This document shows positions 1 through 64,000 of a stretch of 64,000 nt of DNA, in pieces; position 1 is the first letter of the stretch; every line of letters begins with the position of its first letter. A model generated the notes under the pieces. The model was not told the origin of the DNA. It did not search any database and worked only from the letters and a program-made list of their open reading frames with translations. Position numbers and translations under genes: made by a program. The stretch spans positions 248,001-312,000 of the forward strand of contig NZ_ML769301.1 in the NCBI RefSeq assembly GCF_009720385.1, given 5' to 3'. This DNA comes from Catellatospora vulcania. Lineage in GTDB: Bacteria > Actinomycetota > Actinomycetes > Mycobacteriales > Micromonosporaceae.

Positions 1-999
1 GGTGTGATGCCGGCCGGGCAGAAGAGCACCGACGCGATCGAGGGCAACTTCATCAGCCGCGCGATCGACGACACCGGCTGGTGGGCGCTGGCCTGGGTGC
101 AGGCCTACGACCTGACCCGCGACGCCAAGTACCTGAACATGGCCGTGACGATCGGCAACTACATGCACTCGTACTGGGACGGCGTCTGCGGCGGCGGGAT
201 CTGGTGGAACCGCGAGCGCACGTACAAGAACGCGGTCACCATCGGCCTGTACGTCCGGCTCACCGCCGTGCTGCACAACCGCATCCCCGGCGACACGGTG
301 TGGCTGGGCCGGGCGACCGCGGGCTGGAACTGGTTCGCCGGGAGTGGGATGATCAACGGCTCGGGGCTGGTCAACGACGGGATCACCGGTGGCTGCGCCA
401 ACAACGGGCAGACCGTGTGGACGTACAACCAGGGGCTGGCCATCGGCGGGGCGGTCGAGCTGTGGCGGGCCACCGGCAACGCGGCGCTGCTGGCCTCGGC
501 GCGGCAGCTGGCCGACGCGGCGATGAACTCGGCGGTGCTGACCCGGTCGGGGATCCTCACCGAGTCCTGCGACCCGGCCAACAGCTGCGACGACAACCAG
601 AAGCAGTTCAAGGGCATCTTCATGCGGTACCTGATGGACCTGGCCGACGCCTCGGGTGTGGCCGCGTACCGGACCTACGCGCAGCGGCAGGCCGACTCGA
701 TCTGGCAGTCCGACCGCGACAGCCTCAACCGGATCGGGCAGCGCTGGACCGGCGCGACGCCGAACGCGCGCGACTGGCGTACCCAGGCCTCCGGACTCGG
801 CGGGCTGCTGGCCGCGACGGCGTCCCCGTCGGGTCCGCCGACCCCGCCGCCGACCGAGTCCGCCTGGGCGCCGAACGTGTCGTACACGACCGGGACGGTC
901 GTGACGTACGCCGGGGCACGCTGGCAGTGCCGCCAGCCGCACCTGTCCCAGGTCGGCTGGGAGCCGCCGAACGTGGCCGCTCTCTGGTTGCGGCTATGA
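1..999 (+). CDS. GH76 family alpha-1,6-mannanase-like glycosidase with C-terminal CBM5/12 module (5' partial)
   Basis: The reading frame is open at the left edge, so the true start and any signal peptide lie outside the window. The visible 332 residues look like a family 76 glycoside hydrolase, which cleaves alpha-1,6-mannan: an IDDTGWWALAW block near residue 20 carries the Asp-Asp pair that is catalytic in GH76, followed by the Trp/Tyr/Asn-rich (alpha/alpha)6 repeats and a YNQG block. After a short Pro/Ser linker, the last ~45 residues (AWAPNVSYTTGTVVTYAG onward, ending in W/L) match the aromatic pattern of a chitin-binding CBM5/12 module. It is probably secreted and degrades fungal or yeast wall mannan. 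Family call is from motif recognition; substrate is inferred. Confidence 0.85.
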   Translation, partial: GVMPAGQKSTDAIEGNFISRAIDDTGWWALAWVQAYDLTRDAKYLNMAVTIGNYMHSYWDGVCGGGIWWNRERTYKNAVTIGLYVRLTAVLHNRIPGDTVWLGRATAGWNWFAGSGMINGSGLVNDGITGGCANNGQTVWTYNQGLAIGGAVELWRATGNAALLASARQLADAAMNSAVLTRSGILTESCDPANSCDDNQKQFKGIFMRYLMDLADASGVAAYRTYAQRQADSIWQSDRDSLNRIGQRWTGATPNARDWRTQASGLGGLLAATASPSGPPTPPPTESAWAPNVSYTTGTVVTYAGARWQCRQPHLSQVGWEPPNVAALWLRL

Positions 1000-1108
1000 A
1001 GCCGACACGCCCGACACGGCCCGGCGCACGTACTTTGCGCTGATTTCCCGATATGGTGTGGTCGGTGTTGAACGAGCCCGTCTTCGGATGGGGCCGGTTC
1101 GCGCTCTG

Positions 1109-1145
1109 CTGAGGGGACGGTCCTGAGGGGTGGCCGTCCCCTCAG
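1109..1145. terminator. Bidirectional terminator hairpin between convergent genes
   Basis: A perfect 12-bp inverted repeat (CTGAGGGGACGG / CCGTCCCCTCAG, 13-nt loop) lies between the GH76 gene and the convergent reductase gene. There is no long T-tract, as is usual for actinomycete terminators. Confidence 0.7.
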
Positions 1146-1161
1146 TCATTCCCGCCCCGGC

Positions 1162-2226
1162 TCAGAAGTACCTGTCCTCATCGGACTTTCGGTAGTCCCG
1201 GATCAGGTCGAGCCGCCCGGCCGCCGCATGCGTCACCCACTCCGGGTTGCCGAGCAGGACACGGCCGAGTGCGACCAGGTCGAACTCGCCTGCATCGAGC
1301 CGGTCGACCAGCTCGCGCTGCGTGGCGGAGCCCAGGAAGCCGCGGGTCAGGCCGACCGAGCCGACGGTGATGGACGGCAGCCCGGTGAGGTGCTTGGCCC
1401 AGCCGGCCAGGTTGCGCGGCGAGCCCGCGAACGCCGGAGCGGCGAAGTCGCGCTGGGAGGCGTGCAGCACGTCGGCGCCGGCCGTGGCGAAGGCGTTGAG
1501 GATCACCGCCAGTTCGGCGGGGGAGTCCGCGATCCGGGCGGCGTAGTCCCGCTCCTTGAACTGGGAGAACCGCACGATGAGCGGCAGGTCGGCGGGGATC
1601 GCCGCGCGGACCGCCGAGATCACCTCCGCCGGGAACGCCGCACGCGCGGCCGGCGACCCGCCGAAGCGGTCGGTGCGGCGGTTGGTGTGCGGCCAGAGGA
1701 ACTCGTCGAGCAGGTAGCCGTGCGCGGCGTGGATCTCCAGGGCGTCGAAGCCCGCCCGGACCGCGACGGCGGCGGCATCGGCGTACGCGGCGAGCAGCAC
1801 GTCGGCCTCGGCGAGGGTGATCGGGTGGGTGTCGCCGGGCACGCCGGACGGGGTCCAGGCCGCGATTCCGTCCACGGGTTCGCGTGCGCTGCCCAGGTGC
1901 CACAGTTGCGCGGCGATCCGGCCGCCCGCGGCGTGCACCTGCTCGGTCACCGACCGCCAGCCCTGCTCGGCCGGGCCGGCGGTCAACCGCGGCACGGTCG
2001 TCTCGTGGCCGGCGCTCGGATGGTCGACCAGCACGCCCTCGGTGATGATCAGCCCGATGCCGTGCTCGGCCCGCCGCCGGTAGTACGCGGCCACCTCGGG
2101 GGTCGGCACGCCTCCGGGTGAGCGGAAGCGGGTCATCGGAGCCATCGCGAAACGGCTGCTCAACGGCAGCCCGGCCAGTGTCGTCGGCTCCAGCAGCGAG
2201 CCCAGGAGAGCGGTTGTCGCGGTCAT
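1162..2226 (-). CDS. Old Yellow Enzyme family NADH:flavin oxidoreductase / alkene reductase
   Basis: A 354-aa FMN-dependent TIM-barrel oxidoreductase that reduces activated C=C bonds of enals, enones or nitro compounds with NAD(P)H. Family signatures are visible: the N-terminal LSSRFAMAPMTR block that contacts FMN, the EIHAAHGYLLDEFLWPHTN segment with the paired-His/Asn substrate-binding region, RTDRFGGS after it, and the C-terminal LVALGRVLLGNPEWV phosphate-binding region. Length is normal for the family. The gene is transcribed divergently from a MerR-type regulator with only 61 nt between the chosen starts, so the MerR protein probably controls it in response to an electrophile or oxidant. 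The natural substrate cannot be read from sequence. Confidence 0.9.
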   Translation of the reverse strand: MTATTALLGSLLEPTTLAGLPLSSRFAMAPMTRFRSPGGVPTPEVAAYYRRRAEHGIGLIITEGVLVDHPSAGHETTVPRLTAGPAEQGWRSVTEQVHAAGGRIAAQLWHLGSAREPVDGIAAWTPSGVPGDTHPITLAEADVLLAAYADAAAVAVRAGFDALEIHAAHGYLLDEFLWPHTNRRTDRFGGSPAARAAFPAEVISAVRAAIPADLPLIVRFSQFKERDYAARIADSPAELAVILNAFATAGADVLHASQRDFAAPAFAGSPRNLAGWAKHLTGLPSITVGSVGLTRGFLGSATQRELVDRLDAGEFDLVALGRVLLGNPEWVTHAAAGRLDLIRDYRKSDEDRYF

Positions 2227-2242
2227 GGCGCTACGTTAAAAC

Positions 2243-2258
2243 CTGACATTGATGTCAG
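2243..2258. promoter_or_regulatory. Palindromic operator between OYE reductase and MerR genes
   Basis: CTGACAT-TG-ATGTCAG is a perfect 7+2+7 palindrome in the short divergent intergenic region, 17 nt upstream of the reductase start. MerR-family activators bind such dyads inside an over-long promoter spacer. That it is the MerR site is inferred from position and symmetry. Confidence 0.6.
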
Positions 2259-2287
2259 AGGCAAGTCTTGTGACGGGAGATACAGGG

Positions 2288-2629
2288 ATGCGGATCGGCG
2301 ACCTCTCCGCGGCGACCGGCGCGAGCACGCGATCGCTGCGCTACTACGAGCAGCAAGGCCTGCTGGCCAGCGAGCGCAGCACCGGCGGCCAGCGGCACTA
2401 TCCCGCCTCGGCGGTCGAGCGCGTCGGGCTGATCCAGTCCCTGCTCCAGGCGGGACTGTCCAGCAGCACCATCCATGACGTGCTGCCGTGCATCTCCGAG
2501 GAGGCGATCCGTACGCCGTGGCTGGCCGAGCGGCTGCGCACCGAACTGAACCGGGTCGAGGTTCAGCTCGACGCGCTGCACCGGACCCGTGACATCCTCG
2601 CCGATCTGGTCGAGCACTACGCGGTGTGA
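2288..2629 (+). CDS. MerR family transcriptional regulator
   Basis: About 113 aa from the ATG at 2288. An upstream in-frame start at 2249 would add 13 residues overlapping the operator; the family begins with M-R/K-I-G-E/D-L, which matches MRIGDLSAATG here. The N-terminal winged helix with the RYYEQQGLL signature is clear (residues 1-70), followed by the dimerising helix ending ADLVEHYAV. There is no long effector domain or obvious Cys metal site, so it resembles the short MerR regulators that pair with oxidoreductases. It most likely regulates the divergent OYE gene through the palindrome between them. Confidence 0.88.
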   Translation: MRIGDLSAATGASTRSLRYYEQQGLLASERSTGGQRHYPASAVERVGLIQSLLQAGLSSSTIHDVLPCISEEAIRTPWLAERLRTELNRVEVQLDALHRTRDILADLVEHYAV

Positions 2630-2757
2630 CGGTTGTCGGCGAGGGCTGAGCGCGGGCCCGGTCACGGTCCGTAGTGATCTATTTGAGTCTTCCGTTGCCG
2701 TGGAGCGGCTGCTACGGTCTCAGCAAGGTTTGTTAACAGATCTGGTTTGGAGGAAGA

Positions 2758-2919
2758 ATGAACCACCTCGACCTGGACGTCCAGGACGTCTCCACCGGCG
2801 ACTGGGACCAGCTCGTCACCGAGATCATGCGCAACGCCGGTGAGCTGTCCCCGCAGGACCCGGAGCTCGCCCCCGTCACCGGCTGCGGCTGCGGGTGCGC
2901 CTGCGGCTGCGGTTGCTGA
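2758..2919 (+). CDS. Precursor peptide of a thiazole-containing RiPP (TOMM/LAP), 53 aa
   Basis: An ATG preceded by GGAGGA at about 5 nt spacing opens a 53-codon gene. The N-terminal ~40 residues are an acidic leader (starts MNHLDLDVQDVSTGDW, with LVTEIMRNAGEL as a probable amphipathic helix bound by the RRE domain). The C-terminus is T-GCGCGCACGCGC-stop: six Cys, each preceded by Gly or Ala, and Cys as the final residue. YcaO enzymes convert Xaa-Cys to thiazoline, and SagB enzymes oxidise it to thiazole, so up to six thiazoles are possible. The core contains no Ser. The gene is immediately upstream of a complete YcaO/E1-like/SagB gene set on the same strand, which makes the assignment strong although no homologue search was possible. 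Confidence 0.9.
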   Translation: MNHLDLDVQDVSTGDWDQLVTEIMRNAGELSPQDPELAPVTGCGCGCACGCGC

Positions 2920-2934
2920 CCGTCTAAAACGAAC

Positions 2935-2972
2935 ACGCGACGGTGGTCGGCCACTGCGGGTCACCGTCGCGT
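2935..2972 (+). terminator. Hairpin between precursor gene and biosynthetic operon (probable attenuator)
   Basis: A perfect 11-bp inverted repeat, ACGCGACGGTG / CACCGTCGCGT, lies 15 nt after the precursor stop and ends 29 nt before the YcaO start. A partial terminator or processing site here would give far more precursor mRNA than enzyme mRNA, a common RiPP arrangement. The repeat is seen; the function is inferred. Confidence 0.6.
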
Positions 2973-3001
2973 CCCCTGTGGACTTTGTTACAGGAATGTC
3001 A

Positions 3002-4267
3002 ATGAGCGCAGATCTCGTCAGTCTGGTCAGCCCGCTGGGCGTGGTCAGCGGACTGCGGCCGCTGCTGCCGGACCGCGGCCTCGACCGGCTCAGCCACGTC
3101 GTCGCGTCCAGCGGCGACTCGCACACCGGCCACCACGGCGGCAGCCCGCAGCTGGGCACCGGGCGCGGTTTCGACGCCGGTCTCGCCACCACCGTCGCGA
3201 TCGCCGAAGCCGCCGAACGGTACGTGGGCAGCTACCCCGACGCCGACACCGTCCGGGCCACCGCCGCGGAACTGCCCGGCGCGGTCCTCGACCTGACCGG
3301 CCTGCCCCGCTGCTCAGACGCCGAATATGCGCACCCCGACTGCCACCTCGTCCCGGCCGACCCCGGCACGGAGATCCGCTGGATGCGCGGCACCGACCTG
3401 ATGTCCGGCGAACCGACCTGGGTGCCCGCCGTCATGGCCTGCTACGGGCTGCACCCCGAACCGGCCGAACGCTTCGTCTTCCAGATCTCCACCGGGTACG
3501 CCGTCCACGTCGAACCGCAGCGCGCCCTGCTCGGCGGGCTGATGGAGGTCATCGAACGCGACGCCATCGCCGTGACCTGGCTGCGGCGGCTGCGGCTGCC
3601 GCTGCTCGGACCCGCCGGGTTCAGCCCGGCGGTGCGCTACCTGCTCGACCACGGCCGCCGCCGCTTCCTGGACAACGTGCTGTTCAACGCCACCACCGAC
3701 CTGGGCATCCCCACGGTGTACGTGCTGCAGCAGGCCCCCCACGATGCAGAGGCCGCCAACCTGGTCGGCGCGGCGACCGGGCGCACCCTGGCGGACGCGG
3801 CGGAGAAGGCCCTCATCGAGATCGCCAACATCCGGCAGCTGTTCCCGCACGGCACGGCGCCCGTCGACGGCGACACCAGGTTCACCGACATCATGGACGG
3901 CGCGCGGTACATGGCCGTGGCGCAGCGAGCCGAAGCTTTCGGCTTCCTCACCGAGGACCTCGCGCACCGCCCCACCTCGGACAGCTGCCTGGAACTTCCG
4001 GCGGATCCGCATCAGGCGACCTCGGTGGTGCTGGAGCAGCTGCGGCGGCTCGGGGCGCAGGCGGTGTGCGTCGACCGGACCTCGGCCGAGCTGCGCCGTG
4101 TCGGGCTGGTCGCGCTGACCGTGGTGGTGCCGCGGCTGCAGCCCATGTCCCTGAACCCGCTGGCGCAGTTCCGTGCCCACCCCCGACTGAACGAGGCGCC
4201 GGCGGCGATGGGCGTGCCGGCCTCCCCGGAACAGGAGCAGAACCCGTGGCCGCAACCGTTCGCCTGA
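3002..4267 (+). CDS. YcaO-domain azoline-forming cyclodehydratase (TOMM D protein)
   Basis: A 421-aa ATP-dependent enzyme that phosphorylates backbone amides and cyclises Cys side chains to thiazolines. The ATP/Mg signatures are AIAEAAERY (residues 66-74) and EVIERDA (183-189). The protein ends ...NPWPQPFA, whose P-x-P-x-P (415-419) is the C-terminal motif of azoline-forming YcaO proteins, which separates it from amidine or thioamide YcaOs. The ATG at 3002 is preferred over the one at 2996 because the AGGA at 2992-2995 is 6 nt from 3002 but only 0-1 nt from 2996. It is a stand-alone D protein; its E1-like partners are encoded separately just downstream, the next gene overlapping it by 22 nt. 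Confidence 0.93.
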   Translation: MSADLVSLVSPLGVVSGLRPLLPDRGLDRLSHVVASSGDSHTGHHGGSPQLGTGRGFDAGLATTVAIAEAAERYVGSYPDADTVRATAAELPGAVLDLTGLPRCSDAEYAHPDCHLVPADPGTEIRWMRGTDLMSGEPTWVPAVMACYGLHPEPAERFVFQISTGYAVHVEPQRALLGGLMEVIERDAIAVTWLRRLRLPLLGPAGFSPAVRYLLDHGRRRFLDNVLFNATTDLGIPTVYVLQQAPHDAEAANLVGAATGRTLADAAEKALIEIANIRQLFPHGTAPVDGDTRFTDIMDGARYMAVAQRAEAFGFLTEDLAHRPTSDSCLELPADPHQATSVVLEQLRRLGAQAVCVDRTSAELRRVGLVALTVVVPRLQPMSLNPLAQFRAHPRLNEAPAAMGVPASPEQEQNPWPQPFA

Positions 4268-4869
4268 CCGAGACCGCGGTCGCCGCGGTGGGGGAGTTCG
4301 GCCACGCCGTGCGGTCCCGCCTGCTGGCCGCGGGCGCGACGGCACTGGACGCCGACCGGCCGCAACCGGGCGACGCGCGAGCCATGGTGCTCGTGTCGTG
4401 GCGGCCCGACCCGGACCGGGCCCAGCGGTTCGACGAGCTCGCGCACCGCGCCGGGATCGGCTGGCTGCCCGTGGTCGTGGAGCACCCGCGGCTGATCATC
4501 GGCCCGTGGGTGGCCCCTGGCGGGCCGTGCCACGACTGCTACAGCTTCCGCCGCGAGCAGCACGATCCCAAGTCGCGGCACCGTGCGGCGCTGCTGGCCG
4601 CGTACCGCGCTGACGACGACCTCGGCGTCTACGGCCATCTGCCGCACCACCTGCGCATCGCCGAAGCGCTCGTCGGGCTCATGCTGCAGAGCCCGCAACC
4701 CGGCATGACCACCATGGTCGACCTGGCCACGATGATGGTGAGCCGCGTCGACGTCATCGCCAGGCACGGCTGCCCGCACTGCGGCGTCGCCGACACCTGG
4801 GGAGACCCCCGGCTGGCCGCGGCCGTCGCCGAAACCGTGCACCGGCTGCCGGAAGGAGCACTGACGTGA
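4246..4869 (+). CDS. TOMM cyclodehydratase partner, E1/ThiF-like C-terminal domain with two CxxC pairs
   Basis: A 207-aa protein from a GTG start at 4246, with AGGAG at 4233-4237 (8-nt spacing) inside the end of the YcaO gene. The block WLPVVVEHPRLIIGPWVAPGGPCHDCYS and the later HGCPHCG resemble the bacteriocin cyclodehydratase partner domain (TIGR03882-like), in which Cys95/Cys98 and Cys176/Cys179 would hold a structural zinc. No nucleotide-binding glycine loop or recognisable RRE is visible, so it looks like the C-terminal half of an ocin-ThiF-like protein and may act with the next gene product to dock leader peptide and YcaO. Family call is fairly sure; division of labour is inferred. Confidence 0.78.
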   Translation: MAATVRLTETAVAAVGEFGHAVRSRLLAAGATALDADRPQPGDARAMVLVSWRPDPDRAQRFDELAHRAGIGWLPVVVEHPRLIIGPWVAPGGPCHDCYSFRREQHDPKSRHRAALLAAYRADDDLGVYGHLPHHLRIAEALVGLMLQSPQPGMTTMVDLATMMVSRVDVIARHGCPHCGVADTWGDPRLAAAVAETVHRLPEGALT

Positions 4870-6224
4870 GCCGGCTCGCGCATCCCGCGCTGGCGACCGG
4901 CCTCGCCGTCATCAGCACCGAGGACGGCCTGCTGATCGAAGGCGGTCCCAGCCGACGGCTGTTCACCGGCGCCGCCGCCCACGAGCTGCTGCCGCGACTG
5001 CTGCCGCTGCTGGACGGCCGCACCGGCCTCGCCGCGGTCGCCGACGAGGCAGGGGTGCCCGTCGCTCAGGTCGCCCAGGCCGTGGCGCTGCTGCACCGCA
5101 GCGGACTGCTCCACGACGGCCCCGCCGAGCACGGCGACGCCGCCGACGCCTTCCTGTCCCGCACCCTGGCGGCCGCGGGCAGCCACAACCGTCCGGCCGA
5201 GCTGCGCAAACAGCTGGCCGAAGCCACCGTCGTGGTCGCCACGGCAGGTCCGCTGGGCGACCTGCTCACTGCCGACCTGGCGCAATCGGGCATCGGCACG
5301 GTCACCGCGGACCCCACTCCCGGTGCGGCGCTGGCCATCGCGACCGACGACCGGCTCGCCGAGGTCGCCGCCACCGGCGTGCCGGTGCTCCGCATCGGCG
5401 GCGACGACCGCGGTGTCGAACTCGGGCCGCTGTTCACCGGAGCGGAAACCACCTGCCCGGACTGTTTCCTGACGGACGGCGCAGCCGGGTCCCGCACCTT
5501 CGGGCAGGCGGCGGCGCAACTGCTCAGCGGGCTGGCCGTGGCCGAGGCCGTCGGCCTGCTGACCCGGCTCGCCGATCCGGTCACCGGCCGCCGAATGCAC
5601 CGCATCGACACCGTCGATCTCAGCCGCACCATCCACGAGGTCACGCCCTCAGCCGCGTGCCGCACCTGCGCCATGACCGACGACGGCGTGCTCGGGCGGC
5701 TGGAGTGGCTGAACCGGCGGGCTTCCTGGCAGGTGACCAGCGCCCGGCCGGTCCCCGCCACCGCCGACACCGACCTGGCGTCCTCGCCCCGGGTGCCACT
5801 GGACCAGGTCCCGTCCTGGCTGCGGACGCTGCTGACGGCGGCGACGGCCCGGCCTTACGCCGACACCTACCTGATCGGTGCGCCCGGCCTGGCGTTTCCG
5901 GTCCACCGCTGGTCACCGGCCACCCAGGCGCTCATCGCCACCCGTGGCGACCTCAGCGCCGCCCCGCCGATCGCCGGACTGCCGGACGCCCCGGTGGCCG
6001 TGCTCGTGTTCGTCTCCGCGACCACGCGCTTGACCTCGGCCTACGCCGCACAGAGCCTGCGCCGGGCGTTCCTGGCCGCCGGTCGGGCGGTCGCGGCCGT
6101 CGCCGCCGGTCACCGCGCCGTGCTCGCCGACACGGTCGATCCGGCCCTGTCCGAGCTGCTGGAACTGCACGACGGCGGGGAACACCTCGCGGCCGTCGTC
6201 GGCATCTACCCGGAGCGGCCCTGA
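4866..6224 (+). CDS. RRE-E1-like TOMM docking protein with degenerate nitroreductase-like C-terminus
   Basis: 452 aa, starting at a GTG that overlaps the previous stop as GTGA, with AAGGAG upstream. Residues ~35-85 (LLPRLLPLLDGRTG...ALLHRSGLLHDG) look like the winged-helix RiPP recognition element that binds leader peptides. Residues ~120-270 repeat the E1-like partner domain seen in the preceding gene, with Cys197/Cys200 and Cys265/Cys268. The C-terminal ~120 residues (FPVHRWSPATQALI..., then AYAAQSLRRAFLAAGRAV) align by eye with the second half of the SagB protein at 7863-9212 (VYRYLPDRHALAVV, AYSLTLRNAGVAL) but lack its KY pair and FMN-binding blocks. It is thus probably a scaffold, not an enzyme. 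The last assignment is my inference. Confidence 0.75.
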   Translation: MSRLAHPALATGLAVISTEDGLLIEGGPSRRLFTGAAAHELLPRLLPLLDGRTGLAAVADEAGVPVAQVAQAVALLHRSGLLHDGPAEHGDAADAFLSRTLAAAGSHNRPAELRKQLAEATVVVATAGPLGDLLTADLAQSGIGTVTADPTPGAALAIATDDRLAEVAATGVPVLRIGGDDRGVELGPLFTGAETTCPDCFLTDGAAGSRTFGQAAAQLLSGLAVAEAVGLLTRLADPVTGRRMHRIDTVDLSRTIHEVTPSAACRTCAMTDDGVLGRLEWLNRRASWQVTSARPVPATADTDLASSPRVPLDQVPSWLRTLLTAATARPYADTYLIGAPGLAFPVHRWSPATQALIATRGDLSAAPPIAGLPDAPVAVLVFVSATTRLTSAYAAQSLRRAFLAAGRAVAAVAAGHRAVLADTVDPALSELLELHDGGEHLAAVVGIYPERP

Positions 6225-6697
6225 TGACGATCCAGCCCAAGGACACCGCCCTGAGCGCCGCACTGCGACTCGACGTCACCGGCCCGCGCCGGGCCAGGCC
6301 CGCCGACGACATCGGCGCCATCGTCATCCGATCCCTGGCGGCCTCACCGGAGCCGCTGACCGCCTGCGTCGCCGTGTTCGGCCTGGCGGGCATCCCGGTC
6401 GGCACGTACTGCGTCGACGCCGCGGGATACCTCCACCGGACCGACCCGCAGCCGCCGCCGCTGGCGCACCTCGCCGCCGACGTCGCCGTGCTGCTCGGCG
6501 GACCGGCCACCGCCTCGGCCGCCGACCACCGGGCACTCGCGGTCGCGGCCGGTGTCGTCTCGCACCACCTCGCCACCCGGCTCGGCACGAGTCTGCATCA
6601 GGTGACCTGCGACGACGAAACCATTGCCTGGCCACTGGCGACCGTGAACGGACCGCTGACCCACCTGACCACCGTCACCGGCAAGGAAGCCCCATGA
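6224..6697 (+). CDS. Small protein of the RiPP operon, possible inactive nitroreductase-like fragment
   Basis: 157 aa. The ATG at 6224 overlaps the previous stop by one base (TGATG), so translation is coupled. I do not recognise a family with certainty. The middle portion, GIPVGTYCVDAAGYLHR...ADVAVLLGGP...HRALAVAAGVVSHHLATRLG, follows the SagB pattern of a strand-turn (PGVYRYLPDRH) followed by a long helix with a conserved small-residue face, but has no FMN-binding Arg/Ser block and no KY pair. It may be a non-catalytic partner of the dehydrogenase or a scaffold piece. It contains two Cys and no signal peptide or membrane segment. Confidence 0.55.
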   Translation: MTIQPKDTALSAALRLDVTGPRRARPADDIGAIVIRSLAASPEPLTACVAVFGLAGIPVGTYCVDAAGYLHRTDPQPPPLAHLAADVAVLLGGPATASAADHRALAVAAGVVSHHLATRLGTSLHQVTCDDETIAWPLATVNGPLTHLTTVTGKEAP

Positions 6698-7857
6698 CCG
6701 AATACCAACTGTCCACTGTGATCATGGCGCATCCGAGCCGGCTCGCCCTCGCCGAGGCGCTCGCCGACAGCCTGCCCGAGCTCAAGCCCGACATCGTCGT
6801 GGACCCCGATCCGCACGGGCCGCCGTCGTCGCTGCGCACCGCCGCGGTGGCCTGGTCGTTCGTACCCGAGAACGCTACCCACCACCTGGTGCTGCAGGAC
6901 GACGCCGTGCCATGCCGGGGCTTCGCCGAGGCTGTGCACGCCGCGATCGGGCAGTACCCGCACGCCGCCCTGGCGCTGTTCACCGAGTGGACCTCGATGA
7001 CCGCCCACCACCTGCGCATGGCCGCCCTCGCGGGCGGGTCCTGGGCGGGAGTCGTGGACGAGTACGTGCCGAGCGTCGCGCTGGTCCTGCCCGCGCAGGT
7101 CGCCCGCGAGTTCGGCGAGGCCGCCACCCGCAACCTGCGCGAATGGACCCCCACCGACGACGTGGCGCTGATGAACTTCCTCCGCGACCGCAACGTCGCC
7201 GCCATCTGCCGCATCCCGAACCTCATCGACCACGACTCGCCGGACAGCCTCACCGGCAACCTGCACCAGGGCCCGCGCCGTTCGGCCTGCTTCGCCGACG
7301 ACGTGCCGCAGCCGCGCGCGGACGCGCTGCTGGGCGTGGCCGACCTGCTGCCGACGTTCGCGCACTACCAGATGCCCGACTTCGGCTCCCGGCCGTACTT
7401 CGCGCTGCGCAAGCCGCTGGACGACGGGGGACTGCCCTGGTCGATCCGGGCCACCGAGCAGTGGCTGGCCGACACCGGCCTGGACCCGGCGGCGGTGACG
7501 GAACTGGCCCGCGCGCACACTGACCGTTGGCGGCGGCAGCACGCGCTGCTCGCCGACGACATGCTCGACCGGCTGTGGCTGACGCCGTTCGCGATCGGCG
7601 TCTGCCTGACCCTGCCGTCGGTCCGGCTCTACCAGCCCGACGGCACACCGCTGCCCAGCCGGTTCCCGGCCACCGACGAGGCAGCCTTGGAAGCCCTGCT
7701 GGCGGATCCGGTGATGCGGCGGGTCTTCACCACCCTGCCGCAGGCGCACCTGCACCCCGTCGCCACCCGCGAGGTGCTCGACAGCCTTGAACAGCCCCTG
7801 GGCGAACTCATGCTCGACGCCGTCCGGGCCGGACACCGCCATGCTCGGAACATCTAG
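6694..7857 (+). CDS. GT-A-fold glycosyltransferase-like protein of the RiPP operon
   Basis: 387 aa, with its ATG overlapping the previous stop as ATGA. The first ~220 residues look like a retaining or GT25-like sugar transferase: STVIMAHPSR at the N-terminus, then HHLVLQDDAVPC (LQDDA at 67-71) in the position of the metal/nucleotide-sugar D-x-D motif. Next come a region with Trp-Thr-Ser and PTDDVALMNFLRDRN, and PNLIDHDSPDSLTGN, which recalls the end of LPS-type transferase domains. The remaining ~150 residues are unrecognised. It may glycosylate the peptide or make a sugar-linked intermediate. Fold assignment is moderate; acceptor and donor are unknown. Confidence 0.6.
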   Translation: MTEYQLSTVIMAHPSRLALAEALADSLPELKPDIVVDPDPHGPPSSLRTAAVAWSFVPENATHHLVLQDDAVPCRGFAEAVHAAIGQYPHAALALFTEWTSMTAHHLRMAALAGGSWAGVVDEYVPSVALVLPAQVAREFGEAATRNLREWTPTDDVALMNFLRDRNVAAICRIPNLIDHDSPDSLTGNLHQGPRRSACFADDVPQPRADALLGVADLLPTFAHYQMPDFGSRPYFALRKPLDDGGLPWSIRATEQWLADTGLDPAAVTELARAHTDRWRRQHALLADDMLDRLWLTPFAIGVCLTLPSVRLYQPDGTPLPSRFPATDEAALEALLADPVMRRVFTTLPQAHLHPVATREVLDSLEQPLGELMLDAVRAGHRHARNI

Positions 7858-7862
7858 CGGCA

Positions 7863-9212
7863 ATGATCACGCTGCGCCTCGACGACGGGCTGACCACCGA
7901 AACCACCACGACCGCCGACCTGCTGATCATCGGCAAGGGCCGCGACCCGGTGGCGCTGCACGACGCGGACGGGTCGGTGGCGGCCGTGCTGGAGGCGCTG
8001 CGCCGGCCCACGACCTGGCAGCAGTTGCGGGCGCACGGGCCCTTTGCGGCCGGACGGATCGACGCGCTGATCCGGCGGCTGCTCACCGCCGGAGTGCTCA
8101 TCCTGGGCTGCGCCGACGAGAACGGCGACCTGGCCACTGCCCGCATCCGCTCCCGGCTCGCCGAGCTGCGGCCCGACGCCGAGCCGGCCGACGACCAGCC
8201 GGTACAGCTGTCGCCGTGCGCGCTGCTGCGGCGGCTCGACGACCGGGCCGTGGTCGAGTCCGCCCACGACGGGACCGTCGTCGAGCTGCATCGGCCCGAG
8301 CTGGCGGCGGTGGTGGCGGGACTCTGCGCGCCCATCGACGCGGCGGCGGTCGCCCGGCTCGCCCCGGGCGGCTCCCAGCTGCTGCGCCTGCTGGCCGCGG
8401 TCGGCCTGGTCACCGCGCCCGGCCCGGCGGCCGGACGCCCGACGCACGCGGTGTGGACGCATACCCGCAGCCGAAACGGCCTGGTCGAACTGCGCACACC
8501 CGCACCCGGGACCCTGGACGAACCGCCCGCGGGGCCTGCCGCCGACACCGATATCGCGCTGCCCGTGCCGGACCAGGCGGCGCTGCGCCGCACCGACCCG
8601 CCGCTGGCCGAGGTCATGGAGACCCGCCGCTCGGTACGCCGGTTCGGCGACAAGCCGCTGGCCGTGGCGCAACTGGGGGAGCTGTTGCACCGGGTGGCGC
8701 GCATCCAGCAGCGGCTGCCCGCCGACCCCGCCGACGAGCGCTCCTACTCGTACACGCTGCGGCCGGCGCCCTCGGCCGGGGCGATGCACGAACTCGACTA
8801 CTACCTCACGGTCCGCGCCTGCCACGGCCTGGCCCCCGGCGTCTACCGCTACCTGCCGGACCGGCACGCGCTCGCCGTCGTCAACCGGGACACCGTGCCG
8901 CTGGTCCGGCTGGTCAACGCCGCCTACCTGGCGATCAACCGGGTGTCGGTGCCGCAGGTGCTGATCAGCCTCGCGGCGCGCTTCGACCGGCCCACCCGCA
9001 AATACGGCGACCTGGCGTACTCGTTGACGCTGCGCAACGCCGGGGTGGCGCTGCAGTCGGTGTACCTGTGCGCCACCGCGATGGGCCTCGGCGCGTGCGC
9101 CGTCGGCAGCGGCGACGCCGCGGACTTCGCCGAGGCGTCCGGCCTGGACCCGCACGAGGTGTCCGCTGTGGCCGAGATCGTCATCGGTTCCCTCCCCGGA
9201 CAGGACGTGTGA
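7863..9212 (+). CDS. SagB-type FMN-dependent azoline dehydrogenase
   Basis: 449 aa. It oxidises thiazolines made by the YcaO complex to aromatic thiazoles. The C-terminal half is a nitroreductase-fold domain: METRRSVRRFG (~252-262) for FMN phosphate binding, RPAPSAGAMHELDYYL (300-315), VYRYLPDRH, and GLGACAVGSGD (408-418). Lys380-Tyr381 in TRKYGDLAY corresponds to the Lys-Tyr pair needed for catalysis in McbC/BcerB-type enzymes. The N-terminal ~230 residues are a winged-helix-like region common in actinobacterial SagB fusions. No strong ribosome binding site is visible; the gene starts 5 nt after the upstream stop, so coupling is likely. It is the only nitroreductase-like protein of the operon with all catalytic motifs. 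Confidence 0.9.
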   Translation: MITLRLDDGLTTETTTTADLLIIGKGRDPVALHDADGSVAAVLEALRRPTTWQQLRAHGPFAAGRIDALIRRLLTAGVLILGCADENGDLATARIRSRLAELRPDAEPADDQPVQLSPCALLRRLDDRAVVESAHDGTVVELHRPELAAVVAGLCAPIDAAAVARLAPGGSQLLRLLAAVGLVTAPGPAAGRPTHAVWTHTRSRNGLVELRTPAPGTLDEPPAGPAADTDIALPVPDQAALRRTDPPLAEVMETRRSVRRFGDKPLAVAQLGELLHRVARIQQRLPADPADERSYSYTLRPAPSAGAMHELDYYLTVRACHGLAPGVYRYLPDRHALAVVNRDTVPLVRLVNAAYLAINRVSVPQVLISLAARFDRPTRKYGDLAYSLTLRNAGVALQSVYLCATAMGLGACAVGSGDAADFAEASGLDPHEVSAVAEIVIGSLPGQDV

Positions 9213-9824
9213 ATGGACGACTCGACCCCGTCCGCCGACCCCAGGCTGCCGGCCCTGGGTTTCCGGCGGCTGCTGCTGGTCGCCACCGGCTCGCTGAACG
9301 CCGCCTTCCTGCCCCGCGACCTCGCCTGGCTGCGTATGGCCTACCCGGAGCTGGAGACCCAGGTCGTGCTGACCCGGTCGGCGCTGCAGTTCCTCACCCC
9401 GACCGCGGTCGGCGCGATCACCGGCCGGGCCGCGGCCGTGGACGAATGGGCCGGGCCGCTCGCTGAGGCAGTGCACGTGACCTGGCAGCAGTGGGCGCAG
9501 GCGGTCATGGTGTACCCGGCCGGCCTGAACTACCTCGCCCGGCTGGCGCTCGGCCTGGCCGACTCGCCCAGCCTGCTGGCGATCCAGTGCAGCGCCGCAC
9601 CGGTCGTGGTGGCCCCGGCGCTGCCGCCCGGCGGCTGGGCCAGCCCGGTCACCGCCGCGCACGTCGCCGCGCTGGCGCAGCGGCCGACGGTCACCGTGCT
9701 GCCACCGGTGCCGGTGCGCAGCTTCACCACCGGCCGCGACGACGCGCACGGGCCGCCGCCGTTCACCGCCGCGCTGGGCACCCTCGAGCTGCTGCGCCAC
9801 CGACTCCAGGAGGAAACCGCGTGA
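9213..9824 (+). CDS. HFCD-family flavoprotein, peptidyl-cysteine decarboxylase-like (EpiD/LanD-like)
   Basis: 203 aa, starting directly after the SagB stop. It has the layout of the homo-oligomeric flavin-containing Cys decarboxylases: N-terminal VATGSLNAAFLPRDL (flavin contact), His88 in AVHVTWQQWA at the place of the catalytic His of EpiD, PAGLN (102-106) for the PxxxN motif, LALGLADSP, and APALPPGGW (134-142) in place of the APAMN.MW block. In RiPP pathways these enzymes oxidatively decarboxylate a C-terminal Cys to an enethiol; the precursor here ends in Cys, which fits. The closest alternative is a phosphopantothenoylcysteine decarboxylase (CoaC), but the operon position and lack of a CoaB partner argue against it. 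Confidence 0.8.
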   Translation: MDDSTPSADPRLPALGFRRLLLVATGSLNAAFLPRDLAWLRMAYPELETQVVLTRSALQFLTPTAVGAITGRAAAVDEWAGPLAEAVHVTWQQWAQAVMVYPAGLNYLARLALGLADSPSLLAIQCSAAPVVVAPALPPGGWASPVTAAHVAALAQRPTVTVLPPVPVRSFTTGRDDAHGPPPFTAALGTLELLRHRLQEETA

Positions 9825-10894
9825 GCGCCGGCCCAAGAGTGCTGTTCCTGGCGCGCGGCCACGGCTTCGGGCACGCCGCCAGGGACCTGCGGATCATCAG
9901 GGCCATGCGTGCCCTGCGGCCCGACGTCGAGATCCAGGTGATGGCCTCCGGCAGCGCCGCGGTCTACCTGGACCTCTACGGCGAGTCCTGCATCGACATG
10001 GGCATCGGCGACCACGAGGACATGACCCCGGCGGCCGGTGCGCGGGTCTGGGCGCTGATGGACCGGCACGACCCGTTCGACCTGGTCGTCGCCGACGAGG
10101 TCGTGTGGTCGCTGGTGTACTGCGTCAAGCGCTGGCGGCGGCGCGCGATCCTGCTGACCGACTGGTTCTACTCCGAGCTGGGCGCACCGGAATCCGATCC
10201 GATCCTGGACCAGGCCGGTGAGATCCTGCTCCTCGACTTCTCCGTCGCCCACCCGGGCCCGTTCGGCGTCACCAACCCGATCCAGGCGTTCGGGCCGGTG
10301 GTCGAGGAGTTCCGGGTGGACCGCGAGGCGGCGCGCGCCGCGCTCGGAGCCGCGGCGTCGGAGACGATCGTGGTGCTGACCATCGGCGGGATGACCGCGA
10401 TGGTCGACAACACCGCGATCGCGGAACTCACCGTACGCACGTGGCTGGAGCACGCGCCGCCCGGACATCGGCTGTTCGTGCTGGCCGAGCCGTTCTGCCC
10501 GGTGCCCGATGACCGGGCCGCAGACGTCGTCTGGGCCGGGTTCACCGCGGAACCGGAGAAGTACTACGCCGCGGCCGACCTGGTGGTGGCCAACGCCAAC
10601 GGCACCGTCATCGGCGACCTGGTGTGGAACCGGATTCCGGTGCTGGCCATGACCCACCCCGCCGTGACGTACCCGGACTCCTTCGGGCTGCGCGTCAAGG
10701 CGATGAGCGAGGCCGGCATGACCGTCCACGGCGAGGCCACGGTGTCGACGTCGGCGCAGTGGCAGCTGATGGACGAGGCGAAACGCAACGACTGCCGGCC
10801 CGACCCGGCATTCGAGTGGACCACCGGCGAGCAGGTCGCCCGCCACCTGCTGGCACGGCTCGACTACATGCTGGCCAAATCGGCGACCGGCTGA
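9821..10894 (+). CDS. GT-B glycosyltransferase of the RiPP operon (MurG/UGT-like)
   Basis: 357 aa from a GTG overlapping the previous stop as GTGA, with AGGAGGA upstream. The N-terminus RVLFLARGHGFGHAARDLRIIRAMR is the glycine/His-rich first loop of GT-B glycosyltransferases. The C-terminal half has TIGGMT, VVWAGFTAEPEKYYAAADLVVANANGTVIGDLVWNRIPVLAM, which follows the nucleotide-sugar-binding region of family 28/MurG-like enzymes. No signal peptide or membrane segment is visible. As the last gene of the operon it probably adds a sugar to the modified peptide, perhaps on a Cys or enethiol sulfur. Donor and attachment site are inference. Confidence 0.82.
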   Translation: MSAGPRVLFLARGHGFGHAARDLRIIRAMRALRPDVEIQVMASGSAAVYLDLYGESCIDMGIGDHEDMTPAAGARVWALMDRHDPFDLVVADEVVWSLVYCVKRWRRRAILLTDWFYSELGAPESDPILDQAGEILLLDFSVAHPGPFGVTNPIQAFGPVVEEFRVDREAARAALGAAASETIVVLTIGGMTAMVDNTAIAELTVRTWLEHAPPGHRLFVLAEPFCPVPDDRAADVVWAGFTAEPEKYYAAADLVVANANGTVIGDLVWNRIPVLAMTHPAVTYPDSFGLRVKAMSEAGMTVHGEATVSTSAQWQLMDEAKRNDCRPDPAFEWTTGEQVARHLLARLDYMLAKSATG

Positions 10895-10900
10895 GCACGG

Positions 10901-10946
10901 ACCGGCGGGCCCGGCCGATCACCATGGATCGGCCGGGCCCGCCGGT
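10901..10946. terminator. Strong bidirectional terminator after RiPP operon and katG
   Basis: A perfect 20-bp inverted repeat (arms 10901-10920 and 10927-10946, 6-nt loop ACCATG) separates the convergent RiPP operon and katG. It marks the 3' boundary of the RiPP transcript. Confidence 0.85.
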
Positions 10947-10956
10947 GGCCACTCGA

Positions 10957-15504
<4,548 letters not shown>

Positions 15505-15532
15505 AATCCGGTTCCGGGGGGAAGCCACCTGA

Positions 15533-15562
15533 CGCGGCCGGTGCTGTACCGCACCGGCCGCG
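15533..15562 (+). terminator. Terminator hairpin after rox
   Basis: Perfect 12-bp arms (CGCGGCCGGTGC / GCACCGGCCGCG) with a 6-nt loop, 28 nt after the rox stop. Confidence 0.75.
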
Positions 15563-15674
15563 CCGACGCCGGATACTCGGCTGCGCGCGACGTCGACTCA
15601 TGTTTAGGGTCCCGTATGAGCTGACAGGGCGTCCTGTCGGCGGCGGCCAGGCCGCGGATCGGAGATGAGCAGAG

Positions 15675-16397
15675 ATGACGAGTCAACTGTTCGCGGTCAG
15701 CTTCGACGCGCTCGAACCACTGCGTGTCGGGCGGTTCTGGTCCGGTGTGCTGGGAAGGGAGCTGATCGAGGATCCGCACGACGGCGTCACCCTGCTACCC
15801 GGTGACGACATCGGATTCCGTATCCGGTTCGTCCCGACCCGGGAGGCGCGGACCAGCCGGAACCTGATGCATTTCAACCTGACCAGCACCTCCCTGGAGG
15901 ACCAGCACGAGACGGTGGCCAGGGCGCTCGCGCTCGGCGGACGGCATGTCGACGTGGGCCAGAGCCCGCAGGACACGCATGTGGTGCTCGGCGACCCCGA
16001 GGGCAACGAGTTCTGCGTCATCGAACCGGGCAACAACTTCCTCGCCGGCTGCGGGTTCATCGGAGACCTGGCCTGCGACGGATCGCAGGAGGTCGGCTAC
16101 TTCTGGAGCCGGGCACTGGGCTGGCCGCTGGTCTGGGACCAGGACCAGGAGACCGCGATCCAGTCGCCGCGGGGCGGCACGAAGATCACCTGGGGTGGCC
16201 CGCCGTACATGCCGCGCGAGGGCAGGGACCGCGTGCGCTTCGAACTCGCTCCGGCCGCCTTCGGCGATCGGGAGGCGGAGATCGACCGCCTGCTCTCCCT
16301 CGGCGCGACCCGCATCGAGTCCGGCGGCGGCGAGCCCGGCGGGGTGGCGATGGCCGATCCCGACGGCAACGAGTTCTGCGTCTCGGCGGCCCGCTAG
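15675..16397 (+). CDS. VOC superfamily protein with two glyoxalase-like domains
   Basis: 240 aa composed of two consecutive ~115-residue VOC units. Each ends in the family pattern DPEGNEFCVIEPG (first copy) or ADPDGNEFCVSAAR (second copy). VOC proteins bind metals or small hydrophobic ligands and include glyoxalases, dioxygenases and antibiotic-binding proteins. The first unit begins LFAVSFDALEPLRVGRFWSGVLG, the second GYFWSRALGWPLVWD. Such double-VOC actinomycete proteins have no assigned reaction. It is a stand-alone gene after the rox terminator. Confidence 0.82.
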   Translation: MTSQLFAVSFDALEPLRVGRFWSGVLGRELIEDPHDGVTLLPGDDIGFRIRFVPTREARTSRNLMHFNLTSTSLEDQHETVARALALGGRHVDVGQSPQDTHVVLGDPEGNEFCVIEPGNNFLAGCGFIGDLACDGSQEVGYFWSRALGWPLVWDQDQETAIQSPRGGTKITWGGPPYMPREGRDRVRFELAPAAFGDREAEIDRLLSLGATRIESGGGEPGGVAMADPDGNEFCVSAAR

Positions 16398-16698
16398 CGC
16401 AGGCTGGCGGCGGCCGCTCAGGCAGGAATCGCCCAGCCCGGGTAGCCGGGCGGTGCCGCGGTCGGCGGTACGCCGAACAACGGCGAAAGCCTCACAGGTG
16501 GGCGAGCAGTCCCACTTCCGGGGCGAGCGCTCCGGGCTGACTGGTCGCCGTGCGGGCGGACCCGGTGGCGTTGCCGGCCGCCGCGGCGCAACCCGGCGTC
16601 GATGTGGCGTCAACTGATGGCGAGTGGCGGTGGGCGGCGGTGCACCCCGGTTTCGCCCGGTATATTTATATTTGCCAAGCCACACGTGGGAGGGGCGG
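16398..16698. other. 300-nt intergenic leader before the GAF / GGDEF-EAL pair
   Basis: No convincing ORF. It holds several short GC hairpins (CCCGG-GTAG-CCGGG near 16440; CCGGGG-CGAGCG-CTCCGGG near 16517-16535) and ends in an unusually AT-rich stretch (TATATTTATATTTG, ~16660-16675) that probably contains the promoter. I looked for c-di-GMP riboswitch signatures and did not see them. Confidence 0.4.
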
Positions 16699-17202
16699 AT
16701 GATGCATATTGATTCGGTCAGTCCCATAGATTGGGCGATCGACATGCTGGATGAGGCGAAAACCGTCGATGACGTCCAGACCGCTCTTCGGTGCAGCGCC
16801 CGGGCGGCAGTCCGGGCACAGGGCATGACCGTGGTCCAGCTCGAGCACGGCGAATGCCACTACCTGTACGAGGACGCCATGAGCCCGCTGTGGGCGGGGC
16901 AGCGTTTCCCCGCCACGTCGTGCATCAGCGGATGGGCGATGCTCCACGACCAGACCGTCGCCATTCCCGACATCCGGACGGACAGCCGCATCCCGCAGGC
17001 GGCGTACCGTCCGACCTTCGTGCGTAGCCTGCTCATGGTGCCCATCCGGGTGAACGGGTCGCCGGTCGGCGCGATCGGCGCGTACTGGGCGGACCTGCAC
17101 CAGGCGACCTCCGGCGAGGTCGCCACGTTGGAGAGGCTCGCCGACGCGGCAGGCCGGGCACTGGCCAAGGTCCCGGCCAGACGTGTTCCCGCAGCCGCCT
17201 GA
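16699..17202 (+). CDS. GAF domain sensor protein
   Basis: 167 aa starting at the tandem ATGATG (16699/16702), with GGGAGGGG just upstream; longer in-frame starts would read through the AT-rich promoter. The whole chain is one GAF domain: predicted helices, then FPATSCISGWAMLHDQTVAIPDIRTDSRIPQAAYRPTFVRSLLMVPIRVNGSPVGAIGAYW, a typical ligand-pocket sequence with a Cys (SCISGWA). No output domain is present. The following GGDEF/EAL gene starts inside its last codons, so this protein is probably the detached sensory subunit of that c-di-GMP enzyme. Confidence 0.85.
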   Translation: MMHIDSVSPIDWAIDMLDEAKTVDDVQTALRCSARAAVRAQGMTVVQLEHGECHYLYEDAMSPLWAGQRFPATSCISGWAMLHDQTVAIPDIRTDSRIPQAAYRPTFVRSLLMVPIRVNGSPVGAIGAYWADLHQATSGEVATLERLADAAGRALAKVPARRVPAAA

Positions 17203-19228
17203 AGTCGACCGGGTGCTGCGTGATGCCGCGGCGGAACTGGCCGTGGCAGCGGGCGCGGAGGAGGTCGTCGCGGCTCTGGACCGGGCCGTCACGCGGCTGA
17301 CCCCTGTCGGCGCCTCGCACGAGTTGCGCATCCGGCTGCCGGAGGACTCCGCCGGGTCCGGCGACCATCGGCCGGGCGAGGGCGAACCCGTGGCGCTCCT
17401 GCCGATCGAGGCGAGCACGCCTGCGGCGGGGCCGGTCGGCATCCTCCTGGTCGACCGGGACACCGCGGCGAGGACGGCGTTGCGGCCGGCGCTGGAGGCC
17501 ATGTCGGCGCAGGCCGCCCTCGCGATGGAGCGGATCCGGCTGACCGCCGAGGTGAGCCGCTACCGCAGCTTCCGTGAAGTCGAAGCGCTGATGGAGCAGA
17601 CCCACGACGTGGTGCTGATCATCGACGGGGACGGCCGCATCCGGTACGCGAGCCCGTCGGCCGGAAACGTCTTCGGCACATCCGCGCTCCGCCATGCCAG
17701 GCTGCTCGACTTCCTCGACTCCGTGCAGCGACCGGCGGCCGAGTTCCTGCTGCGGCACGTGCGCGCCGGCGGCGCCGATCGGGGGGAGGGCCGTGCGGAC
17801 TGGACCATCCAGGCGCTGGACGGCCGTACGCCGGTAGTCGAGGTCACCTGCCGGGAGTTGCGACCGGGCGACGCGTCGCGGGACGTGGCGCTGACCCTGC
17901 ACGACGTGACGGCCCAGCGGCGGCTCGAACACGACCTGACCGCGCGCATGTTCCACGACTCCCTGACCGGTCTGCCCAACCGGGTGCTGTTCGCCGAGCG
18001 AACCGAACACGCGGTCGCCGCGGACATCGGGCCCACCGCCGTCCTGCTCGTCGATCTGGACGACTTCGGGTCCGTCAACGACGGCTTCGGCCACGTCGTC
18101 GGGGACGAGGTCCTGCGCCAGGTGAGCCGCCGGCTTAGCGACCTCATCGGCGAGCGCGGGGTCGTGGCCAGATTCGGCGGCGACGAGTTCGCCGCGCTCG
18201 TCCAGGACGCCGACACCGTGGCGGACGTGGAGCACACCGCGGTCCGGCTCTGCCGGTCGCTTTCCCTGCCCATCCGCACCAGCGGCGGGACGGTGGTCGC
18301 CTGCCGCGCCAGTGTCGGCGTCGCCACGACCCTGCACGCCGGCAGCGCGCACGAACTTCTCCGCAACGCCAACCAGGCACTCCGCGCCGCGAAATCCGAC
18401 GGCGGCGGCAAGTGGCACCGCTACGAGCCGTCGACGACCGACCAGATGCGGCATGCGCAACTGCGCGCGGACCTGGGCCGGGCGGTCGGTGAGGGGGCTC
18501 TGTTCCTGGAGTACCAGCCGATCGTGGCCCTCGGCACCGGCCGCACCGTCGGGTTCGAGGCCCTGCTGCGCTGGCAGCACCCGACCTACGGCCGGCTACC
18601 GCCGGGCGAGTTCATCGAGATCGCCGAGGACACCGGGCTGATCGTCCCGATCGGTGAATGGGTGCTGGCGACGGCGATGCGGGCAGCCGACCGGTGGCAC
18701 GCCGGGGCCCAGGTCCGTGCGCCCTACGTGAGCGTCAACGTCTCGGCGCACCAGTTCCGCTCGGACGACTTCGTCGACAGCTTCGCGCGCCTGCTCACCG
18801 CGACCGGACTGCCGGCGCATCGGGTCGTCCTGGAGATCACCGAGAGTCTGCTCCTGCGCGACGACGACAAGGTGTGGCACGCACTCGAACTGCTGCGGGC
18901 CAAGGGCGCCCGGGTGGCCATCGACGACTTCGGCACGGGCTACTCCGCCCTGGGCTACCTGCGGCAGATACCACTCGACATCGTCAAACTGGACCGGCTG
19001 TTCGTCAGGGGGCTGGCCACCTCACGTAGGCAGCGGGATCTGGTGGAGGGCATCGTCACCCTGACCCGGGCGCTGAACCTCGACGTCGTGGCGGAGGGCA
19101 TCGAGACCGAACGCGAGCGCCAGGCGTCCGCCGCGACCGGCTGCACCTACGGGCAGGGCTATCTGTTCGCCAGGCCGATGTCCGAAACGGACACGCTCAC
19201 CTGGCTCGCCGCGGAGCAGGACGTCTGA
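17183..19228 (+). CDS. Dual GGDEF-EAL c-di-GMP turnover protein with GAF-like and PAS domains
   Basis: 681 aa; the GTG at 17183 lies 20 nt inside the GAF gene. Order: degenerate GAF-like region (~1-120), PAS (~125-245, VVLIIDGDGRIRYASPSAGNVFG), GGDEF (~250-415) and EAL (~425-680). The synthase site is intact (RFGGDEFAAL, ~330). The phosphodiesterase site also looks intact: FEALLRW (~458), NVSAHQF, EITES, DDFGTGYSALGYL and KLDRLF. The enzyme could both make and degrade c-di-GMP, the messenger that controls development in actinomycetes through BldD. Which activity dominates, and how PAS and the partner GAF protein gate it, cannot be read from sequence. Confidence 0.9.
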   Translation: MFPQPPEVDRVLRDAAAELAVAAGAEEVVAALDRAVTRLTPVGASHELRIRLPEDSAGSGDHRPGEGEPVALLPIEASTPAAGPVGILLVDRDTAARTALRPALEAMSAQAALAMERIRLTAEVSRYRSFREVEALMEQTHDVVLIIDGDGRIRYASPSAGNVFGTSALRHARLLDFLDSVQRPAAEFLLRHVRAGGADRGEGRADWTIQALDGRTPVVEVTCRELRPGDASRDVALTLHDVTAQRRLEHDLTARMFHDSLTGLPNRVLFAERTEHAVAADIGPTAVLLVDLDDFGSVNDGFGHVVGDEVLRQVSRRLSDLIGERGVVARFGGDEFAALVQDADTVADVEHTAVRLCRSLSLPIRTSGGTVVACRASVGVATTLHAGSAHELLRNANQALRAAKSDGGGKWHRYEPSTTDQMRHAQLRADLGRAVGEGALFLEYQPIVALGTGRTVGFEALLRWQHPTYGRLPPGEFIEIAEDTGLIVPIGEWVLATAMRAADRWHAGAQVRAPYVSVNVSAHQFRSDDFVDSFARLLTATGLPAHRVVLEITESLLLRDDDKVWHALELLRAKGARVAIDDFGTGYSALGYLRQIPLDIVKLDRLFVRGLATSRRQRDLVEGIVTLTRALNLDVVAEGIETERERQASAATGCTYGQGYLFARPMSETDTLTWLAAEQDV

Positions 19229-19240
19229 CCGGTGTCGTGT

Positions 19241-19723
19241 TCAGTCGCGCCACTGCTCCTCGGGGGTGCCGGTGTGCCCGTTGTGGTGGTCCAGCAGTCG
19301 GGCCAGCAGCTCGGTCAACCGCTGCCGCTCCTCGGGTGACAGCGGAGCCAGCAGTTCGTCCTGGCACTCGGCCAGTTGCTTCTCCAGCCGCCGCAGCTGC
19401 CGCCGGCCTGCCGTGGTCAGCGAGATGATGTTGCGGCGCCGGTCGGCGAGGTCCGGGGCGCGTTCGACCAGCTGTCGCTCGGCGAGTTCGTTGATCGTCG
19501 CGACCATGTCGCTGAGGTGGATGCCGCTGCGGCGGCCGAGCGCGGCCTGGCTGGCCGGGCCGAACTCCTCCAGCGTCGCCAGCAGGCGGTAGTGGTACCC
19601 GCGCGCGCCCACGGCCGAGAACCCGTCCGTCACCAGGCGGTGCGCGTGGGCGGCGGTCTGGGTCAGCAGCCAGCTGGGCAGGTTCTCCCAGCGGGCGGGC
19701 AGCTGCTCGGACGGGTTCTCCAT
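19241..19723 (-). CDS. MarR family transcriptional regulator
   Basis: 160 aa with the MarR winged helix: LLATLEEFGPASQAALGRRSGIHLSDMVATINELAERQLVERAPDLADRRRNIISLTTAGRRQLRRLE, where DxRRR is the wing. It is divergent from the epoxide hydrolase gene with a 108-nt gap containing repeated TAACGA motifs. It most likely represses itself and the hydrolase, released by a phenolic or epoxide-type ligand. Confidence 0.88.
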   Translation of the reverse strand: MENPSEQLPARWENLPSWLLTQTAAHAHRLVTDGFSAVGARGYHYRLLATLEEFGPASQAALGRRSGIHLSDMVATINELAERQLVERAPDLADRRRNIISLTTAGRRQLRRLEKQLAECQDELLAPLSPEERQRLTELLARLLDHHNGHTGTPEEQWRD

Positions 19724-19733
19724 GTGACGAGTC

Positions 19734-19791
19734 TAACGAATCATTGGTGTGACTAACGATTCTGGTATCGTTCGGGCAACAAACGTTAGTC
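19734..19791. promoter_or_regulatory. Repeated operator motifs between MarR and epoxide hydrolase genes
   Basis: TAACGAATC at 19734 and TAACGATTC at 19754 are direct repeats exactly 20 nt apart (two helical turns). GACTAACG (19751-19758) is perfectly inverted as CGTTAGTC (19784-19791). These AT-rich repeats fill the divergent promoter region and are the natural candidates for MarR binding. Confidence 0.6.
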
Positions 19792-19831
19792 GCCTGAACG
19801 TTTATGCGATGAACCCCTGGGAGTCAGCACC

Positions 19832-20917
19832 ATGATCAAGCCGTTCCGCATCGACATCCCGCAGGCCGACCTCGACGACCTGGCCGACCGGCTCGCCCGC
19901 ACCCGCTGGCCCAACGAGGTCGCCGACGCCGGCCAGGACTACGGCTTCCCCCTGGCGCGGCTCCAGGAGCTGGCCGAACATTGGCGCACCGGCTACGACT
20001 GGCGCGAGCACGAGGCCGCGCTCAACGAGCTGCCGCACTTCACCACCGAGATCGAAGGCCAGAACATCCACTTCGTCCACGTCCGCTCCGCGAACCCGGA
20101 CGCGCTCGCCCTGGTCCTCACCCACGGCTGGCCCGGTTCGTTCCTGGAGTTCCTCGACGTCATCGAGCCGCTGTCACGAGACTTCCACCTGGTGATCCCG
20201 TCCATCCCGGGGTACGGCTTCTCCGGCCCGACCCACGAGCGCGGCTGGGACATCGTCCGGGTCGCGCGCGCCTGGGCCGAGCTGATGCGCCGTCTCGGGT
20301 ATGAGCGCTACGGGGCGCAGGGCGGCGACTTCGGCTCGGGCATCTCCCTGGCGCTCGGCGCGATCGCTGCCGAGCGGGTGGTCGGGGTGCACGTCAACTA
20401 CCTGCCGACCCGGCCGGTCCCGGACGCCGGCATCGAACTGTCGGCCACGGACGAAGCCCGGCTGGACAAGGTCAGGCAGCTGCTGGCGAACCGTCCGGCG
20501 TACCAGCTGCTGCAGGCGACCACCCCGCAGACCATCGGCTACGCGCTCACCGACTCCCCGGTCGGGCAGCTGGCCTGGATCGCCGAGCGCTTCGCCCAGT
20601 GGACCGACCCCCGCTCGCCGATCAGCGACGACCGGATGCTCACCGACATCTCGCTGTACTGGCTGACCGCCACCGCGGCCTCGTCGGCGCGGCTGCACCG
20701 GGATACGCCGCGCCGAGTCGAGCCGTGCCCGGTGCCGGTCGGTGTGGCGGTGTTCCCGCACGACATCACGCAGTCGGTGCGGCCGCTGGCCGAGCGGCTG
20801 TACGACATCAGGCACTGGTCGGAGTTCGACCGCGGCGGCCACTTCGCCGCGATGGAGGTGCCGGAGCTGCTCGCCGGGGACGTCCGGGACTTCTTCCGCG
20901 CCCGCCTGACGTCCTAG
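19832..20917 (+). CDS. Epoxide hydrolase (alpha/beta hydrolase with EHN N-terminal domain)
   Basis: 361 aa. An N-terminal EHN lid (PFRIDIPQADLDDLADRLARTRWP) precedes the alpha/beta-hydrolase core. HGWPG (98-102) forms the oxyanion hole, Asp166 in GGDFGS is the nucleophile, and His337 in FDRGGHFAAME is the general base of the charge relay. The enzyme opens epoxides to diols and may detoxify xenobiotics. Control by the divergent MarR gene is likely. Confidence 0.92.
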   Translation: MIKPFRIDIPQADLDDLADRLARTRWPNEVADAGQDYGFPLARLQELAEHWRTGYDWREHEAALNELPHFTTEIEGQNIHFVHVRSANPDALALVLTHGWPGSFLEFLDVIEPLSRDFHLVIPSIPGYGFSGPTHERGWDIVRVARAWAELMRRLGYERYGAQGGDFGSGISLALGAIAAERVVGVHVNYLPTRPVPDAGIELSATDEARLDKVRQLLANRPAYQLLQATTPQTIGYALTDSPVGQLAWIAERFAQWTDPRSPISDDRMLTDISLYWLTATAASSARLHRDTPRRVEPCPVPVGVAVFPHDITQSVRPLAERLYDIRHWSEFDRGGHFAAMEVPELLAGDVRDFFRARLTS

Positions 20918-21549
20918 GGGACGGCGTCTCGCGCCGCGGCGAGCCCTCCGTCGACGACGGCGACGGCGAGTGGCCGGACCGCCTCCGGTGTCACCAGCTC
21001 GGCCGGGCCGGTCACCAGCGCGAACAGCGCCCCGCCGTACGCGACGAGCAGCGCCGGGATCGCGGTCGGCGGGATCGCCAGCCCGACCTGCGCGTGATGG
21101 CCGCCGGTGAAGGCGGCCATCACGGCCGTCAGCTCGTCCATCGCCGCTGCCAGCGAGGGCCGGCGCAGGCTCTCCAGGCGCAGCTCGAAGATAGCGAGAT
21201 AGCGGTTGCGGTGCGGGCCCGCGGCGAGCAGCAGCGAGCCGGCGATCAACTCGATCGTGAGCGCCCGGTCGTCGAGGTCGCGGGACCCGGGTGCGGCAGT
21301 GCTGCGCGCGGCCTTTGCCATGTCGGCCTGATGCTGCTCGATGACCCGTTGGGCGGTGGCCACGAGCAGGGCGTCGCGCGTGCGGAAGTAGTTGGACGCG
21401 GTGCCGGCCGGCAGTCCGGCCCGGTGGTCGACGGCCCGGTGGGTGACCCCGTGCACGCCCGACTCGACGAGCAGCTCGATGGCGGCGTCCGCGAGCAGCG
21501 CCCGCCGCTGTTCGTTGGGTGGTGGCACCCGGCCATCATATGGCACCAT
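20914..21549 (-). CDS. TetR family transcriptional regulator
   Basis: 211 aa, starting at ATG 21549; longer in-frame extensions run into the divergent monooxygenase gene and are not real. N-terminal HTH: RRALLADAAIELLVESGVHGVTHRAVDHRAGLPAGTASNYFRTRDALLVATAQRV. The C-terminal ligand domain is not diagnostic. It overlaps the epoxide hydrolase stop by a few bases in convergent orientation and is divergent from an FAD monooxygenase 36 nt away, with a perfect palindrome between the two starts. Confidence 0.88.
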   Translation of the reverse strand: MVPYDGRVPPPNEQRRALLADAAIELLVESGVHGVTHRAVDHRAGLPAGTASNYFRTRDALLVATAQRVIEQHQADMAKAARSTAAPGSRDLDDRALTIELIAGSLLLAAGPHRNRYLAIFELRLESLRRPSLAAAMDELTAVMAAFTGGHHAQVGLAIPPTAIPALLVAYGGALFALVTGPAELVTPEAVRPLAVAVVDGGLAAARDAVP

Positions 21550-21550
21550 C

Positions 21551-21562
21551 CGTTGTACAACG
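21551..21562. promoter_or_regulatory. TetR-type operator palindrome
   Basis: CGTTGTACAACG is a perfect 12-bp palindrome one base before the TetR start and 23 nt before the monooxygenase start. The position would let the regulator block both promoters. Function is inferred. Confidence 0.6.
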
Positions 21563-21585
21563 ATCGTAGTTAACGGAGGAGTGTC

Positions 21586-22707
21586 GTGGAGATCCTGATT
21601 GCCGGCGGCGGTGTCGGCGGCCTGGCGCTGGCCCGCGGCCTCATCGGCGCCGGTCACCGAGTACGCGTGCTGGAAGCCGCCCCGGCACTGCGGACCGGCG
21701 GCGCCGCCTTCACGATCTTCAGCAACGGCGCCGCCGCGCTCGCCGGCCTCGGCGCGCCGCTGGGGGACTTCGGCGGCCGCCTCGACACCCTGCGGTTCGA
21801 CACCGCCGCCGGGCAGACGATGGTCAACGCCGACCTGGCAGCCGTCGCGCGCCGCACCGGCTTCCGGGTCGTGAGCACGCCCCGGGCCAGGCTCGTCGAG
21901 CACCTGGCGCAGGGCGTCGACGTCGAGTTCTCCCGCCAGGTCGTCGACGTCGAGGTCCGCCCCGACGGCGTGACCGTGACCGACGCGACCGGTGCACGCC
22001 ACGAGGCCGATGTCGTGGTCGGCGCGGACGGCCACCGCTCCGCCGTACGCCGGGCGGTCCTCGACGACACCCCCGCCACCGAGAACGAATGGACCACCTG
22101 GCAGGGCCTGACCGCGGTCGTCCCCGAGCTGGCCGGGGGCACGACGGGGGTCTGCGTCGTCGGCCCGGCCGGGCTCGTCGGCATGCTGCCCTCAGGCGAC
22201 GGGCTGCTCCAGTGGTGGTTCGATGTGCACGAGCCGATCACGGGCGCACCGGCCGCCGTGCTCGCCGACCGGTTCGCCGGATACGGCCCGCTGGTCTCGG
22301 CGCTGCTGGCGAAGATCGGCGATGCGGACATGGAGGCGTTCCGGCACGTCACCCACCGCATTCCGGACCGGTGGGGAAATGGCGGCGCGACGCTGCTCGG
22401 CGACGCCGCGCACGCCTTCCCGCCTACCCAGGCCCAAGGGGCCAACCAGGCGCTCGAAGACGCCTGGGTGCTCAGCCGGGTGCTGCGCGCGACGCCCGCG
22501 GCGGTTCCGGAGGCGCTGCGGCGCTACGAGCGGCTGCGCGCGCCGCGGGTGCGCAAGGTCTCCCGGCGCGCGGTCAGCGAACGCACCAACAAGCCCGTGC
22601 CCGCGCCGGTGCGGCTGCTCACCAGCCTCATGCCGGCCGGCCTCCTCGCCGCGGCGTACGCCGCGCAGCTGCGCGGCGTCAGCAGCGTCCTCAACGACGA
22701 GCACTGA
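21586..22707 (+). CDS. FAD-dependent monooxygenase (PHBH fold)
   Basis: 373 aa from GTG 21586 (GGAGG 8-9 nt upstream). Class A flavoprotein hydroxylase motifs: GGGVGGLALARGLIGAGHRVRVLE (FAD), VVGADGHRSAVRRAVL (DG motif) and ATLLGDAAHAFPPTQAQGANQALEDAWVLSRVL (GD motif). No thioredoxin-like C-terminal extension. The substrate is an unknown aromatic or polyketide-type compound. It is divergent from a TetR regulator, so expression is probably induced by its substrate. Confidence 0.9.
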   Translation: MEILIAGGGVGGLALARGLIGAGHRVRVLEAAPALRTGGAAFTIFSNGAAALAGLGAPLGDFGGRLDTLRFDTAAGQTMVNADLAAVARRTGFRVVSTPRARLVEHLAQGVDVEFSRQVVDVEVRPDGVTVTDATGARHEADVVVGADGHRSAVRRAVLDDTPATENEWTTWQGLTAVVPELAGGTTGVCVVGPAGLVGMLPSGDGLLQWWFDVHEPITGAPAAVLADRFAGYGPLVSALLAKIGDADMEAFRHVTHRIPDRWGNGGATLLGDAAHAFPPTQAQGANQALEDAWVLSRVLRATPAAVPEALRRYERLRAPRVRKVSRRAVSERTNKPVPAPVRLLTSLMPAGLLAAAYAAQLRGVSSVLNDEH

Positions 22708-22725
22708 CCCGCCGCATCCGGCCGG

Positions 22726-24672
22726 TCAGTCGCGCTCGGTCGCGAAGTGCGCCACCACGCCTTCGCTGATCTCGTGCGGGGCGAGCCCGAGCCGCTCGGC
22801 CGCCGCCTGCACCACCAGCTCCACCTGATCCTGGCCGACCGCGTCGAGCAGGTACGGAGCGACCGCCCGGAAGGCCCGGACCCGGTCCTCCGGCCACGCG
22901 GCGTTGAACCGCTCGGGAAACGCCCTGGCCAGCGCATGCCCGACCCCCAGCACCGGCAGGGGCCGCTCGGCGGCCAGCAGGTCGAGCAGCGCGTCACCGG
23001 GTTCCCGCGCCGCCAGCAGTTCCGAGACATCCTTGAACCCGGTCGGCCCGGTCCCGGACACCGGTCCGTGCGCCCAGGTGACGGCCAGCGGATAGGCGCG
23101 GTCGAGCGCCTTGGCGCCGGGAGCGTCCGCGTCGAACGAAATGACCAGGGCGGTGTCCGGACCGGACAGGCGGTCCAGCAGGGCGAACTGGGCCCGGGTG
23201 AACGCGGTGCCGCACGAGGCCACCACCACGCTGCGTACGCCCTCGACCTCCAGCTCGCGGTAGATCAGCTGGGCGGCGATCGCGTCGGTGGGGCCTTCGA
23301 CGACGACGAACCGGTCCGGCGGGCCCTGGCCCAGTGTCTGGGGGGCCAGCCCGAACAGCAGCCTGCCCTTGTGGAAGACCGCCGTCTCGGGGGTGTTGAA
23401 GTACTTCGCCGGGCTCCGCCCGGACAGGTCCCGGCCGGTGAATCCGGCGACCTGGCCGTCGGGCGCGTGGACGGGGAACACCAGCCGGTCCCGGAACAGG
23501 TCGTACAGGCCGCCGTCCAGCCGGCCGGCGGCGACCAGGCCTGCTGCCAGCAGGACCTGATCGGTGAAGCCGCGGGCACGCAGGTGCCGCAGCAGGACGT
23601 CACCGCCGGCGGGTGCGACGCCCAGCTGCCAGTCGCTGCGGGGCGCGGCGGCGGCGATGCCCCGCGACCGCAGGTACGCGGCCGCCGGGTGGCTCACCGG
23701 CAGCTGGGCGGCGTAGAACTCCGCCGCGGCGGCGTTGGCCGCGTACAGGGCCGCCCGGTCGACCGGCGCGGCGTCCGATGCCGCGTCTGCCGCCCTGGCC
23801 CGCCGACGTTGCGCGGCGGTGCGCGGGTTGCGGCGTTTTGGAGCCGGTGCGGGCGGGGCAGCGGAGCGCCGCTCCAGCGCGTGCTCCAGCCGGTCGGTGA
23901 ACGCGTCGGACAGACCGGTGATCACGGATACCGTCGCCACGGCCTCGTCAGGTGTGGACGGGACCGACGGCGCAGCCCGGTGGCGGGATTCCGGGGCGGC
24001 GACGCCGGGTGGCTGCAGGCCGAACCGCCGTGCCACCACGTGGGCGACACCGGCGGCCTGCACGTCGCGGACCGGCCCCGCGGGCAGCAGCCGCCGGGCC
24101 AGGTGGTGGACGAGATGTCCGGCGGCCGCCGACAGTGGCAGGTGGGCGGCCAGATCGAGCCGGTCGCCGTCGACATGCGCCGCGGTGGCCAGTCCCCGGC
24201 CCAGCCGCACGGCGAGCCCCACCCCGTCGGCCAGTGCCGCGAGCGCCGACACCACCCGCACCAGGTCGTACGCGGGCCGGTGCGGAGCGGGCATCGCGTC
24301 GGTCTGGGTGACGTCGAAGACCCTGACGACGTCGAATCCGCCCTCATCGAGCGGTTGGAGCAGCGCGACGGCCCGCTCGCCGCGGCGCACGTGCGCTCCC
24401 CGTGCCCGCCACTGGTCGTAGGTCCCCAGGTCGGTGGCGTCCGGACGCTGGCGGGCGATCAGCAGGAGGTCGTCGACGCCGCGGCCGGGATGCCGGGCCG
24501 CGACGTCGAGCAGGCGGGTCCAGCCCGGCGCGCCGGCGAGGTCGGCGATGGCCAGCTGGCGGGTGAGCCTGGCGGCGTGCAGCGCGGCCCGGCCGGCCGG
24601 ATGCGTCCGGGCGACGCGGAGGTCGTGGGAGGTGGTGGTCAACACGCGCTCCTTCCACATCGGAGGCCTCAC
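22726..24672 (-). CDS. ArdC-like / DnaG-type TOPRIM primase fusion
   Basis: Up to 648 aa; starts at 24672 (GTG), 24660 (ATG) or 24645 (GTG) are possible and none has ideal spacing to the GGAAGGAG at ~24650. Residues ~60-105 (LLLIARQRPDATDLGTYDQWRARGAHVRRGERAVALL) resemble the N-terminal ssDNA-binding domain of ArdC-type antirestriction proteins. The C-terminal half has DnaG-like features: HPAAAYLRSRGI, the FRDRLVFPVHAPDGQVAGFTGRDL block, and a TOPRIM with VVVEGPTDAIA and SFDADAPGAKALDRA, the catalytic Glu and DxD. No CHC2 zinc finger is visible. Similar fusions (TraC-like primases) serve plasmid or conjugative DNA, so this may be a mobile-element remnant in a chromosomal context. Confidence 0.78.
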   Translation of the reverse strand: MRPPMWKERVLTTTSHDLRVARTHPAGRAALHAARLTRQLAIADLAGAPGWTRLLDVAARHPGRGVDDLLLIARQRPDATDLGTYDQWRARGAHVRRGERAVALLQPLDEGGFDVVRVFDVTQTDAMPAPHRPAYDLVRVVSALAALADGVGLAVRLGRGLATAAHVDGDRLDLAAHLPLSAAAGHLVHHLARRLLPAGPVRDVQAAGVAHVVARRFGLQPPGVAAPESRHRAAPSVPSTPDEAVATVSVITGLSDAFTDRLEHALERRSAAPPAPAPKRRNPRTAAQRRRARAADAASDAAPVDRAALYAANAAAAEFYAAQLPVSHPAAAYLRSRGIAAAAPRSDWQLGVAPAGGDVLLRHLRARGFTDQVLLAAGLVAAGRLDGGLYDLFRDRLVFPVHAPDGQVAGFTGRDLSGRSPAKYFNTPETAVFHKGRLLFGLAPQTLGQGPPDRFVVVEGPTDAIAAQLIYRELEVEGVRSVVVASCGTAFTRAQFALLDRLSGPDTALVISFDADAPGAKALDRAYPLAVTWAHGPVSGTGPTGFKDVSELLAAREPGDALLDLLAAERPLPVLGVGHALARAFPERFNAAWPEDRVRAFRAVAPYLLDAVGQDQVELVVQAAAERLGLAPHEISEGVVAHFATERD

Positions 24673-24725
24673 CTCGGACGGTGCCGTCCTTCACGGACAC
24701 GGCCATCGATATCTCACCGTTGCAT

Positions 24726-24739
24726 CGTACGTACGTACG
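24726..24739. promoter_or_regulatory. Self-complementary CGTACGTACGTACG between primase and propeller genes
   Basis: A 14-bp perfectly palindromic tandem of CGTA lies in the ~145-nt divergent gap. It could be an operator shared by the two genes; no regulator gene is adjacent. Confidence 0.35.
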
Positions 24740-24817
24740 GCGACAGAAATCCGTCGCCGACGACCGCCGGGCCGATCGGGACCCACCGACGGGGAACGGT
24801 TGGGCTAATCTGCGCGC

Positions 24818-26140
24818 GTGGAACGGGAGATCATCGAACTGGGTGCGGGCTGGGCCCATCCGGAGCCCTACGCGGATCTGCCCAGGCCGGCCCGCCATTT
24901 CAGAGCGCTGGCCACTGCCGTCGCGCTGCTGCTGACCGGCGCGCTGGGTGCCGCGACGCCCGTGCCGCGGCCGCTCGCGGAGGTCGCCGTACTGGCGCTG
25001 GGCGGCGCCGACGGCGTGTTCAGCGGCACCGTCGATCCGGTGCGTGACCTGCTCGTGGTACGCGCCGACGGGGCGCTGTCGGCTTATGCGCTCGACGACG
25101 GCTCGCCGCGCTGGCGGTCGCCGTACCCGACGGGCCGCCACCGCGACCTCAGGGTCCCGCCGGAGGTGCCCGACGTGGCGCTGGTCGTCGAGGACTTCGA
25201 AAGTGGCGCCTCGTCCTCGACCGTCGTGGACCTGAACACCGGAGCCGTCCGCTGGAGCGTGTCCGAGTACGTCTGGTTCGTCGGCCGGTACGCGCTGGAG
25301 AGCCCGCCGTTCGTCGTCCACGGCTCGTTCGACGAGGCAGGCGGGGTGCCCACGTTCGACCCGGCGGAGATGACGGTGCGCGACCTGGACACCGGCCGGG
25401 TGCGGTGGGTCTTGCGGGGCACGCCGTTCGCCTCGGTCGACGAGACGACTCGGGAGGCGTGGTCGATCTCCGAGCAGGGTGACGTCACCGTGTACGACCT
25501 GCGCGACGGTCGTGTGCTCCGCACCGGCCGGGTCGCGTTCCCGCCCGGCGGGGTCGAGTCCGCTTCGGTGTACGGCGGGAAGGTCGTGCTGTCGGCACGC
25601 CTGCCCGACGGCTCATATCTGGAGGCGCGGTACGACAGCCGGACCCTGAGCCCGCTGCCGACGGTCCCCGAGCCGGTGCGGTTCACGTGCGGCGGCTACC
25701 TGTGCCAGGTCGGTGACGACAGCAGCGGCCGGCGTACGCCGCTGGCGGTGCTGGACCGCGACACCCTGGCGGTGCGTCACCGGCTGCCGGCCGATGTGGA
25801 CGTGCTGCCGAGCGCGCAGGGGGCGATCACGGTCCGGCCGACGGGGTCGGCGCGGCTCGGCGTGCCCGCGGATCGTCTGATCGACCTGGCCGACGGCAGG
25901 ACGCTGCGCGACCTGACCGGATGGGAGGTGCAGCTCGCGTTCGACGACAGCCGCGAGGCCCTGCTGATGCGGTCGGCCCGGGACGGCGTCCAGGTCGCCC
26001 GGATCGAGGACGGCGAGGTCCGGTTGCTGGGCACGCTGCCGGCCGGGTTGCAGCGCTGCTTCCACACCCGGCAGCGGATCGCCTGCGTGTACGACGGGAA
26101 GCGGCTCGGCCTCTGGAGCATCGCCCCGCGAACGTCCTGA
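24818..26140 (+). CDS. Membrane-anchored beta-propeller (PQQ-repeat-like) protein
   Basis: 440 aa from GTG 24818. A short cytoplasmic N-terminus (with PYADLPRPARHFRAL) precedes one membrane segment (~residues 30-50). The extracytoplasmic rest has repeated blade motifs of the form V..D..TG...W, for example VVDLNTGAVRWSV, VRDLDTGRVRWVLRG and VYDLRDGRVLRTG. Such proteins act as scaffolds or sensors; no catalytic residues can be assigned. Two Cys (CGGYLC) could form a disulfide. Stand-alone gene. Confidence 0.75.
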   Translation: MEREIIELGAGWAHPEPYADLPRPARHFRALATAVALLLTGALGAATPVPRPLAEVAVLALGGADGVFSGTVDPVRDLLVVRADGALSAYALDDGSPRWRSPYPTGRHRDLRVPPEVPDVALVVEDFESGASSSTVVDLNTGAVRWSVSEYVWFVGRYALESPPFVVHGSFDEAGGVPTFDPAEMTVRDLDTGRVRWVLRGTPFASVDETTREAWSISEQGDVTVYDLRDGRVLRTGRVAFPPGGVESASVYGGKVVLSARLPDGSYLEARYDSRTLSPLPTVPEPVRFTCGGYLCQVGDDSSGRRTPLAVLDRDTLAVRHRLPADVDVLPSAQGAITVRPTGSARLGVPADRLIDLADGRTLRDLTGWEVQLAFDDSREALLMRSARDGVQVARIEDGEVRLLGTLPAGLQRCFHTRQRIACVYDGKRLGLWSIAPRTS

Positions 26141-26377
26141 GCGTGCCGAAGCTCCACCCGTTGCGGAGACGTACGTCACTTTTCGTGACGGCGGGCCCGG
26201 GCCGCAGACTGCCGCCGGGGCTGCGACATCGGCCGTTGTCGTTACAGTATGTGGCCGTACGGTGACCGGATCGGGTTTGGCGGCATCCCTGAGGCTGGTT
26301 ACGTTGGTGGACGCCTCACATGGGTGACCCAGACTCCGGAGCCTTTCCGGAGACCAGACGACAGCTATGGAGTGTGC
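26141..26377 (+). other. Structured 5' leader of the M23-like gene
   Basis: A 237-nt gap with several helices, including CTCCGG-AGCCTTT-CCGGAG near 26335-26355 and TGGGT-GA-CCCA near 26320-26332. c-di-AMP (ydaO) riboswitches often precede cell-wall hydrolase genes in actinomycetes, but I could not fit the ydaO consensus. Left as an unassigned structured leader. Confidence 0.4.
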
Positions 26378-27073
26378 GTGACCTACCGGCCAGAGCTGCT
26401 GAAAGAGAGCGAACGCTACCGCGGTCGCCGCCGCGCACCGGTACCCTCGCGCCGCAGGTACGCCGCCGTGCTCGCGACCGCCGCGGTCGGCGCCGGGGCG
26501 GTGGCGCTCGGCACCGGGGCGGCCGTCGACGACGCCAAGACCGACGCCGTCGCCGGTGAGGTCGCCGCCTACGTGCAGTCCCCGGGCCTGGGGGCCCGTG
26601 CCGACGCCGCCGACCGTGCCAACCGTGCCGACGAGCGCACCGAGACCAAGGCGGCCGAGACCGCCGACGCCTGGGTGTTGCCGCTGCACGAGTACGAGCT
26701 GCGCACCCGCCACGGCGATGCGCGCCAGGGCATCGACCTGACCGGTCTGCCCGAGGGCACGCCCTTCGCGGCGGTGCACAAAGGCACCGTGGTGCAGGCC
26801 GGCTGGAACGGCGCGTTCGGCAACTCGGTCATCGTCGACCACGGCGACGGCGTGCAGACCGTGTACGCCCACGCCAGCCAGGTCCTGGTCAAGGTCGGCC
26901 AGCAGGTGGCGGCAGGCGACGAGCTCGCGCTGCTGGGCAACACCGGCCTGTCCCGCAGCCCGCACCTGCACCTGGAAGTGCACGTGGGCGGCGTGCCGCA
27001 GAACCCGCTGACCTGGTTCCAGCAGCGCGGCCTCGACTTCGACCTGGAGATCGAGTCGCTCTACGGGGTGTGA
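26378..27073 (+). CDS. M23/LytM-like protein with altered zinc site, membrane-anchored
   Basis: 231 aa from the GTG at 26378, chosen because GGAG sits 5 nt upstream; the open frame upstream is the leader. An Arg-rich N-terminus is followed by one hydrophobic segment (YAAVLATAAVGAGAVALGTGAA) and an Ala/Asp-rich helix. The C-terminal half is a LytM domain: GTVVQAGWNGAFGNSVIVDHGDGVQTVYAHAS and SPHLHLEVHV, with both His of HxH. The first zinc-ligand motif, normally H-x-G-x-D, reads R-Q-G-I-D, so the metal-binding His is replaced. It may therefore be a non-catalytic LytM regulator of wall hydrolases. Confidence 0.85.
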   Translation: MTYRPELLKESERYRGRRRAPVPSRRRYAAVLATAAVGAGAVALGTGAAVDDAKTDAVAGEVAAYVQSPGLGARADAADRANRADERTETKAAETADAWVLPLHEYELRTRHGDARQGIDLTGLPEGTPFAAVHKGTVVQAGWNGAFGNSVIVDHGDGVQTVYAHASQVLVKVGQQVAAGDELALLGNTGLSRSPHLHLEVHVGGVPQNPLTWFQQRGLDFDLEIESLYGV

Positions 27074-27080
27074 TCCCCGT

Positions 27081-27115
27081 GCTGCCGGCGGCCCCGTCGC
27101 GAGGCCGCCGGCAGC
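27081..27115. terminator. Bidirectional terminator hairpin
   Basis: Perfect 13-bp arms (GCTGCCGGCGGCC / GGCCGCCGGCAGC) with a 9-nt loop between the M23-like gene and the convergent ThuA-dehydrogenase gene. Confidence 0.8.
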
Positions 27116-27121
27116 TCCGGC

Positions 27122-30100
27122 TCAGTTCACGGTGATCACCACACTGCTGGAGTGGGTGGCGCCGACGCTGTCGGTCAGCGTCAGCCAGGCGGTGTAGACG
27201 CCCTTGCGGGTGTAGGCATGGCTGGCCGAAGCGGCGTGCACCGTGGCGGTGTTGTCGCCGAAGCGCCACTCGCGGTCCACGATCGTGCGCCCCGGCGGGG
27301 CCGTGGACGTGCTGTTGAAGGCGACGGTCAGCGGGCCCGTGCCGGTGGTGGGTGCGGCCGTGACCGTCAGCGTCGCACCGGTCTCGGCCTTCACGCCGCG
27401 GCCGTTGAAGCGCAGCCAGTCCAGCGCCATGATGTCGGGATCACCGGTCTGTCCGGACTTCACGAACTTGAGGTAGAGCGTGAAGGTGCCGCCCGGGTTG
27501 GTCAGCGCGACAGTCGGGGACACCACGGAGTCGTAGCTGCCGGTGACCGGGATGGTCGCCGTGCCCAGCAGCGGCCCGGTGGGGGAGCCGTTGCGGAACT
27601 CGATCGTGCCGCCGGTGCCCGCGGAGCTGGCTCCGACCACGACGCCGCTGATGTTCTGCAGGTTGACCGGGCCGATGTTGATCCAGTCTCCGTTGTCGAG
27701 GTCGCCGAGCCGGCGGCCCGCCTGCGCCGTCGCCCGGTCGAGCACGCTCACCCCGGAAGCCGCGTCGAAGTGCTCGGCCTCCATGCTGCGGGTCTGCAAC
27801 TCCACCTGCACGGAGCCGACCAGCGCGGGCGCACCGGTCGCGCCGCCGTCGGTGTACTGGGCGCTGATCAGCGTGAACAGGTTGGTGCCCGGTCCGTGGC
27901 CGTCACCGCCGCCGGACTCGGTGACCAGCGTGCCGGAGCAGCCGACGTAGTTGTCCAGCGGGTGGGCGTGCGAGTCGTGGCCGAGCAGCGTCTGCACCAC
28001 GACGCGGTTGCAGTCGATCGTGGTGTCCTCCGGGTCGGTGACCGTCACGGTGTACGGGATGCGGTCGCCGAACTCGAAGAAGCCGCCCTGGGGCACGTTG
28101 ATGGTGACGACCGGGCGGGTGTTGCCGACGGTGATCTCGGTGCTGGCCACCGCGGTCAGCCCGCCCGCGCCGGTGACGGTCAGCCGGGCGTTGAACCGGC
28201 CCTTGGCGGTGTACGTGTACGACGGGTTGGCGGCGGTGGAGTCGGTGGTGCCGTTGCCGTCGAAGTCCCACGCGTAGCTGCTCGCCCCGGCCGATCCGGC
28301 GCTGGAGAAGGTGACGGCCAGCGGTGCGGGCCCGTTGTCCCTGCTCGCGGTGATCTTCGCGGTGGGCGGCACGCCGTTGGCCACGTAGTCGATCCGGTAG
28401 ATGCCGGCCCCCTCGTTGGAGCCGCCGCGCCCGCTGCCCGACCCGGCCCCGAAGTCGATCACGTACAGCGATCCGTCGGGCCCGAACTCGGCCTCGAACG
28501 GCTGGATCCAGCTCATACCCGCGAAGATCCCGTTGATGGACTGCAGCGAGCCGACCGTGGTGGGTCCGAACCGCGGGTCGGTGAACGTCTGGGCGGTCTG
28601 GTGCAGCGACAGCGTCTTCCACCACTGCCGGGTCAGCTCGTAGACGATCCACTTGCCCTCGAAGTACTCCGGGAACTTCGAGATCCGCGGGTTGGCCGGG
28701 TCGTAGTCGTAGACGGGGCCGCTCATCGGGCCGCCGCCGCCCGTGCCGACTTCCGGGAACTGGGCCGAGGCGGAGTAGGCGTACCAGACCAGGGCGCTGC
28801 GCGCGGCGGGCAGGGTGGTCAGGCCGGTGTTGTTGGGCGAGTTGTTGACCGGGGCGGCGCAGTTGAACTTGGCCCCCGAGGTGCTGGTGGCGAAGTTGTA
28901 GTCGTTGAAGGCGATGTTGTTGCCGATGCAGTAGGGCCAGCCGTAGTTGCCGGCGCTGGTGACCCGGTTGAACTCGACGGTGCCCTCCGGGCCGCGGTTG
29001 GCGTTGGCCGCCGTCGCGTCGGGGCCGTAGTCGGCGACCAGGACGGCGTTGGTCGACGGCTCGACGGTGATCCGGAACGGGTTGCGGAAGCCCATCGCGT
29101 ACACCTCGGCCCTGGTCTTGGCGGTGCCCGGCGCGAACAGGTTGCCCGCCGGAACGGTGTAGGTGCCGTCGGCCTGCGGGCGGATCCGCAGGATCTTGCC
29201 GCGCAGGTCGTTGGTGTTGCCCGAGGTGCCCTGGGCGTCGAACGCCCGCCGCCCGGCCCGCTCGTCGATCGGGGTGTATCCGCTGGACTCGAACGGGTCG
29301 GTGTTGTCGCCGATCGCCGCGTAGAGGTTCCCGTCGCGGCCCATCGCGATGGAGCCGCCCATGTGCGAGTTGGCGCGGGCCTCCCCGCGCAGCGTCGGGA
29401 CGGTCAGCAGCCGCTTCTCCGAACTCAGCGCGATCGTGGATCCGGTGACGGTGAACCGGGACAGGTTGAGCTGGTTGAGGGTCTTGTCCGACCACAGCAG
29501 ATACAGCCAGTTGTTGGTGGCGAAGTTGTTGTCCAGGGTCAGGCCGAGCAGCCCGTCGGACTGGCTGGTCTGGGCGGGGGTGTAGGCGAAGTCGACCAGG
29601 GTGGTGACCGCGAGGGTGGCCTGGTCGATGACCTTCACCGCGCCGGTGCGCTGGATGTAGAACACGCGCCGGTCGGGCGCGACGGCCAGCTCGAACGGGT
29701 CGGCCAGGTCGGCGTTGACCAGCGGCACGCGCTGGAACTGCCCGTTCTTGGTGGCGCTGCAGTCGCCGGCGACCGCGCCCGCGGCCCATTCGATGCCCCA
29801 GCGCAGGTGGTCGAGGAACAGCGCGTTGCTGAACGCGGAGCTGCTGTGCCCGCCGGCGGTGAACCAGGACCGGCCGCCGTCGTAGTTCTGGCACCACGAG
29901 TACGCGTGGTCGACGCCCTCGTCCAGGCCGGAGATGCCGTCACGGACCTTGATCTGGGCGAGCGTGTGCACCCGTCCGGTCGGATTGGTCTTCCAGTTGT
30001 ACCACTCCTCGCTGTGCTCCCACAGCTCAGGAAGGTTGCGGGTGGACGGGTGCGCGCGGTCCAGCACCTTGATCCGTCCCGGGAACACTCCGCCGGTCGC

Positions 30101-30553
30101 GCTGAAGTCCGGGTGGTAGTCGAAGATCGTGCCGACCAGCCCGTCGTACCATGCCCAGTCGCGTTCGCTGGCCGAAGCGGCGTGCAGCCCGGCCCAGCCT
30201 CCGCCACCGCGGATGAAGTTCTGCAGCGCGAGCCGCTGGGCGGCGTTGAGCAGGTCGCCGGAGGCGGGCGTGGAGTTGGTGTTGTTGAAGACGAGCGCGT
30301 CGAACCGGGCCAGATTGGCGTCGGTGAACGCGGCGGCGTCGGTGGTCGCCTCGACCTCGAAGTTGTGTGCGGCCCCGAGCTGCTGCACGGCGGCGACACC
30401 GGCGGGGATCGAGTCGTGGTAGAAGTTCGTGATCTTGGAGAAGACCAGCACCCGGAAGCGGGGTGCGGCGGAGGCGGGGCCGGCGACCGAGGTCGACAGG
30501 ACCAGGGCGGCGAGCGTGACGATGGCGGACAGGATGCTTCGACGGCGTCTCAT
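27122..30553 (-). CDS. Secreted multidomain protein: ThuA + PQQ-type sugar dehydrogenase + PKD + CBM6-like + PKD
   Basis: 1143 aa from the ATG at 30553 (GGGAG upstream), which gives a clean Sec signal peptide (RRRRSILSAIVTLAALVLS...ASA). Domains: ThuA-like amidotransferase fold (~10-250, RVLVFSKITNFYHDSIPAGVAAVQQL, GGGGWAGLHAAS); a soluble glucose/sorbosone dehydrogenase-type propeller (~265-705, including GLLGLTLDNNFATNNWLYLLW, RGKILRI, FRNPFRI, NYGWPYC); a PKD domain (~725-805, YAWDFDGNG); an Ig-like segment; a CBM6-like module (~920-1055, MEAEHFDAASGVSV); and a second PKD (~1060-1143, REWRFGDN). Probably oxidises or binds sugars outside the cell. A LacI-type palindrome sits upstream. Confidence 0.88.
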   Translation of the reverse strand: MRRRRSILSAIVTLAALVLSTSVAGPASAAPRFRVLVFSKITNFYHDSIPAGVAAVQQLGAAHNFEVEATTDAAAFTDANLARFDALVFNNTNSTPASGDLLNAAQRLALQNFIRGGGGWAGLHAASASERDWAWYDGLVGTIFDYHPDFSATGGVFPGRIKVLDRAHPSTRNLPELWEHSEEWYNWKTNPTGRVHTLAQIKVRDGISGLDEGVDHAYSWCQNYDGGRSWFTAGGHSSSAFSNALFLDHLRWGIEWAAGAVAGDCSATKNGQFQRVPLVNADLADPFELAVAPDRRVFYIQRTGAVKVIDQATLAVTTLVDFAYTPAQTSQSDGLLGLTLDNNFATNNWLYLLWSDKTLNQLNLSRFTVTGSTIALSSEKRLLTVPTLRGEARANSHMGGSIAMGRDGNLYAAIGDNTDPFESSGYTPIDERAGRRAFDAQGTSGNTNDLRGKILRIRPQADGTYTVPAGNLFAPGTAKTRAEVYAMGFRNPFRITVEPSTNAVLVADYGPDATAANANRGPEGTVEFNRVTSAGNYGWPYCIGNNIAFNDYNFATSTSGAKFNCAAPVNNSPNNTGLTTLPAARSALVWYAYSASAQFPEVGTGGGGPMSGPVYDYDPANPRISKFPEYFEGKWIVYELTRQWWKTLSLHQTAQTFTDPRFGPTTVGSLQSINGIFAGMSWIQPFEAEFGPDGSLYVIDFGAGSGSGRGGSNEGAGIYRIDYVANGVPPTAKITASRDNGPAPLAVTFSSAGSAGASSYAWDFDGNGTTDSTAANPSYTYTAKGRFNARLTVTGAGGLTAVASTEITVGNTRPVVTINVPQGGFFEFGDRIPYTVTVTDPEDTTIDCNRVVVQTLLGHDSHAHPLDNYVGCSGTLVTESGGGDGHGPGTNLFTLISAQYTDGGATGAPALVGSVQVELQTRSMEAEHFDAASGVSVLDRATAQAGRRLGDLDNGDWINIGPVNLQNISGVVVGASSAGTGGTIEFRNGSPTGPLLGTATIPVTGSYDSVVSPTVALTNPGGTFTLYLKFVKSGQTGDPDIMALDWLRFNGRGVKAETGATLTVTAAPTTGTGPLTVAFNSTSTAPPGRTIVDREWRFGDNTATVHAASASHAYTRKGVYTAWLTLTDSVGATHSSSVVITVN

Positions 30554-30589
30554 GCGGGCACTCCCGTGAAGGGGGACGGACACGGAGGA

Positions 30590-30597
30590 AAGCGCTT
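30590..30597. promoter_or_regulatory. LacI-family-like operator upstream of ThuA-dehydrogenase gene
   Basis: GA-AAGCGCTT-GC contains a perfect palindrome with the central CG of LacI/CcpA/CebR-type sites, about 37 nt upstream of the start. It would make this gene sugar-regulated. No LacI-family gene is in the window. Confidence 0.4.
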
Positions 30598-30733
30598 GCT
30601 GGTCGCCGAAGGTGCACATCGTAGATTGGCGAACGCGAATGCGTCAACCGGTGTCGTGGCCGCCAGCAAGCATGCCATTTCGGACTGTTCGACTTGACCG
30701 CAGTCATGGCAGCCAATATGGTTCACGGTCTAT

Positions 30734-30743
30734 AAGTTAACTT
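30734..30743. promoter_or_regulatory. AT-rich palindrome AAGTTAACTT before the lectin-dehydrogenase gene
   Basis: A perfect 10-bp palindrome followed by AACTAAC in an AT-rich island within GC-rich DNA, about 96 nt upstream of the next gene. Likely promoter or operator DNA. Confidence 0.4.
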
Positions 30744-30838
30744 AACTAACACTCCTGGCCGGCCACGCGACGCGGTCCCACGCCCGAGCCCCCGGGACTC
30801 CGTCTCGCGGAGCCGACCGCCAGGGAACGGAGCCCCCG

Positions 30839-33280
30839 ATGAACTCCCCGCCGATCAGGCGCATCGCCGTCCTCGCCGCCGCGATCTGCGTCGCCGCCAC
30901 CATCGAGGTCGCAGGCGCCGCCCCGGCCGCAGCCGACACCGTCGGCCCGATCACCGGCGTCGCGTCCGGCAAGTGCATCGACATCCCGTCCGCGAGCACC
31001 GTCAACGGCACCCAGGTGCAGATCTACGCCTGCAACGCCTCGGCGGCCCAGACCTGGACCGTCGGCACCGACGGAACGATCCGCGCGCTGGGCGGCAAGT
31101 GCCTGGACGTCGCCGGCGGCGTCAACGCCAACGGCACCAAGGTGCAGATCTGGGACTGCTCGGCGACCAACCCCAACCAGCAGTGGACCTACAGCACCTC
31201 GGCCCGCACGCTGGTCAACCCCGTGACCGGCAAGTGCCTCGACGTGGTCAGCGGCAGCACCGCCGACGCGGCCAAGCTGCACCTCTGGACCTGCATCGCG
31301 GGCCTGGCCAGCCAGCAGTGGAACCTGACCACCGGGCCGCCGCCCGCGTTCACCGACTACCAGGCCGAGAGCGCGACCATCGCGCAGGGCGTCGTCGAGT
31401 CCAACCACGCCGGCTACACCGGCGCCGGTTTCGTCAACTACGACAACGTGACCGGGTCGTACGTGCAGTTCACCGTGACGGTGACCGCCGCCGGCAACTA
31501 CCCGCTGACCCTGCGGTACGCCAACGGCACCACCATCGACCGGCCCATGGACATCACCGTCAACGGCAGCCCCGCCGCACCCGGCCTGTCCTTCCCCGGC
31601 ACCGGCGCGTGGCCCACCTGGGCGGAGAAGACCGTCACCGCGAGCCTGCTCGCCGGGACCAACACCGTCCGGGCCGCCGCGACCACCGTCAACGGCGGGC
31701 CCAACCTGGACCGGCTGCGGGTCACCGCGCCGTCGGACAGCCAGCCGCCGACCGCGCCCGGCAGCCTGCGGGTGGTCGGCGAGGTCCGGCCCACCGGCGT
31801 CGACCTGGCCTGGAACGCCGCCACCGACAACGTCGGCGTGAGCCGCTACGTGGTCTACAACGGCGGCAACGTCGTCGCGGAGGTGGGCGGCAACATCCTC
31901 ACCGCGACGCTGACCCTGCAGCCCAACACGTCGTACGTGTTCAGCGTGCTGGCCTACGACGCGGCGGGCAACCCGTCGCAGGGCAGCAACAACCTGGCGG
32001 TCACCACCCCGCCGAGCACCGACACCCAGCCGCCGACCACGCCGGCCAACCTGCGCACCACGGGTGTCACCGCCAGCACCGTGACGCTGGCCTGGAACGC
32101 CGCCACCGACAACGTCGGCGTGCGCGGCTACCGGGTCGCGCGCAACGGGACCCAGATCGCCGACGTGCCCGACCTGACCGCCTCCGACACCGGGCTGCTG
32201 CCCGCGACCACCTACCAGTACACGGTGCTGGCCTACGACGCCAACGGCAACACCTCGCCGGTCAGCCCGGTGCTGGCGGTGACCACGTCCACCCAGGCCG
32301 GTGGCGGCGACCCGGTCTTCGACCGCAACGTCAACACCCAGCTCGACCTGCCGTGGGGGATCGCGTTCCTGCCCGACGGCAGCGCGCTGGTCGCCGAGCG
32401 GGACCGGTTCGAGATCGTTCGGGTCACCCTGGCCGGGCAGAAGACCGTGGTCGGCACCATCACCGAGGCGGTCACCACCACCGGCGAGGGGGGGCTGCTC
32501 GGTCTGGCCGTCGGCCCGAACTTCGCCACCGACCACTGGGTGTACGCCTTCCACACCGCCGCCTCCGACAACCGCCTCGTCCGGTTCAAGTTCGAGAACG
32601 GCGCCATCGGCCCGCGCGAGGCGCTGGTCACCGGCATCGCCAAGAACCGGTTCCACAACGGCGGCCGGGTCAAGTTCGGGCCCGACGGCCACATCTACAT
32701 CACCACCGGCGACGGCCAGGACAGCAGCCGCTCGCAGAACCTCAACTCGCTCAACGGCAAGATCCTGCGGGTCACCACCACCGGCGCGGCCGCGCCCGGC
32801 AACCCGTTCGGCACCCGGGTCTACAGCCTGGGCCACCGCAACCCGCAGGGCCTGGCCTGGGACTCCCAGGGCCGGCTGTGGTCGTCGGAGTTCGGCGACA
32901 ACACCTGGGACGAACTCAACATCATCACCCCGGGGTCCAACTACGGCTGGCCGACCTGCGAAGGCACCTGCAGCAACCCGGCCTTCGTCAACCCGGTCCG
33001 GACGTGGAGCACCGCGTCCGCCTCGCCGAGCGGTCTCGAGATCGTCAACGACTGGATCTACATGGCCGCCGTACGCGGCACCCGGCTGTGGGTCATGCGG
33101 ATCACCGGCGACACCACCGACACCCCGCGGGCCTTCTTCAACGGCTCCTGGGGCCGGCTGCGCACCGTCGTCAAGACCCCCGACGGCGGGCTCTGGCTCA
33201 CCTCGACCAACAACGACATGAACGGCGGCACCCCGACCGTGCTCAACAACGTCATCGTGCGCCTGCGCTTCGCCTCCTGA
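30839..33280 (+). CDS. Secreted lectin-PQQ sugar dehydrogenase (ricin B, CBM35, two FN3, sGDH)
   Basis: 813 aa with a signal peptide (~1-31). Order: ricin-B/CBM13 trefoil (~35-165; QxW repeats such as AAQTWTV, NQQWTYS, SQQWNL), CBM35 (~172-295, YQAESATIAQGVVESNHAGY), two fibronectin III domains (~300-395 and ~400-485; each with LAWNAATDNVGV), and a soluble aldose/glucose dehydrogenase propeller (~490-813; DLPWGIAFLPDGSALVAER, GEGGLLGLAV, NRFHNGGRVKFGPDGHIY, GHRNPQGLAW). The His in RFHNGG corresponds to the base of PQQ glucose dehydrogenases. It probably binds plant or fungal glycans and oxidises released sugars. Head-to-head with the ThuA-dehydrogenase gene. Confidence 0.9.
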   Translation: MNSPPIRRIAVLAAAICVAATIEVAGAAPAAADTVGPITGVASGKCIDIPSASTVNGTQVQIYACNASAAQTWTVGTDGTIRALGGKCLDVAGGVNANGTKVQIWDCSATNPNQQWTYSTSARTLVNPVTGKCLDVVSGSTADAAKLHLWTCIAGLASQQWNLTTGPPPAFTDYQAESATIAQGVVESNHAGYTGAGFVNYDNVTGSYVQFTVTVTAAGNYPLTLRYANGTTIDRPMDITVNGSPAAPGLSFPGTGAWPTWAEKTVTASLLAGTNTVRAAATTVNGGPNLDRLRVTAPSDSQPPTAPGSLRVVGEVRPTGVDLAWNAATDNVGVSRYVVYNGGNVVAEVGGNILTATLTLQPNTSYVFSVLAYDAAGNPSQGSNNLAVTTPPSTDTQPPTTPANLRTTGVTASTVTLAWNAATDNVGVRGYRVARNGTQIADVPDLTASDTGLLPATTYQYTVLAYDANGNTSPVSPVLAVTTSTQAGGGDPVFDRNVNTQLDLPWGIAFLPDGSALVAERDRFEIVRVTLAGQKTVVGTITEAVTTTGEGGLLGLAVGPNFATDHWVYAFHTAASDNRLVRFKFENGAIGPREALVTGIAKNRFHNGGRVKFGPDGHIYITTGDGQDSSRSQNLNSLNGKILRVTTTGAAAPGNPFGTRVYSLGHRNPQGLAWDSQGRLWSSEFGDNTWDELNIITPGSNYGWPTCEGTCSNPAFVNPVRTWSTASASPSGLEIVNDWIYMAAVRGTRLWVMRITGDTTDTPRAFFNGSWGRLRTVVKTPDGGLWLTSTNNDMNGGTPTVLNNVIVRLRFAS

Positions 33281-33350
33281 CCGGCGCGCGGGCCCGCCGG
33301 CACCTGCCCCGGGCCCGCGCTCCGGCCGAAGACCAGCAAGGAGTCCATGC

Positions 33351-35225
33351 ATGAAGATCCTCAACAGGCCGTGGCGCGTCGCCGGCATCGCGTCACTGGT
33401 GACGCTGACGGCGCTCGCCGTCGGCGTGACCCTGCCGGCCTGGGCCGCGCCCACCCGGTACGAGGCCGAGTCGGCGACCATCGCGCAGGGCGTGGTGGAG
33501 TCCAACCACGCAGGCTTCTCCGGTTCCGGCTTCGTCAACACCGACAACGTGATCGGATCGGCCGTGCAGTGGTCGGTCAACCTGCCCAGCGCGGGCAACG
33601 CCACGCTGACCATCCGGTACGCCAACGGCAGCGGCGCCAACCGCCCCGCCGACATCATCGTCAACGGCACCGTGGTGGCCGCGGCGAGCGCCTTCAACGC
33701 CACCAGCGCGTGGACGACCTGGACGAACAAGTCCGTCACTGCGCTGCTGGCGGCTGGAGAAAACACGGTCCGGGTCGCCGCGACCACCGCCCTGGGCACC
33801 GCCAACCTGGACTACCTCGACGTCGAGGTGAACACCGCGCCGTCCGAGACGCTGCTGTCGCGTGGCAAACCGGCGACCGCGTCCTCCGTCGAGGACGCCA
33901 CCCTGCCCGCGGGCAACGCCGTCGACGGCAGCACCACCACCCGCTGGGCCAGCGCGGCCGGCGTCGACCCGCAGTGGCTGCGCGTCGACCTGGGCGCTCC
34001 GTCGGCGATCACCCGCGTCGAGCTGAACTGGGAGGCGGCCTACGCGACCGGGTACCGGATCGAGGTCTCCGCCGACGGCTCGGCCTGGACCAGCGTCTTC
34101 AGCACCACCACCGGAAACGGCGGCACGGACTCGATCGCGGGGTTGAGCGCCAGCGGCCGCTACGTGCGGGTGTACGGCACGGCACGGGCCACCCAGTGGG
34201 GCTACTCGCTGTGGGAGTTCGACGTGTACGGCACCGGCCCGTCCGTGCCGCCCAGCCCGTCGGCCTCGCCCAGCCCGCCCACCGGCACGACGCCCGCGGC
34301 GATCAACGGGCAGCTGCGGGTCTGCGGCGTTAAGTTGTGCAACAAGTACAACCAGCCGATCCAGCTGCGCGGCATGTCGACCCACGGCATCCAGTGGTAT
34401 CCGCAGTGCGTCAACGACGCCTCGCTCAACGCGCTGGCCACCGACTGGAACGCCGACGTGCTGCGGGTGTCGATGTACATCCAGGAGGACGGCTACGAGA
34501 CCAACCCGCAGCTGTTCACCGACCGGGTGCACGGCTACATCGAGCAGGCCACCGCACGCGGCATGTACGTCATCGTCGACTGGCACATGCTCGACCCCGG
34601 CGACCCGAACTACAACCTGGCCCGCGCCCGCACCTTCTTCACCGCCATCGCGCAGCGGCACGCCGCCAAGACCAACATCCTGTACGAGGTCGCCAACGAG
34701 CCCAACGGCGTCGGCTGGCCCGCGATCAAGAGCTACGCCGAGCAGATCATCCCGACCATCCGGGCCGTCGACTCCGACGCCGTCGTGCTGGTCGGCACCC
34801 GGGCCTGGTCGTCGCTGGGCCTGTCCGACGGGGCCAGCGAGACCGAGGTGATCAACAACAAGGTCAACGCGACCAACATCATATACACGTTCCACTTCTA
34901 CGCCGCGTCGCACGGCAGCAGCTACCTCAACGCGCTGTCCCGGGCGGCCGACCAGATCCCGATGTTCGTCACCGAGTTCGGCACCCAGGAGGCCTCCGGC
35001 GACGGCCCGAACAACTTCACCCAGGCGCAGGCGTACCTCGACCTGATGGCCGCCAAGAAGATCAGCTGGACGAACTGGAACTTCAGCGACGACTTCCGCA
35101 CCGGGGCCGTGTTCACCACGGGCACCTGCGGCGCCGGCCCCTACACCGGGACCAGCCGGCTCAAGGCCGCCGGGGTCTGGGTGCGCGACCGCATCCGCAC
35201 CGCCGACAACTTCCCGACCGGCTGA
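33351..35225 (+). CDS. Secreted GH5 cellulase with CBM35 and F5/8-type (CBM32) modules
   Basis: 624 aa with a signal peptide (~1-32). CBM35 (~35-160) is nearly identical in its first 20 residues to the CBM35 of the upstream gene. A discoidin/CBM32-like domain follows (~165-300, LLSRGKPATASSVEDATLPAGNAVDGS). Then a Pro/Ser linker and a GH5 catalytic domain (~315-624). The acid/base Glu is in YEVANEPNG and the nucleophile Glu in MFVTEFGTQ; other GH5 marks are MSTHGIQWYPQ and VIVDWHML. It hydrolyses beta-1,4-glucan or mannan. Placed 70 nt after the lectin-dehydrogenase gene, so the two are probably one transcript. Confidence 0.93.
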   Translation: MKILNRPWRVAGIASLVTLTALAVGVTLPAWAAPTRYEAESATIAQGVVESNHAGFSGSGFVNTDNVIGSAVQWSVNLPSAGNATLTIRYANGSGANRPADIIVNGTVVAAASAFNATSAWTTWTNKSVTALLAAGENTVRVAATTALGTANLDYLDVEVNTAPSETLLSRGKPATASSVEDATLPAGNAVDGSTTTRWASAAGVDPQWLRVDLGAPSAITRVELNWEAAYATGYRIEVSADGSAWTSVFSTTTGNGGTDSIAGLSASGRYVRVYGTARATQWGYSLWEFDVYGTGPSVPPSPSASPSPPTGTTPAAINGQLRVCGVKLCNKYNQPIQLRGMSTHGIQWYPQCVNDASLNALATDWNADVLRVSMYIQEDGYETNPQLFTDRVHGYIEQATARGMYVIVDWHMLDPGDPNYNLARARTFFTAIAQRHAAKTNILYEVANEPNGVGWPAIKSYAEQIIPTIRAVDSDAVVLVGTRAWSSLGLSDGASETEVINNKVNATNIIYTFHFYAASHGSSYLNALSRAADQIPMFVTEFGTQEASGDGPNNFTQAQAYLDLMAAKKISWTNWNFSDDFRTGAVFTTGTCGAGPYTGTSRLKAAGVWVRDRIRTADNFPTG

Positions 35226-35245
35226 CGGAGCCCGGCCCGGTGAAG

Positions 35246-35279
35246 GCGGGCCCGCACACCGCGCGGTGTGCGGGCCCGC
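35246..35279 (+). terminator. Perfect 34-bp palindrome, terminator after GH5 gene
   Basis: Two perfect 17-nt arms (GCGGGCCCGCACACCGC and its complement) abut with no loop, 20 nt after the GH5 stop. A very stable hairpin followed by only a short TTGT. Confidence 0.8.
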
Positions 35280-35399
35280 GTTGTCAGCCCATCGGGTGGT
35301 GTCCGATGCCCGCCACCGCCGGTCGTATCAGGAACGCGCCGCCGCTCATCTGCTCGGGTACGCGGTCACCCGGACCGCGTACCGCACCGAGGAGGCGGC

Positions 35400-36560
35400 A
35401 TGCAGCCCGACCCGACCCGCTGGGAACTCATCAAACAGCGCGCGCTGATGAAGTACCGGATCAACCTCAAGAAGCTCAACCTGCTCGTCGGCGTGCAGGT
35501 CAACGACCTCGACGAGGACTCTTTCACCAAACTCGCCAAGGACACCACCGGCACCGACTTCAACCTCGACAAGCCCGAACTGGCCCCGATCGCCATGTGC
35601 GACAAGGGCGGCGTCGGCATGGCGAAGCTGGCCGAAGCGTGCGAGGTCCAGTCGAACGCCAAGGACGGCTCCTACCGCCCCCGCCACCCGTACTTCGTCG
35701 GGTTCAGCTGGGTGCTGCGCCGCAAGGGGCGGCTGGGCAAGGAGCACGCGTACCTGAACCACACCTACGCGCAGCCGGTGCCGGAGGAGTTCCAGAAGGA
35801 GTTCGAGGACACCACGTCCTGGTCGCCGTTCTGGGGGATGCTGTCGATGTTCGCGCCGTCCGGCGGCCCGGTGCCCAGCCTGAAGCGGTTCCGCCCGTCG
35901 ATCGGCGACCCGTTCGCCGACGGCGACGTCCTTGGCGAGCTGGAGGACCAGCGCAAGCTCATCGAGCACCGCGAGCAGATGATCGCCGCGAACACCCCGC
36001 CGCAGGGGCTGCTGCACCTCGGCAACGCGGTCATCGACTTCAGCCGGCCGTTCATCATCGAGACCCCGCTGTACATCCACCGGGGCGGGCTGGCCAGCAC
36101 CACGCCCCAGCACCCGCTCGACGGCAACACGGGCTGGATCCAGTCGTACCACAAGGTCAACAAGACGGTGAGCTTCACCGCCGCGGCCGGCGGGCGCAAC
36201 AACCTGCCGGGGATGGACGAGTTCAACCTCACCTGGGCCGGCAACGTGTTCGGCCTGATGCTGGTCAGCTTCGCGGCCGTCATGAAAGTCAACTCCGGCC
36301 GCAAGCGCAACCTGCTCAGCCTCACCGACGGCGTCAGCTACGGCGACGCCTACCACGCGTACGGCGAGAACCGGTTCCTCGGCGCCCGCCGCACGATGAC
36401 CGCGGTCGCCGACATCGTCTCGGGGTTCGGAGCGCTGCTCCGGTCGGGTGCCGGCACGCACGTGGTCGAGAGCCCGGCCGAAGACGGCAGTATCGACCTG
36501 GAGCTGGTCGTCGAGGAGCCGACCGACGGCATCGGCAAGAGCGGCAAGTCGAACGAGTAG
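35400..36560 (+). CDS. Unrecognised 386-aa cytoplasmic protein
   Basis: The ATG at 35400 has GAGGAGG 5-10 nt upstream; the frame upstream crosses the terminator. I do not recognise a family. No signal peptide, membrane segment or nucleotide-binding loop is visible. The N-terminal third is Lys/Asp-rich (RWELIKQRALMKYRINLKK), the middle is acidic and helical (LGELEDQRKLIEHREQM). The C-terminal half is beta-like (FSRPFIIETPLYIHRGGLAS, IQSYHKVNKTVSFTAAAGG). It stands alone between two terminators, just before the S8/sigma/CIS region, but nothing links it to that system. Confidence 0.8.
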   Translation: MQPDPTRWELIKQRALMKYRINLKKLNLLVGVQVNDLDEDSFTKLAKDTTGTDFNLDKPELAPIAMCDKGGVGMAKLAEACEVQSNAKDGSYRPRHPYFVGFSWVLRRKGRLGKEHAYLNHTYAQPVPEEFQKEFEDTTSWSPFWGMLSMFAPSGGPVPSLKRFRPSIGDPFADGDVLGELEDQRKLIEHREQMIAANTPPQGLLHLGNAVIDFSRPFIIETPLYIHRGGLASTTPQHPLDGNTGWIQSYHKVNKTVSFTAAAGGRNNLPGMDEFNLTWAGNVFGLMLVSFAAVMKVNSGRKRNLLSLTDGVSYGDAYHAYGENRFLGARRTMTAVADIVSGFGALLRSGAGTHVVESPAEDGSIDLELVVEEPTDGIGKSGKSNE

Positions 36561-36572
36561 CAGCCGCGAACT

Positions 36573-36665
36573 GGCGGGCGGCCCCCGTGGAGCCGCCCGC
36601 CAGACCCGATCGAGACGATCGGGTCCCGGTGGGGCGGGCCGATGACCGCGGTCCGCCCCACCGGG
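36573..36665. terminator. Three consecutive hairpins between convergent genes
   Basis: GGCGGGCGGC / GCCGCCCGCC (36573-36601), GACCCGATCG / CGATCGGGTC (36603-36625) and CCCGGTGGGGCGG / CCGCCCCACCGGG (36625-36665) lie back to back. They would terminate both the gene at 35400-36560 and the opposing S8 operon. Confidence 0.8.
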
Positions 36666-36667
36666 AT

Positions 36668-37108
36668 TCAGATCAGCGTCCAGGACGTCTGGACCGGTCC
36701 GCCCGCGACCGGCTGGCACAGCAGCCGCAGATGCCCGCGGGTGACGCAGGCGACCGAGAAGCGGCCCAGCGCGTCGGCCTCGACCCAGGTCGGGCCGTCG
36801 GCATGGTCGACGCGGACCCGGGCCGGCTGCGGAGGCACGAGCTGGCCGGTCAGCGCCGCGGTCAGCCCGCTCACCGCCACCTCGACCTCGATGGTCAGCT
36901 CACCTGCGGTGAAGGTGAACAGGTCCGGCAGGTCCTCGCCGCGTACCCCGGCCAGGTCGATCTGGCGTACCAGCTGCGCCAGCGCGGCGTCGGTGTCCCG
37001 CCAGGCCAGGCTCTCCTTGGCGAGGGCGACCAGGTGCGCGGGCACCGGGTCCATCCGGGTGGTCAGCCCGCGCAGCTCGGCGGGCAGGTCGTCGTCGTAC
37101 GCGGTCAT
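36668..37108 (-). CDS. Small beta-rich protein of the S8-sigma operon (possible regulator or adaptor)
   Basis: 146 aa. Its ATG shares one base with the sigma gene stop (TGATG), so it is translationally coupled. The N-terminal ~60 residues are helical (VPAHLVALAKESLAWRDTDAALAQLVRQ). The C-terminal ~80 look like a carboxypeptidase-regulatory/Ig-like beta sandwich (LTGQLVPPQPARVRVDHADGPTWVEADALGRFSVACV). The same type of fold seems to end the Pvc16-like CIS protein at 41677-42369 (LTGRVQTPGGVALVGMRVSAADG...DTRGHFELPV). An anti-sigma role is possible from position, but no ZAS or membrane motif is present. Function unknown. Confidence 0.7.
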   Translation of the reverse strand: MTAYDDDLPAELRGLTTRMDPVPAHLVALAKESLAWRDTDAALAQLVRQIDLAGVRGEDLPDLFTFTAGELTIEVEVAVSGLTAALTGQLVPPQPARVRVDHADGPTWVEADALGRFSVACVTRGHLRLLCQPVAGGPVQTSWTLI

Positions 37109-37677
37109 CAGGGGTTCAACCTCCGGCGTAACTGGTCGAGGCAGCGCGCACGGGTCGGGCCGATGCTGCCGACGGGGATGTCCAAGGCCGCGCTGACCTC
37201 GGCGTAACTGGGTGCGGGGTCCAGCAGCAGCAGGCGCAGCACCGACTGGCACTGGCCGGGCAGCCGCCCGAACGCCTGCCACAGCACGCCGTCGCGTTCA
37301 CGGCGCAGCAGGTCGCTGTCCACCTCGGGTGCGGTGCGGTCGCGCGGTTCGAGGGTGAGCAGATCACCGACCGGCAGGTCGCGACCGGCCCGGCGCAGCA
37401 CGGCGAGGGACTCCCGCCGGGCGGTGGTGGCCAGCCACGACCCCAGCCGCTCGGGTTCGCGGATCGCGCCCAGGTGCTCGACCAGCCGCAGCCAGGTCGC
37501 CTGGAAGACGTCGGCGGCGTCGGCCTGGCCCAGCCGGTGGCTGCGCGCCACCGACCAGACCAGGCCCGAATACCGTTCCACGATGGTGTTCCAGGCCCGC
37601 TGGTCGCCGTCGCCGGCCTGGCGCAGCAGCGCGGCGGTGTCCGATCCCGGCAGCGTGTCCGGTGGGGTCTGCGTCAT
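37108..37677 (-). CDS. ECF-like sigma-70 family sigma factor
   Basis: 189 aa from the ATG at 37677, which overlaps the S8 protease stop as ATGA. Region 2: AWNTIVERYSGLVWSVARSHRLGQADAADVFQATWLRLVEHLGAIREPERLGSWLATTARRE. Region 4: RLPGQCQSVLRLLLLDPAPSYAEVSAALDIPVGSIGPTRARCLDQLRRRL. No regions 1 or 3, so it is of ECF size. Actinomycete sigma factors of this subtype are often encoded next to S8 peptidases and CHAT proteins. It is the obvious candidate to recognise the promoter motif shared by its own operon and the CIS operon. Confidence 0.9.
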   Translation of the reverse strand: MTQTPPDTLPGSDTAALLRQAGDGDQRAWNTIVERYSGLVWSVARSHRLGQADAADVFQATWLRLVEHLGAIREPERLGSWLATTARRESLAVLRRAGRDLPVGDLLTLEPRDRTAPEVDSDLLRRERDGVLWQAFGRLPGQCQSVLRLLLLDPAPSYAEVSAALDIPVGSIGPTRARCLDQLRRRLNP

Positions 37678-38852
37678 GACAGCCCCGCGTATCCGCCGTA
37701 GGAGCGGTTCGCGGTGGTCAGCACGGCCTTGAGCGCGACCGACGTGGAGCCGGTGCGCGCGGTGTGCTCGGCGAGCAGCGCCACCACGTGCGGGGTCGCG
37801 AACGACGTGCCGCTCCACAGCGCCCAGCCGGTCGGGAACTGGTCGTGCTTGACGAACGTGCTGGTGATGTCGGCGCCGGGCGCGGTCACGGTGACCCACG
37901 GGCCGGCGTTGCTCCAGTCGCACAGGTCCTTGCCGTCGTGGGCGGCGACCGCGACGATCTGGTCGGCCCACGGCACGTCGGTCCCGGCGAACGCGGCGGG
38001 CCAGAACGGCCGGTCGCGCAGGCCGTCGTTGCCGGCCGCGGCGACCACGAGCCGGTCCCGTCCGCTCAGCAGCGCCGACAGCGCGGTGGCCAGGGCCAGC
38101 GGCGGCTGGTCGTCGAGGGTGTACCCGCCCAGCGACAGGTTGATCAGCTTCTCGTCGGTGAGCCGGGCGAACGAGGTGATCAGGTCGGCCTCGGTGCACA
38201 GGCCGAACGTGTCGAGCACCCGGATCGCCCGTACGTCGGCCTTGCCGGTGCGGGCGCCGATCACGCCGATGATGAAGTTGGCGTGCCCGACGTCGCCGTC
38301 CATCACGCCGTCGTCGTCGACGTCGGTGTCGACCTCGTAGTCGGCCGGGGCCGCGGTGTACGCGTGCGCGGGCAGCGGGCTGTCGCGCCACACCCCCGTG
38401 TCGATGACCGCGACGCCCACCTCCTTGCCGGGCTTTCGCGGGCCAGGCCGGTCGCCGGGCTTCGGGGCGGGCTGCGGCGGGCCGAACGGGCCGCCGTGCT
38501 CGAACGGAGTGGACACGAACACGTGATTGGGGCTGACGACGGTGCGCTCGTCGCCGTCCCGGGCGGCGGCCTCGCGGACCCGGCGGGCGGCGGTGGGCAC
38601 GTCCAGCCCGTCGGCCCGCAGCCGCACCAGACCCGGGGCCAGCTCGGTCTCGTCGATGCCGCCGGTGTGCCCGAGGCCGCCGAGGACCCGCTCCGCGGAC
38701 GCCCGGTGCTCGGACAGGACCAGCAGCTCGTTGCGGGTGTACCAGACCGGTTTGCGGTCGGCCCGGGTCTCCTGGCCCAGCCAGGGCAGCCCGGCCATCC
38801 GCCGGGCACGGCGGTCCTGCCAGCGGTGCAGGCGATCCTGCGGCATAGCCAT
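37674..38852 (-). CDS. Cytoplasmic S8 subtilisin-like serine protease
   Basis: 392 aa from ATG 38852 (GGAGG at 7-nt spacing); longer starts cross the promoter. Catalytic triad: Asp151 (GVAVIDTGVW), His190 (DGDVGHANFIIGVI), Ser350 (SGTSFATPHVVAL), with Asn275 (AAAGNDG) for the oxyanion hole. The ~110 residues before the catalytic domain (NELLVLSEHRASAERVLGGLG...LAPGLVRLRA) resemble an inhibitor-I9-like pro-region. There is no signal peptide or membrane segment, unusual for subtilisins, so it should act inside the cell. First gene of the protease-sigma-small protein operon, divergent from the CHAT gene. Confidence 0.92.
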   Translation of the reverse strand: MAMPQDRLHRWQDRRARRMAGLPWLGQETRADRKPVWYTRNELLVLSEHRASAERVLGGLGHTGGIDETELAPGLVRLRADGLDVPTAARRVREAAARDGDERTVVSPNHVFVSTPFEHGGPFGPPQPAPKPGDRPGPRKPGKEVGVAVIDTGVWRDSPLPAHAYTAAPADYEVDTDVDDDGVMDGDVGHANFIIGVIGARTGKADVRAIRVLDTFGLCTEADLITSFARLTDEKLINLSLGGYTLDDQPPLALATALSALLSGRDRLVVAAAGNDGLRDRPFWPAAFAGTDVPWADQIVAVAAHDGKDLCDWSNAGPWVTVTAPGADITSTFVKHDQFPTGWALWSGTSFATPHVVALLAEHTARTGSTSVALKAVLTTANRSYGGYAGLS

Positions 38853-38907
38853 CGTCGTTCCTCCGTCTCGTGTTGCGTCATGCAACAGAGTGCGGGGGAC
38901 GGCCTGC

Positions 38908-38917
38908 TGATACATCC
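38908..38917 (-). promoter_or_regulatory. Shared promoter-type motif GGATGTATCA upstream of the S8-sigma operon
   Basis: On the minus strand GGATGTATCA lies 55 nt before the S8 start. The identical 10-mer in the same orientation lies 67 nt before the CIS operon start (41600-41609). It is AT-rich in very GC-rich DNA. A later CACGAGACG also occurs just before the ribosome binding site of both operons. Confidence 0.65.
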
Positions 38918-38921
38918 AGAT

Positions 38922-38939
38922 GTGTCGCAACGGCGACAC
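38922..38939. promoter_or_regulatory. Inverted repeat GTGTCGC-N4-GCGACAC in the S8/CHAT divergent region
   Basis: Perfect 7-bp arms with 4-nt spacing, adjacent to the GGATGTATCA motif and between the divergent S8 and CHAT genes. A candidate operator for an unknown regulator. Confidence 0.5.
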
Positions 38940-38999
38940 TACCCTCCGTGGTGATAGGACGGTTGTGGAAGAGTCGGCCAGCATGAACGCGTACTAGCG

Positions 39000-41552
39000 A
39001 TGGTGATGGCCGACCCGCGCCGAGCCGGTGTGCTCGGCGAACGGCTGCTGGCCCGCGCCGAACGCGAACGCGATCCCGCCGGTGCGGCGGTGTCCCTGCG
39101 CATCCTCGGTCTCGCCGCACGTGAGCTGCAGGACCCGGCGCTGGCCGCGGCGCGGCTGCGCCGCTCGGTCGCGGTCGCGAGCCGGGCGCGGCTGGCGGAG
39201 CTGGCGGCGCAGTCGCGGATGAGCCTCGCGCTGGTGCTCAACGACCTCGGCCGCCCGAACGCCGCGCTGGCCGAGATCGGCCGGGCACTGTCCGCGCTGG
39301 ACGGGCTGCCACTGGCCAGAGCCCGGATGCAGCACGGGATCCTGCTGCGCCGGCTGGGCCGCGACGAGCAGGCCCTCGCCGCGTACACGTCCGCGCTGGC
39401 CAGCTTCCGCCGCCACGACGACCGGCTGTGGCAGGCCAGGGCACTGACCAACCGGGGCGTGCTGCAGACGTACCGGGGCGCGTTCGCGCAGGCACGAGCC
39501 GACCTGGGGCGCGCCGAGCAGCTGTACCGCGAGCTTTCCCTGCCCGGCGCGGCGGCCCAGGCGCAGCACAACCTCGGGTTCGTCGCGGCCTCCAGCGGCG
39601 ATATCGTCACTGCGCTGACCTGGTACGACAAGGCCGACGAGCACTTCCGGCGCAGTGGCGCGCGTCCCGCCGAGGCGCTGATCGACCGGGCCGAGCTGCT
39701 GCTGGCGGCCCGGCTGCTGCCCGAGGCGCACCAGGTCGCGCAGGAGGCCGTCGAGATCGCCGCCGCGGCGCGGCTCGGCACGCTGCTGCCGCAGGCCCGG
39801 CTGCTGCAGGCACAGACCGCCCTCGCGGCCGGTGACGCCGAAGCCGCTCGTGAACCGGCCCGGCTGGCCCGGCGCGCGTTCGGCCGCCAACACCGCGACA
39901 GGTGGGCGGTGCATGCCGAATACCTGCAGGCACGGGCCGCGCCGGGGCGACGTACGGCGCGGCTGCGGGCGCTGGCCGGCGCGCTGGACGCGGCCGGCTG
40001 GCCCGAGCAGGCCCTGGAGGCGCGGCTGTACGCGGCCGAAGGCGGCGACCCGGCCGCGCTCGCCGACCTCGCCGCCGTCGTCCCCGGACGGGGCACCGCC
40101 CGGCTGCGCATCCGCGCCTGCCACGCCCAGGCGCTCAGCCGCCTGCACCAAGGCGACCTGGCCGGGGCCCGGCGGGCACTGCGCGCCGGGCTGCGCCTGC
40201 TCGACCAGTACCGGGCCGCGCTCGGCGCGACCGAACTGCGGGTGCTCAGCTCCGCCGAGGGCGGCGACCTCGCCGCGCTCGGGGTGCGGCTGGCCCTGTC
40301 GCAGCGCTCCGCCCGGCAGGTCCTCACCTGGGCCGAACGCTGGCGCGCCGCGACGCTGCGGCTGCCCCCGAGCACCCCGCACGACGACCCCGACCTGGTA
40401 CGCGAACTCGCCCAGCTGCGCCGGGTCACCGCCGAACTGGCCGGCGACTCCCTCGACGCGATCCGCCGCGCCCGGCCGCTGCAACGCCAACGCGCGCTGG
40501 AGGACGCGATCCGCCGCCGCACCTGGCGCGCCGATCCCGGCGCGTCGCCGGTGGACGCCCCGGGTTCGGTCGACGAGATCACCGCCGGGCTCGGCCCCCG
40601 CGCCCTGGTCGAACTCGTGGAGCAGGACGGGCGGCTGCTCGCCGTCGTCGTCGCGGGCGGGCGCGTCCGGCTGTGCCCGCTGCTCGACGCGGCCGCGCTC
40701 GGCCCCGAGATCGCCGCGCTGCGCTTCGCGATGCGCCGCCTCGTGCTGCGCTACGGCTCGCCGGCGTCGCTGGCCGCCGCCGAGGCCGCCGCCCGCCACG
40801 GCCTGCGCCAGCTCGACGACTGGCTGCTCAAACCGCTCACCGGCCTGACCGGGGACCGTGACCTGGTGGTGGTCCCGACCGGGGCGCTGCAGGCCCTGCC
40901 CTGGGCGGCCCTGCCGAGCTGCGCGGGACGGCCGGTCACCGTCGCGCCGTCGGCGACCGCCTGGGCCCGCGGCACCGCCAACCGCCGCGCCGACCTGGAC
41001 GAGCGGTTCGTGCTGGTCGCCGCCGCCCGGCCCGACCACGCCATCGGCGAGGTGCAGGCCCTGGCCAAGCTCGCACCGGGCGCGCACCTGCTGGTCGGGC
41101 CACAGGCGACCGTCGCCGCGACGCTCGCCGCGATCGACGGGGCGCGGCGGGTGCACCTGGCCGCGCACGGCGGGTTCCGCGCCGACAACCCGCTCTTCTC
41201 CCACCTCGACCTCGCCGACGGGCCGCTGACCGTGCACGACCTGACCACCCTGCGCCGCGCCCCGGACCTGGTGGTGCTGTCGGCCTGCGACACCGGCCTG
41301 TCCGCGGTGCACCCCGGCGACGAACTGATGGGCCTGACCGCGGCCCTGCTCGGCGCGGGCGCGCGCACCCTGGTCGCCAGCACCGGACCGGTCGACGACG
41401 AGGCCACCCGCGAGCTGATGCTCGGGCTGCACGAGCGGTTGCGCGCCGGGCACGACCCCGCGACCGCGCTGGCCGCCGCACAGGCCGCGGCCCCGGTGGA
41501 ACGCTGGGCGACCGCGTACAGCTTCAGCTGCTTCGGCTCCGGAGCCGCCTGA
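39000..41552 (+). CDS. TPR-CHAT caspase-like protease
   Basis: 850 aa. Residues ~1-440 are helical repeats of TPR type (AALAEIGRALSALDGLPLARARMQHGILLRRLGRDEQALAAY, AQHNLGFVAASSGDIVTALTWYDKADEHF). The C-terminal ~300 residues form a CHAT (caspase HetF associated with TPRs) domain with LVVVPTGALQALPWAALPS. The Cys protease dyad is His723 (HLAAHGGF) and Cys763 (VLSACDTG), both present, so it is probably active. TPR-CHAT proteins cleave partner proteins on binding a trigger. No clear ribosome binding site precedes ATG 39000 (ATGGTGATG gives alternatives at 39003 and 39006), and an in-frame stop at 38955-38957 limits extension. Divergent from the S8-sigma operon and directly upstream of the CIS genes. 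Confidence 0.9.
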   Translation: MVMADPRRAGVLGERLLARAERERDPAGAAVSLRILGLAARELQDPALAAARLRRSVAVASRARLAELAAQSRMSLALVLNDLGRPNAALAEIGRALSALDGLPLARARMQHGILLRRLGRDEQALAAYTSALASFRRHDDRLWQARALTNRGVLQTYRGAFAQARADLGRAEQLYRELSLPGAAAQAQHNLGFVAASSGDIVTALTWYDKADEHFRRSGARPAEALIDRAELLLAARLLPEAHQVAQEAVEIAAAARLGTLLPQARLLQAQTALAAGDAEAAREPARLARRAFGRQHRDRWAVHAEYLQARAAPGRRTARLRALAGALDAAGWPEQALEARLYAAEGGDPAALADLAAVVPGRGTARLRIRACHAQALSRLHQGDLAGARRALRAGLRLLDQYRAALGATELRVLSSAEGGDLAALGVRLALSQRSARQVLTWAERWRAATLRLPPSTPHDDPDLVRELAQLRRVTAELAGDSLDAIRRARPLQRQRALEDAIRRRTWRADPGASPVDAPGSVDEITAGLGPRALVELVEQDGRLLAVVVAGGRVRLCPLLDAAALGPEIAALRFAMRRLVLRYGSPASLAAAEAAARHGLRQLDDWLLKPLTGLTGDRDLVVVPTGALQALPWAALPSCAGRPVTVAPSATAWARGTANRRADLDERFVLVAAARPDHAIGEVQALAKLAPGAHLLVGPQATVAATLAAIDGARRVHLAAHGGFRADNPLFSHLDLADGPLTVHDLTTLRRAPDLVVLSACDTGLSAVHPGDELMGLTAALLGAGARTLVASTGPVDDEATRELMLGLHERLRAGHDPATALAAAQAAAPVERWATAYSFSCFGSGAA

Positions 41553-41599
41553 CCTGCGTCGGAAATCAGCGCCCGCCGCGTCACGCAGCTGACAGCAGC

Positions 41600-41609
41600 G
41601 GATGTATCA
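41600..41609 (+). promoter_or_regulatory. Shared promoter-type motif GGATGTATCA upstream of the CIS operon
   Basis: Same 10-mer and orientation as upstream of the S8-sigma operon, here 67 nt before the first CIS start. The leader continues to CACGAGACG and GGCGGAGG at the ribosome binding site, again like the S8 leader. Confidence 0.65.
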
Positions 41610-41676
41610 CCGCCCGTGACGGATCGCTCTTTCCTGCGATCGTGCCGCCCCGGCACGAGACGAGGCGGAGGTTCCG

Positions 41677-42369
41677 ATGCGGTATCACGAGGACCACGGG
41701 CCCCTGGCCCGAGCGTCCGCGCTGCTGCTGGCCAGCCTGGCCGAGGTGGACGTGGCGGTCCGGGTCGAACACCCGGCCGCGGCGGTGGGCGTGCAGTCCG
41801 GCGCCTTCGGCGGACCGTGGGTGGCCGTATGGCCCTACGCGGTGCTGCCGGAGACGCTGCCCGCCCGCCCCGGTGACCCGCTGCGCCTGCGGGTGCGGTT
41901 CCTGCTGCACGCCGACGGCCCCGAGGCCACGGCGATCGAGGCGCTGGACCGGATCCTCACCGGCGGCGTGCCGTACCTGCTCGCCGAGCCGGTGCCGGAC
42001 ACGCTGTGGACCGCGCTCGGCGCACGGCTGCGGGTCGCCCTGCTCTGCGAGGTCGCGGTGCAGGTCGCCACGGCCGCGCCGCGCATCCCGAGGGTGACCG
42101 AGCCGCCCCGGCTGGACACCGTGTCGCTGCGCCGGCTCACCGGCCGGGTGCAGACGCCCGGCGGGGTGGCGCTGGTCGGCATGCGGGTCTCGGCCGCGGA
42201 CGGCACCGCCGCCTCGTACACCGACACCAGGGGCCACTTCGAGCTGCCCGTCGTCGCCGACCGGCCGGTGCGCCTGGCCGTCGCCGGACGAGGGCTGCTG
42301 CTGTCCGCCGAGGTCCCGGCCGCCTCGGCCGAACCCGTCGTCATCACCTGCGAAATCCAGGAGGTCTAG
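41677..42369 (+). CDS. CIS Pvc16-like protein (DUF4255) with carboxypeptidase-regulatory-like C-terminus
   Basis: 230 aa; ATG with GGAGG 6 nt upstream. The N-terminal ~150 residues (AVGVQSGAFGGPWVAVWPYAVLPETLPARPGDPLRLRVRFLLHADGPEATAIEALDRIL) follow the DUF4255/Pvc16 pattern of the protein that caps or completes the sheath-tube end of extracellular contractile injection systems. Residues ~153-230 form an Ig-like carboxypeptidase-regulatory fold (LTGRVQTPGGVALVGMRV). It is the first gene of a same-strand operon running to 53.6 kb. Confidence 0.8.
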   Translation: MRYHEDHGPLARASALLLASLAEVDVAVRVEHPAAAVGVQSGAFGGPWVAVWPYAVLPETLPARPGDPLRLRVRFLLHADGPEATAIEALDRILTGGVPYLLAEPVPDTLWTALGARLRVALLCEVAVQVATAAPRIPRVTEPPRLDTVSLRRLTGRVQTPGGVALVGMRVSAADGTAASYTDTRGHFELPVVADRPVRLAVAGRGLLLSAEVPAASAEPVVITCEIQEV

Positions 42370-42371
42370 CA

Positions 42372-43586
42372 ATGCCTGTGTACTCGTCTCCCGGCATCTA
42401 TGTCGAGGAGGTGTCCGGTGGCAGCAGGCCGATCGAGTCGGTCGGCACCAGCACCGCCGGATTCGTCGGCACCGCACCGGACGCCGCCGCCCGCCGCAAC
42501 GAGGCGGTCGCGGTCAACAGCTGGTCGGAGTTCGTCCGGGTCTTCGTCGGCGACAGCAACGACAGCACGCCGCTGTCGAGGGCCGTGTACGGCTTCTTCG
42601 ACAACGGCGGCGGCCGCTGCTACGTCGTCAACATCGCCTCCGGCGAGCCGCTGGCCGGCAAGGGCCGCCAGCGCAGCGGGCTGCGGCTGCTGGAGGCGAT
42701 CGACGAGGTCGCCATCGTCGCCGCGCCCGGCTACACCGACGCCCTGTCCTATGAGGACCTGCTCGCGCACTGCGAGTTGATGGGCGACCGGATGGCCATC
42801 CTCGACGGCCCCGAGCAGACCGGCGACGTCGAGCGGCTGACCCGCGTCGGCGGCATGACCACGGCCAAGCCCCCGGCGAAGAAGTCCGCCGACGGCGAGA
42901 CCGCGCCGGCCGAGGACAACAGCGGGCTGCGCCCGCGCCAGTCCGACTACGGCACCTTCTACGTGCCGTGGCTGGTGGTCCGCGACCCGCTGACCGGCGA
43001 GGTCGTCAACACCCCGCCCAGCGGCCACGTCGCCGGGGTGTGGGCCCGCACCGACACCCTGCGCGGCGTGCACAAGGCCCCGGCCAACGAGCCGGTGCGC
43101 GGCGCGGTCGACCTGTCCTACCGGGTCACCAAGGTCGAGCAGGACGTGCTCAACCCGGCCGGGGTCAACTGCATCCGGCACTTCCCGGCCGAGGGCATCC
43201 GCATCTGGGGCGCGCGCACCCTGGCCGCCTCCGGCAGCGAGTGGCGCTACCTGAACGTGCGGCGGCTGTTCAACATGCTCAAGGAGTCCATCGGCGACGG
43301 CACCCGCTGGATCGTGTTCGAGCCCAACGACACCCTGCTGTGGAAGTCGATCCGCCGCGACGTCAGCGCGTTCCTCACCCGGGTGTGGCGCGACGGCGCG
43401 CTGCAGGGCCGTACGCCGCAGGAGGCGTTCTTCGTCAAGTGCGACGAGGAGACCAACCCCGCCGACGTCCGCGACGCGGGCCAGGTCGTGACCATGATCG
43501 GCATCGCACCGGTCAAGCCCGCCGAGTTCGTCATCTTCAAGATCAGCCAGTCCGCCGGTGCCGGCGGCGACCAGGCAGGAGCCTGA
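42372..43586 (+). CDS. CIS contractile sheath protein
   Basis: 404 aa; AGGAGG precedes the ATG. The N-terminus MPVYSSPGIYVEEVSGGSRPIESVGTSTAGFVG is the hallmark of phage-tail-like sheath proteins, and the C-terminus has RRLFNMLKESIGDGTRWIVFEPNDTLLWKSIRRDVSAFLTRVWRDGALQG...EAFFVKCD...NPADVRDAGQ, the conserved handshake domain. A ~35-residue Lys/Glu/Ala insert in the middle (KPPAKKSADGETAPAEDN) is a surface loop. It is the contractile outer cylinder of the injection particle. No chaperone or ATPase gene for sheath recycling is in the operon. Confidence 0.95.
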   Translation: MPVYSSPGIYVEEVSGGSRPIESVGTSTAGFVGTAPDAAARRNEAVAVNSWSEFVRVFVGDSNDSTPLSRAVYGFFDNGGGRCYVVNIASGEPLAGKGRQRSGLRLLEAIDEVAIVAAPGYTDALSYEDLLAHCELMGDRMAILDGPEQTGDVERLTRVGGMTTAKPPAKKSADGETAPAEDNSGLRPRQSDYGTFYVPWLVVRDPLTGEVVNTPPSGHVAGVWARTDTLRGVHKAPANEPVRGAVDLSYRVTKVEQDVLNPAGVNCIRHFPAEGIRIWGARTLAASGSEWRYLNVRRLFNMLKESIGDGTRWIVFEPNDTLLWKSIRRDVSAFLTRVWRDGALQGRTPQEAFFVKCDEETNPADVRDAGQVVTMIGIAPVKPAEFVIFKISQSAGAGGDQAGA

Positions 43587-43587
43587 C

Positions 43588-44076
43588 ATGCCCGAGGTGA
43601 CCGCCACCCCCGCCCCCCAGCCGGGCAACCTGGTGGACCCCTACCGCGCCTACAACTTCAAGCTGCTCATCAACAACGTCACCGAGGGCCACTTCACCGA
43701 GGTCGGCGGCCTGGGCATCAAGGTCGAGACCATCTCGTACCGCGAGGCCGGCAACAACTCGGTGGTCCGCGCCATCCCCGGCCGCGTCACGTACGCCCCG
43801 GTGACCCTGCGGTTCGGCCTCACCTCGTCCCTCGAACTGTGGGAGTGGCTGATGACCGCGGTCGAGGGCCGGGTCAGCCGCCGCAACGTGTCCATCGTCA
43901 TGCTCGACAGCTCGGGCTCGGCCGAGGCGCTGCGCTGGAACCTGGTCAACGCCTGGCCGCAGGAGTGGTACGGCTCGCCGCTGGACGCGATGAGCCGCGA
44001 GCTCGCGGTGGAGACGCTGGTGCTGGCACACGACGGCATCCAGCGGGAGACCAGCAATGTCGGCGCGGCTGCGTGA
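43588..44076 (+). CDS. CIS inner tube protein (T4 gp19-like)
   Basis: 162 aa from ATG 43588 (AGGAG upstream). The sequence NLVDPYRAYNFKLLINNVTEGHFTEVGGLGIKVETISYREAGNNSVVRAIPGRVTYAPVTLRFGLT is the typical tail-tube/Hcp-like beta-barrel, and the C-terminal WNLVNAWPQEWYGSPLDAMSRELAVETLVLAHDGI is the conserved end. It stacks as rings inside the sheath. Only one tube gene is present, whereas many eCIS loci have two or three. Confidence 0.93.
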   Translation: MPEVTATPAPQPGNLVDPYRAYNFKLLINNVTEGHFTEVGGLGIKVETISYREAGNNSVVRAIPGRVTYAPVTLRFGLTSSLELWEWLMTAVEGRVSRRNVSIVMLDSSGSAEALRWNLVNAWPQEWYGSPLDAMSRELAVETLVLAHDGIQRETSNVGAAA

Positions 44077-45460
44077 CGTGCTCGGCTGGCTGCGGCGCCT
44101 CCTCGGCCTGAGGGGCGCCGCTCCCCAGCCGAGGACGCCCGCACCGGGGGACGGGGCCGTCCGGCTCGGCGGGCGCACGCCCGTTCCGGACGCCCCGCCC
44201 ACCCGACCCCTATGCCCGGCCGCCCCGGAGTATCCGGCCTGGCCCGACCCCCGGATCGCGGCAGCGCCGAGCCTCTCCGTCGACGTCGACGTCGACGTGT
44301 CGAGCCAAGCGCGGGCGCGGTTCGCCGTCGTGTCGAGCCCGGCGCAGGCGCGGTTCGCCGTCACTCGGCGAGCTGACGAACCCGCCGCCATCGGCCGGCG
44401 GATCGACGACCCGGCTTCGGACGGTCGAGGCGCGGTGGGCTCAGCCGCGGACGAGGCTGCGCCGCACGGTCCAGCCGGGCCTGGCCTGCCGGAAGCCCCG
44501 GCAGGCGCAGCCCGCCGACTGGGCCGCCCGCAGCCCGCCAACGCCGAAGCGGCGTCCAGCCGCCCGGCACGTAGCTCGGCGGTCGAGACGGCTCGGTACC
44601 TGCCTGCACCGGGTCGCGGCCCTGCGGTCGAGGCCGCTCGGCAGCTGCCTGCGCCGGGTCGCGGCCCGGCGGACGAGACGGCTCGGCACCTGCCGACACC
44701 CGGTCGCGGCAGGGTGGGCGAGTCCGCTCGGCAGCTGTCGGCACCAGGTCACAGTTTCGCGGACGAGGCGGCTCGGGAGGTGGCGCAACGGTCGACGGCG
44801 AGTTTCCCGACACCGGCCGGCCGGGCCGGGAGCCGACAGCCCGGTCCCGTGCGAGCAACGCCCGGTGCGGCGATGTCGATGCCGCCGGTCCACAACACAT
44901 CTGTTGTGGATACAACCCAGAAGTTGTGGGCCGCGCACCATGACACCGTCGCCGAGGCCGGCGCTCGTCTGGCCGGTCCGTCCGGGATCGCGATCGAGCA
45001 GTCACGGACTTCGTCGCCGCCCGCGCCCGCACCGATCGATCATGCGCCGTCGCCGTCGCCGTCCGCAAGGCAGGTGGCAGCCGACCTCGCGATGCGATCG
45101 CAGCCGACAACGGCTTCGGCCGCACCAGCCGCGACACCGCGGCCCGCAGCTTCACGCGCTGAGGTTTCGGCCGGCGAGGCCGACAGCCCTTGGCCTGGTG
45201 GGTCACGGGCCACCACGCCGACCCGGAACCCGGCGGCTCGGGTTGCGGGAGCGCCGCCGGAAGCGCGGCCGACGGCCGTGCAGGCCGCCACCGCGCCGTG
45301 GCCGCCGCTGACCGGGCAGGGCGCCGAGCAGGAGCCCGGCCCCTGGCCGGAGCTGCTCGACGACGGCGAGTTGTGGGCCGTCCCCGCGCCGATCCGCACC
45401 GATCCCGACCGCAGCCGACTGCGGCAGAACCAACAGGAGGGCAGGCCGTGGAACGCATAG
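44057..45460 (+). CDS. Long disordered repeat-containing protein of the CIS operon
   Basis: 467 aa, starting 20 nt inside the tube gene and overlapping the next gene by 13 nt, so it is part of the operon. An N-terminal basic helix (LRDVLGWLRRLLGLRG) is followed by Pro/Ala/Arg-rich low-complexity sequence. Residues ~170-255 hold at least four ~18-aa tandem repeats of the type ETAR-LPAPGRGPA. The C-terminal 35 residues (LLDDGELWAVPAPIRTDPDRSRLRQ) are more ordered. I do not recognise a family. The slot between tube and baseplate genes is where length-determining or tube-binding proteins are often encoded, but this is only positional inference. Confidence 0.75.
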   Translation: MSARLRDVLGWLRRLLGLRGAAPQPRTPAPGDGAVRLGGRTPVPDAPPTRPLCPAAPEYPAWPDPRIAAAPSLSVDVDVDVSSQARARFAVVSSPAQARFAVTRRADEPAAIGRRIDDPASDGRGAVGSAADEAAPHGPAGPGLPEAPAGAARRLGRPQPANAEAASSRPARSSAVETARYLPAPGRGPAVEAARQLPAPGRGPADETARHLPTPGRGRVGESARQLSAPGHSFADEAAREVAQRSTASFPTPAGRAGSRQPGPVRATPGAAMSMPPVHNTSVVDTTQKLWAAHHDTVAEAGARLAGPSGIAIEQSRTSSPPAPAPIDHAPSPSPSARQVAADLAMRSQPTTASAAPAATPRPAASRAEVSAGEADSPWPGGSRATTPTRNPAARVAGAPPEARPTAVQAATAPWPPLTGQGAEQEPGPWPELLDDGELWAVPAPIRTDPDRSRLRQNQQEGRPWNA

Positions 45461-46086
45461 CCTTTCTCGTCGACGCCACCGGCGAGCGCATCGACTGCCT
45501 GGTCAACCCCGAGACCCTGGTGGTACGCCGGCTGGCCGGAGTGCGCCCGGCGGCACTGCCCGGCGCGGTGGTCGGCACCGGTGTCGACGACGCGCTGCTG
45601 TTCACCGGCGGCGGCCGCACCGAGCTGGTGCTCGACCTGCTGTTCGACGTGGACCTGGTCGAGTCCGCGCACCGGCCCGACGATGTACGCCGGCTCACCG
45701 GGCGGTTGTGGCACCTGGCCGAGAACGGGCAGGGCCGCCCACCGCTGGTGCGCCTGGTCTGGGGCAAGACGTGGAACCTGCCCGGCGTGGTGGTGAACGT
45801 CGCCGAGCGGCTCGACGCCATCGACGCCTCCGGCATGCCGCGGCGGTCCTGGCTGCGGCTCAAGCTCGTCCGCAGCGAAGGCGAGCCCGTCACGCCTCCG
45901 GCCCGGACGGCGGCGAGCGCCGTGCAGGCCACCGGCGACGGCTCGGGCGGCGGCGGGGCGCGGTTCGACCTGCTGGCCGCCGAGGCGCTGGGCGACCCGA
46001 CCCGGTGGCGGGAGCTGGCCGAGCACAACAGCATCGACAACCCCCTGGCCGTACGCGCCGGGTCGGTCCTCGGAGTTCCGTCATGA
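45448..46086 (+). CDS. CIS LysM baseplate hub protein (gp53/Pvc7-like)
   Basis: 212 aa from GTG 45448 (AGGAGG 7 nt upstream). Residues 1-150 (IAFLVDATGERIDCLVNPETLVVRRLAGVRPA...RTELVLDLLFDVDL...LVRLVWGKTWNLPGVVVNVAERLDAID) match the N-terminal domain of the LysM-containing tube initiator of phage tails and eCIS. The last ~45 residues (FDLLAAEALGDPTRWRELAEHNSIDNPLAVRAGSVLGVPS) are a LysM-like motif. It links tube and spike in the baseplate. Confidence 0.88.
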   Translation: MERIAFLVDATGERIDCLVNPETLVVRRLAGVRPAALPGAVVGTGVDDALLFTGGGRTELVLDLLFDVDLVESAHRPDDVRRLTGRLWHLAENGQGRPPLVRLVWGKTWNLPGVVVNVAERLDAIDASGMPRRSWLRLKLVRSEGEPVTPPARTAASAVQATGDGSGGGGARFDLLAAEALGDPTRWRELAEHNSIDNPLAVRAGSVLGVPS

Positions 46087-47567
46087 TCATTCCTGTCGTC
46101 TCGGTGCGCCTCGACGGCGTGCCCGTGCCGGGCCGGGTCCTGTCGGCCCGGGTCACCCAGCGCATCGGTCTGCCCGCTCAGGCCGAGCTGACCATGCACA
46201 CCGCCGCCGGCTGGCCCTTCGGCGCCCGCCTGGAACTCGACGTCGACGGCGAATCGCTGTTCGACGGCGAGGTCTGCACCGTGGAGCTGACCCGCGGACC
46301 GGGCTCGGAGACCGGCTGGACGGTCGTCGCCCACGACCTGCTGCACCGGCTGCGCACCCGCCAGCGCCCCCGGGTCTTCACCGGCGTGACCCTCGCCGAC
46401 CTGGCCCGCGAACTCACCGCCGACCTGGGCCTGGCCGTCCGCTGCCCCGACGCCGGGCCACCGCTGGAGCGGCTGCTGCAGCACCGGGCCACCGACTGGG
46501 ACCTGCTCGCCCGCACCGCGGCCCGGCTCGGCCGGTACCCGGTGCTCGACGGGCAGACTCTGGTGCTCGACACGCTGCGCCCCCGTGGCGAAGCGGTGGC
46601 GCTGAAGTTCGGCGACACGCTCTGGCAGTGCCGGGTCGAGGGCCACGCGGACCGCGCCGTCGGCGGGGTCGCCACCTACGGCTGGCACGCCGGGGGAGAG
46701 TTCACCACGGGCCGGGCCGCCGCTCCCGGATACCGGCCGGGGCCTGCTGCGGCACTGCCGGGACTCGCCGGAGACGGTGATCGGGCGCTGATCGACCAGC
46801 CGGCCGGTCACCAGGCCGAAGCGGCGCAGGCGGCGCTGGACCGGGCCGCGGCGCGGGTGCTGTGCGTCAGCGGCGCCGCTCAGGGCGACCCGGCGCTGCG
46901 ACCCGGCCGCGCGATCGAGCTCGCCGGTGTCGGCGACGCCGTCGACGGGACCTATCCGGTGTGTTCGGCCGTGCACACGATCGACGCCGACGGGTACCGC
47001 ACTGCCTTCGGCACCGAGGCGCCGGAAGGGCCGTCGCAGTCGAGTGCCGCCGCGGTCGCGCTGGGCCGGGTCACCGACGTCGACGACCCCGACGGCCGCG
47101 GCCGGGTCCAGGTGACCCTGCCCGGCCACGGCGACCTCGACCTGGGCTGGCTGCCGGTGCTGTGCCCGGGAGCCGGGCCCGGCAAGGGCATCGTCGCCCT
47201 GCCCGACCCGGGCGACCTGGTCGTGCTCGCGCTGCCGCACGAGGACCCGGCCGAGGCGATAGTGCTCGGCGCGGTCTTCGGCGCGGTGTCCCCACCCGAC
47301 AGCGGCGTCAGCGGCGGCCGGGTACGCCGGTGGAGCCTGCACAGCCCCGGGGGCCAGCAGGTCGTCGTCGACGACACCGACAAGTCGATCAAACTGTCCA
47401 ACGCCGACGGCAGCACCCTCGACCTCGCCCCGGGCAAAGTCCATCTGCTCGCCCGCACCGACCTGGTCATCGAGGCCCCCGGGCACCGGATGACCATCCG
47501 CGCCGCGAACGTCGACTTCGAGCGGGCGCTGATCCCCGGCCTGCCCACCGAGGTGATCCCAGGATGA
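46083..47567 (+). CDS. CIS VgrG/Pvc8-like spike protein
   Basis: 494 aa; ATGA overlap with the previous gene. Residues ~1-220 are gp27-like (VSVRLDGVPVPGRVLSARVTQRIGLPAQAELTMH, WTVVAHDLLHRLRTRQ, HRATDWDLLARTAARLGRYPVLDG). Then a gp5 OB-fold (~315-400, LGRVTDVDDPDGRGRVQVTLPGHGDLDLGWLPVLCPGAGPGKG) and a short beta-helix (HSPGGQQVVVDDTDKSIKLSNADGSTLDL). It forms the central trimeric spike. No toxin extension is fused. Confidence 0.92.
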   Translation: MIIPVVSVRLDGVPVPGRVLSARVTQRIGLPAQAELTMHTAAGWPFGARLELDVDGESLFDGEVCTVELTRGPGSETGWTVVAHDLLHRLRTRQRPRVFTGVTLADLARELTADLGLAVRCPDAGPPLERLLQHRATDWDLLARTAARLGRYPVLDGQTLVLDTLRPRGEAVALKFGDTLWQCRVEGHADRAVGGVATYGWHAGGEFTTGRAAAPGYRPGPAAALPGLAGDGDRALIDQPAGHQAEAAQAALDRAAARVLCVSGAAQGDPALRPGRAIELAGVGDAVDGTYPVCSAVHTIDADGYRTAFGTEAPEGPSQSSAAAVALGRVTDVDDPDGRGRVQVTLPGHGDLDLGWLPVLCPGAGPGKGIVALPDPGDLVVLALPHEDPAEAIVLGAVFGAVSPPDSGVSGGRVRRWSLHSPGGQQVVVDDTDKSIKLSNADGSTLDLAPGKVHLLARTDLVIEAPGHRMTIRAANVDFERALIPGLPTEVIPG

Positions 47568-47902
47568 AGATCATCGATAACTCGTCCGACGTGCGCTGCG
47601 ACCACGACGGCAAGGTGGCCAACAACCCGTCGCAGCACTGGGTCGAGATCGCCGGGCACCCCGTGCTCGTCGACGACGACCCGCAGGGCCGCGCCATCGC
47701 CCGCTGCCCCAACATCGGCGCGACCATGAAGCCCTGCGGCAGGACGCTGCGCGTGTTCACCGGCTACAGCGACTGGATCCGCATCGACGGCGACGCCGTC
47801 GTGCTGGACAGCCTCGACGGCCTCACCGACGGCACCGTCCCGGGCACCGTCCACTACGGGGTACGCATCCCCGGCCAGTCCTTCGTGGAGGCATCGGCAT
47901 GA
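47564..47902 (+). CDS. PAAR-like spike-tip protein
   Basis: 112 aa; ATGA overlap with the spike gene. The pattern of short beta-hairpins with CDHDGKV, HPVLVDDDPQG, RCPNIG..MKPCG and a final VVLDSLDGLTDG...HYGV resembles the PAAR-like tip proteins that cap VgrG spikes in eCIS loci, with three or more Cys/His that could bind a metal. Family recognition is moderate; position directly after the spike gene supports it. Confidence 0.7.
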   Translation: MKIIDNSSDVRCDHDGKVANNPSQHWVEIAGHPVLVDDDPQGRAIARCPNIGATMKPCGRTLRVFTGYSDWIRIDGDAVVLDSLDGLTDGTVPGTVHYGVRIPGQSFVEASA

Positions 47903-48294
47903 CCGCGACATCCCTGCGCTTCGCCGAGGGGGAGGGCATCGTCACCTCCGCCGCCGGCCGGGTCGCGTTCGTCCACGGCGACGACGCGATCCGCCAGGCC
48001 ATCATCCTGCTGCTCGGCACCGTGCCCGGCGAGCGGCTGATGCGCCCCGACTACGGCTCCCGGCTGCACCGGCTGCTGTTCGCGCCCAACGACCAGACCA
48101 CCGCCGGCCTGGCCATCCACTACGTGCGCCACGCGCTCGAACGCTGGGAGCCGCGCATCGAGATCGAGCAGGTCGACGCCGACCCCGATCCCGACATCGC
48201 CTCGCGGCTCAACGTGCACCTGCGCTACCGGGTCAGGCAGACCCTGGCCACCGGCGTCCTCGACTACCCCATCGACCTCGGAGAACAGTCATGA
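47899..48294 (+). CDS. CIS baseplate wedge protein, gp25-like
   Basis: 131 aa; ATGA overlap. Contains the gp25/GPW signature: IRQAIILLLGTVPGERLMRPDYGSRLHRLLFAP, with the EPR-type motif represented by the GERLMRPDYG turn, then WEPRIEIEQVDADP. It forms part of the baseplate wedge that starts sheath assembly. Confidence 0.95.
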   Translation: MTATSLRFAEGEGIVTSAAGRVAFVHGDDAIRQAIILLLGTVPGERLMRPDYGSRLHRLLFAPNDQTTAGLAIHYVRHALERWEPRIEIEQVDADPDPDIASRLNVHLRYRVRQTLATGVLDYPIDLGEQS

Positions 48295-50825
48295 TCCCCG
48301 TGCCGAACCTGGACGACCGGACGTTCAACGACCTGGTCGCCGAAGCCCGCGACCGGGTACGCCGCTCGTGCCCGGACTGGACCGACCTGTCCGTCCACGA
48401 CCCCGGCGCGGCGCTGCTCGAAGCGTTCGCGTACCTGACCGAGGTGATGCTGTACCGGCTCAACCGGCTGCCGGAGAAGGCGTACCTGGAGTTCCTGAAC
48501 CTGCTCGGGGTGACCCGCCGCCCGCCCGCGTCGGCCTGGGCCGAGCTGACCTTCACCCGCACCGGCGCCGACACCGGCCGCATCGCGATCCCCGCGGGCA
48601 CCCGGGTCGCCGCGGCCCGGGGCGCGGACCCGCAGCCGGTCGTGTTCACCACCACCGCCCCGGCCGTGCTCGCCGAGGGCGAGACCGAGACCCGGGTGCG
48701 CGCCTACCACTGCGAACTCGTCGACGGGGAGCTGCTCGGCCGAGGCACCGGCCTGCCGGGCCTGGTGCTGCGCGCCGACCGGACACCGCTGGCCACCACC
48801 GGCGAGCCCCTCGAAGTGCTGCTCGGCGTGCAGGCGACCGGGCCGGTCACCGGCGCGGCCCGCGAGTTCGACGGGCACACCTTCGAGATCTGGCAGCGCG
48901 TCGAGACGTTCGCCGGGCTCGGCCCCGCCGACCGGGCGTACCTGCTCGACCCGGCCGCCGGGACGGTCACCTTCGCGCCCGCCCTCGACGGCGGCACGGT
49001 CCCCGGCGCGGTGCCGGAAGCCCACCGCGAGATCCGGCTGTGGTACCGCGTCGGCGGCGGCGCGTCCGGCAACGTCGCAGCAGGCACTCTGACCGCGCTG
49101 CGGGACCAGATCCCGGGCCTGCGGGTCACCAACGCCGAGGCGGCGCGCGGTGGGCGCGACATCGAACAGGTCGACGCCGCCGCCCGGCGCGGCCCGTACG
49201 AGCTGTTCAGCCTGCACCGCGCGGTCACCGCCCGCGACTTCGAGCTGCTGGCCACCGCCGGGTCCCCGGCCGTGGCCAGGGCGCGGGCGTTCACCCGGGC
49301 CTCGATGTGGTCGTTCGCGCGACCCGGCGAGGTCGAGGTGACCCTGGTGCCGTACGTGCCCGAGGCGGCCCGGCCCGGCTGGCGGCTGCCCGTCGCCGCG
49401 CTCGCCGAGCGCCAGCTCGACGAGGTGCGCCTGCACACCCAGGCCGACCTGGACCGCCGCCGCGCGCTGGGCACCTCGGTCACCACGACCTGGGCCCGGT
49501 ACAAGACCGTCGCGGTGAAGGGCCGCGTCGTGGTCGGCCGGCAGGAGGACGTCGACGCGGTGCGCCGGCGCATCCACGACCGGCTGCACCAGACGATCAG
49601 CCCGCTGCCCGCCCCCGCGACCGTCGAGGGCTGGTCGTTCGGCGAGCCGCTGCGCGCGTCGAACGTGTACCGGATCCTGGAGCAGGCCGAACCCGGCGTG
49701 CGCTACGTCGACGACGTGCGGTTCGTGCTGGAGCACGCGCCGAGCCGCGACGTCAGCTCCATCGCCGCCGACGGCTACCAGCCCGGCACCTGGTACGCCG
49801 GCGGCGGCGAGCAGGTGTTCCGGTCCACCAACGACGGTGAGGGCTGGGAGCTGGTCACCGTGTTCCCCGGCGAGGCGGTGCGCCAGGTCGTGCCCGCCCC
49901 GGTGTCCGACCGGCCCGGCGTCGTCGCCCGCCCCGGCGCGGTCGCCGTGGTCACCAACTCTGACGAGGGCGGCTCGTGCGTGCACGTGTCCGCCGACCTG
50001 GGGGAGACCTGGCGCAAGCTGACCGAGATCGACGCGGTCGTGCTGGAGGCCGCGTGGATCGACCGCGAGGAGGCGGTGTCGCTGCTGCTGGCCACCGACG
50101 TCGGCCTGTACGAGATGTCGCTGCTCGACGGCGCTGTCCCGCTGCAGATCATCGTCGACACCAAGGACCAGGACCGCGGCTTCAACTCGGTGCGCACGTT
50201 CGTGTCCGAGCGCGGCGTGTGGGGCGTGGCACTGGCCGCCGAGACCACCTACGGGGTGTACCTGTCCACGGCCGGGGGAAGGCAGGGCACGTTCGCCCAC
50301 GTCGGCCTCAACGGCGTCGACACCCGGGCCCTCGCCGTGCAGCTCGACGGGCCGGACACGGTGCTGTGGGTCGGCACCGGCACCACCGACCCCCGCAAAC
50401 CCGGCAAGGGCTGCTACCGGGCCCGGCTGTTCGAAGCCGACGTGCGCTGGCAGGAACTGTCCGCCGGATGGACCGGCGGCACCTGCTGGGGCCTGGACTT
50501 CGTCGACGGCGCCGCGTACGCGGCCAGCCAGAGCGGGGGAGTGCTGCGTCTGGACACCACCGCGGCCGCACCCCAGTGGGAGTCCCCGTCGGTCAACTGC
50601 GGCCTGCCGCTGCGCGACCGGACCAGGTTCGAGCCGGTGCGCACCATCGCCGCCGGCGGCCAGGTGTTCGCCGGCGGCAACCGCGGCACCCACGTCGTCG
50701 CCGGGCCCGGCCAGTGGCGCTCGGCCGCCGACACGGAACTGCGCCAGCTCGTCACCATCCCGCCCACCTGGCTGCTCGTCTCAGGTGAGCACGACATCGA
50801 GGTGGTGACCGAGGATGCGCCGTGA
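48291..50825 (+). CDS. CIS baseplate J-like (gp6/gp47) protein fused to an Asp-box beta-propeller
   Basis: 844 aa; ATGA overlap. Residues ~1-480 are a baseplate J/gp47-type wedge protein (LDDRTFNDLVAEARDRVRRSCPDWTDLSVHDPGAALLEAFAYLTEVMLYRLNRLPEKAYLEFLNLLG, RAVTARDFELLA, GEVEVTLVPYVP). Residues ~495-844 are a separate beta-propeller with sialidase-type Asp-boxes (STNDGEGW near 511 and SADLGETW near 566) and further blades (VWGVALAAETTYGVYLST, CWGLDFVDGAAYAAS). Fusion of a BNR/Asp-box propeller to baseplate J is unusual. It could be a receptor-binding or wall-binding device. Confidence 0.88.
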   Translation: MIPVPNLDDRTFNDLVAEARDRVRRSCPDWTDLSVHDPGAALLEAFAYLTEVMLYRLNRLPEKAYLEFLNLLGVTRRPPASAWAELTFTRTGADTGRIAIPAGTRVAAARGADPQPVVFTTTAPAVLAEGETETRVRAYHCELVDGELLGRGTGLPGLVLRADRTPLATTGEPLEVLLGVQATGPVTGAAREFDGHTFEIWQRVETFAGLGPADRAYLLDPAAGTVTFAPALDGGTVPGAVPEAHREIRLWYRVGGGASGNVAAGTLTALRDQIPGLRVTNAEAARGGRDIEQVDAAARRGPYELFSLHRAVTARDFELLATAGSPAVARARAFTRASMWSFARPGEVEVTLVPYVPEAARPGWRLPVAALAERQLDEVRLHTQADLDRRRALGTSVTTTWARYKTVAVKGRVVVGRQEDVDAVRRRIHDRLHQTISPLPAPATVEGWSFGEPLRASNVYRILEQAEPGVRYVDDVRFVLEHAPSRDVSSIAADGYQPGTWYAGGGEQVFRSTNDGEGWELVTVFPGEAVRQVVPAPVSDRPGVVARPGAVAVVTNSDEGGSCVHVSADLGETWRKLTEIDAVVLEAAWIDREEAVSLLLATDVGLYEMSLLDGAVPLQIIVDTKDQDRGFNSVRTFVSERGVWGVALAAETTYGVYLSTAGGRQGTFAHVGLNGVDTRALAVQLDGPDTVLWVGTGTTDPRKPGKGCYRARLFEADVRWQELSAGWTGGTCWGLDFVDGAAYAASQSGGVLRLDTTAAAPQWESPSVNCGLPLRDRTRFEPVRTIAAGGQVFAGGNRGTHVVAGPGQWRSAADTELRQLVTIPPTWLLVSGEHDIEVVTEDAP

Positions 50826-51276
50826 CGCGATCGCCGCGCTGCTGCCCGCCGCCTACCAGCGGGCGCTGCACCCGTCCGGGGTGCTGTGGGCGCTGCTGGA
50901 CGTGATGGAGGCCCTGCACGAGGCCGGCGAGGCCCGCCTGGCCACGGTCGAGGACCTGTTCCACCCGTACCGCTGCCCGCCCCAGCTGGTGCCGTTCCTG
51001 GCCCGCTGGGTGGCCGTGGACCACCTCGGCAGCGGCCGGGACCTGGTCGCGCACGGCACCGCGCTGGCCCAGGCGCGGGGCACCGCCGAGGGCCTGCGCT
51101 CGGCCGTCGCCCTGGCCACCGGCCTGACCGACCTCGTGATCGAGGAGTCGGCAGACCGGCCGTTCCACCTGATCGTGCGCATCCCCGCAGGCAGCGACCT
51201 GATCGAGCGGGTCCGGCACATCGTCGAGCTGGACAAACCCGCCGCCACCACCTTCGAGATGGGAGTACTTCCGTGA
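50815..51276 (+). CDS. CIS baseplate tail protein, gpI-like
   Basis: 153 aa, starting 11 nt before the end of the baseplate J gene. Resembles the P2 gpI-like tail protein: AAYQRALHPSGVLWALLDVMEALHEAGEARLATVEDLFHPYRCPPQLVPFLARWVAVDHL followed by ARGTAEGLRSAVALATGL. It connects wedges in small baseplates. No larger gp7/Pvc12-type wedge gene is present. Confidence 0.85.
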   Translation: MRRDAIAALLPAAYQRALHPSGVLWALLDVMEALHEAGEARLATVEDLFHPYRCPPQLVPFLARWVAVDHLGSGRDLVAHGTALAQARGTAEGLRSAVALATGLTDLVIEESADRPFHLIVRIPAGSDLIERVRHIVELDKPAATTFEMGVLP

Positions 51277-52388
51277 ACGACAAGACCGAGAAGACCGAGA
51301 AGTGGGTCATCACCACGGCCACCCCGGAGGTGACCCTCGGCCAGGACCGCGCCGCGGAGGTGACCTTCACCATCACCAACCAGTCCCGGCGCACCGGACG
51401 GCCGAGCATCGACTTCCACACCGGAGCCGACACCGACGCGTCGTGGTTCGCGGTCGAGGAGTACCCGCGCCCGAAGCCGGGTGCGACAGCCCCCCTCGTC
51501 GTGAAGATCAACGTGCCGCAGTCGGCCCCGGCCGGGCGCTACGAGTTCCAGGCCCGGCTCACCCCGCCGCTGGCCCTGGGCGCGCAGCGCGACGCCGAGC
51601 TGTCCGACGCCCCCGAGGAGACGTCGGTGCTCAGCCGCCGCGTCGCCGTCGTCGTGCCGGCCCCGCCCGCCCCGGAGAAGAAGCCGTTCCCGTGGTGGAT
51701 CGTCGTAGCCGCGGCGCTGGCCGTGCTCGTCATCGGCGTCATCACCTGGGTGGTGTGGCCCGAGGGTGAGCAGCCCGCCGCGACCCCGCAGCCCACGGCG
51801 TCGGCCACACCCGCCGTGTCGGCCAGTCCCGTCCCGGTCGAGCTGGTCGCCGTGCCGAAGCTGATCGGCCTGCCGCCCGCCGACGCCAAGGCCGCCCTGG
51901 CCAAGGCCGGCTTCGTCGCCGGGACCATCCAGTACGGCTGGGACAACTCCCGCGGCCCCGGCGCGGTGACCCGGCAGTCCCTGCCCGGCGGCGCGACCGC
52001 GGCCAAGGGCAGCACCGTCGACCTCGGCGTGTCCGCCGCCGCGGCCAAGCCCGTCATCTCCCAGCCGGTCACCAACTCCAGCGTCCCGCCGGGCCGCATG
52101 CCCGCGATCGTGTGGACCCAGCCCGACTCGTGGCCGGTCCGCTGGATGGTCACCGTCCAGATCGAACGCTGCACCAGGTCCGCGTTCGGCGAGGTCTGCC
52201 AGCCCACCCCGCCTGTGTCCAGCCAGATCGCCACCGGACGCGACTTCACCCCGGCGATGCCGGCGCTCAACTACAACACCGTCAACAACGTCCGCGACAA
52301 CGGCTGGGTGATCATCAACGTTCAGGTCCTCGACGACTACGGCACCCCGACCGAGCCCGGCTCCGTGCGCGTCTACCTGGAGCACTGA
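51273..52388 (+). CDS. PASTA-domain single-pass membrane protein of the CIS operon
   Basis: 371 aa from GTG 51273 (GTGA overlap with gpI-like). An N-terminal Ig-like domain (~1-125, VTLGQDRAAEVTFTITNQSRRTGRPSIDF...) faces the cytoplasm. It is followed by KKPFPWWIVVAAALAVLVIGVITWVVW (membrane segment ~137-160), a Pro/Thr/Ser linker, a PASTA domain (~190-252, VPKLIGLPPADAKAALAKAGFVAG...RQSLPGGATAAKGSTVDLGVS), and a C-terminal Ig-like domain with two Cys. PASTA domains bind peptidoglycan or muropeptides. In this operon it could anchor the injection particle between membrane and wall. Confidence 0.85.
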   Translation: MNDKTEKTEKWVITTATPEVTLGQDRAAEVTFTITNQSRRTGRPSIDFHTGADTDASWFAVEEYPRPKPGATAPLVVKINVPQSAPAGRYEFQARLTPPLALGAQRDAELSDAPEETSVLSRRVAVVVPAPPAPEKKPFPWWIVVAAALAVLVIGVITWVVWPEGEQPAATPQPTASATPAVSASPVPVELVAVPKLIGLPPADAKAALAKAGFVAGTIQYGWDNSRGPGAVTRQSLPGGATAAKGSTVDLGVSAAAAKPVISQPVTNSSVPPGRMPAIVWTQPDSWPVRWMVTVQIERCTRSAFGEVCQPTPPVSSQIATGRDFTPAMPALNYNTVNNVRDNGWVIINVQVLDDYGTPTEPGSVRVYLEH

Positions 52389-52389
52389 C

Positions 52390-52839
52390 ATGCCTGCGCT
52401 GACCCGAGGACAGAAGATCCTCGCCGCCGTCGCGGTGCTGATCGTCGCGCTGTTCGTCACCGGCGTCGCCACCGCCGACGACGGCACGATGACCGACCCC
52501 CGAGACAGCGCCCTGGTCCGTACGCTCGGCGACTGGTTCGGCGACCCCGACCCCGTCGACCCCGCGGACCTGAGTGCACCGTGCCTGACCGACGGCGTGC
52601 TCGTCGTCGAGACCGGCTGCGTGCTCACCATCGCCGCGGCCGGCAGCGACCTGCGCGAGGTCGAACTGCGTCCCGACGGCCCGCTGCGGCTGCAGACCCG
52701 CGCCCCGCACGACGACACGGTCCTCGACCGGGAGGTTCCCGCCGGCGAACCGATCCGCGTCGCGGTCGACGACCAGGGCGCCGACATCACCCTCACCTGC
52801 GACAAGTGCACCGTCACCCTGGGAGGCAGCGATGGATAG
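52390..52839 (+). CDS. Small membrane-anchored or secreted protein of the CIS operon
   Basis: 149 aa. An N-terminal hydrophobic segment (KILAAVAVLIVALFVTGVATA) is a signal anchor or signal peptide. The rest is a small beta-rich extracytoplasmic domain with four Cys (SAPCLTDGVLVVETGCVL; LTCDKCTVTL). I do not recognise the family. It starts 1 nt after the PASTA gene stop and overlaps the next gene by 8 nt. Confidence 0.75.
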   Translation: MPALTRGQKILAAVAVLIVALFVTGVATADDGTMTDPRDSALVRTLGDWFGDPDPVDPADLSAPCLTDGVLVVETGCVLTIAAAGSDLREVELRPDGPLRLQTRAPHDDTVLDREVPAGEPIRVAVDDQGADITLTCDKCTVTLGGSDG

Positions 52840-53596
52840 GCTGCGCACGCCGTTCTTCTTCGTCGCGCTCGTCGCGCTCGGACTGGTCGTCGCGGTCGAG
52901 ACCGGCAGCTCACTGCTGCTCGGCCTGACCACCCCGGCCCTGGACACCGCGACCCAGCTCGGCGCGGACGTGCCACCGGGTGTCGCGGAACGCCCCGGCG
53001 GCCTCGCCGTCAGCTACCTGGCGCTCATCGACGTCGTGCTGCTGGGCACGGCGGTGCTGATGGGCGTGGCGATCCTCGCCTCCAAACGGGTCCACGCCCG
53101 CGCCCAGGGCGTGGCCACGCTGATCGGCGCGATCATCCTGATCATCACGGCGCTGGTGCTGCTGTTCGTCGCGATCGCCAAGCTGATCCTGATGGTGTCG
53201 CTGCTGCTGGCGTTCCCGTTCGGCACCATCGTGTACCTGATCCTGTTCGGATCGTTCCCACGCGGGGAGGCGGCGGTCGTCCTATCGCTGATCATGTTCC
53301 TCAAGGTCGTCGCCGTCGTCTGCCTGGTCGTGGCGCAGCAGCGCTTCCTGCAGAACAAGGGCCTGGTCGCCATGGTCATCACGTCGCTGCTCGGCAACGT
53401 GGTCGCGGTGTTCCTGCACGGGATCGTGCCCGGGGTGCTGGTCAGCATCACCGACGCCGTCGCCGCCATCGTGTTCGCCGTCGTCGGGATCGTCTGGGCG
53501 ATCGTGCTGATCGTCGGCTCCGTCCCGGCGATCGTCAGAGCGGTCCAGGTCACCGTGGAGAGCGCGAAGCAGCTCAAAGCCGCCGCGGCCACCTGA
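52832..53596 (+). CDS. Polytopic membrane protein of the CIS operon
   Basis: 254 aa with about six or seven membrane segments (FFFVALVALGLVVAVETGSSLLL; YLALIDVVLLGTAVLMGVAIL; VATLIGAIILIITALVLLFVAI; LMVSLLLAFPFGTIVYLIL; VVLSLIMFLKVVAVVCLVVA; MVITSLLGNVVAVFLHGIV; AAIVFAVVGIVWAIVLIVGSV). Not a recognised transporter. Last gene of the operon before a hairpin. Together with the two preceding genes it suggests a membrane platform. Confidence 0.82.
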   Translation: MDRLRTPFFFVALVALGLVVAVETGSSLLLGLTTPALDTATQLGADVPPGVAERPGGLAVSYLALIDVVLLGTAVLMGVAILASKRVHARAQGVATLIGAIILIITALVLLFVAIAKLILMVSLLLAFPFGTIVYLILFGSFPRGEAAVVLSLIMFLKVVAVVCLVVAQQRFLQNKGLVAMVITSLLGNVVAVFLHGIVPGVLVSITDAVAAIVFAVVGIVWAIVLIVGSVPAIVRAVQVTVESAKQLKAAAAT

Positions 53597-53656
53597 GCCG
53601 CGGCTCCGGGTTCGCGTGCCCGGCAGCACCGGGATCCCCCGTCGCGCGAACCACGG

Positions 53657-53698
53657 CGGTGGCGCGGTCGGCCGAGAAATCGGCAGGCCGCGCCACCG
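53657..53698 (+). terminator. Terminator after CIS operon
   Basis: Perfect 11-bp arms (CGGTGGCGCGG / CCGCGCCACCG) about 60 nt after the last CIS gene. Confidence 0.65.
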
Positions 53699-53823
53699 TG
53701 CGCGCGAACGTGAACGGGACTCGGGTGCGGTTCTTTGGCCCTTTTTTCAGCCTTTGGCCAACATATGCTCCGTTTCGGTGTTTCCACACCACCCGGACCA
53801 TCTCGCCCTGGAGGCACGAACGC

Positions 53824-55302
53824 ATGCGAACCGCTAGATCCATCTCGACCGCCCGCCGGGTCGCCCACGGCGCGCTGCTGAGCCTGGCAGTGCTCGCCGC
53901 CGCGGGCAACGCCGCAGCCGCGGCCCCGGCGAGCCTGACCCAGGCGGACCTGCAGGAACTGTCCATCGTGGCCTCCGCCGACGTGACCGTCGGCGGCCCG
54001 GTCTCCGCCACGGTCACCCTGTCCGACCTCGACCCGGTCACCGAGACCGGGCTGCTCACGTTCTCCCTCTACGGGCCGAACGACCCCGACTGCAGCGGTG
54101 ACCCCGCCTTCGTGACGGTCCCGCCGGTGCCGACCGCCGGCGAGGCCGACTACCCGTCGGGTCCCTTCGTCCCCCAGACCGCCGGCACGTACCTGTGGGT
54201 CGCCTCCTACACCGGTGACCTGTCCGGGGAGACCGTGACCACCACCTGCGACCCGGACGACCCGGACACGGTCGTGACGGTGCTGCGGGCCGAGCCGACA
54301 CTGTCCACGGTCGCCTCCGGCAACACCCCGCTCGGCGGCACCGTCGTCGACACCGCCACGATCAGCGGCGGCTTCGAGCCCACCGGCACCATCACCTTCC
54401 GCCTGTACGGCCCCGGCGACACCGTCTGCGAGGCGGCCCCCCTCACCACCTCCACCGTCGACCTGGTCGCCGACGTCGACTCCTACGACTCGGCCGGGTT
54501 CGTGCCGACCGTGGTCGGCGACTACCGCTGGCGGGCCGACTACAGCGGCGACGTCAACAACACCCCCGCCGGCACGGCGTGCGACGACCCGGCCGAGAAC
54601 TTCCGCATCCTGACCGCCCCCGACCTGGACACCGACGCCTCCGCCGACGTGGACCTCGGCGGCGCGGTCAGCGACACCGCGACGCTGTCGGGCAGCGCCG
54701 ACGCCACCGGCGCCATCACCTTCCTGCTGTTCGGCCCCGACGACGACGAGTGCACCGCCGACCCGGTCTTCACCTCCGCGCCGGTGACGGTCGACGGCGA
54801 CGGCACGTACGCCTCCGGCGCCTTCACGCCGACGGCGGCCGGCGCCTACCACTGGGTCGCCTCCTACAGCGGCGACGCCGCCAACGCCGGAGTCACCACC
54901 GCCTGCGACGATCCCGACGAGACGGTCGTCGTGCGGGGCGCACCCGTGACACCCACGCTGGTCACCGACGCCTCGCACGACACCTACGTCGGCAAGCGGA
55001 TCTTCGATCGGGCGACCCTGTCCGGTGGCGCCGCCCCGACCGGCACCATCACCTTCGACCTGTACGGCCCCGACGACGCGACCTGTGCGCGCACCCCCGT
55101 GGCGACCTTCGCGGTGCCGGTGAACGGCAACGGCGACTACGTCTCCGGAAGTTTCCGGCCGCACACGCCCGGCACCTACCAGTGGGTGGCCTCCTACAGC
55201 GGCGACGACGGCAACACGGCCGTCGCCACCAGCTGCGGCGACCCCGCCGAACAGGTCGTCGTACGCAAGAAGGAGCCGTACGGCCCCGGCCCGCGCCCGT
55301 AG
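53824..55302 (+). CDS. Secreted protein with four Ig-like repeats
   Basis: 492 aa from ATG 53824 (GGAGG upstream), with a signal peptide ending near AAAAAPAS (~36). Four ~105-residue tandem repeats of an Ig-like fold follow. Each has a strand of the type TGTITFRLYGPDD, a pair of Cys (for example DDECTADP and TACDDP), and the block GAYHWVASYSGD. A basic C-terminal tail (RKKEPYGPGPRP) ends the protein. Likely an extracellular adhesion or spacer protein; no catalytic domain. No sortase motif is visible. Confidence 0.82.
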   Translation: MRTARSISTARRVAHGALLSLAVLAAAGNAAAAAPASLTQADLQELSIVASADVTVGGPVSATVTLSDLDPVTETGLLTFSLYGPNDPDCSGDPAFVTVPPVPTAGEADYPSGPFVPQTAGTYLWVASYTGDLSGETVTTTCDPDDPDTVVTVLRAEPTLSTVASGNTPLGGTVVDTATISGGFEPTGTITFRLYGPGDTVCEAAPLTTSTVDLVADVDSYDSAGFVPTVVGDYRWRADYSGDVNNTPAGTACDDPAENFRILTAPDLDTDASADVDLGGAVSDTATLSGSADATGAITFLLFGPDDDECTADPVFTSAPVTVDGDGTYASGAFTPTAAGAYHWVASYSGDAANAGVTTACDDPDETVVVRGAPVTPTLVTDASHDTYVGKRIFDRATLSGGAAPTGTITFDLYGPDDATCARTPVATFAVPVNGNGDYVSGSFRPHTPGTYQWVASYSGDDGNTAVATSCGDPAEQVVVRKKEPYGPGPRP

Positions 55303-55319
55303 CCGACCCGGTCACCGGA

Positions 55320-55353
55320 GCTGGTCCTCCCTGGGCGGCCATGGAGGACCAGC
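55320..55353 (+). terminator. Terminator hairpin after Ig-repeat gene
   Basis: Perfect 11-bp arms (GCTGGTCCTCC / GGAGGACCAGC) with a 12-nt loop, 18 nt after the stop. Confidence 0.75.
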
Positions 55354-55532
55354 GCACGAACGCCGAAATGGGCGGCCGACCCGGCATCCGCGTCACCTCG
55401 GCCGTCCCTGTCGGCTGTCGGGCATACCATCGACCCTGCCACGCCCTGGCGTGTCTGCGCAGGCAGCGGGCCGGAACCGGTCGGGACGCCGATCCCGGCC
55501 GCCGGTGGTCTGGCGAGGAGGGAGCAGCCGGC

Positions 55533-55952
55533 GTGGACGTCGACCGGAGCAGGCAACCGGTGCGGATCCAGCGCCGCCGGGTCAAGGGCTGGCAGCTGCC
55601 CGAGGGCGCCGTGATCGTCACGCGGCCCACCCGGTGGGGCAACCCGTTCGCGATCGGCGACATGGTGCAGCAGTTCCCTGACGGCTATGCCAAGCCGTAC
55701 CAGGGAACGCAGCTGCCCGGCGTCTACTTCGGCAGCGGGCCCGGCCGCGAAGTTAAATATGAGATCCGTCCCGTGGTCGACCGGGCCGACGCGGTGGAAC
55801 TGTTCCGCGCGCACCTGCTGCGGTATCCGGCGCTGCTCATGGCGCCGATCGTGCGGGAGCTGGCGGGCAAGGACCTCGCCTGCTGGTGTCCGCTCGGCGA
55901 GCCGTGCCACGCGGACGTGCTGCTACGGGTCGCCGCCGGCGGCCGGCCCTAG
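55533..55952 (+). CDS. DUF4326 domain protein
   Basis: About 139 aa from GTG 55533 (GAGGAGGGA upstream). Signature of DUF4326: PVRIQRRRVKGWQLPEGAVIVTRPTRWGNPF near the start and ELAGKDLACWCPLGEPCHADVLLRVA at the end, with the conserved CWC..C. Small proteins of this family occur in phages and actinomycetes; the function is unknown. The gene is alone. Confidence 0.85.
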   Translation: MDVDRSRQPVRIQRRRVKGWQLPEGAVIVTRPTRWGNPFAIGDMVQQFPDGYAKPYQGTQLPGVYFGSGPGREVKYEIRPVVDRADAVELFRAHLLRYPALLMAPIVRELAGKDLACWCPLGEPCHADVLLRVAAGGRP

Positions 55953-55954
55953 TG

Positions 55955-56677
55955 TCACGCGGCCGGCGCGAGGATCTCGTACCACCAGGACTCGCGCTCG
56001 TCGCCCAGCAGGTCGAGCTGCTCGTCGGTGGGGCGGTAACCCTCCGGCAGCTCCGCCGACGCGGCACCGGAACGCTGTACGACCTCGCGCAGCCGGGCGA
56101 CCACCGGATCGTTTCGCAGGTCCTCGACATCCAGCCAGGCGTCGGTCAGCAGGCCGGGGCCTAGGGCGTACCACGCGGCGACGAGCCCAGGGTCGCCATG
56201 CCGCTCGGCCGCGACGGCGACCGCTGTCACGACGTCGAGCAGCGCGACCCGCTCCGGCGCGACCGCGTCGCGGCCCCGCAGCCGTCCCGCGTCGGCCAGC
56301 CGCCGCCACAGCGCCGAACCCGCCTCGCAGTACAGCCAAGGCGGGTCGACGTAACCGTCGTCGAGCCAGTCGTCGTAGCCGGCGAAGTCCTCGGCGTCCT
56401 CGTCGATCTCGCGCAGCCCCTGGAACCCGGTCAGCCCTTCGAAGAACGCGCGGCGCCCGGCGTAGTCCGGGTGTTCATGCAGCGCGAACCGGTACGTGTG
56501 CCCCCGCCGCAGCAGGATGTCCAGGACCCGGCCCTGAGTGTGGGAACAGTCGAATCTCGCCTGGAACGCGTACAGCGCCGTGAACCAGTCCCGGACCCGG
56601 TCGTCGTCTTCGGCATGGCGGGCGTCGAGCACGACGACCGATGCGGACACCAGATCCTCGATGTCGTGCATCGACAT
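55955..56677 (-). CDS. Hypothetical acidic cytoplasmic protein, 240 aa
   Basis: Start ATG 56677 with GGAGG 5 nt upstream. No recognised family, signal peptide or membrane segment. The chain is acidic and rich in Trp/Tyr/Asp (EDAEDFAGYDDWLDDGYVDPPWLYCEAG; ESWWYEILAPAA) and mostly helical by appearance. It ends two bases after the DUF4326 stop in convergent orientation. SMI1/KNR4-like or DUF4240-type actinomycete proteins look similar in composition, but I cannot assign it. Confidence 0.75.
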   Translation of the reverse strand: MSMHDIEDLVSASVVVLDARHAEDDDRVRDWFTALYAFQARFDCSHTQGRVLDILLRRGHTYRFALHEHPDYAGRRAFFEGLTGFQGLREIDEDAEDFAGYDDWLDDGYVDPPWLYCEAGSALWRRLADAGRLRGRDAVAPERVALLDVVTAVAVAAERHGDPGLVAAWYALGPGLLTDAWLDVEDLRNDPVVARLREVVQRSGAASAELPEGYRPTDEQLDLLGDERESWWYEILAPAA

Positions 56678-56769
56678 GTCGTCCTCCGATCCCGGGCCGT
56701 CCCGGCGCCTCCGTCGGCGGCATGTTACGCGTGACCGATTCCCCGCGTCATCCCCCGCAGATCGCCGGC

Positions 56770-57351
56770 TCAGTCGATGTCGCGGACGGCGCAGGTCCAC
56801 GTGATCGTGCCGTTGATCGGCTTGAGGGCGTAGCTGTTGGGCAGCATGCGGGTGAACTTCCAGCTGCCGCTGCCGTCCGGGTTGACGGTCAGGGTGCTGG
56901 TCGCGCCCTCCTTCTCGAACCCGACCGTGTAGCCCTCGCTGTCGATGAACAGCCCCGGCTCGCTGCCCATGACCCCGACCAGCGGCTTGTTGCCCTGGTA
57001 GGTGCCCGGCCCGGTGTAGGGCGCGACATTGGCCTGCAGGTGGACGGTCTTGCCCTCGATTTGCGACTTCTCCCGGTAGGGCAGCGTGAAGATGCCAGCG
57101 CCGTCCTTGGTGCCGCCTTTGGCGTAGTCGGTGCACGAGTCCAGGGAGAACTCGCCCTCCACGTACGCGGTCGCCTCCGTGGTGCCCTTGAGCGTCGTGC
57201 CGCCGGACAGGTCGTAGGTGACCGTCAGGTAGGCCCGCTTGTCGTGACCGCCGCCCTCCGGCGTCGCGCCCGGAGCCTGCTCGTCCGGCCCGCATGCCGC
57301 CGCCGACAGCAGCACCCCGACCATGGCCGCCGTCCACACCGTCCGTCTCAT
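56770..57351 (-). CDS. Lipoprotein, 193 aa
   Basis: Type II signal peptide MRRTVWTAAMVGVLLSAAAC with lipobox LSAAAC (Cys20). The mature part is a beta-rich domain with two further Cys (SLDSCTDY and ITWTCAVRD). No family recognised. It could be a surface ligand-binding or spacer lipoprotein. Divergent from the lipoprotein at 57584. Confidence 0.78.
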   Translation of the reverse strand: MRRTVWTAAMVGVLLSAAACGPDEQAPGATPEGGGHDKRAYLTVTYDLSGGTTLKGTTEATAYVEGEFSLDSCTDYAKGGTKDGAGIFTLPYREKSQIEGKTVHLQANVAPYTGPGTYQGNKPLVGVMGSEPGLFIDSEGYTVGFEKEGATSTLTVNPDGSGSWKFTRMLPNSYALKPINGTITWTCAVRDID

Positions 57352-57583
57352 CCGCGCTCCTCAACTCGTGATCTTCAGCGCAGTGAATGCTAGGAAGCGC
57401 AGGTTGCGGGCACATCGGTGCTGACACCTATCGCCACCGGACCGGAACCGGGCCGGACTGCGGCGGCTCGCGAACTAGGTGCCAGCACCGATGCGCCCAC
57501 CGCGCCGCCGCCGCTAGCGTCGCCCTGTCACGTGCCCGGACACGCAGCCGCCGGGACCGCTCGAACCTCGGACAGGAGCACGC

Positions 57584-57985
57584 ATGCGCCGACAGCTCGC
57601 CATCCTCTGCGCGGTGCTCACGCTGGCCGGATGCACACCCGAGGACGAAGCGGACGTGAAGGCAGCCGTCTCGGCCAACGCCGCCCCGCCCGCCACCGCG
57701 GCCGCCCCGGCGGGGAAGGAGTTCTGCGCCGGGTTCAACGACGTGCAGACGTGGAGCAAGGAGAACTTCCCGAAGTTGAAGACCGGGCCATGGGCCGCCG
57801 GGATGGTGCAGCGGCTGACCGCACTCCAACCGGCCGCACCCGGTGACCTCGCACCGCACCTGGCCGCCGTGATAGCCGGCTACCGGAAGGTCGCCGACGG
57901 CGGCAGCCTGGTCGGGCTGGCCGGCAGCGACCTGCCCGACCGGATCGAGACCATCGACGTCGCCTGCGGCAGCCACGACGGCTGA
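57584..57985 (+). CDS. Small lipoprotein, 133 aa
   Basis: Signal MRRQLAILCAVLTLAGC with lipobox LTLAGC (Cys17), an Ala/Pro linker, then a helical domain with two Cys (GKEFCAGFNDVQTW; TIDVACGSHDG). No family recognised. The preceding 232-nt divergent gap shows no strong repeat. Confidence 0.75.
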   Translation: MRRQLAILCAVLTLAGCTPEDEADVKAAVSANAAPPATAAAPAGKEFCAGFNDVQTWSKENFPKLKTGPWAAGMVQRLTALQPAAPGDLAPHLAAVIAGYRKVADGGSLVGLAGSDLPDRIETIDVACGSHDG

Positions 57986-58035
57986 CCGAGCTGACAGCCG
58001 ACCGGCGGTGCCGGTCCCCGCCCGCATTCGGCGGT

Positions 58036-58077
58036 AAAGCCCACCCGGCCGGTGTCGCCGCCGGTGCGGGCTCTTTA
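58036..58077 (+). terminator. Terminator with T-rich tail after small lipoprotein
   Basis: An imperfect GC-rich stem (AGCCCACCCGGC against GCCGGTGCGGGCT) is followed by CTCTTTAT and preceded by AAA, one of the few intrinsic-type terminators here with a T-run. Confidence 0.7.
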
Positions 58078-58179
58078 TCATGCGGCAGTGATCACCACAG
58101 CGACTGCCCGCAGCGGCCCCCGCCGGGCGGCCGCCCCTAAGCTCACGCTGCCCGCTGCCCGGCAAGCCGCGGTGATCAC

Positions 58180-58851
58180 GTGAGCACCCTCGCGTTACGG
58201 GTCGTGCTCGCCGAGGACATGGTGCTGCTGCGCGACGGTATGACCCGCCTGCTCACCGCCGCCGGCATGCAGGTCGTGGCCCAGGTCGACAACCCCGGCG
58301 CGCTGCTGGCGGCGGTGGACTCGCACCGCCCCGACCTCGCCGTCGTGGACGTGCGGATGCCGCCGACGCACACCGACGAGGGCGCGCGGGCGGCGCTGCG
58401 CCTGCACGAGACCCACCCTGCCCTTGGCGTCATGGTCCTGTCCCAGGTCGTGGAGCAGACCCTGGCGGCGCGGCTGCTCGCCGACCCGCCGACCCGGTTC
58501 GGCTACCTGCTCAAGGACCGGGTGCTCGACGTCGACGAGTTCGTCGACGGGCTGCGCCGGGTGGCAGGCGGGGCGACGGTCTTCGACGCGCAGATCGTCG
58601 ACCGGCTGCTGGGCGACGCGGCCGACGCCCGGCTCGACGTGCTCAGCATCCGCGAGCGGGAGGTCCTGTCCCTGCTGGCGCAGAGCCTGAGCAACGCCGC
58701 GATCGGCCGCCGGCTCCAGGTCTCCGAACGCACCGTCGACGCGCACCTGCGGTCCATCTTCGTGAAGCTGGACCTGCACCAGAGCGCCGACGAGAACCGC
58801 CGGGTACGGGCCGCCCTGACCTGGCTCGGCTCCGCGCCCCCGCACGCCTGA
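58180..58851 (+). CDS. Orphan NarL/FixJ-type response regulator
   Basis: 223 aa from GTG 58180. Receiver domain (~1-125): acidic pair in VVLAEDMVLLRDGMTRLL, phospho-acceptor Asp in LAVVDVRMPP, then MVLSQVVE and the Lys in GYLLKDRV. C-terminal LuxR HTH: LSIREREVLSLLAQSLSNAAIGRRLQVSERTVDAHLRSIFVKLDL. No histidine kinase gene is adjacent, so it is an orphan or is phosphorylated by a distant kinase. Confidence 0.92.
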   Translation: MSTLALRVVLAEDMVLLRDGMTRLLTAAGMQVVAQVDNPGALLAAVDSHRPDLAVVDVRMPPTHTDEGARAALRLHETHPALGVMVLSQVVEQTLAARLLADPPTRFGYLLKDRVLDVDEFVDGLRRVAGGATVFDAQIVDRLLGDAADARLDVLSIREREVLSLLAQSLSNAAIGRRLQVSERTVDAHLRSIFVKLDLHQSADENRRVRAALTWLGSAPPHA

Positions 58852-58882
58852 CACCGGCCCGCGCGGCGACCCGCCGAGCAGG

Positions 58883-60016
58883 TCAGAAGCCGCCGGCCGC
58901 GTTGCACTTGACGCCCTGGTTTAGGCAGTTGCGCACTCGGGCGGCGAGCGCCTCCTCGTCCCAGCCGTTGAAGAAGTCGGCGTGCATGGAGAACGAGTTG
59001 CCCGACGACAGCGTGATGCCGTCGGTCTTCGCGCTGAGCGCCTCGTACGAGATGACGAACGACACCGACGGGATGGGGACCGGGTGGCTGCGCGGGCATG
59101 CCCCGGTGTGCAGCGCCCCGGACATGTGGGCCTGGTGGTCGGGGCTGTCCAGGTGCTTGCCGTCCCAGCAGTCCGGGAAGGTGATCTGGCGGACGATGTG
59201 CGCGGTCGGCGCGCAGACCGGGAACACGCCGTCCTTGGAGCGACCGACCTCGCCGCCGATGCCCGCACACCAGAACCGGTTGCCGTTCGGGTCCGACTTC
59301 TTCTTCGGATCGCCTTCGACCATGCGCAGCCCGTACGGGAACGGCTGGGTCTTCGAGGGGTCCTTCAGCCGTGATCCGTAGTAGACGGTGATCTCGTCCG
59401 GGTCGACGACGCGGCCGTTCTGGTACAGCGTCGGGATCCAGTACCCGGATCTGTCCTGCTTGGGGTTGCAGGTCGTCGCCCCGGCGCGCAGCGACGCGGC
59501 GGTGGTGCGGCTGTCGACGGTCTTGTTGCCCCAGAAGGTGTGGTTGTGCGACGCGCCGGGCAGGCCCGGGAAGACGATCGGGTCGTCGTCGGCGTGGTGG
59601 CTGACCGTGCAGGTCGCGTGGAACTCGGGGACCCGCACCGGCTTGCCGGTCACCGGTTTGGGCTTGCGGGCGAAGAACGCCGCCGTCCGTGCCTTCTGCT
59701 CGTCGGGGTCCACCGCGACCCAGCCCGGCTTCGCCGGTTTCTGCGACGGCTTCGCCGAGGCCGAGGCTGCCGGTGACCCCGCGGCCGGTGACCCGGTCGC
59801 GGCGGGTCCGGTCGGCGCGGCCTGCGGTGTGGAAGCCTCACCGGAGTCGGTGACGATGAACGAGACCACCGCGATCGCCAGCACGACCGGTGCCGCGATC
59901 AGCACGGGGCCGAGGCGGCCGATCCTGGCCGCCCATCCGCGGCCGGCGGGCTGCGCAGCTGTTGCCTGTTCGGTACGCAAATGTTCTCCCGCGTCGAGTG
60001 CGCCGGCCCGGCTCAT
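58883..60016 (-). CDS. DUF1996 domain protein, membrane-anchored (paralogue 1)
   Basis: 377 aa from ATG 60016, overlapping the upstream membrane-protein stop (ATGA). An N-terminal cytoplasmic tail, one membrane segment (VLIAAPVVLAIAVVSFIVT), a Pro/Ala/Ser linker, then a DUF1996 domain (~110-377) with EFHATCTVSHHADDDPIVFPGLPGASHNHTFWGN, SGYWIPTLYQNG and FPDCWDGKHLDSPDHQAHM. The domain has many conserved His/Asp/Cys and occurs in secreted proteins of fungi and actinomycetes; no activity is known to me. The gene at 60784-61911 is a paralogue. Confidence 0.88.
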   Translation of the reverse strand: MSRAGALDAGEHLRTEQATAAQPAGRGWAARIGRLGPVLIAAPVVLAIAVVSFIVTDSGEASTPQAAPTGPAATGSPAAGSPAASASAKPSQKPAKPGWVAVDPDEQKARTAAFFARKPKPVTGKPVRVPEFHATCTVSHHADDDPIVFPGLPGASHNHTFWGNKTVDSRTTAASLRAGATTCNPKQDRSGYWIPTLYQNGRVVDPDEITVYYGSRLKDPSKTQPFPYGLRMVEGDPKKKSDPNGNRFWCAGIGGEVGRSKDGVFPVCAPTAHIVRQITFPDCWDGKHLDSPDHQAHMSGALHTGACPRSHPVPIPSVSFVISYEALSAKTDGITLSSGNSFSMHADFFNGWDEEALAARVRNCLNQGVKCNAAGGF

Positions 60017-60633
60017 GCCGGATGGCTGCTGAGGAATCCGATCGCCATCGCGCCCCACCATCCGCCCTGGGACACCAGCGCCGCCAGCACCGAGCGCACC
60101 AGCAGCCAGCGGGGAACCGGTCCGGCGAACGCGGCGATCCTGCGGTGCAGCGCGGTGGCCTGGACGCCGTTGAGCGCCACGAGCAGCACCAGGAGCAGTT
60201 TGACCTGGGTCAGGGTCGCGCCGAGGTCCGGCTTCAGCAGCCCGCCGCTGGCGGCCAGCCCGGCCAAGCCCAGCCAGATCAGCAGGTGCACTTGGTCGGC
60301 GACGGCCAGCACCTGCCGCAGCTGGCAGCGCCGCAGCAGCCACTTCAGGGCGTACCAGTCGACCGTGACCACCGCGCCGAACCCGACGACCAGGCACGCC
60401 AGGTGCACGAACAGCGCCACCCGGTGCAGCACCGGGTTGACCGGCACGAGTGTCGACTCCGCGAGCACCGCCAGCCACGTCACCGTGATCACGGCGGCGA
60501 CCAGGCGCGGCGACGGCGAAGCCGAACCGGTCATCCTGGCCCGCAGGCCGGGCCGGTGGCGGCCGCGGGCCTCCGGCGGCGGCTGCTCACCGGTCGCCGG
60601 GTGGTCTCGCGTCGGGGCGTTCACGGTGGTCAT
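60013..60633 (-). CDS. Polytopic membrane protein paired with DUF1996
   Basis: 206 aa from ATG 60633; an open frame upstream extends to 60747 but lacks a plausible start. About four membrane helices (LVAAVITVTWLAVLAEST; VALFVHLACLVVGFGAVVTV; HLLIWLGLAGLAASGGLL; VKLLLVLLVALNGVQA). There is a His in the second helix (FVHLAC) and HLLIWLG in the third, reminiscent of small haem- or copper-type membrane proteins, but no family is certain. Co-transcribed with the downstream DUF1996 gene. Confidence 0.7.
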   Translation of the reverse strand: MTTVNAPTRDHPATGEQPPPEARGRHRPGLRARMTGSASPSPRLVAAVITVTWLAVLAESTLVPVNPVLHRVALFVHLACLVVGFGAVVTVDWYALKWLLRRCQLRQVLAVADQVHLLIWLGLAGLAASGGLLKPDLGATLTQVKLLLVLLVALNGVQATALHRRIAAFAGPVPRWLLVRSVLAALVSQGGWWGAMAIGFLSSHPA

Positions 60634-60783
60634 CTTCCACTGTGCGCGGATCGTCGGGAAGAGCCGGGGAAGGACTCCGCGAACAAGTCGGGCCGGCGGT
60701 CCTTTGTGGCTGCTCGGATCGGGGGTTCGCCGACAGAGCGGTAACATACCGGCGGTCGTGAGTCGCAGGGTCAGGAGTCAGCC

Positions 60784-61911
60784 GTGTCGTACCAGCCGGG
60801 CAGCGACCCGCACCCGCGTCCGGGCCGGGACCGGCGGAACCTGCTCGTCGTGTGCGCCGGACTGGCCGTGGTGACTGCCGTCGCGGCGGGGGCGCTGTTC
60901 GCGACCGGCGAACCGGAACCGTCGAACGCGGCCGCCGACCTCGCTTCCACCGGGTCGCCGCTACCGCCCGCTGAGTCGTCGGCGGCGTCGCCGACCTCGG
61001 CGTCCGCAGCCCCGAAACCCGCGAAACCCGGCTGGGTCGCCGTCGACCAGGCGGCGTGGCAGGCGCAGGTCGATGCGTACCGAGCCAGGAAGGTCGACCC
61101 GGTGCCGGCCGGGGTGGGCAACCTGCCCGAGTTCCGTGCCGACTGCACGTACAGCCACTCGCTGCCCGACGATCCGATCGTCGCTCCCGGGCTGCCGGGC
61201 GCGTCGCACATGCACTCGTTCGTCGGCAACAAGGCCGTCGACGCCGGCACCAAAGCCGCCGACCTGATGAAGCTCACGGCCACCACCTGCAAGCCGGTCG
61301 AGGACCACTCGTCGTACTGGGTGCCGACGCTCTACGACAACGCGACCGGCAAGCCGGTCGAGACGACCGGATTCCGGGTCTACTACCGCTCGCTGATGAA
61401 CACCTCGGCGGGGCAACTGCCGATGCCCAACGGCCTGCGCATGATCGTCGGCGACGCCAAGAAGAGGAAACCGACCCCCCGCGGCGTGAGCGGCCAGTTC
61501 TTCTGCGCCTACTACGGTCCCGGCGACGTCGACGGCGTCGCCCGCAGCAGCAACGGCAACTGGCCGGTCTGCGACGGCAAGGCGACGCTGCACTACATCA
61601 TGCAGTTCCCGGACTGCTGGGACGGCAAGCACCTGGACAGCCCCGACCACAAGGCGCACGTGTCGTTCGGCCGCGGCAACGCCTGCCCGCGCAGCCACCC
61701 GGTGAAGATCCCGGCGATCACCTTCGACATCCAGTACGCGGCCCAGGGCAGCCGGGCAGGTTTCTACCTCGCCTCGGACAAAGACGGCAAGAGCGCCTCG
61801 TCGATGCACGGCGACGCGTTCGTGATGTGGGACGTCGACGCCATGAACAAACGGACCAGGAACTGCGTCCAGCAGCGGCGGACCTGCGACAACTTCGGTT
61901 ACCAGAAGTAA
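60784..61911 (+). CDS. DUF1996 domain protein, membrane-anchored (paralogue 2)
   Basis: 375 aa from GTG 60784. Same build as the gene at 58883-60016: short basic N-terminus, membrane segment (LLVVCAGLAVVTAVAAGALFA), Pro/Ser/Ala linker, PAKPGWVAVD, then DUF1996 with DCTYSHSLPDDPIVAPGLPGASHMHSFVGN, SSYWVPTLYDN and FPDCWDGKHLDSPDHKAHV. The two proteins share long stretches and lie divergently around the membrane-protein gene, so they probably arose by local duplication and work on the same cell-surface process. Confidence 0.88.
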   Translation: MSYQPGSDPHPRPGRDRRNLLVVCAGLAVVTAVAAGALFATGEPEPSNAAADLASTGSPLPPAESSAASPTSASAAPKPAKPGWVAVDQAAWQAQVDAYRARKVDPVPAGVGNLPEFRADCTYSHSLPDDPIVAPGLPGASHMHSFVGNKAVDAGTKAADLMKLTATTCKPVEDHSSYWVPTLYDNATGKPVETTGFRVYYRSLMNTSAGQLPMPNGLRMIVGDAKKRKPTPRGVSGQFFCAYYGPGDVDGVARSSNGNWPVCDGKATLHYIMQFPDCWDGKHLDSPDHKAHVSFGRGNACPRSHPVKIPAITFDIQYAAQGSRAGFYLASDKDGKSASSMHGDAFVMWDVDAMNKRTRNCVQQRRTCDNFGYQK

Positions 61912-62102
61912 CGAAGCGGGAGCGTCCGCCGATCGGATCGGGAACTCCCACCCGCGGCCCGGCGTTGCGCCAGTAGTGGGTCCCGCGCGGGTCGACGCTG
62001 TAGGTGTGACGTACGCCGCACTCCGCGCATGCGTCCGGGCGGTGGGGTCGGACGTCATTGGTGCGCTCCGGACGGAGCACGTCGATGGCGGAAGGAACAG
62101 AG

Positions 62103-62771
62103 ATGGAAGGCACGAGTACCCGGTGGATCGCCCGATGCTGGCTGGGCGCGGTGGTGCTGGCCGGGGCCGCCGGCTGCGCGACACCGCCCGGACAGGCCGA
62201 CCCGGGGGCCGCCCAGGGCGGCGCGCCCACGGCCGCCCCTTCGGCGTCGGCCTCGCCGTCGCCCGCGGTGTCGCCGAGCGCGTCGCCCAGCCCGAAACCG
62301 GCCGCGCTGGGCACGGTCCCCGGCCCGGACAAGGCGTTCCTGCTCCAGGCGGTCGACCGGATCGAGGACCCGGTGCTGACCGTGACCGCGAGCGGCCGGA
62401 TCGGCACCTACCCCGGCGGTGCGGACACCGGCGAACGCGAGCAGTTCATGCTGGCCCCGCTGTCCCCGGGCGCGAAGACGTACCTGCTCAAGACCGCCCG
62501 GCTGCGGGTGGGCGGCGAGCCGGTCTGCGCCGGGATCGAAGCCGGCGTGCTGCACACCGTGGCCTGCGACGCGGCCGACCGGTCGCAGCGGGTGACGCTG
62601 GCGGCACGTGGCGCGGACGCCTCGGGCGCGGCGACGTTCGACCTGGTCGTCGGGGGATACCAGGTGGAGGTCGCCAAGGACGGCAAGGTGTCGCTGGTCA
62701 AGCGCGGCAGCACACCCGCGAAGACCCGGTTCCGGTTCGTCCCGTCCGGGACCGTCGGCCAGTGGCCGTGA
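62103..62771 (+). CDS. Lipoprotein sharing its C-terminal domain with the downstream anti-sigma-like protein
   Basis: 222 aa from ATG 62103 (GGAAGGAA 5 nt upstream; an in-frame start at 62058 is less likely). Type II signal with lipobox LAGAAGC, a long Pro/Ser/Ala linker, then a ~135-residue beta-rich domain: GTYPGGADTGEREQFMLAPLSPGAKTYLLKTARL...GEPVCAGIE...TVACDAADRSQRVTLAARG...DLVVGGYQVEVAKDG. The same domain ends the partial protein at 63311. First gene of a lipoprotein-sigma-anti-sigma operon. Confidence 0.8.
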   Translation: MEGTSTRWIARCWLGAVVLAGAAGCATPPGQADPGAAQGGAPTAAPSASASPSPAVSPSASPSPKPAALGTVPGPDKAFLLQAVDRIEDPVLTVTASGRIGTYPGGADTGEREQFMLAPLSPGAKTYLLKTARLRVGGEPVCAGIEAGVLHTVACDAADRSQRVTLAARGADASGAATFDLVVGGYQVEVAKDGKVSLVKRGSTPAKTRFRFVPSGTVGQWP

Positions 62772-62784
62772 CGGTGGGGTGCTG

Positions 62785-63318
62785 ATGTCCGACGCCGAGG
62801 AGTTCGACGCCTTCTACGCCGACACGTCGTGGCGGGTGCTCGGACAGCTGTGGACCATGACCGGCAGCCGGGCCGAGGCCGAGGACGCGGTGGGTGAGGC
62901 GTACGCGCGGGCCTGGCAGCGCTGGCGGCAGGTGCGTGAGTACGACAGCCCGGAGGCGTGGGTGCGGCGTACGGCCTCGCGGATCGCGATCAGCGCCTGG
63001 CGCAAGGCGGTCAACCGGCTGCGCGCCCACCACCGCGCCACCCCCGACCAGGAACTGGCCGGGCTCGGGCCCGATCACGTCGCGCTGGTCCACGCGTTGC
63101 GCCAGATCCCCGTCGACCAGCGCCGCGCGATCGTGCTGCACCACCTGGTCGGGCTGAGCGTGGCCGAGGTCGCCGAGGAGGTCGGCGCACCGCAGGGCAC
63201 GATCAAGGCCAGGCTGCTGCGCGGGCGGCGGGCGCTGGCCGGCTGGCTGAGCGAGCTGCCCGACCCGGGCGACACACCCCATCAGGCGAACACCGGAAAG
63301 GAGAATCGGGATGGCTGA
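62785..63318 (+). CDS. ECF sigma factor
   Basis: 177 aa. Region 2: FDAFYADTSWRVLGQLWTMTGSRAEAEDAVGEAYARAWQRWRQVREYDSPEAWVRRTASRIAISAWRK. Region 4: LVHALRQIPVDQRRAIVLHHLVGLSVAEVAEEVGAPQGTIKARLLRGRRALAGWL. This resembles the SigE-like actinomycete ECFs that act with a membrane anti-sigma factor. The next gene starts inside its last codons (ATG 63311). Confidence 0.92.
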   Translation: MSDAEEFDAFYADTSWRVLGQLWTMTGSRAEAEDAVGEAYARAWQRWRQVREYDSPEAWVRRTASRIAISAWRKAVNRLRAHHRATPDQELAGLGPDHVALVHALRQIPVDQRRAIVLHHLVGLSVAEVAEEVGAPQGTIKARLLRGRRALAGWLSELPDPGDTPHQANTGKENRDG

Positions 63319-64000
63319 GCGCGGCGAAGAAGAGCTGGACCGGCACCTGGGCGCGCTAGTCGATCACGGTTCCCGGATCGGCCGGCTGGGCTCGGCCGAG
63401 CAGGTCCGCCGCCGGGGCGAGCGGCGGCGGCGCAACACTCGGCTGGCTGCCGCCGCGAGCGGCCTGGCCGTGGTCGCGGTGTTCGCCGGGGTGTACGCGA
63501 CGCAGACCGGCCACGGCACGCCGGACCCGCCGGTGGCGACCCAGCCTGCGCGGGCGTCGGCGTCGGCGTCACCGTCTCCCGTGGTCACGCCAAAGGTCGA
63601 CCCGTCGGCGGTCCCCGGCGACGGGGTGCCGGAGCAGGACCAGGGCGTGTGGGTGCAGGCGACGACCACCGGCGGCTACCCGCTGCTGACCGCCCTGCCC
63701 GACAACACCCTGTCGGGGGTGGGGGAGGCCGCCGCGACCGAGGGCGCGCGGTTCGCGCTCGTCCCGCTCACACCCGGCGGGACGGCGTACGCCCTCAAGA
63801 CCGCCACGGCCGCCTCCTGGGGGGAGCCCGGCTGCGCGGAGCGCAACGGCAGCCGTCTCACCATCGAGGCGTGCAACGCCGCGCGTGACGAGCAGGTCGT
63901 CACCCTGCGTGGCAGCGCCGCGCCGTACGAGCTGGTGCTCGGCGGTCAGGCCCTGAAGGTGACCGAAACGGGCGTGTCCGCCGTCGCGCCCGGCCAGGGC
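63311..64000 (+). CDS. Membrane anti-sigma-like protein with sensor domain (3' partial)
   Basis: At least 230 aa, running off the right edge; ATG 63311 overlaps the sigma gene by 8 nt. An N-terminal cytoplasmic helix (~1-42, ERGEEELDRHLGALVDHGSRIGRLGSAEQVRRRGERRRRN) is followed by one membrane segment (LAAAASGLAVVAVFAGVYA). Then comes a Pro/Ala/Ser linker and an extracytoplasmic domain homologous to that of the lipoprotein two genes upstream (ARFALVPLTPGGTAYALKTATAASWGEPGCAERNG...ACNAARDEQVVTLRG...YELVLGGQALKVTETG). The layout suggests a transmembrane anti-sigma factor for the overlapping ECF gene. No zinc-binding ZAS motif is visible. Confidence 0.75.
   Translation, partial: MAERGEEELDRHLGALVDHGSRIGRLGSAEQVRRRGERRRRNTRLAAAASGLAVVAVFAGVYATQTGHGTPDPPVATQPARASASASPSPVVTPKVDPSAVPGDGVPEQDQGVWVQATTTGGYPLLTALPDNTLSGVGEAAATEGARFALVPLTPGGTAYALKTATAASWGEPGCAERNGSRLTIEACNAARDEQVVTLRGSAAPYELVLGGQALKVTETGVSAVAPGQG

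What the first reader, a model, noticed from the sequence alone, without database searches (positions are those of the whole stretch)
2758..10894. Undescribed-looking RiPP operon: poly(Gly-Cys) precursor with YcaO, split E1-like partners, SagB, Cys decarboxylase and two glycosyltransferases
Directly seen: a 53-aa precursor and eight downstream same-strand enzyme genes with overlaps or gaps of at most 5 nt, bounded by a 20-bp-arm terminator. Established: YcaO with C-terminal PxPxP forms azolines, SagB with a Lys-Tyr pair oxidises them, HFCD flavoproteins decarboxylate C-terminal Cys, and GT-B enzymes glycosylate. Inferred: the product is a poly-thiazole peptide with a decarboxylated terminus and sugar(s). 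I know of no named class with this gene combination. No transporter, protease or immunity gene is present.
Basis: partly seen in the sequence, partly recalled or inferred. Interest (0 to 1): 0.93.

Follow-up and report, generated by a model that had tools for sequence, protein, structure and literature searches.

The report
Predicted glycosylated thiazole-peptide operon
An actinobacterium and a few scattered relatives carry a compact nine-gene operon that probably turns a short glycine-cysteine peptide into a chain of thiazole rings, trims its end and adds sugar, a combination of enzymes I did not find described together.

Summary
Window 2758-10894 (Catellatospora, Micromonosporaceae) encodes a 53-aa precursor ending GCGCGCACGCGC and eight tightly packed genes: YcaO, two E1-like partners, a small protein, a glycosyltransferase, SagB dehydrogenase, CypD-like cysteine decarboxylase (HFCD), and a second, probable glycosyltransferase. 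The nine genes keep their order in four other Catellatospora and in Natronoglycomyces albus; Spirilliplanes has a rearranged set. All seven precursors beside an HFCD end in Gly-Cys, although cores diverge. All nine genes show purifying selection.

Corrections: the first glycosyltransferase is GT-A, not GT-B (high-confidence model). E1b has a leader-binding-like winged helix, an E1 domain and a decayed nitroreductase-like tail. The small protein may be a degenerate nitroreductase. Distant relatives add an ABC exporter, a PIG-L deacetylase or a NodA acyltransferase.

Best reading: a linear azole peptide with oxidative C-terminal decarboxylation and glycosylation. No dehydratase was found, and two of five Catellatospora cores have no Ser at all, so the usual trap for decarboxylated cysteine (AviCys) is missing. 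The fate of that enethiol (4-unsubstituted thiazole, S-sugar or another crosslink) is the open chemical question. New variant of a known kind (LAP/TOMM); all chemistry is inferred.

The parts
2758..2919 (+). Precursor peptide, 53 aa; leader LDLDVQDVSTGDWDQLV, Cys-rich end GCGCGCACGCGC
   Evidence: dN/dS 0.21-0.24 against three Catellatospora
2935..2972 (+). Hairpin between precursor and ycaO; arms GCGACGGTG / CACCGTCGC present in the five Catellatospora operons; possible attenuator favouring precursor expression (function inferred)
3002..4267 (+). YcaO cyclodehydratase (SagD family), tail NPWPQPFA
4246..4869 (+). E1a: short E1-like partner, two CxxC pairs, GTG start
   Evidence: TIGR03882 55.1 bits, cut-off 36.9; alignment A7; no PDB sequence match
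4866..6224 (+). E1b: winged-helix (RRE-like) N-terminus, E1-like middle with two CxxC pairs, degenerate nitroreductase-like C-terminus
   Evidence: TIGR03882 18.6 bits, below cut-off; HTH_47 in 6 of 7 members and ThiF in 4 of 7, both below cut-off in the window protein; LynD 5e-6, MccB, nitroreductase 3hj9 0.008, PbtF 0.07; hhalign 100% over its length to E1-nitroreductase proteins of nine related loci
6224..6697 (+). Small protein, possibly a degenerate nitroreductase-like subunit
6694..7857 (+). Glycosyltransferase of GT-A fold, invariant Gln-Asp-Asp 68-70
7863..9212 (+). SagB-type azoline dehydrogenase, RKYGD
9213..9824 (+). HFCD: CypD-like flavoprotein cysteine decarboxylase, His88 conserved
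9821..10894 (+). Probable GT-B glycosyltransferase, invariant RGHGFGHAARD
   Evidence: TIGR00661 E 8e-4, below cut-off; no Pfam match at cut-off, no PDB sequence match; alignment A5
10901..10946 (.). Perfect 20-bp hairpin between the operon and convergent katG; probable U-less bidirectional terminator (function inferred)

Best explanation
A RiPP operon for a linear azole peptide. E1b binds the leader through its winged-helix (RRE-like) domain. YcaO with E1a cyclodehydrates Cys in the Gly-Cys core to thiazolines, and SagB oxidises them to thiazoles. HFCD oxidatively decarboxylates the C-terminal Cys. Because no dehydratase supplies Dha/Dhb, the resulting aminoenethiol is not captured as ordinary AviCys. 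Most likely it closes onto the preceding Gly carbonyl as a 4-unsubstituted C-terminal thiazole. The GT-A enzyme and the probable GT-B enzyme add sugar(s). Leader removal and export use genes elsewhere in the genome. Shown here: gene identities, conserved order, terminal Cys, fold of the first glycosyltransferase, purifying selection. Inferred: all chemistry. My step estimates: thiazoles 0.85; C-terminal decarboxylation 0.7; glycosylation of this peptide 0.7; a 4-unsubstituted terminal thiazole 0.35.
For: YcaO (TIGR03604), E1a (TIGR03882) and SagB (TIGR03605) exceed curated cut-offs. SagB Lys-Tyr in 7 of 7. HFCD profile best matches CypD, E 3.7e-28; the active-site His position is kept in 6 of 6 aligned. 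Precursors beside an HFCD end GC in 7 of 7 operons; 18 of the 20 precursor-search hits end in Cys. Nine genes in the same order in five Catellatospora and N. albus. Nocardiopsis sp. NPDC049922 has precursor and GT1 locus tags 25 apart, which fits four genes between them. dN/dS 0.18-0.53 over all nine genes. GT-A fold. TldD/E-like proteins in the genome.
Against: No product and no mass data. The NCBIfam CypD model scores 78 against a cut-off of 215, and the genome has three other flavoproteins of this Pfam family. L115 has a precursor ending CC and both glycosyltransferases, but tblastn found no HFCD in the 20 kb around it or the next 16 kb on one side, so a terminal Cys does not by itself imply decarboxylation. 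Three of five Catellatospora cores do contain one Ser. The GT-B assignment is weak. The terminal-thiazole step rests on chemical plausibility alone.
Confidence: 0.6

Rival explanations
1. Cypemycin-like route: HFCD makes the enethiol and an internal Cys loses H2S to give Dha, so a Cys-derived AviCys ring forms; only part of the core becomes thiazole.
For: HFCD profile is closest to CypD. In cypemycin Dha-19 derives from Cys-19, not Ser (PMC10880069 and PMC4979651 passages). Some relatives have cores such as GTICACSCSCASCGC.
Against: Linaridin, thioamitide and class V pathways are described with kinase/lyase-like partners (PMC10880069, PMC8153245 passages); none is among the nine operon proteins. 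The one APH-family gene about 5 kb upstream has no match in the DNA held around the relatives' operons.
Confidence: 0.12
2. The enethiol (or a Cys thiol) is the glycosylation site: a glycosyltransferase caps the C-terminal enethiol as an S-glycoside.
For: No dehydratase found to trap the enethiol. Both glycosyltransferases accompany the HFCD in 7 of 7 HFCD operons (window). Combined O- and S-glycosylation by a RiPP glycosyltransferase (thurandacin) was seen here only as a cited title.
Against: L115 keeps both glycosyltransferases without a detected HFCD. A Thr or Ser precedes the core in the Catellatospora and N. albus precursors and could be an O-glycosylation site.
Confidence: 0.15
3. The peptide keeps most Cys thiols and serves as a metal-binding or redox peptide; YcaO modifies only a few positions.
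For: Very high Cys content.
Against: A SagD-type YcaO, two E1 partners and SagB are kept under purifying selection. Gly-Cys is a classic thiazole substrate (recalled). No metal-uptake family hit among the nine proteins.
Confidence: 0.1
4. A decaying or silent cluster without a product.
For: No transporter or protease inside; E1b tail and small protein look degenerate.
Against: All nine genes open with dN/dS below 1 against three species; order kept in a different genus.
Confidence: 0.05

Closest known systems
Linear azole peptides / thiopeptide azole machinery (e.g. goadsporin GodD/GodE)
   Same: YcaO with E1-like partners and an FMN azoline dehydrogenase; short acidic leader. YcaO relatives at about 35-40% identity occur in loci such as L170, which has a thiopeptide-type protein (TIGR03891 above cut-off).
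   Different: No LanB-type dehydratase found here; two of five Catellatospora cores lack Ser; HFCD and glycosyltransferases are added. Goadsporin uses GodF/GodG for dehydration and GodH as acetyltransferase (PMC5303826 passages).
CypD (cypemycin, a linaridin) and thioamitide decarboxylases (TvaF/TsaF)
   Same: Flavoprotein family and C-terminal Cys substrate; the His position is kept relative to 6jls (TvaF by recall).
   Different: Those pathways supply Dha/Dhb for AviCys; no such partner found here. CypD has Asn at the aligned His position.
Bottromycin terminal thiazole (P450 oxidative decarboxylation; recalled)
   Same: The proposed C-terminal decarboxylated thiazole would be the same end group.
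   Different: There a P450 is used; here an HFCD would be used.
Dehydrazoles (PMC10676384, one passage and term counts seen)
   Same: YcaO plus dehydrogenase azole peptides.
   Different: They carry a LanM-type dehydratase; the paper's text has 0 occurrences of flavoprotein or glycosyl-.
Multi-precursor azole loci L120, L170-L173
   Same: Homologous YcaO, E1a and E1b (L120 and L170-L173).
   Different: Four to six short Ser/Thr/Cys precursors in a row; E1b is followed by a nitroreductase-like protein; no HFCD by tblastn.

Membership tests
Linear azol(in)e-containing peptide (LAP/TOMM) | YcaO of the azoline-forming SagD type | tested here: met
   TIGR03604 241.1 bits vs cut-off 219.25
Linear azol(in)e-containing peptide (LAP/TOMM) | E1-like / leader-binding partner | tested here: met
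   E1a TIGR03882 above cut-off; E1b similar to LynD (E 5e-6), PbtF only 0.07, HTH_47 below cut-off
Linear azol(in)e-containing peptide (LAP/TOMM) | FMN azoline dehydrogenase (for azoles) | tested here: met
   TIGR03605 140.7 vs 78.4; Lys-Tyr 7 of 7
Linear azol(in)e-containing peptide (LAP/TOMM) | Precursor with heterocyclisable Cys/Ser/Thr core | tested here: met
Linear azol(in)e-containing peptide (LAP/TOMM) | Azoles in the product | not testable with these tools
   needs mass spectrometry/NMR
AviCys-containing RiPP (linaridin, thioamitide, class V lanthipeptide) | HFCD cysteine decarboxylase | tested here: met
   homology only: (CypD model below cut-off)
AviCys-containing RiPP (linaridin, thioamitide, class V lanthipeptide) | Dehydratase (LanB/LanM, or kinase plus lyase) supplying Dha/Dhb | tested here: not met
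   none among the nine operon proteins or the 16 flanking proteins scanned, except an APH gene without a match near the relatives' operons; the rest of the genome was not searched for dehydratases
Thiopeptide | LanB pieces and pyridine synthase | tested here: not met
   none among the same 25 proteins
Thioamitide | TfuA partner of YcaO | tested here: not met
   no TfuA hit in the nine proteins
GT-A glycosyltransferase (GT1) | GT-A fold with acidic metal motif | tested here: met
   model; invariant Q68-D69-D70
GT-B glycosyltransferase (last gene) | GT-B fold / family profile | tested here: inconclusive
   TIGR00661 E 8e-4 below cut-off; no Pfam cut-off match, no PDB sequence match; no model made

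The most novel reading that the evidence does not exclude
A new RiPP subclass in which an HFCD works without any dehydroamino acid: the C-terminal Gly-Cys is oxidatively decarboxylated and the aminoenethiol is either cyclodehydrated directly to a 4-unsubstituted thiazole (a flavoprotein route to the end that bottromycin makes with a P450, recalled) or capped by a sugar. The remaining Gly-Cys repeats become a poly-thiazole rod that is glycosylated. In distant relatives it would be further tailored by deacetylation (PIG-L) or NodA-type N-acylation, giving glyco-lipo azole peptides.
Probability: 0.4. Interest if true: 0.82.

Novelty: new variant of a known kind. Interest (0 to 1): 0.64.

Why it matters
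In the RiPP pathways discussed in the passages read, flavoprotein cysteine decarboxylases are coupled to Dha/Dhb trapping. An operon that keeps the decarboxylase, the terminal Gly-Cys and the azole machinery, with no dehydratase found, asks directly what else can trap a C-terminal enethiol. The operon is small, self-contained and has natural core variants, so it can be refactored in a laboratory Streptomyces. It also offers candidate glycosyltransferases for azole peptides, one with no Pfam match.

Tried and rejected
Chance or misread ORF: rejected (conserved order; dN/dS). Thiopeptide: no LanB piece or pyridine synthase among the proteins scanned. Thioamide YcaO: no TfuA. Cluster continuing into the flanks: scanned flanks are OYE, MerR, katG, Fur, FAD monooxygenase, glyoxalase, GAF, GGDEF/EAL, MarR, primase-like, APH, HEAT, TPR, TnpB-like, serpin and GH76; the APH gene has no match in the relatives' loci. 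Plasmid origin: no PLSDB match at megablast sensitivity.

NodA as a regular partner: over cut-off in 8 of 300 genomes of the family, none Catellatospora. Among genomes with GT1-family matches, only G051 has the two close together.

Exporter in the own genome: the N. albus ABC protein gave 33 generic hits. The best candidate, L205:8192-10060, is 38% identical over 604 columns, with no RiPP-like neighbour by eye. No orthologue is claimed.

'Small protein as nitroreductase remnant' is only suggestive: hhalign 6%, pLDDT 69, no Foldseek match at E 0.001.

Literature was limited to the held open-access library. Searches returned 0 papers; 16 (12 papers), 30 (1), 68 (10, 9 listed), 69 (28, 20 listed), 86 (14, 12 listed) and 90 (4) returned lists. 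Read as passages or term counts only: PMC4603692 (0 occurrences of decarboxyl-, glycosyl-, flavoprotein), PMC7794033, PMC10676384, PMC5303826, PMC8120280, PMC7470986, PMC10885120, PMC10880069, PMC4979651, PMC8153245. Subscription journals are not covered, so absence in print is not shown.

Rows dropped: of the 80 loci, context was examined for 3 (81-90% identity); the other 77, at 33% or less, were not. Of 36 YcaO matches, 13 were fetched as regions, 3 read as L031-L033 and 1 is the window; 19 were not examined. Of 10 non-own matches, 8 were fetched; L169 is cut by its contig end. L203 and L204 were only searched by tblastn. GT1 dN/dS against L031 used an end coordinate that ran past its stop codon (flagged). 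The intergenic hairpins of the relatives were folded without shuffles.

Full report
Observation. The window lies in a Catellatospora-type genome: G000, contig C2:248001-312000, 8.83 Mb, one YcaO match at E 0.001 with this query; C. coxensis, C. sichuanensis and C. bangladeshensis have the YcaO at 81-90% identity. That gap folds into a hairpin (z -2.77) whose arms GCGACGGTG / CACCGTCGC occur in all five Catellatospora operons. The end hairpin is a perfect 20-bp stem, z -5.98, without a T-run, between the operon and convergent katG.

Decarboxylase. Single-sequence search gives 7cfu then CypD; the family profile gives CypD (3.7e-28), 7cfu, 6jls, and further down MrsD and EpiD. The NCBIfam CypD model is matched below its cut-off (78 vs 215). 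The residue aligned with the active-site His is invariant in six members. The Asn of the PASANT-type motif (recalled) is Asn or His here, Asp in CypD and Ala in 6jls, so it is not diagnostic.

Conservation. L113 (Spirilliplanes, precursor identical to P0089) has the GT-B gene and HFCD upstream, a PIG-L gene overlapping HFCD, and only a 93-aa weakly similar ORF in place of the small protein. L115 (G051) has precursor, YcaO, E1a, E1b, a short nitroreductase, an ABC exporter, both glycosyltransferases and a NodA-family acyltransferase, but no HFCD detected. HFCD lies beside YcaO in 6 of 24 fetched YcaO loci plus the window (16 loci, 8). In the genus, 5 of 11 genomes carry the close YcaO (81-100%). 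katG lies downstream in the window and L031, upstream in L033 and L111, and was not found in L032, so the set behaves as a unit. dN/dS against three species is 0.18-0.53 over all genes and 0.21-0.24 for the precursor.

Precursor family. The seven HFCD-associated precursors end GC and share LDLDVQDVS..DW (LDLDAQDVT..SW in Spirilliplanes). Cores range from GCGCGCACGCGC to GCCASSVRCGC and CGCSCASCSCASCTSCGC. Of the 20 hits, 18 end in Cys and 10 in GC; the two that do not end in Cys are the weakest (E 0.07 and 0.84). Some relatives without a detected HFCD end otherwise (...PPNCI in L114), but L115 ends CC.

Mechanism. By established family functions: leader binding by E1b, cyclodehydration by YcaO/E1a, oxidation by SagB, oxidative decarboxylation by HFCD. 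In the reviewed pathways the enethiol adds to Dha or Dhb (PMC10880069, PMC8153245 passages). Nothing found in this operon makes those residues. The window and C. coxensis cores contain only Gly, Ala and Cys after the Thr that precedes them; the other three Catellatospora cores have one Ser. Hence the trap probably differs. I favour closure onto the preceding Gly carbonyl to a 4-unsubstituted thiazole, because the terminal Gly-Cys is kept in all seven HFCD operons; S-glycosylation and Cys-derived AviCys remain. Leader removal may use TldD/E-like proteins encoded elsewhere; TldD/E removes the leader of microcin B17 (PMC10885120 passage). The exporter is unknown.

Novelty. It meets the LAP criteria testable here and fails the dehydratase criterion of AviCys families. 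I found no description of the combination in the searches named in Tried and rejected, which cover only an open-access library. I rate it a new variant of a known kind, with one chemically open step.

Noticed in passing
L115:4251-4808 (-): NodA-family N-acyltransferase (PF02474 E 1.8e-40; TIGR04245 106 bits, below its cut-off of 175) directly after the two glycosyltransferases of a related azole operon in G051; suggests a lipidated amino-sugar on a RiPP.
   Followed up: partly
L113:5606-6295 (-): PIG-L (GlcNAc de-N-acetylase family) gene overlapping the HFCD gene in the Spirilliplanes locus; hints that the sugar may be an N-acetyl amino-sugar there.
   Followed up: partly
L117:8263-8574 (-): 103-aa Cys-rich candidate precursor with an acidic leader and GGCHGCGGHGGCHGC repeats near YcaO/E1/nitroreductase genes (given in reversed coordinates 11328-11639).
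   Followed up: no
L120, L170-L173: Related azole loci with four to six short Ser/Thr/Cys precursors in a row; L170 has a thiopeptide-type protein (TIGR03891); LanB-like large genes by eye only.
   Followed up: partly
L114:12807-13613 (+): MNIO-family enzyme (best NCBIfam model: bufferin maturase, below cut-off) in an azole locus with YcaO, E1-nitroreductase, a second nitroreductase and, by eye, an ABC exporter.
   Followed up: no
L167 and L168 (G000 C28 and C4): Two further homologues of the GT-A enzyme without a Pfam match in the same genome, one beside a GT-B gene, one near NRPS-like genes (the latter by eye).
   Followed up: no
L202:6591-8456 (+), upstream of the window: 622-aa protein with a Cas12f1-like TNB domain (PF07282).
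   Followed up: no
L202:14486-15784 (-): Serpin (PF00079) near the operon; a homologue (75%) also lies beside the C. coxensis operon (L031:6134-7342).
   Followed up: no
22729-24660 (-): Protein with DnaG-type primase N-terminal and Toprim-like domains; context not examined.
   Followed up: no
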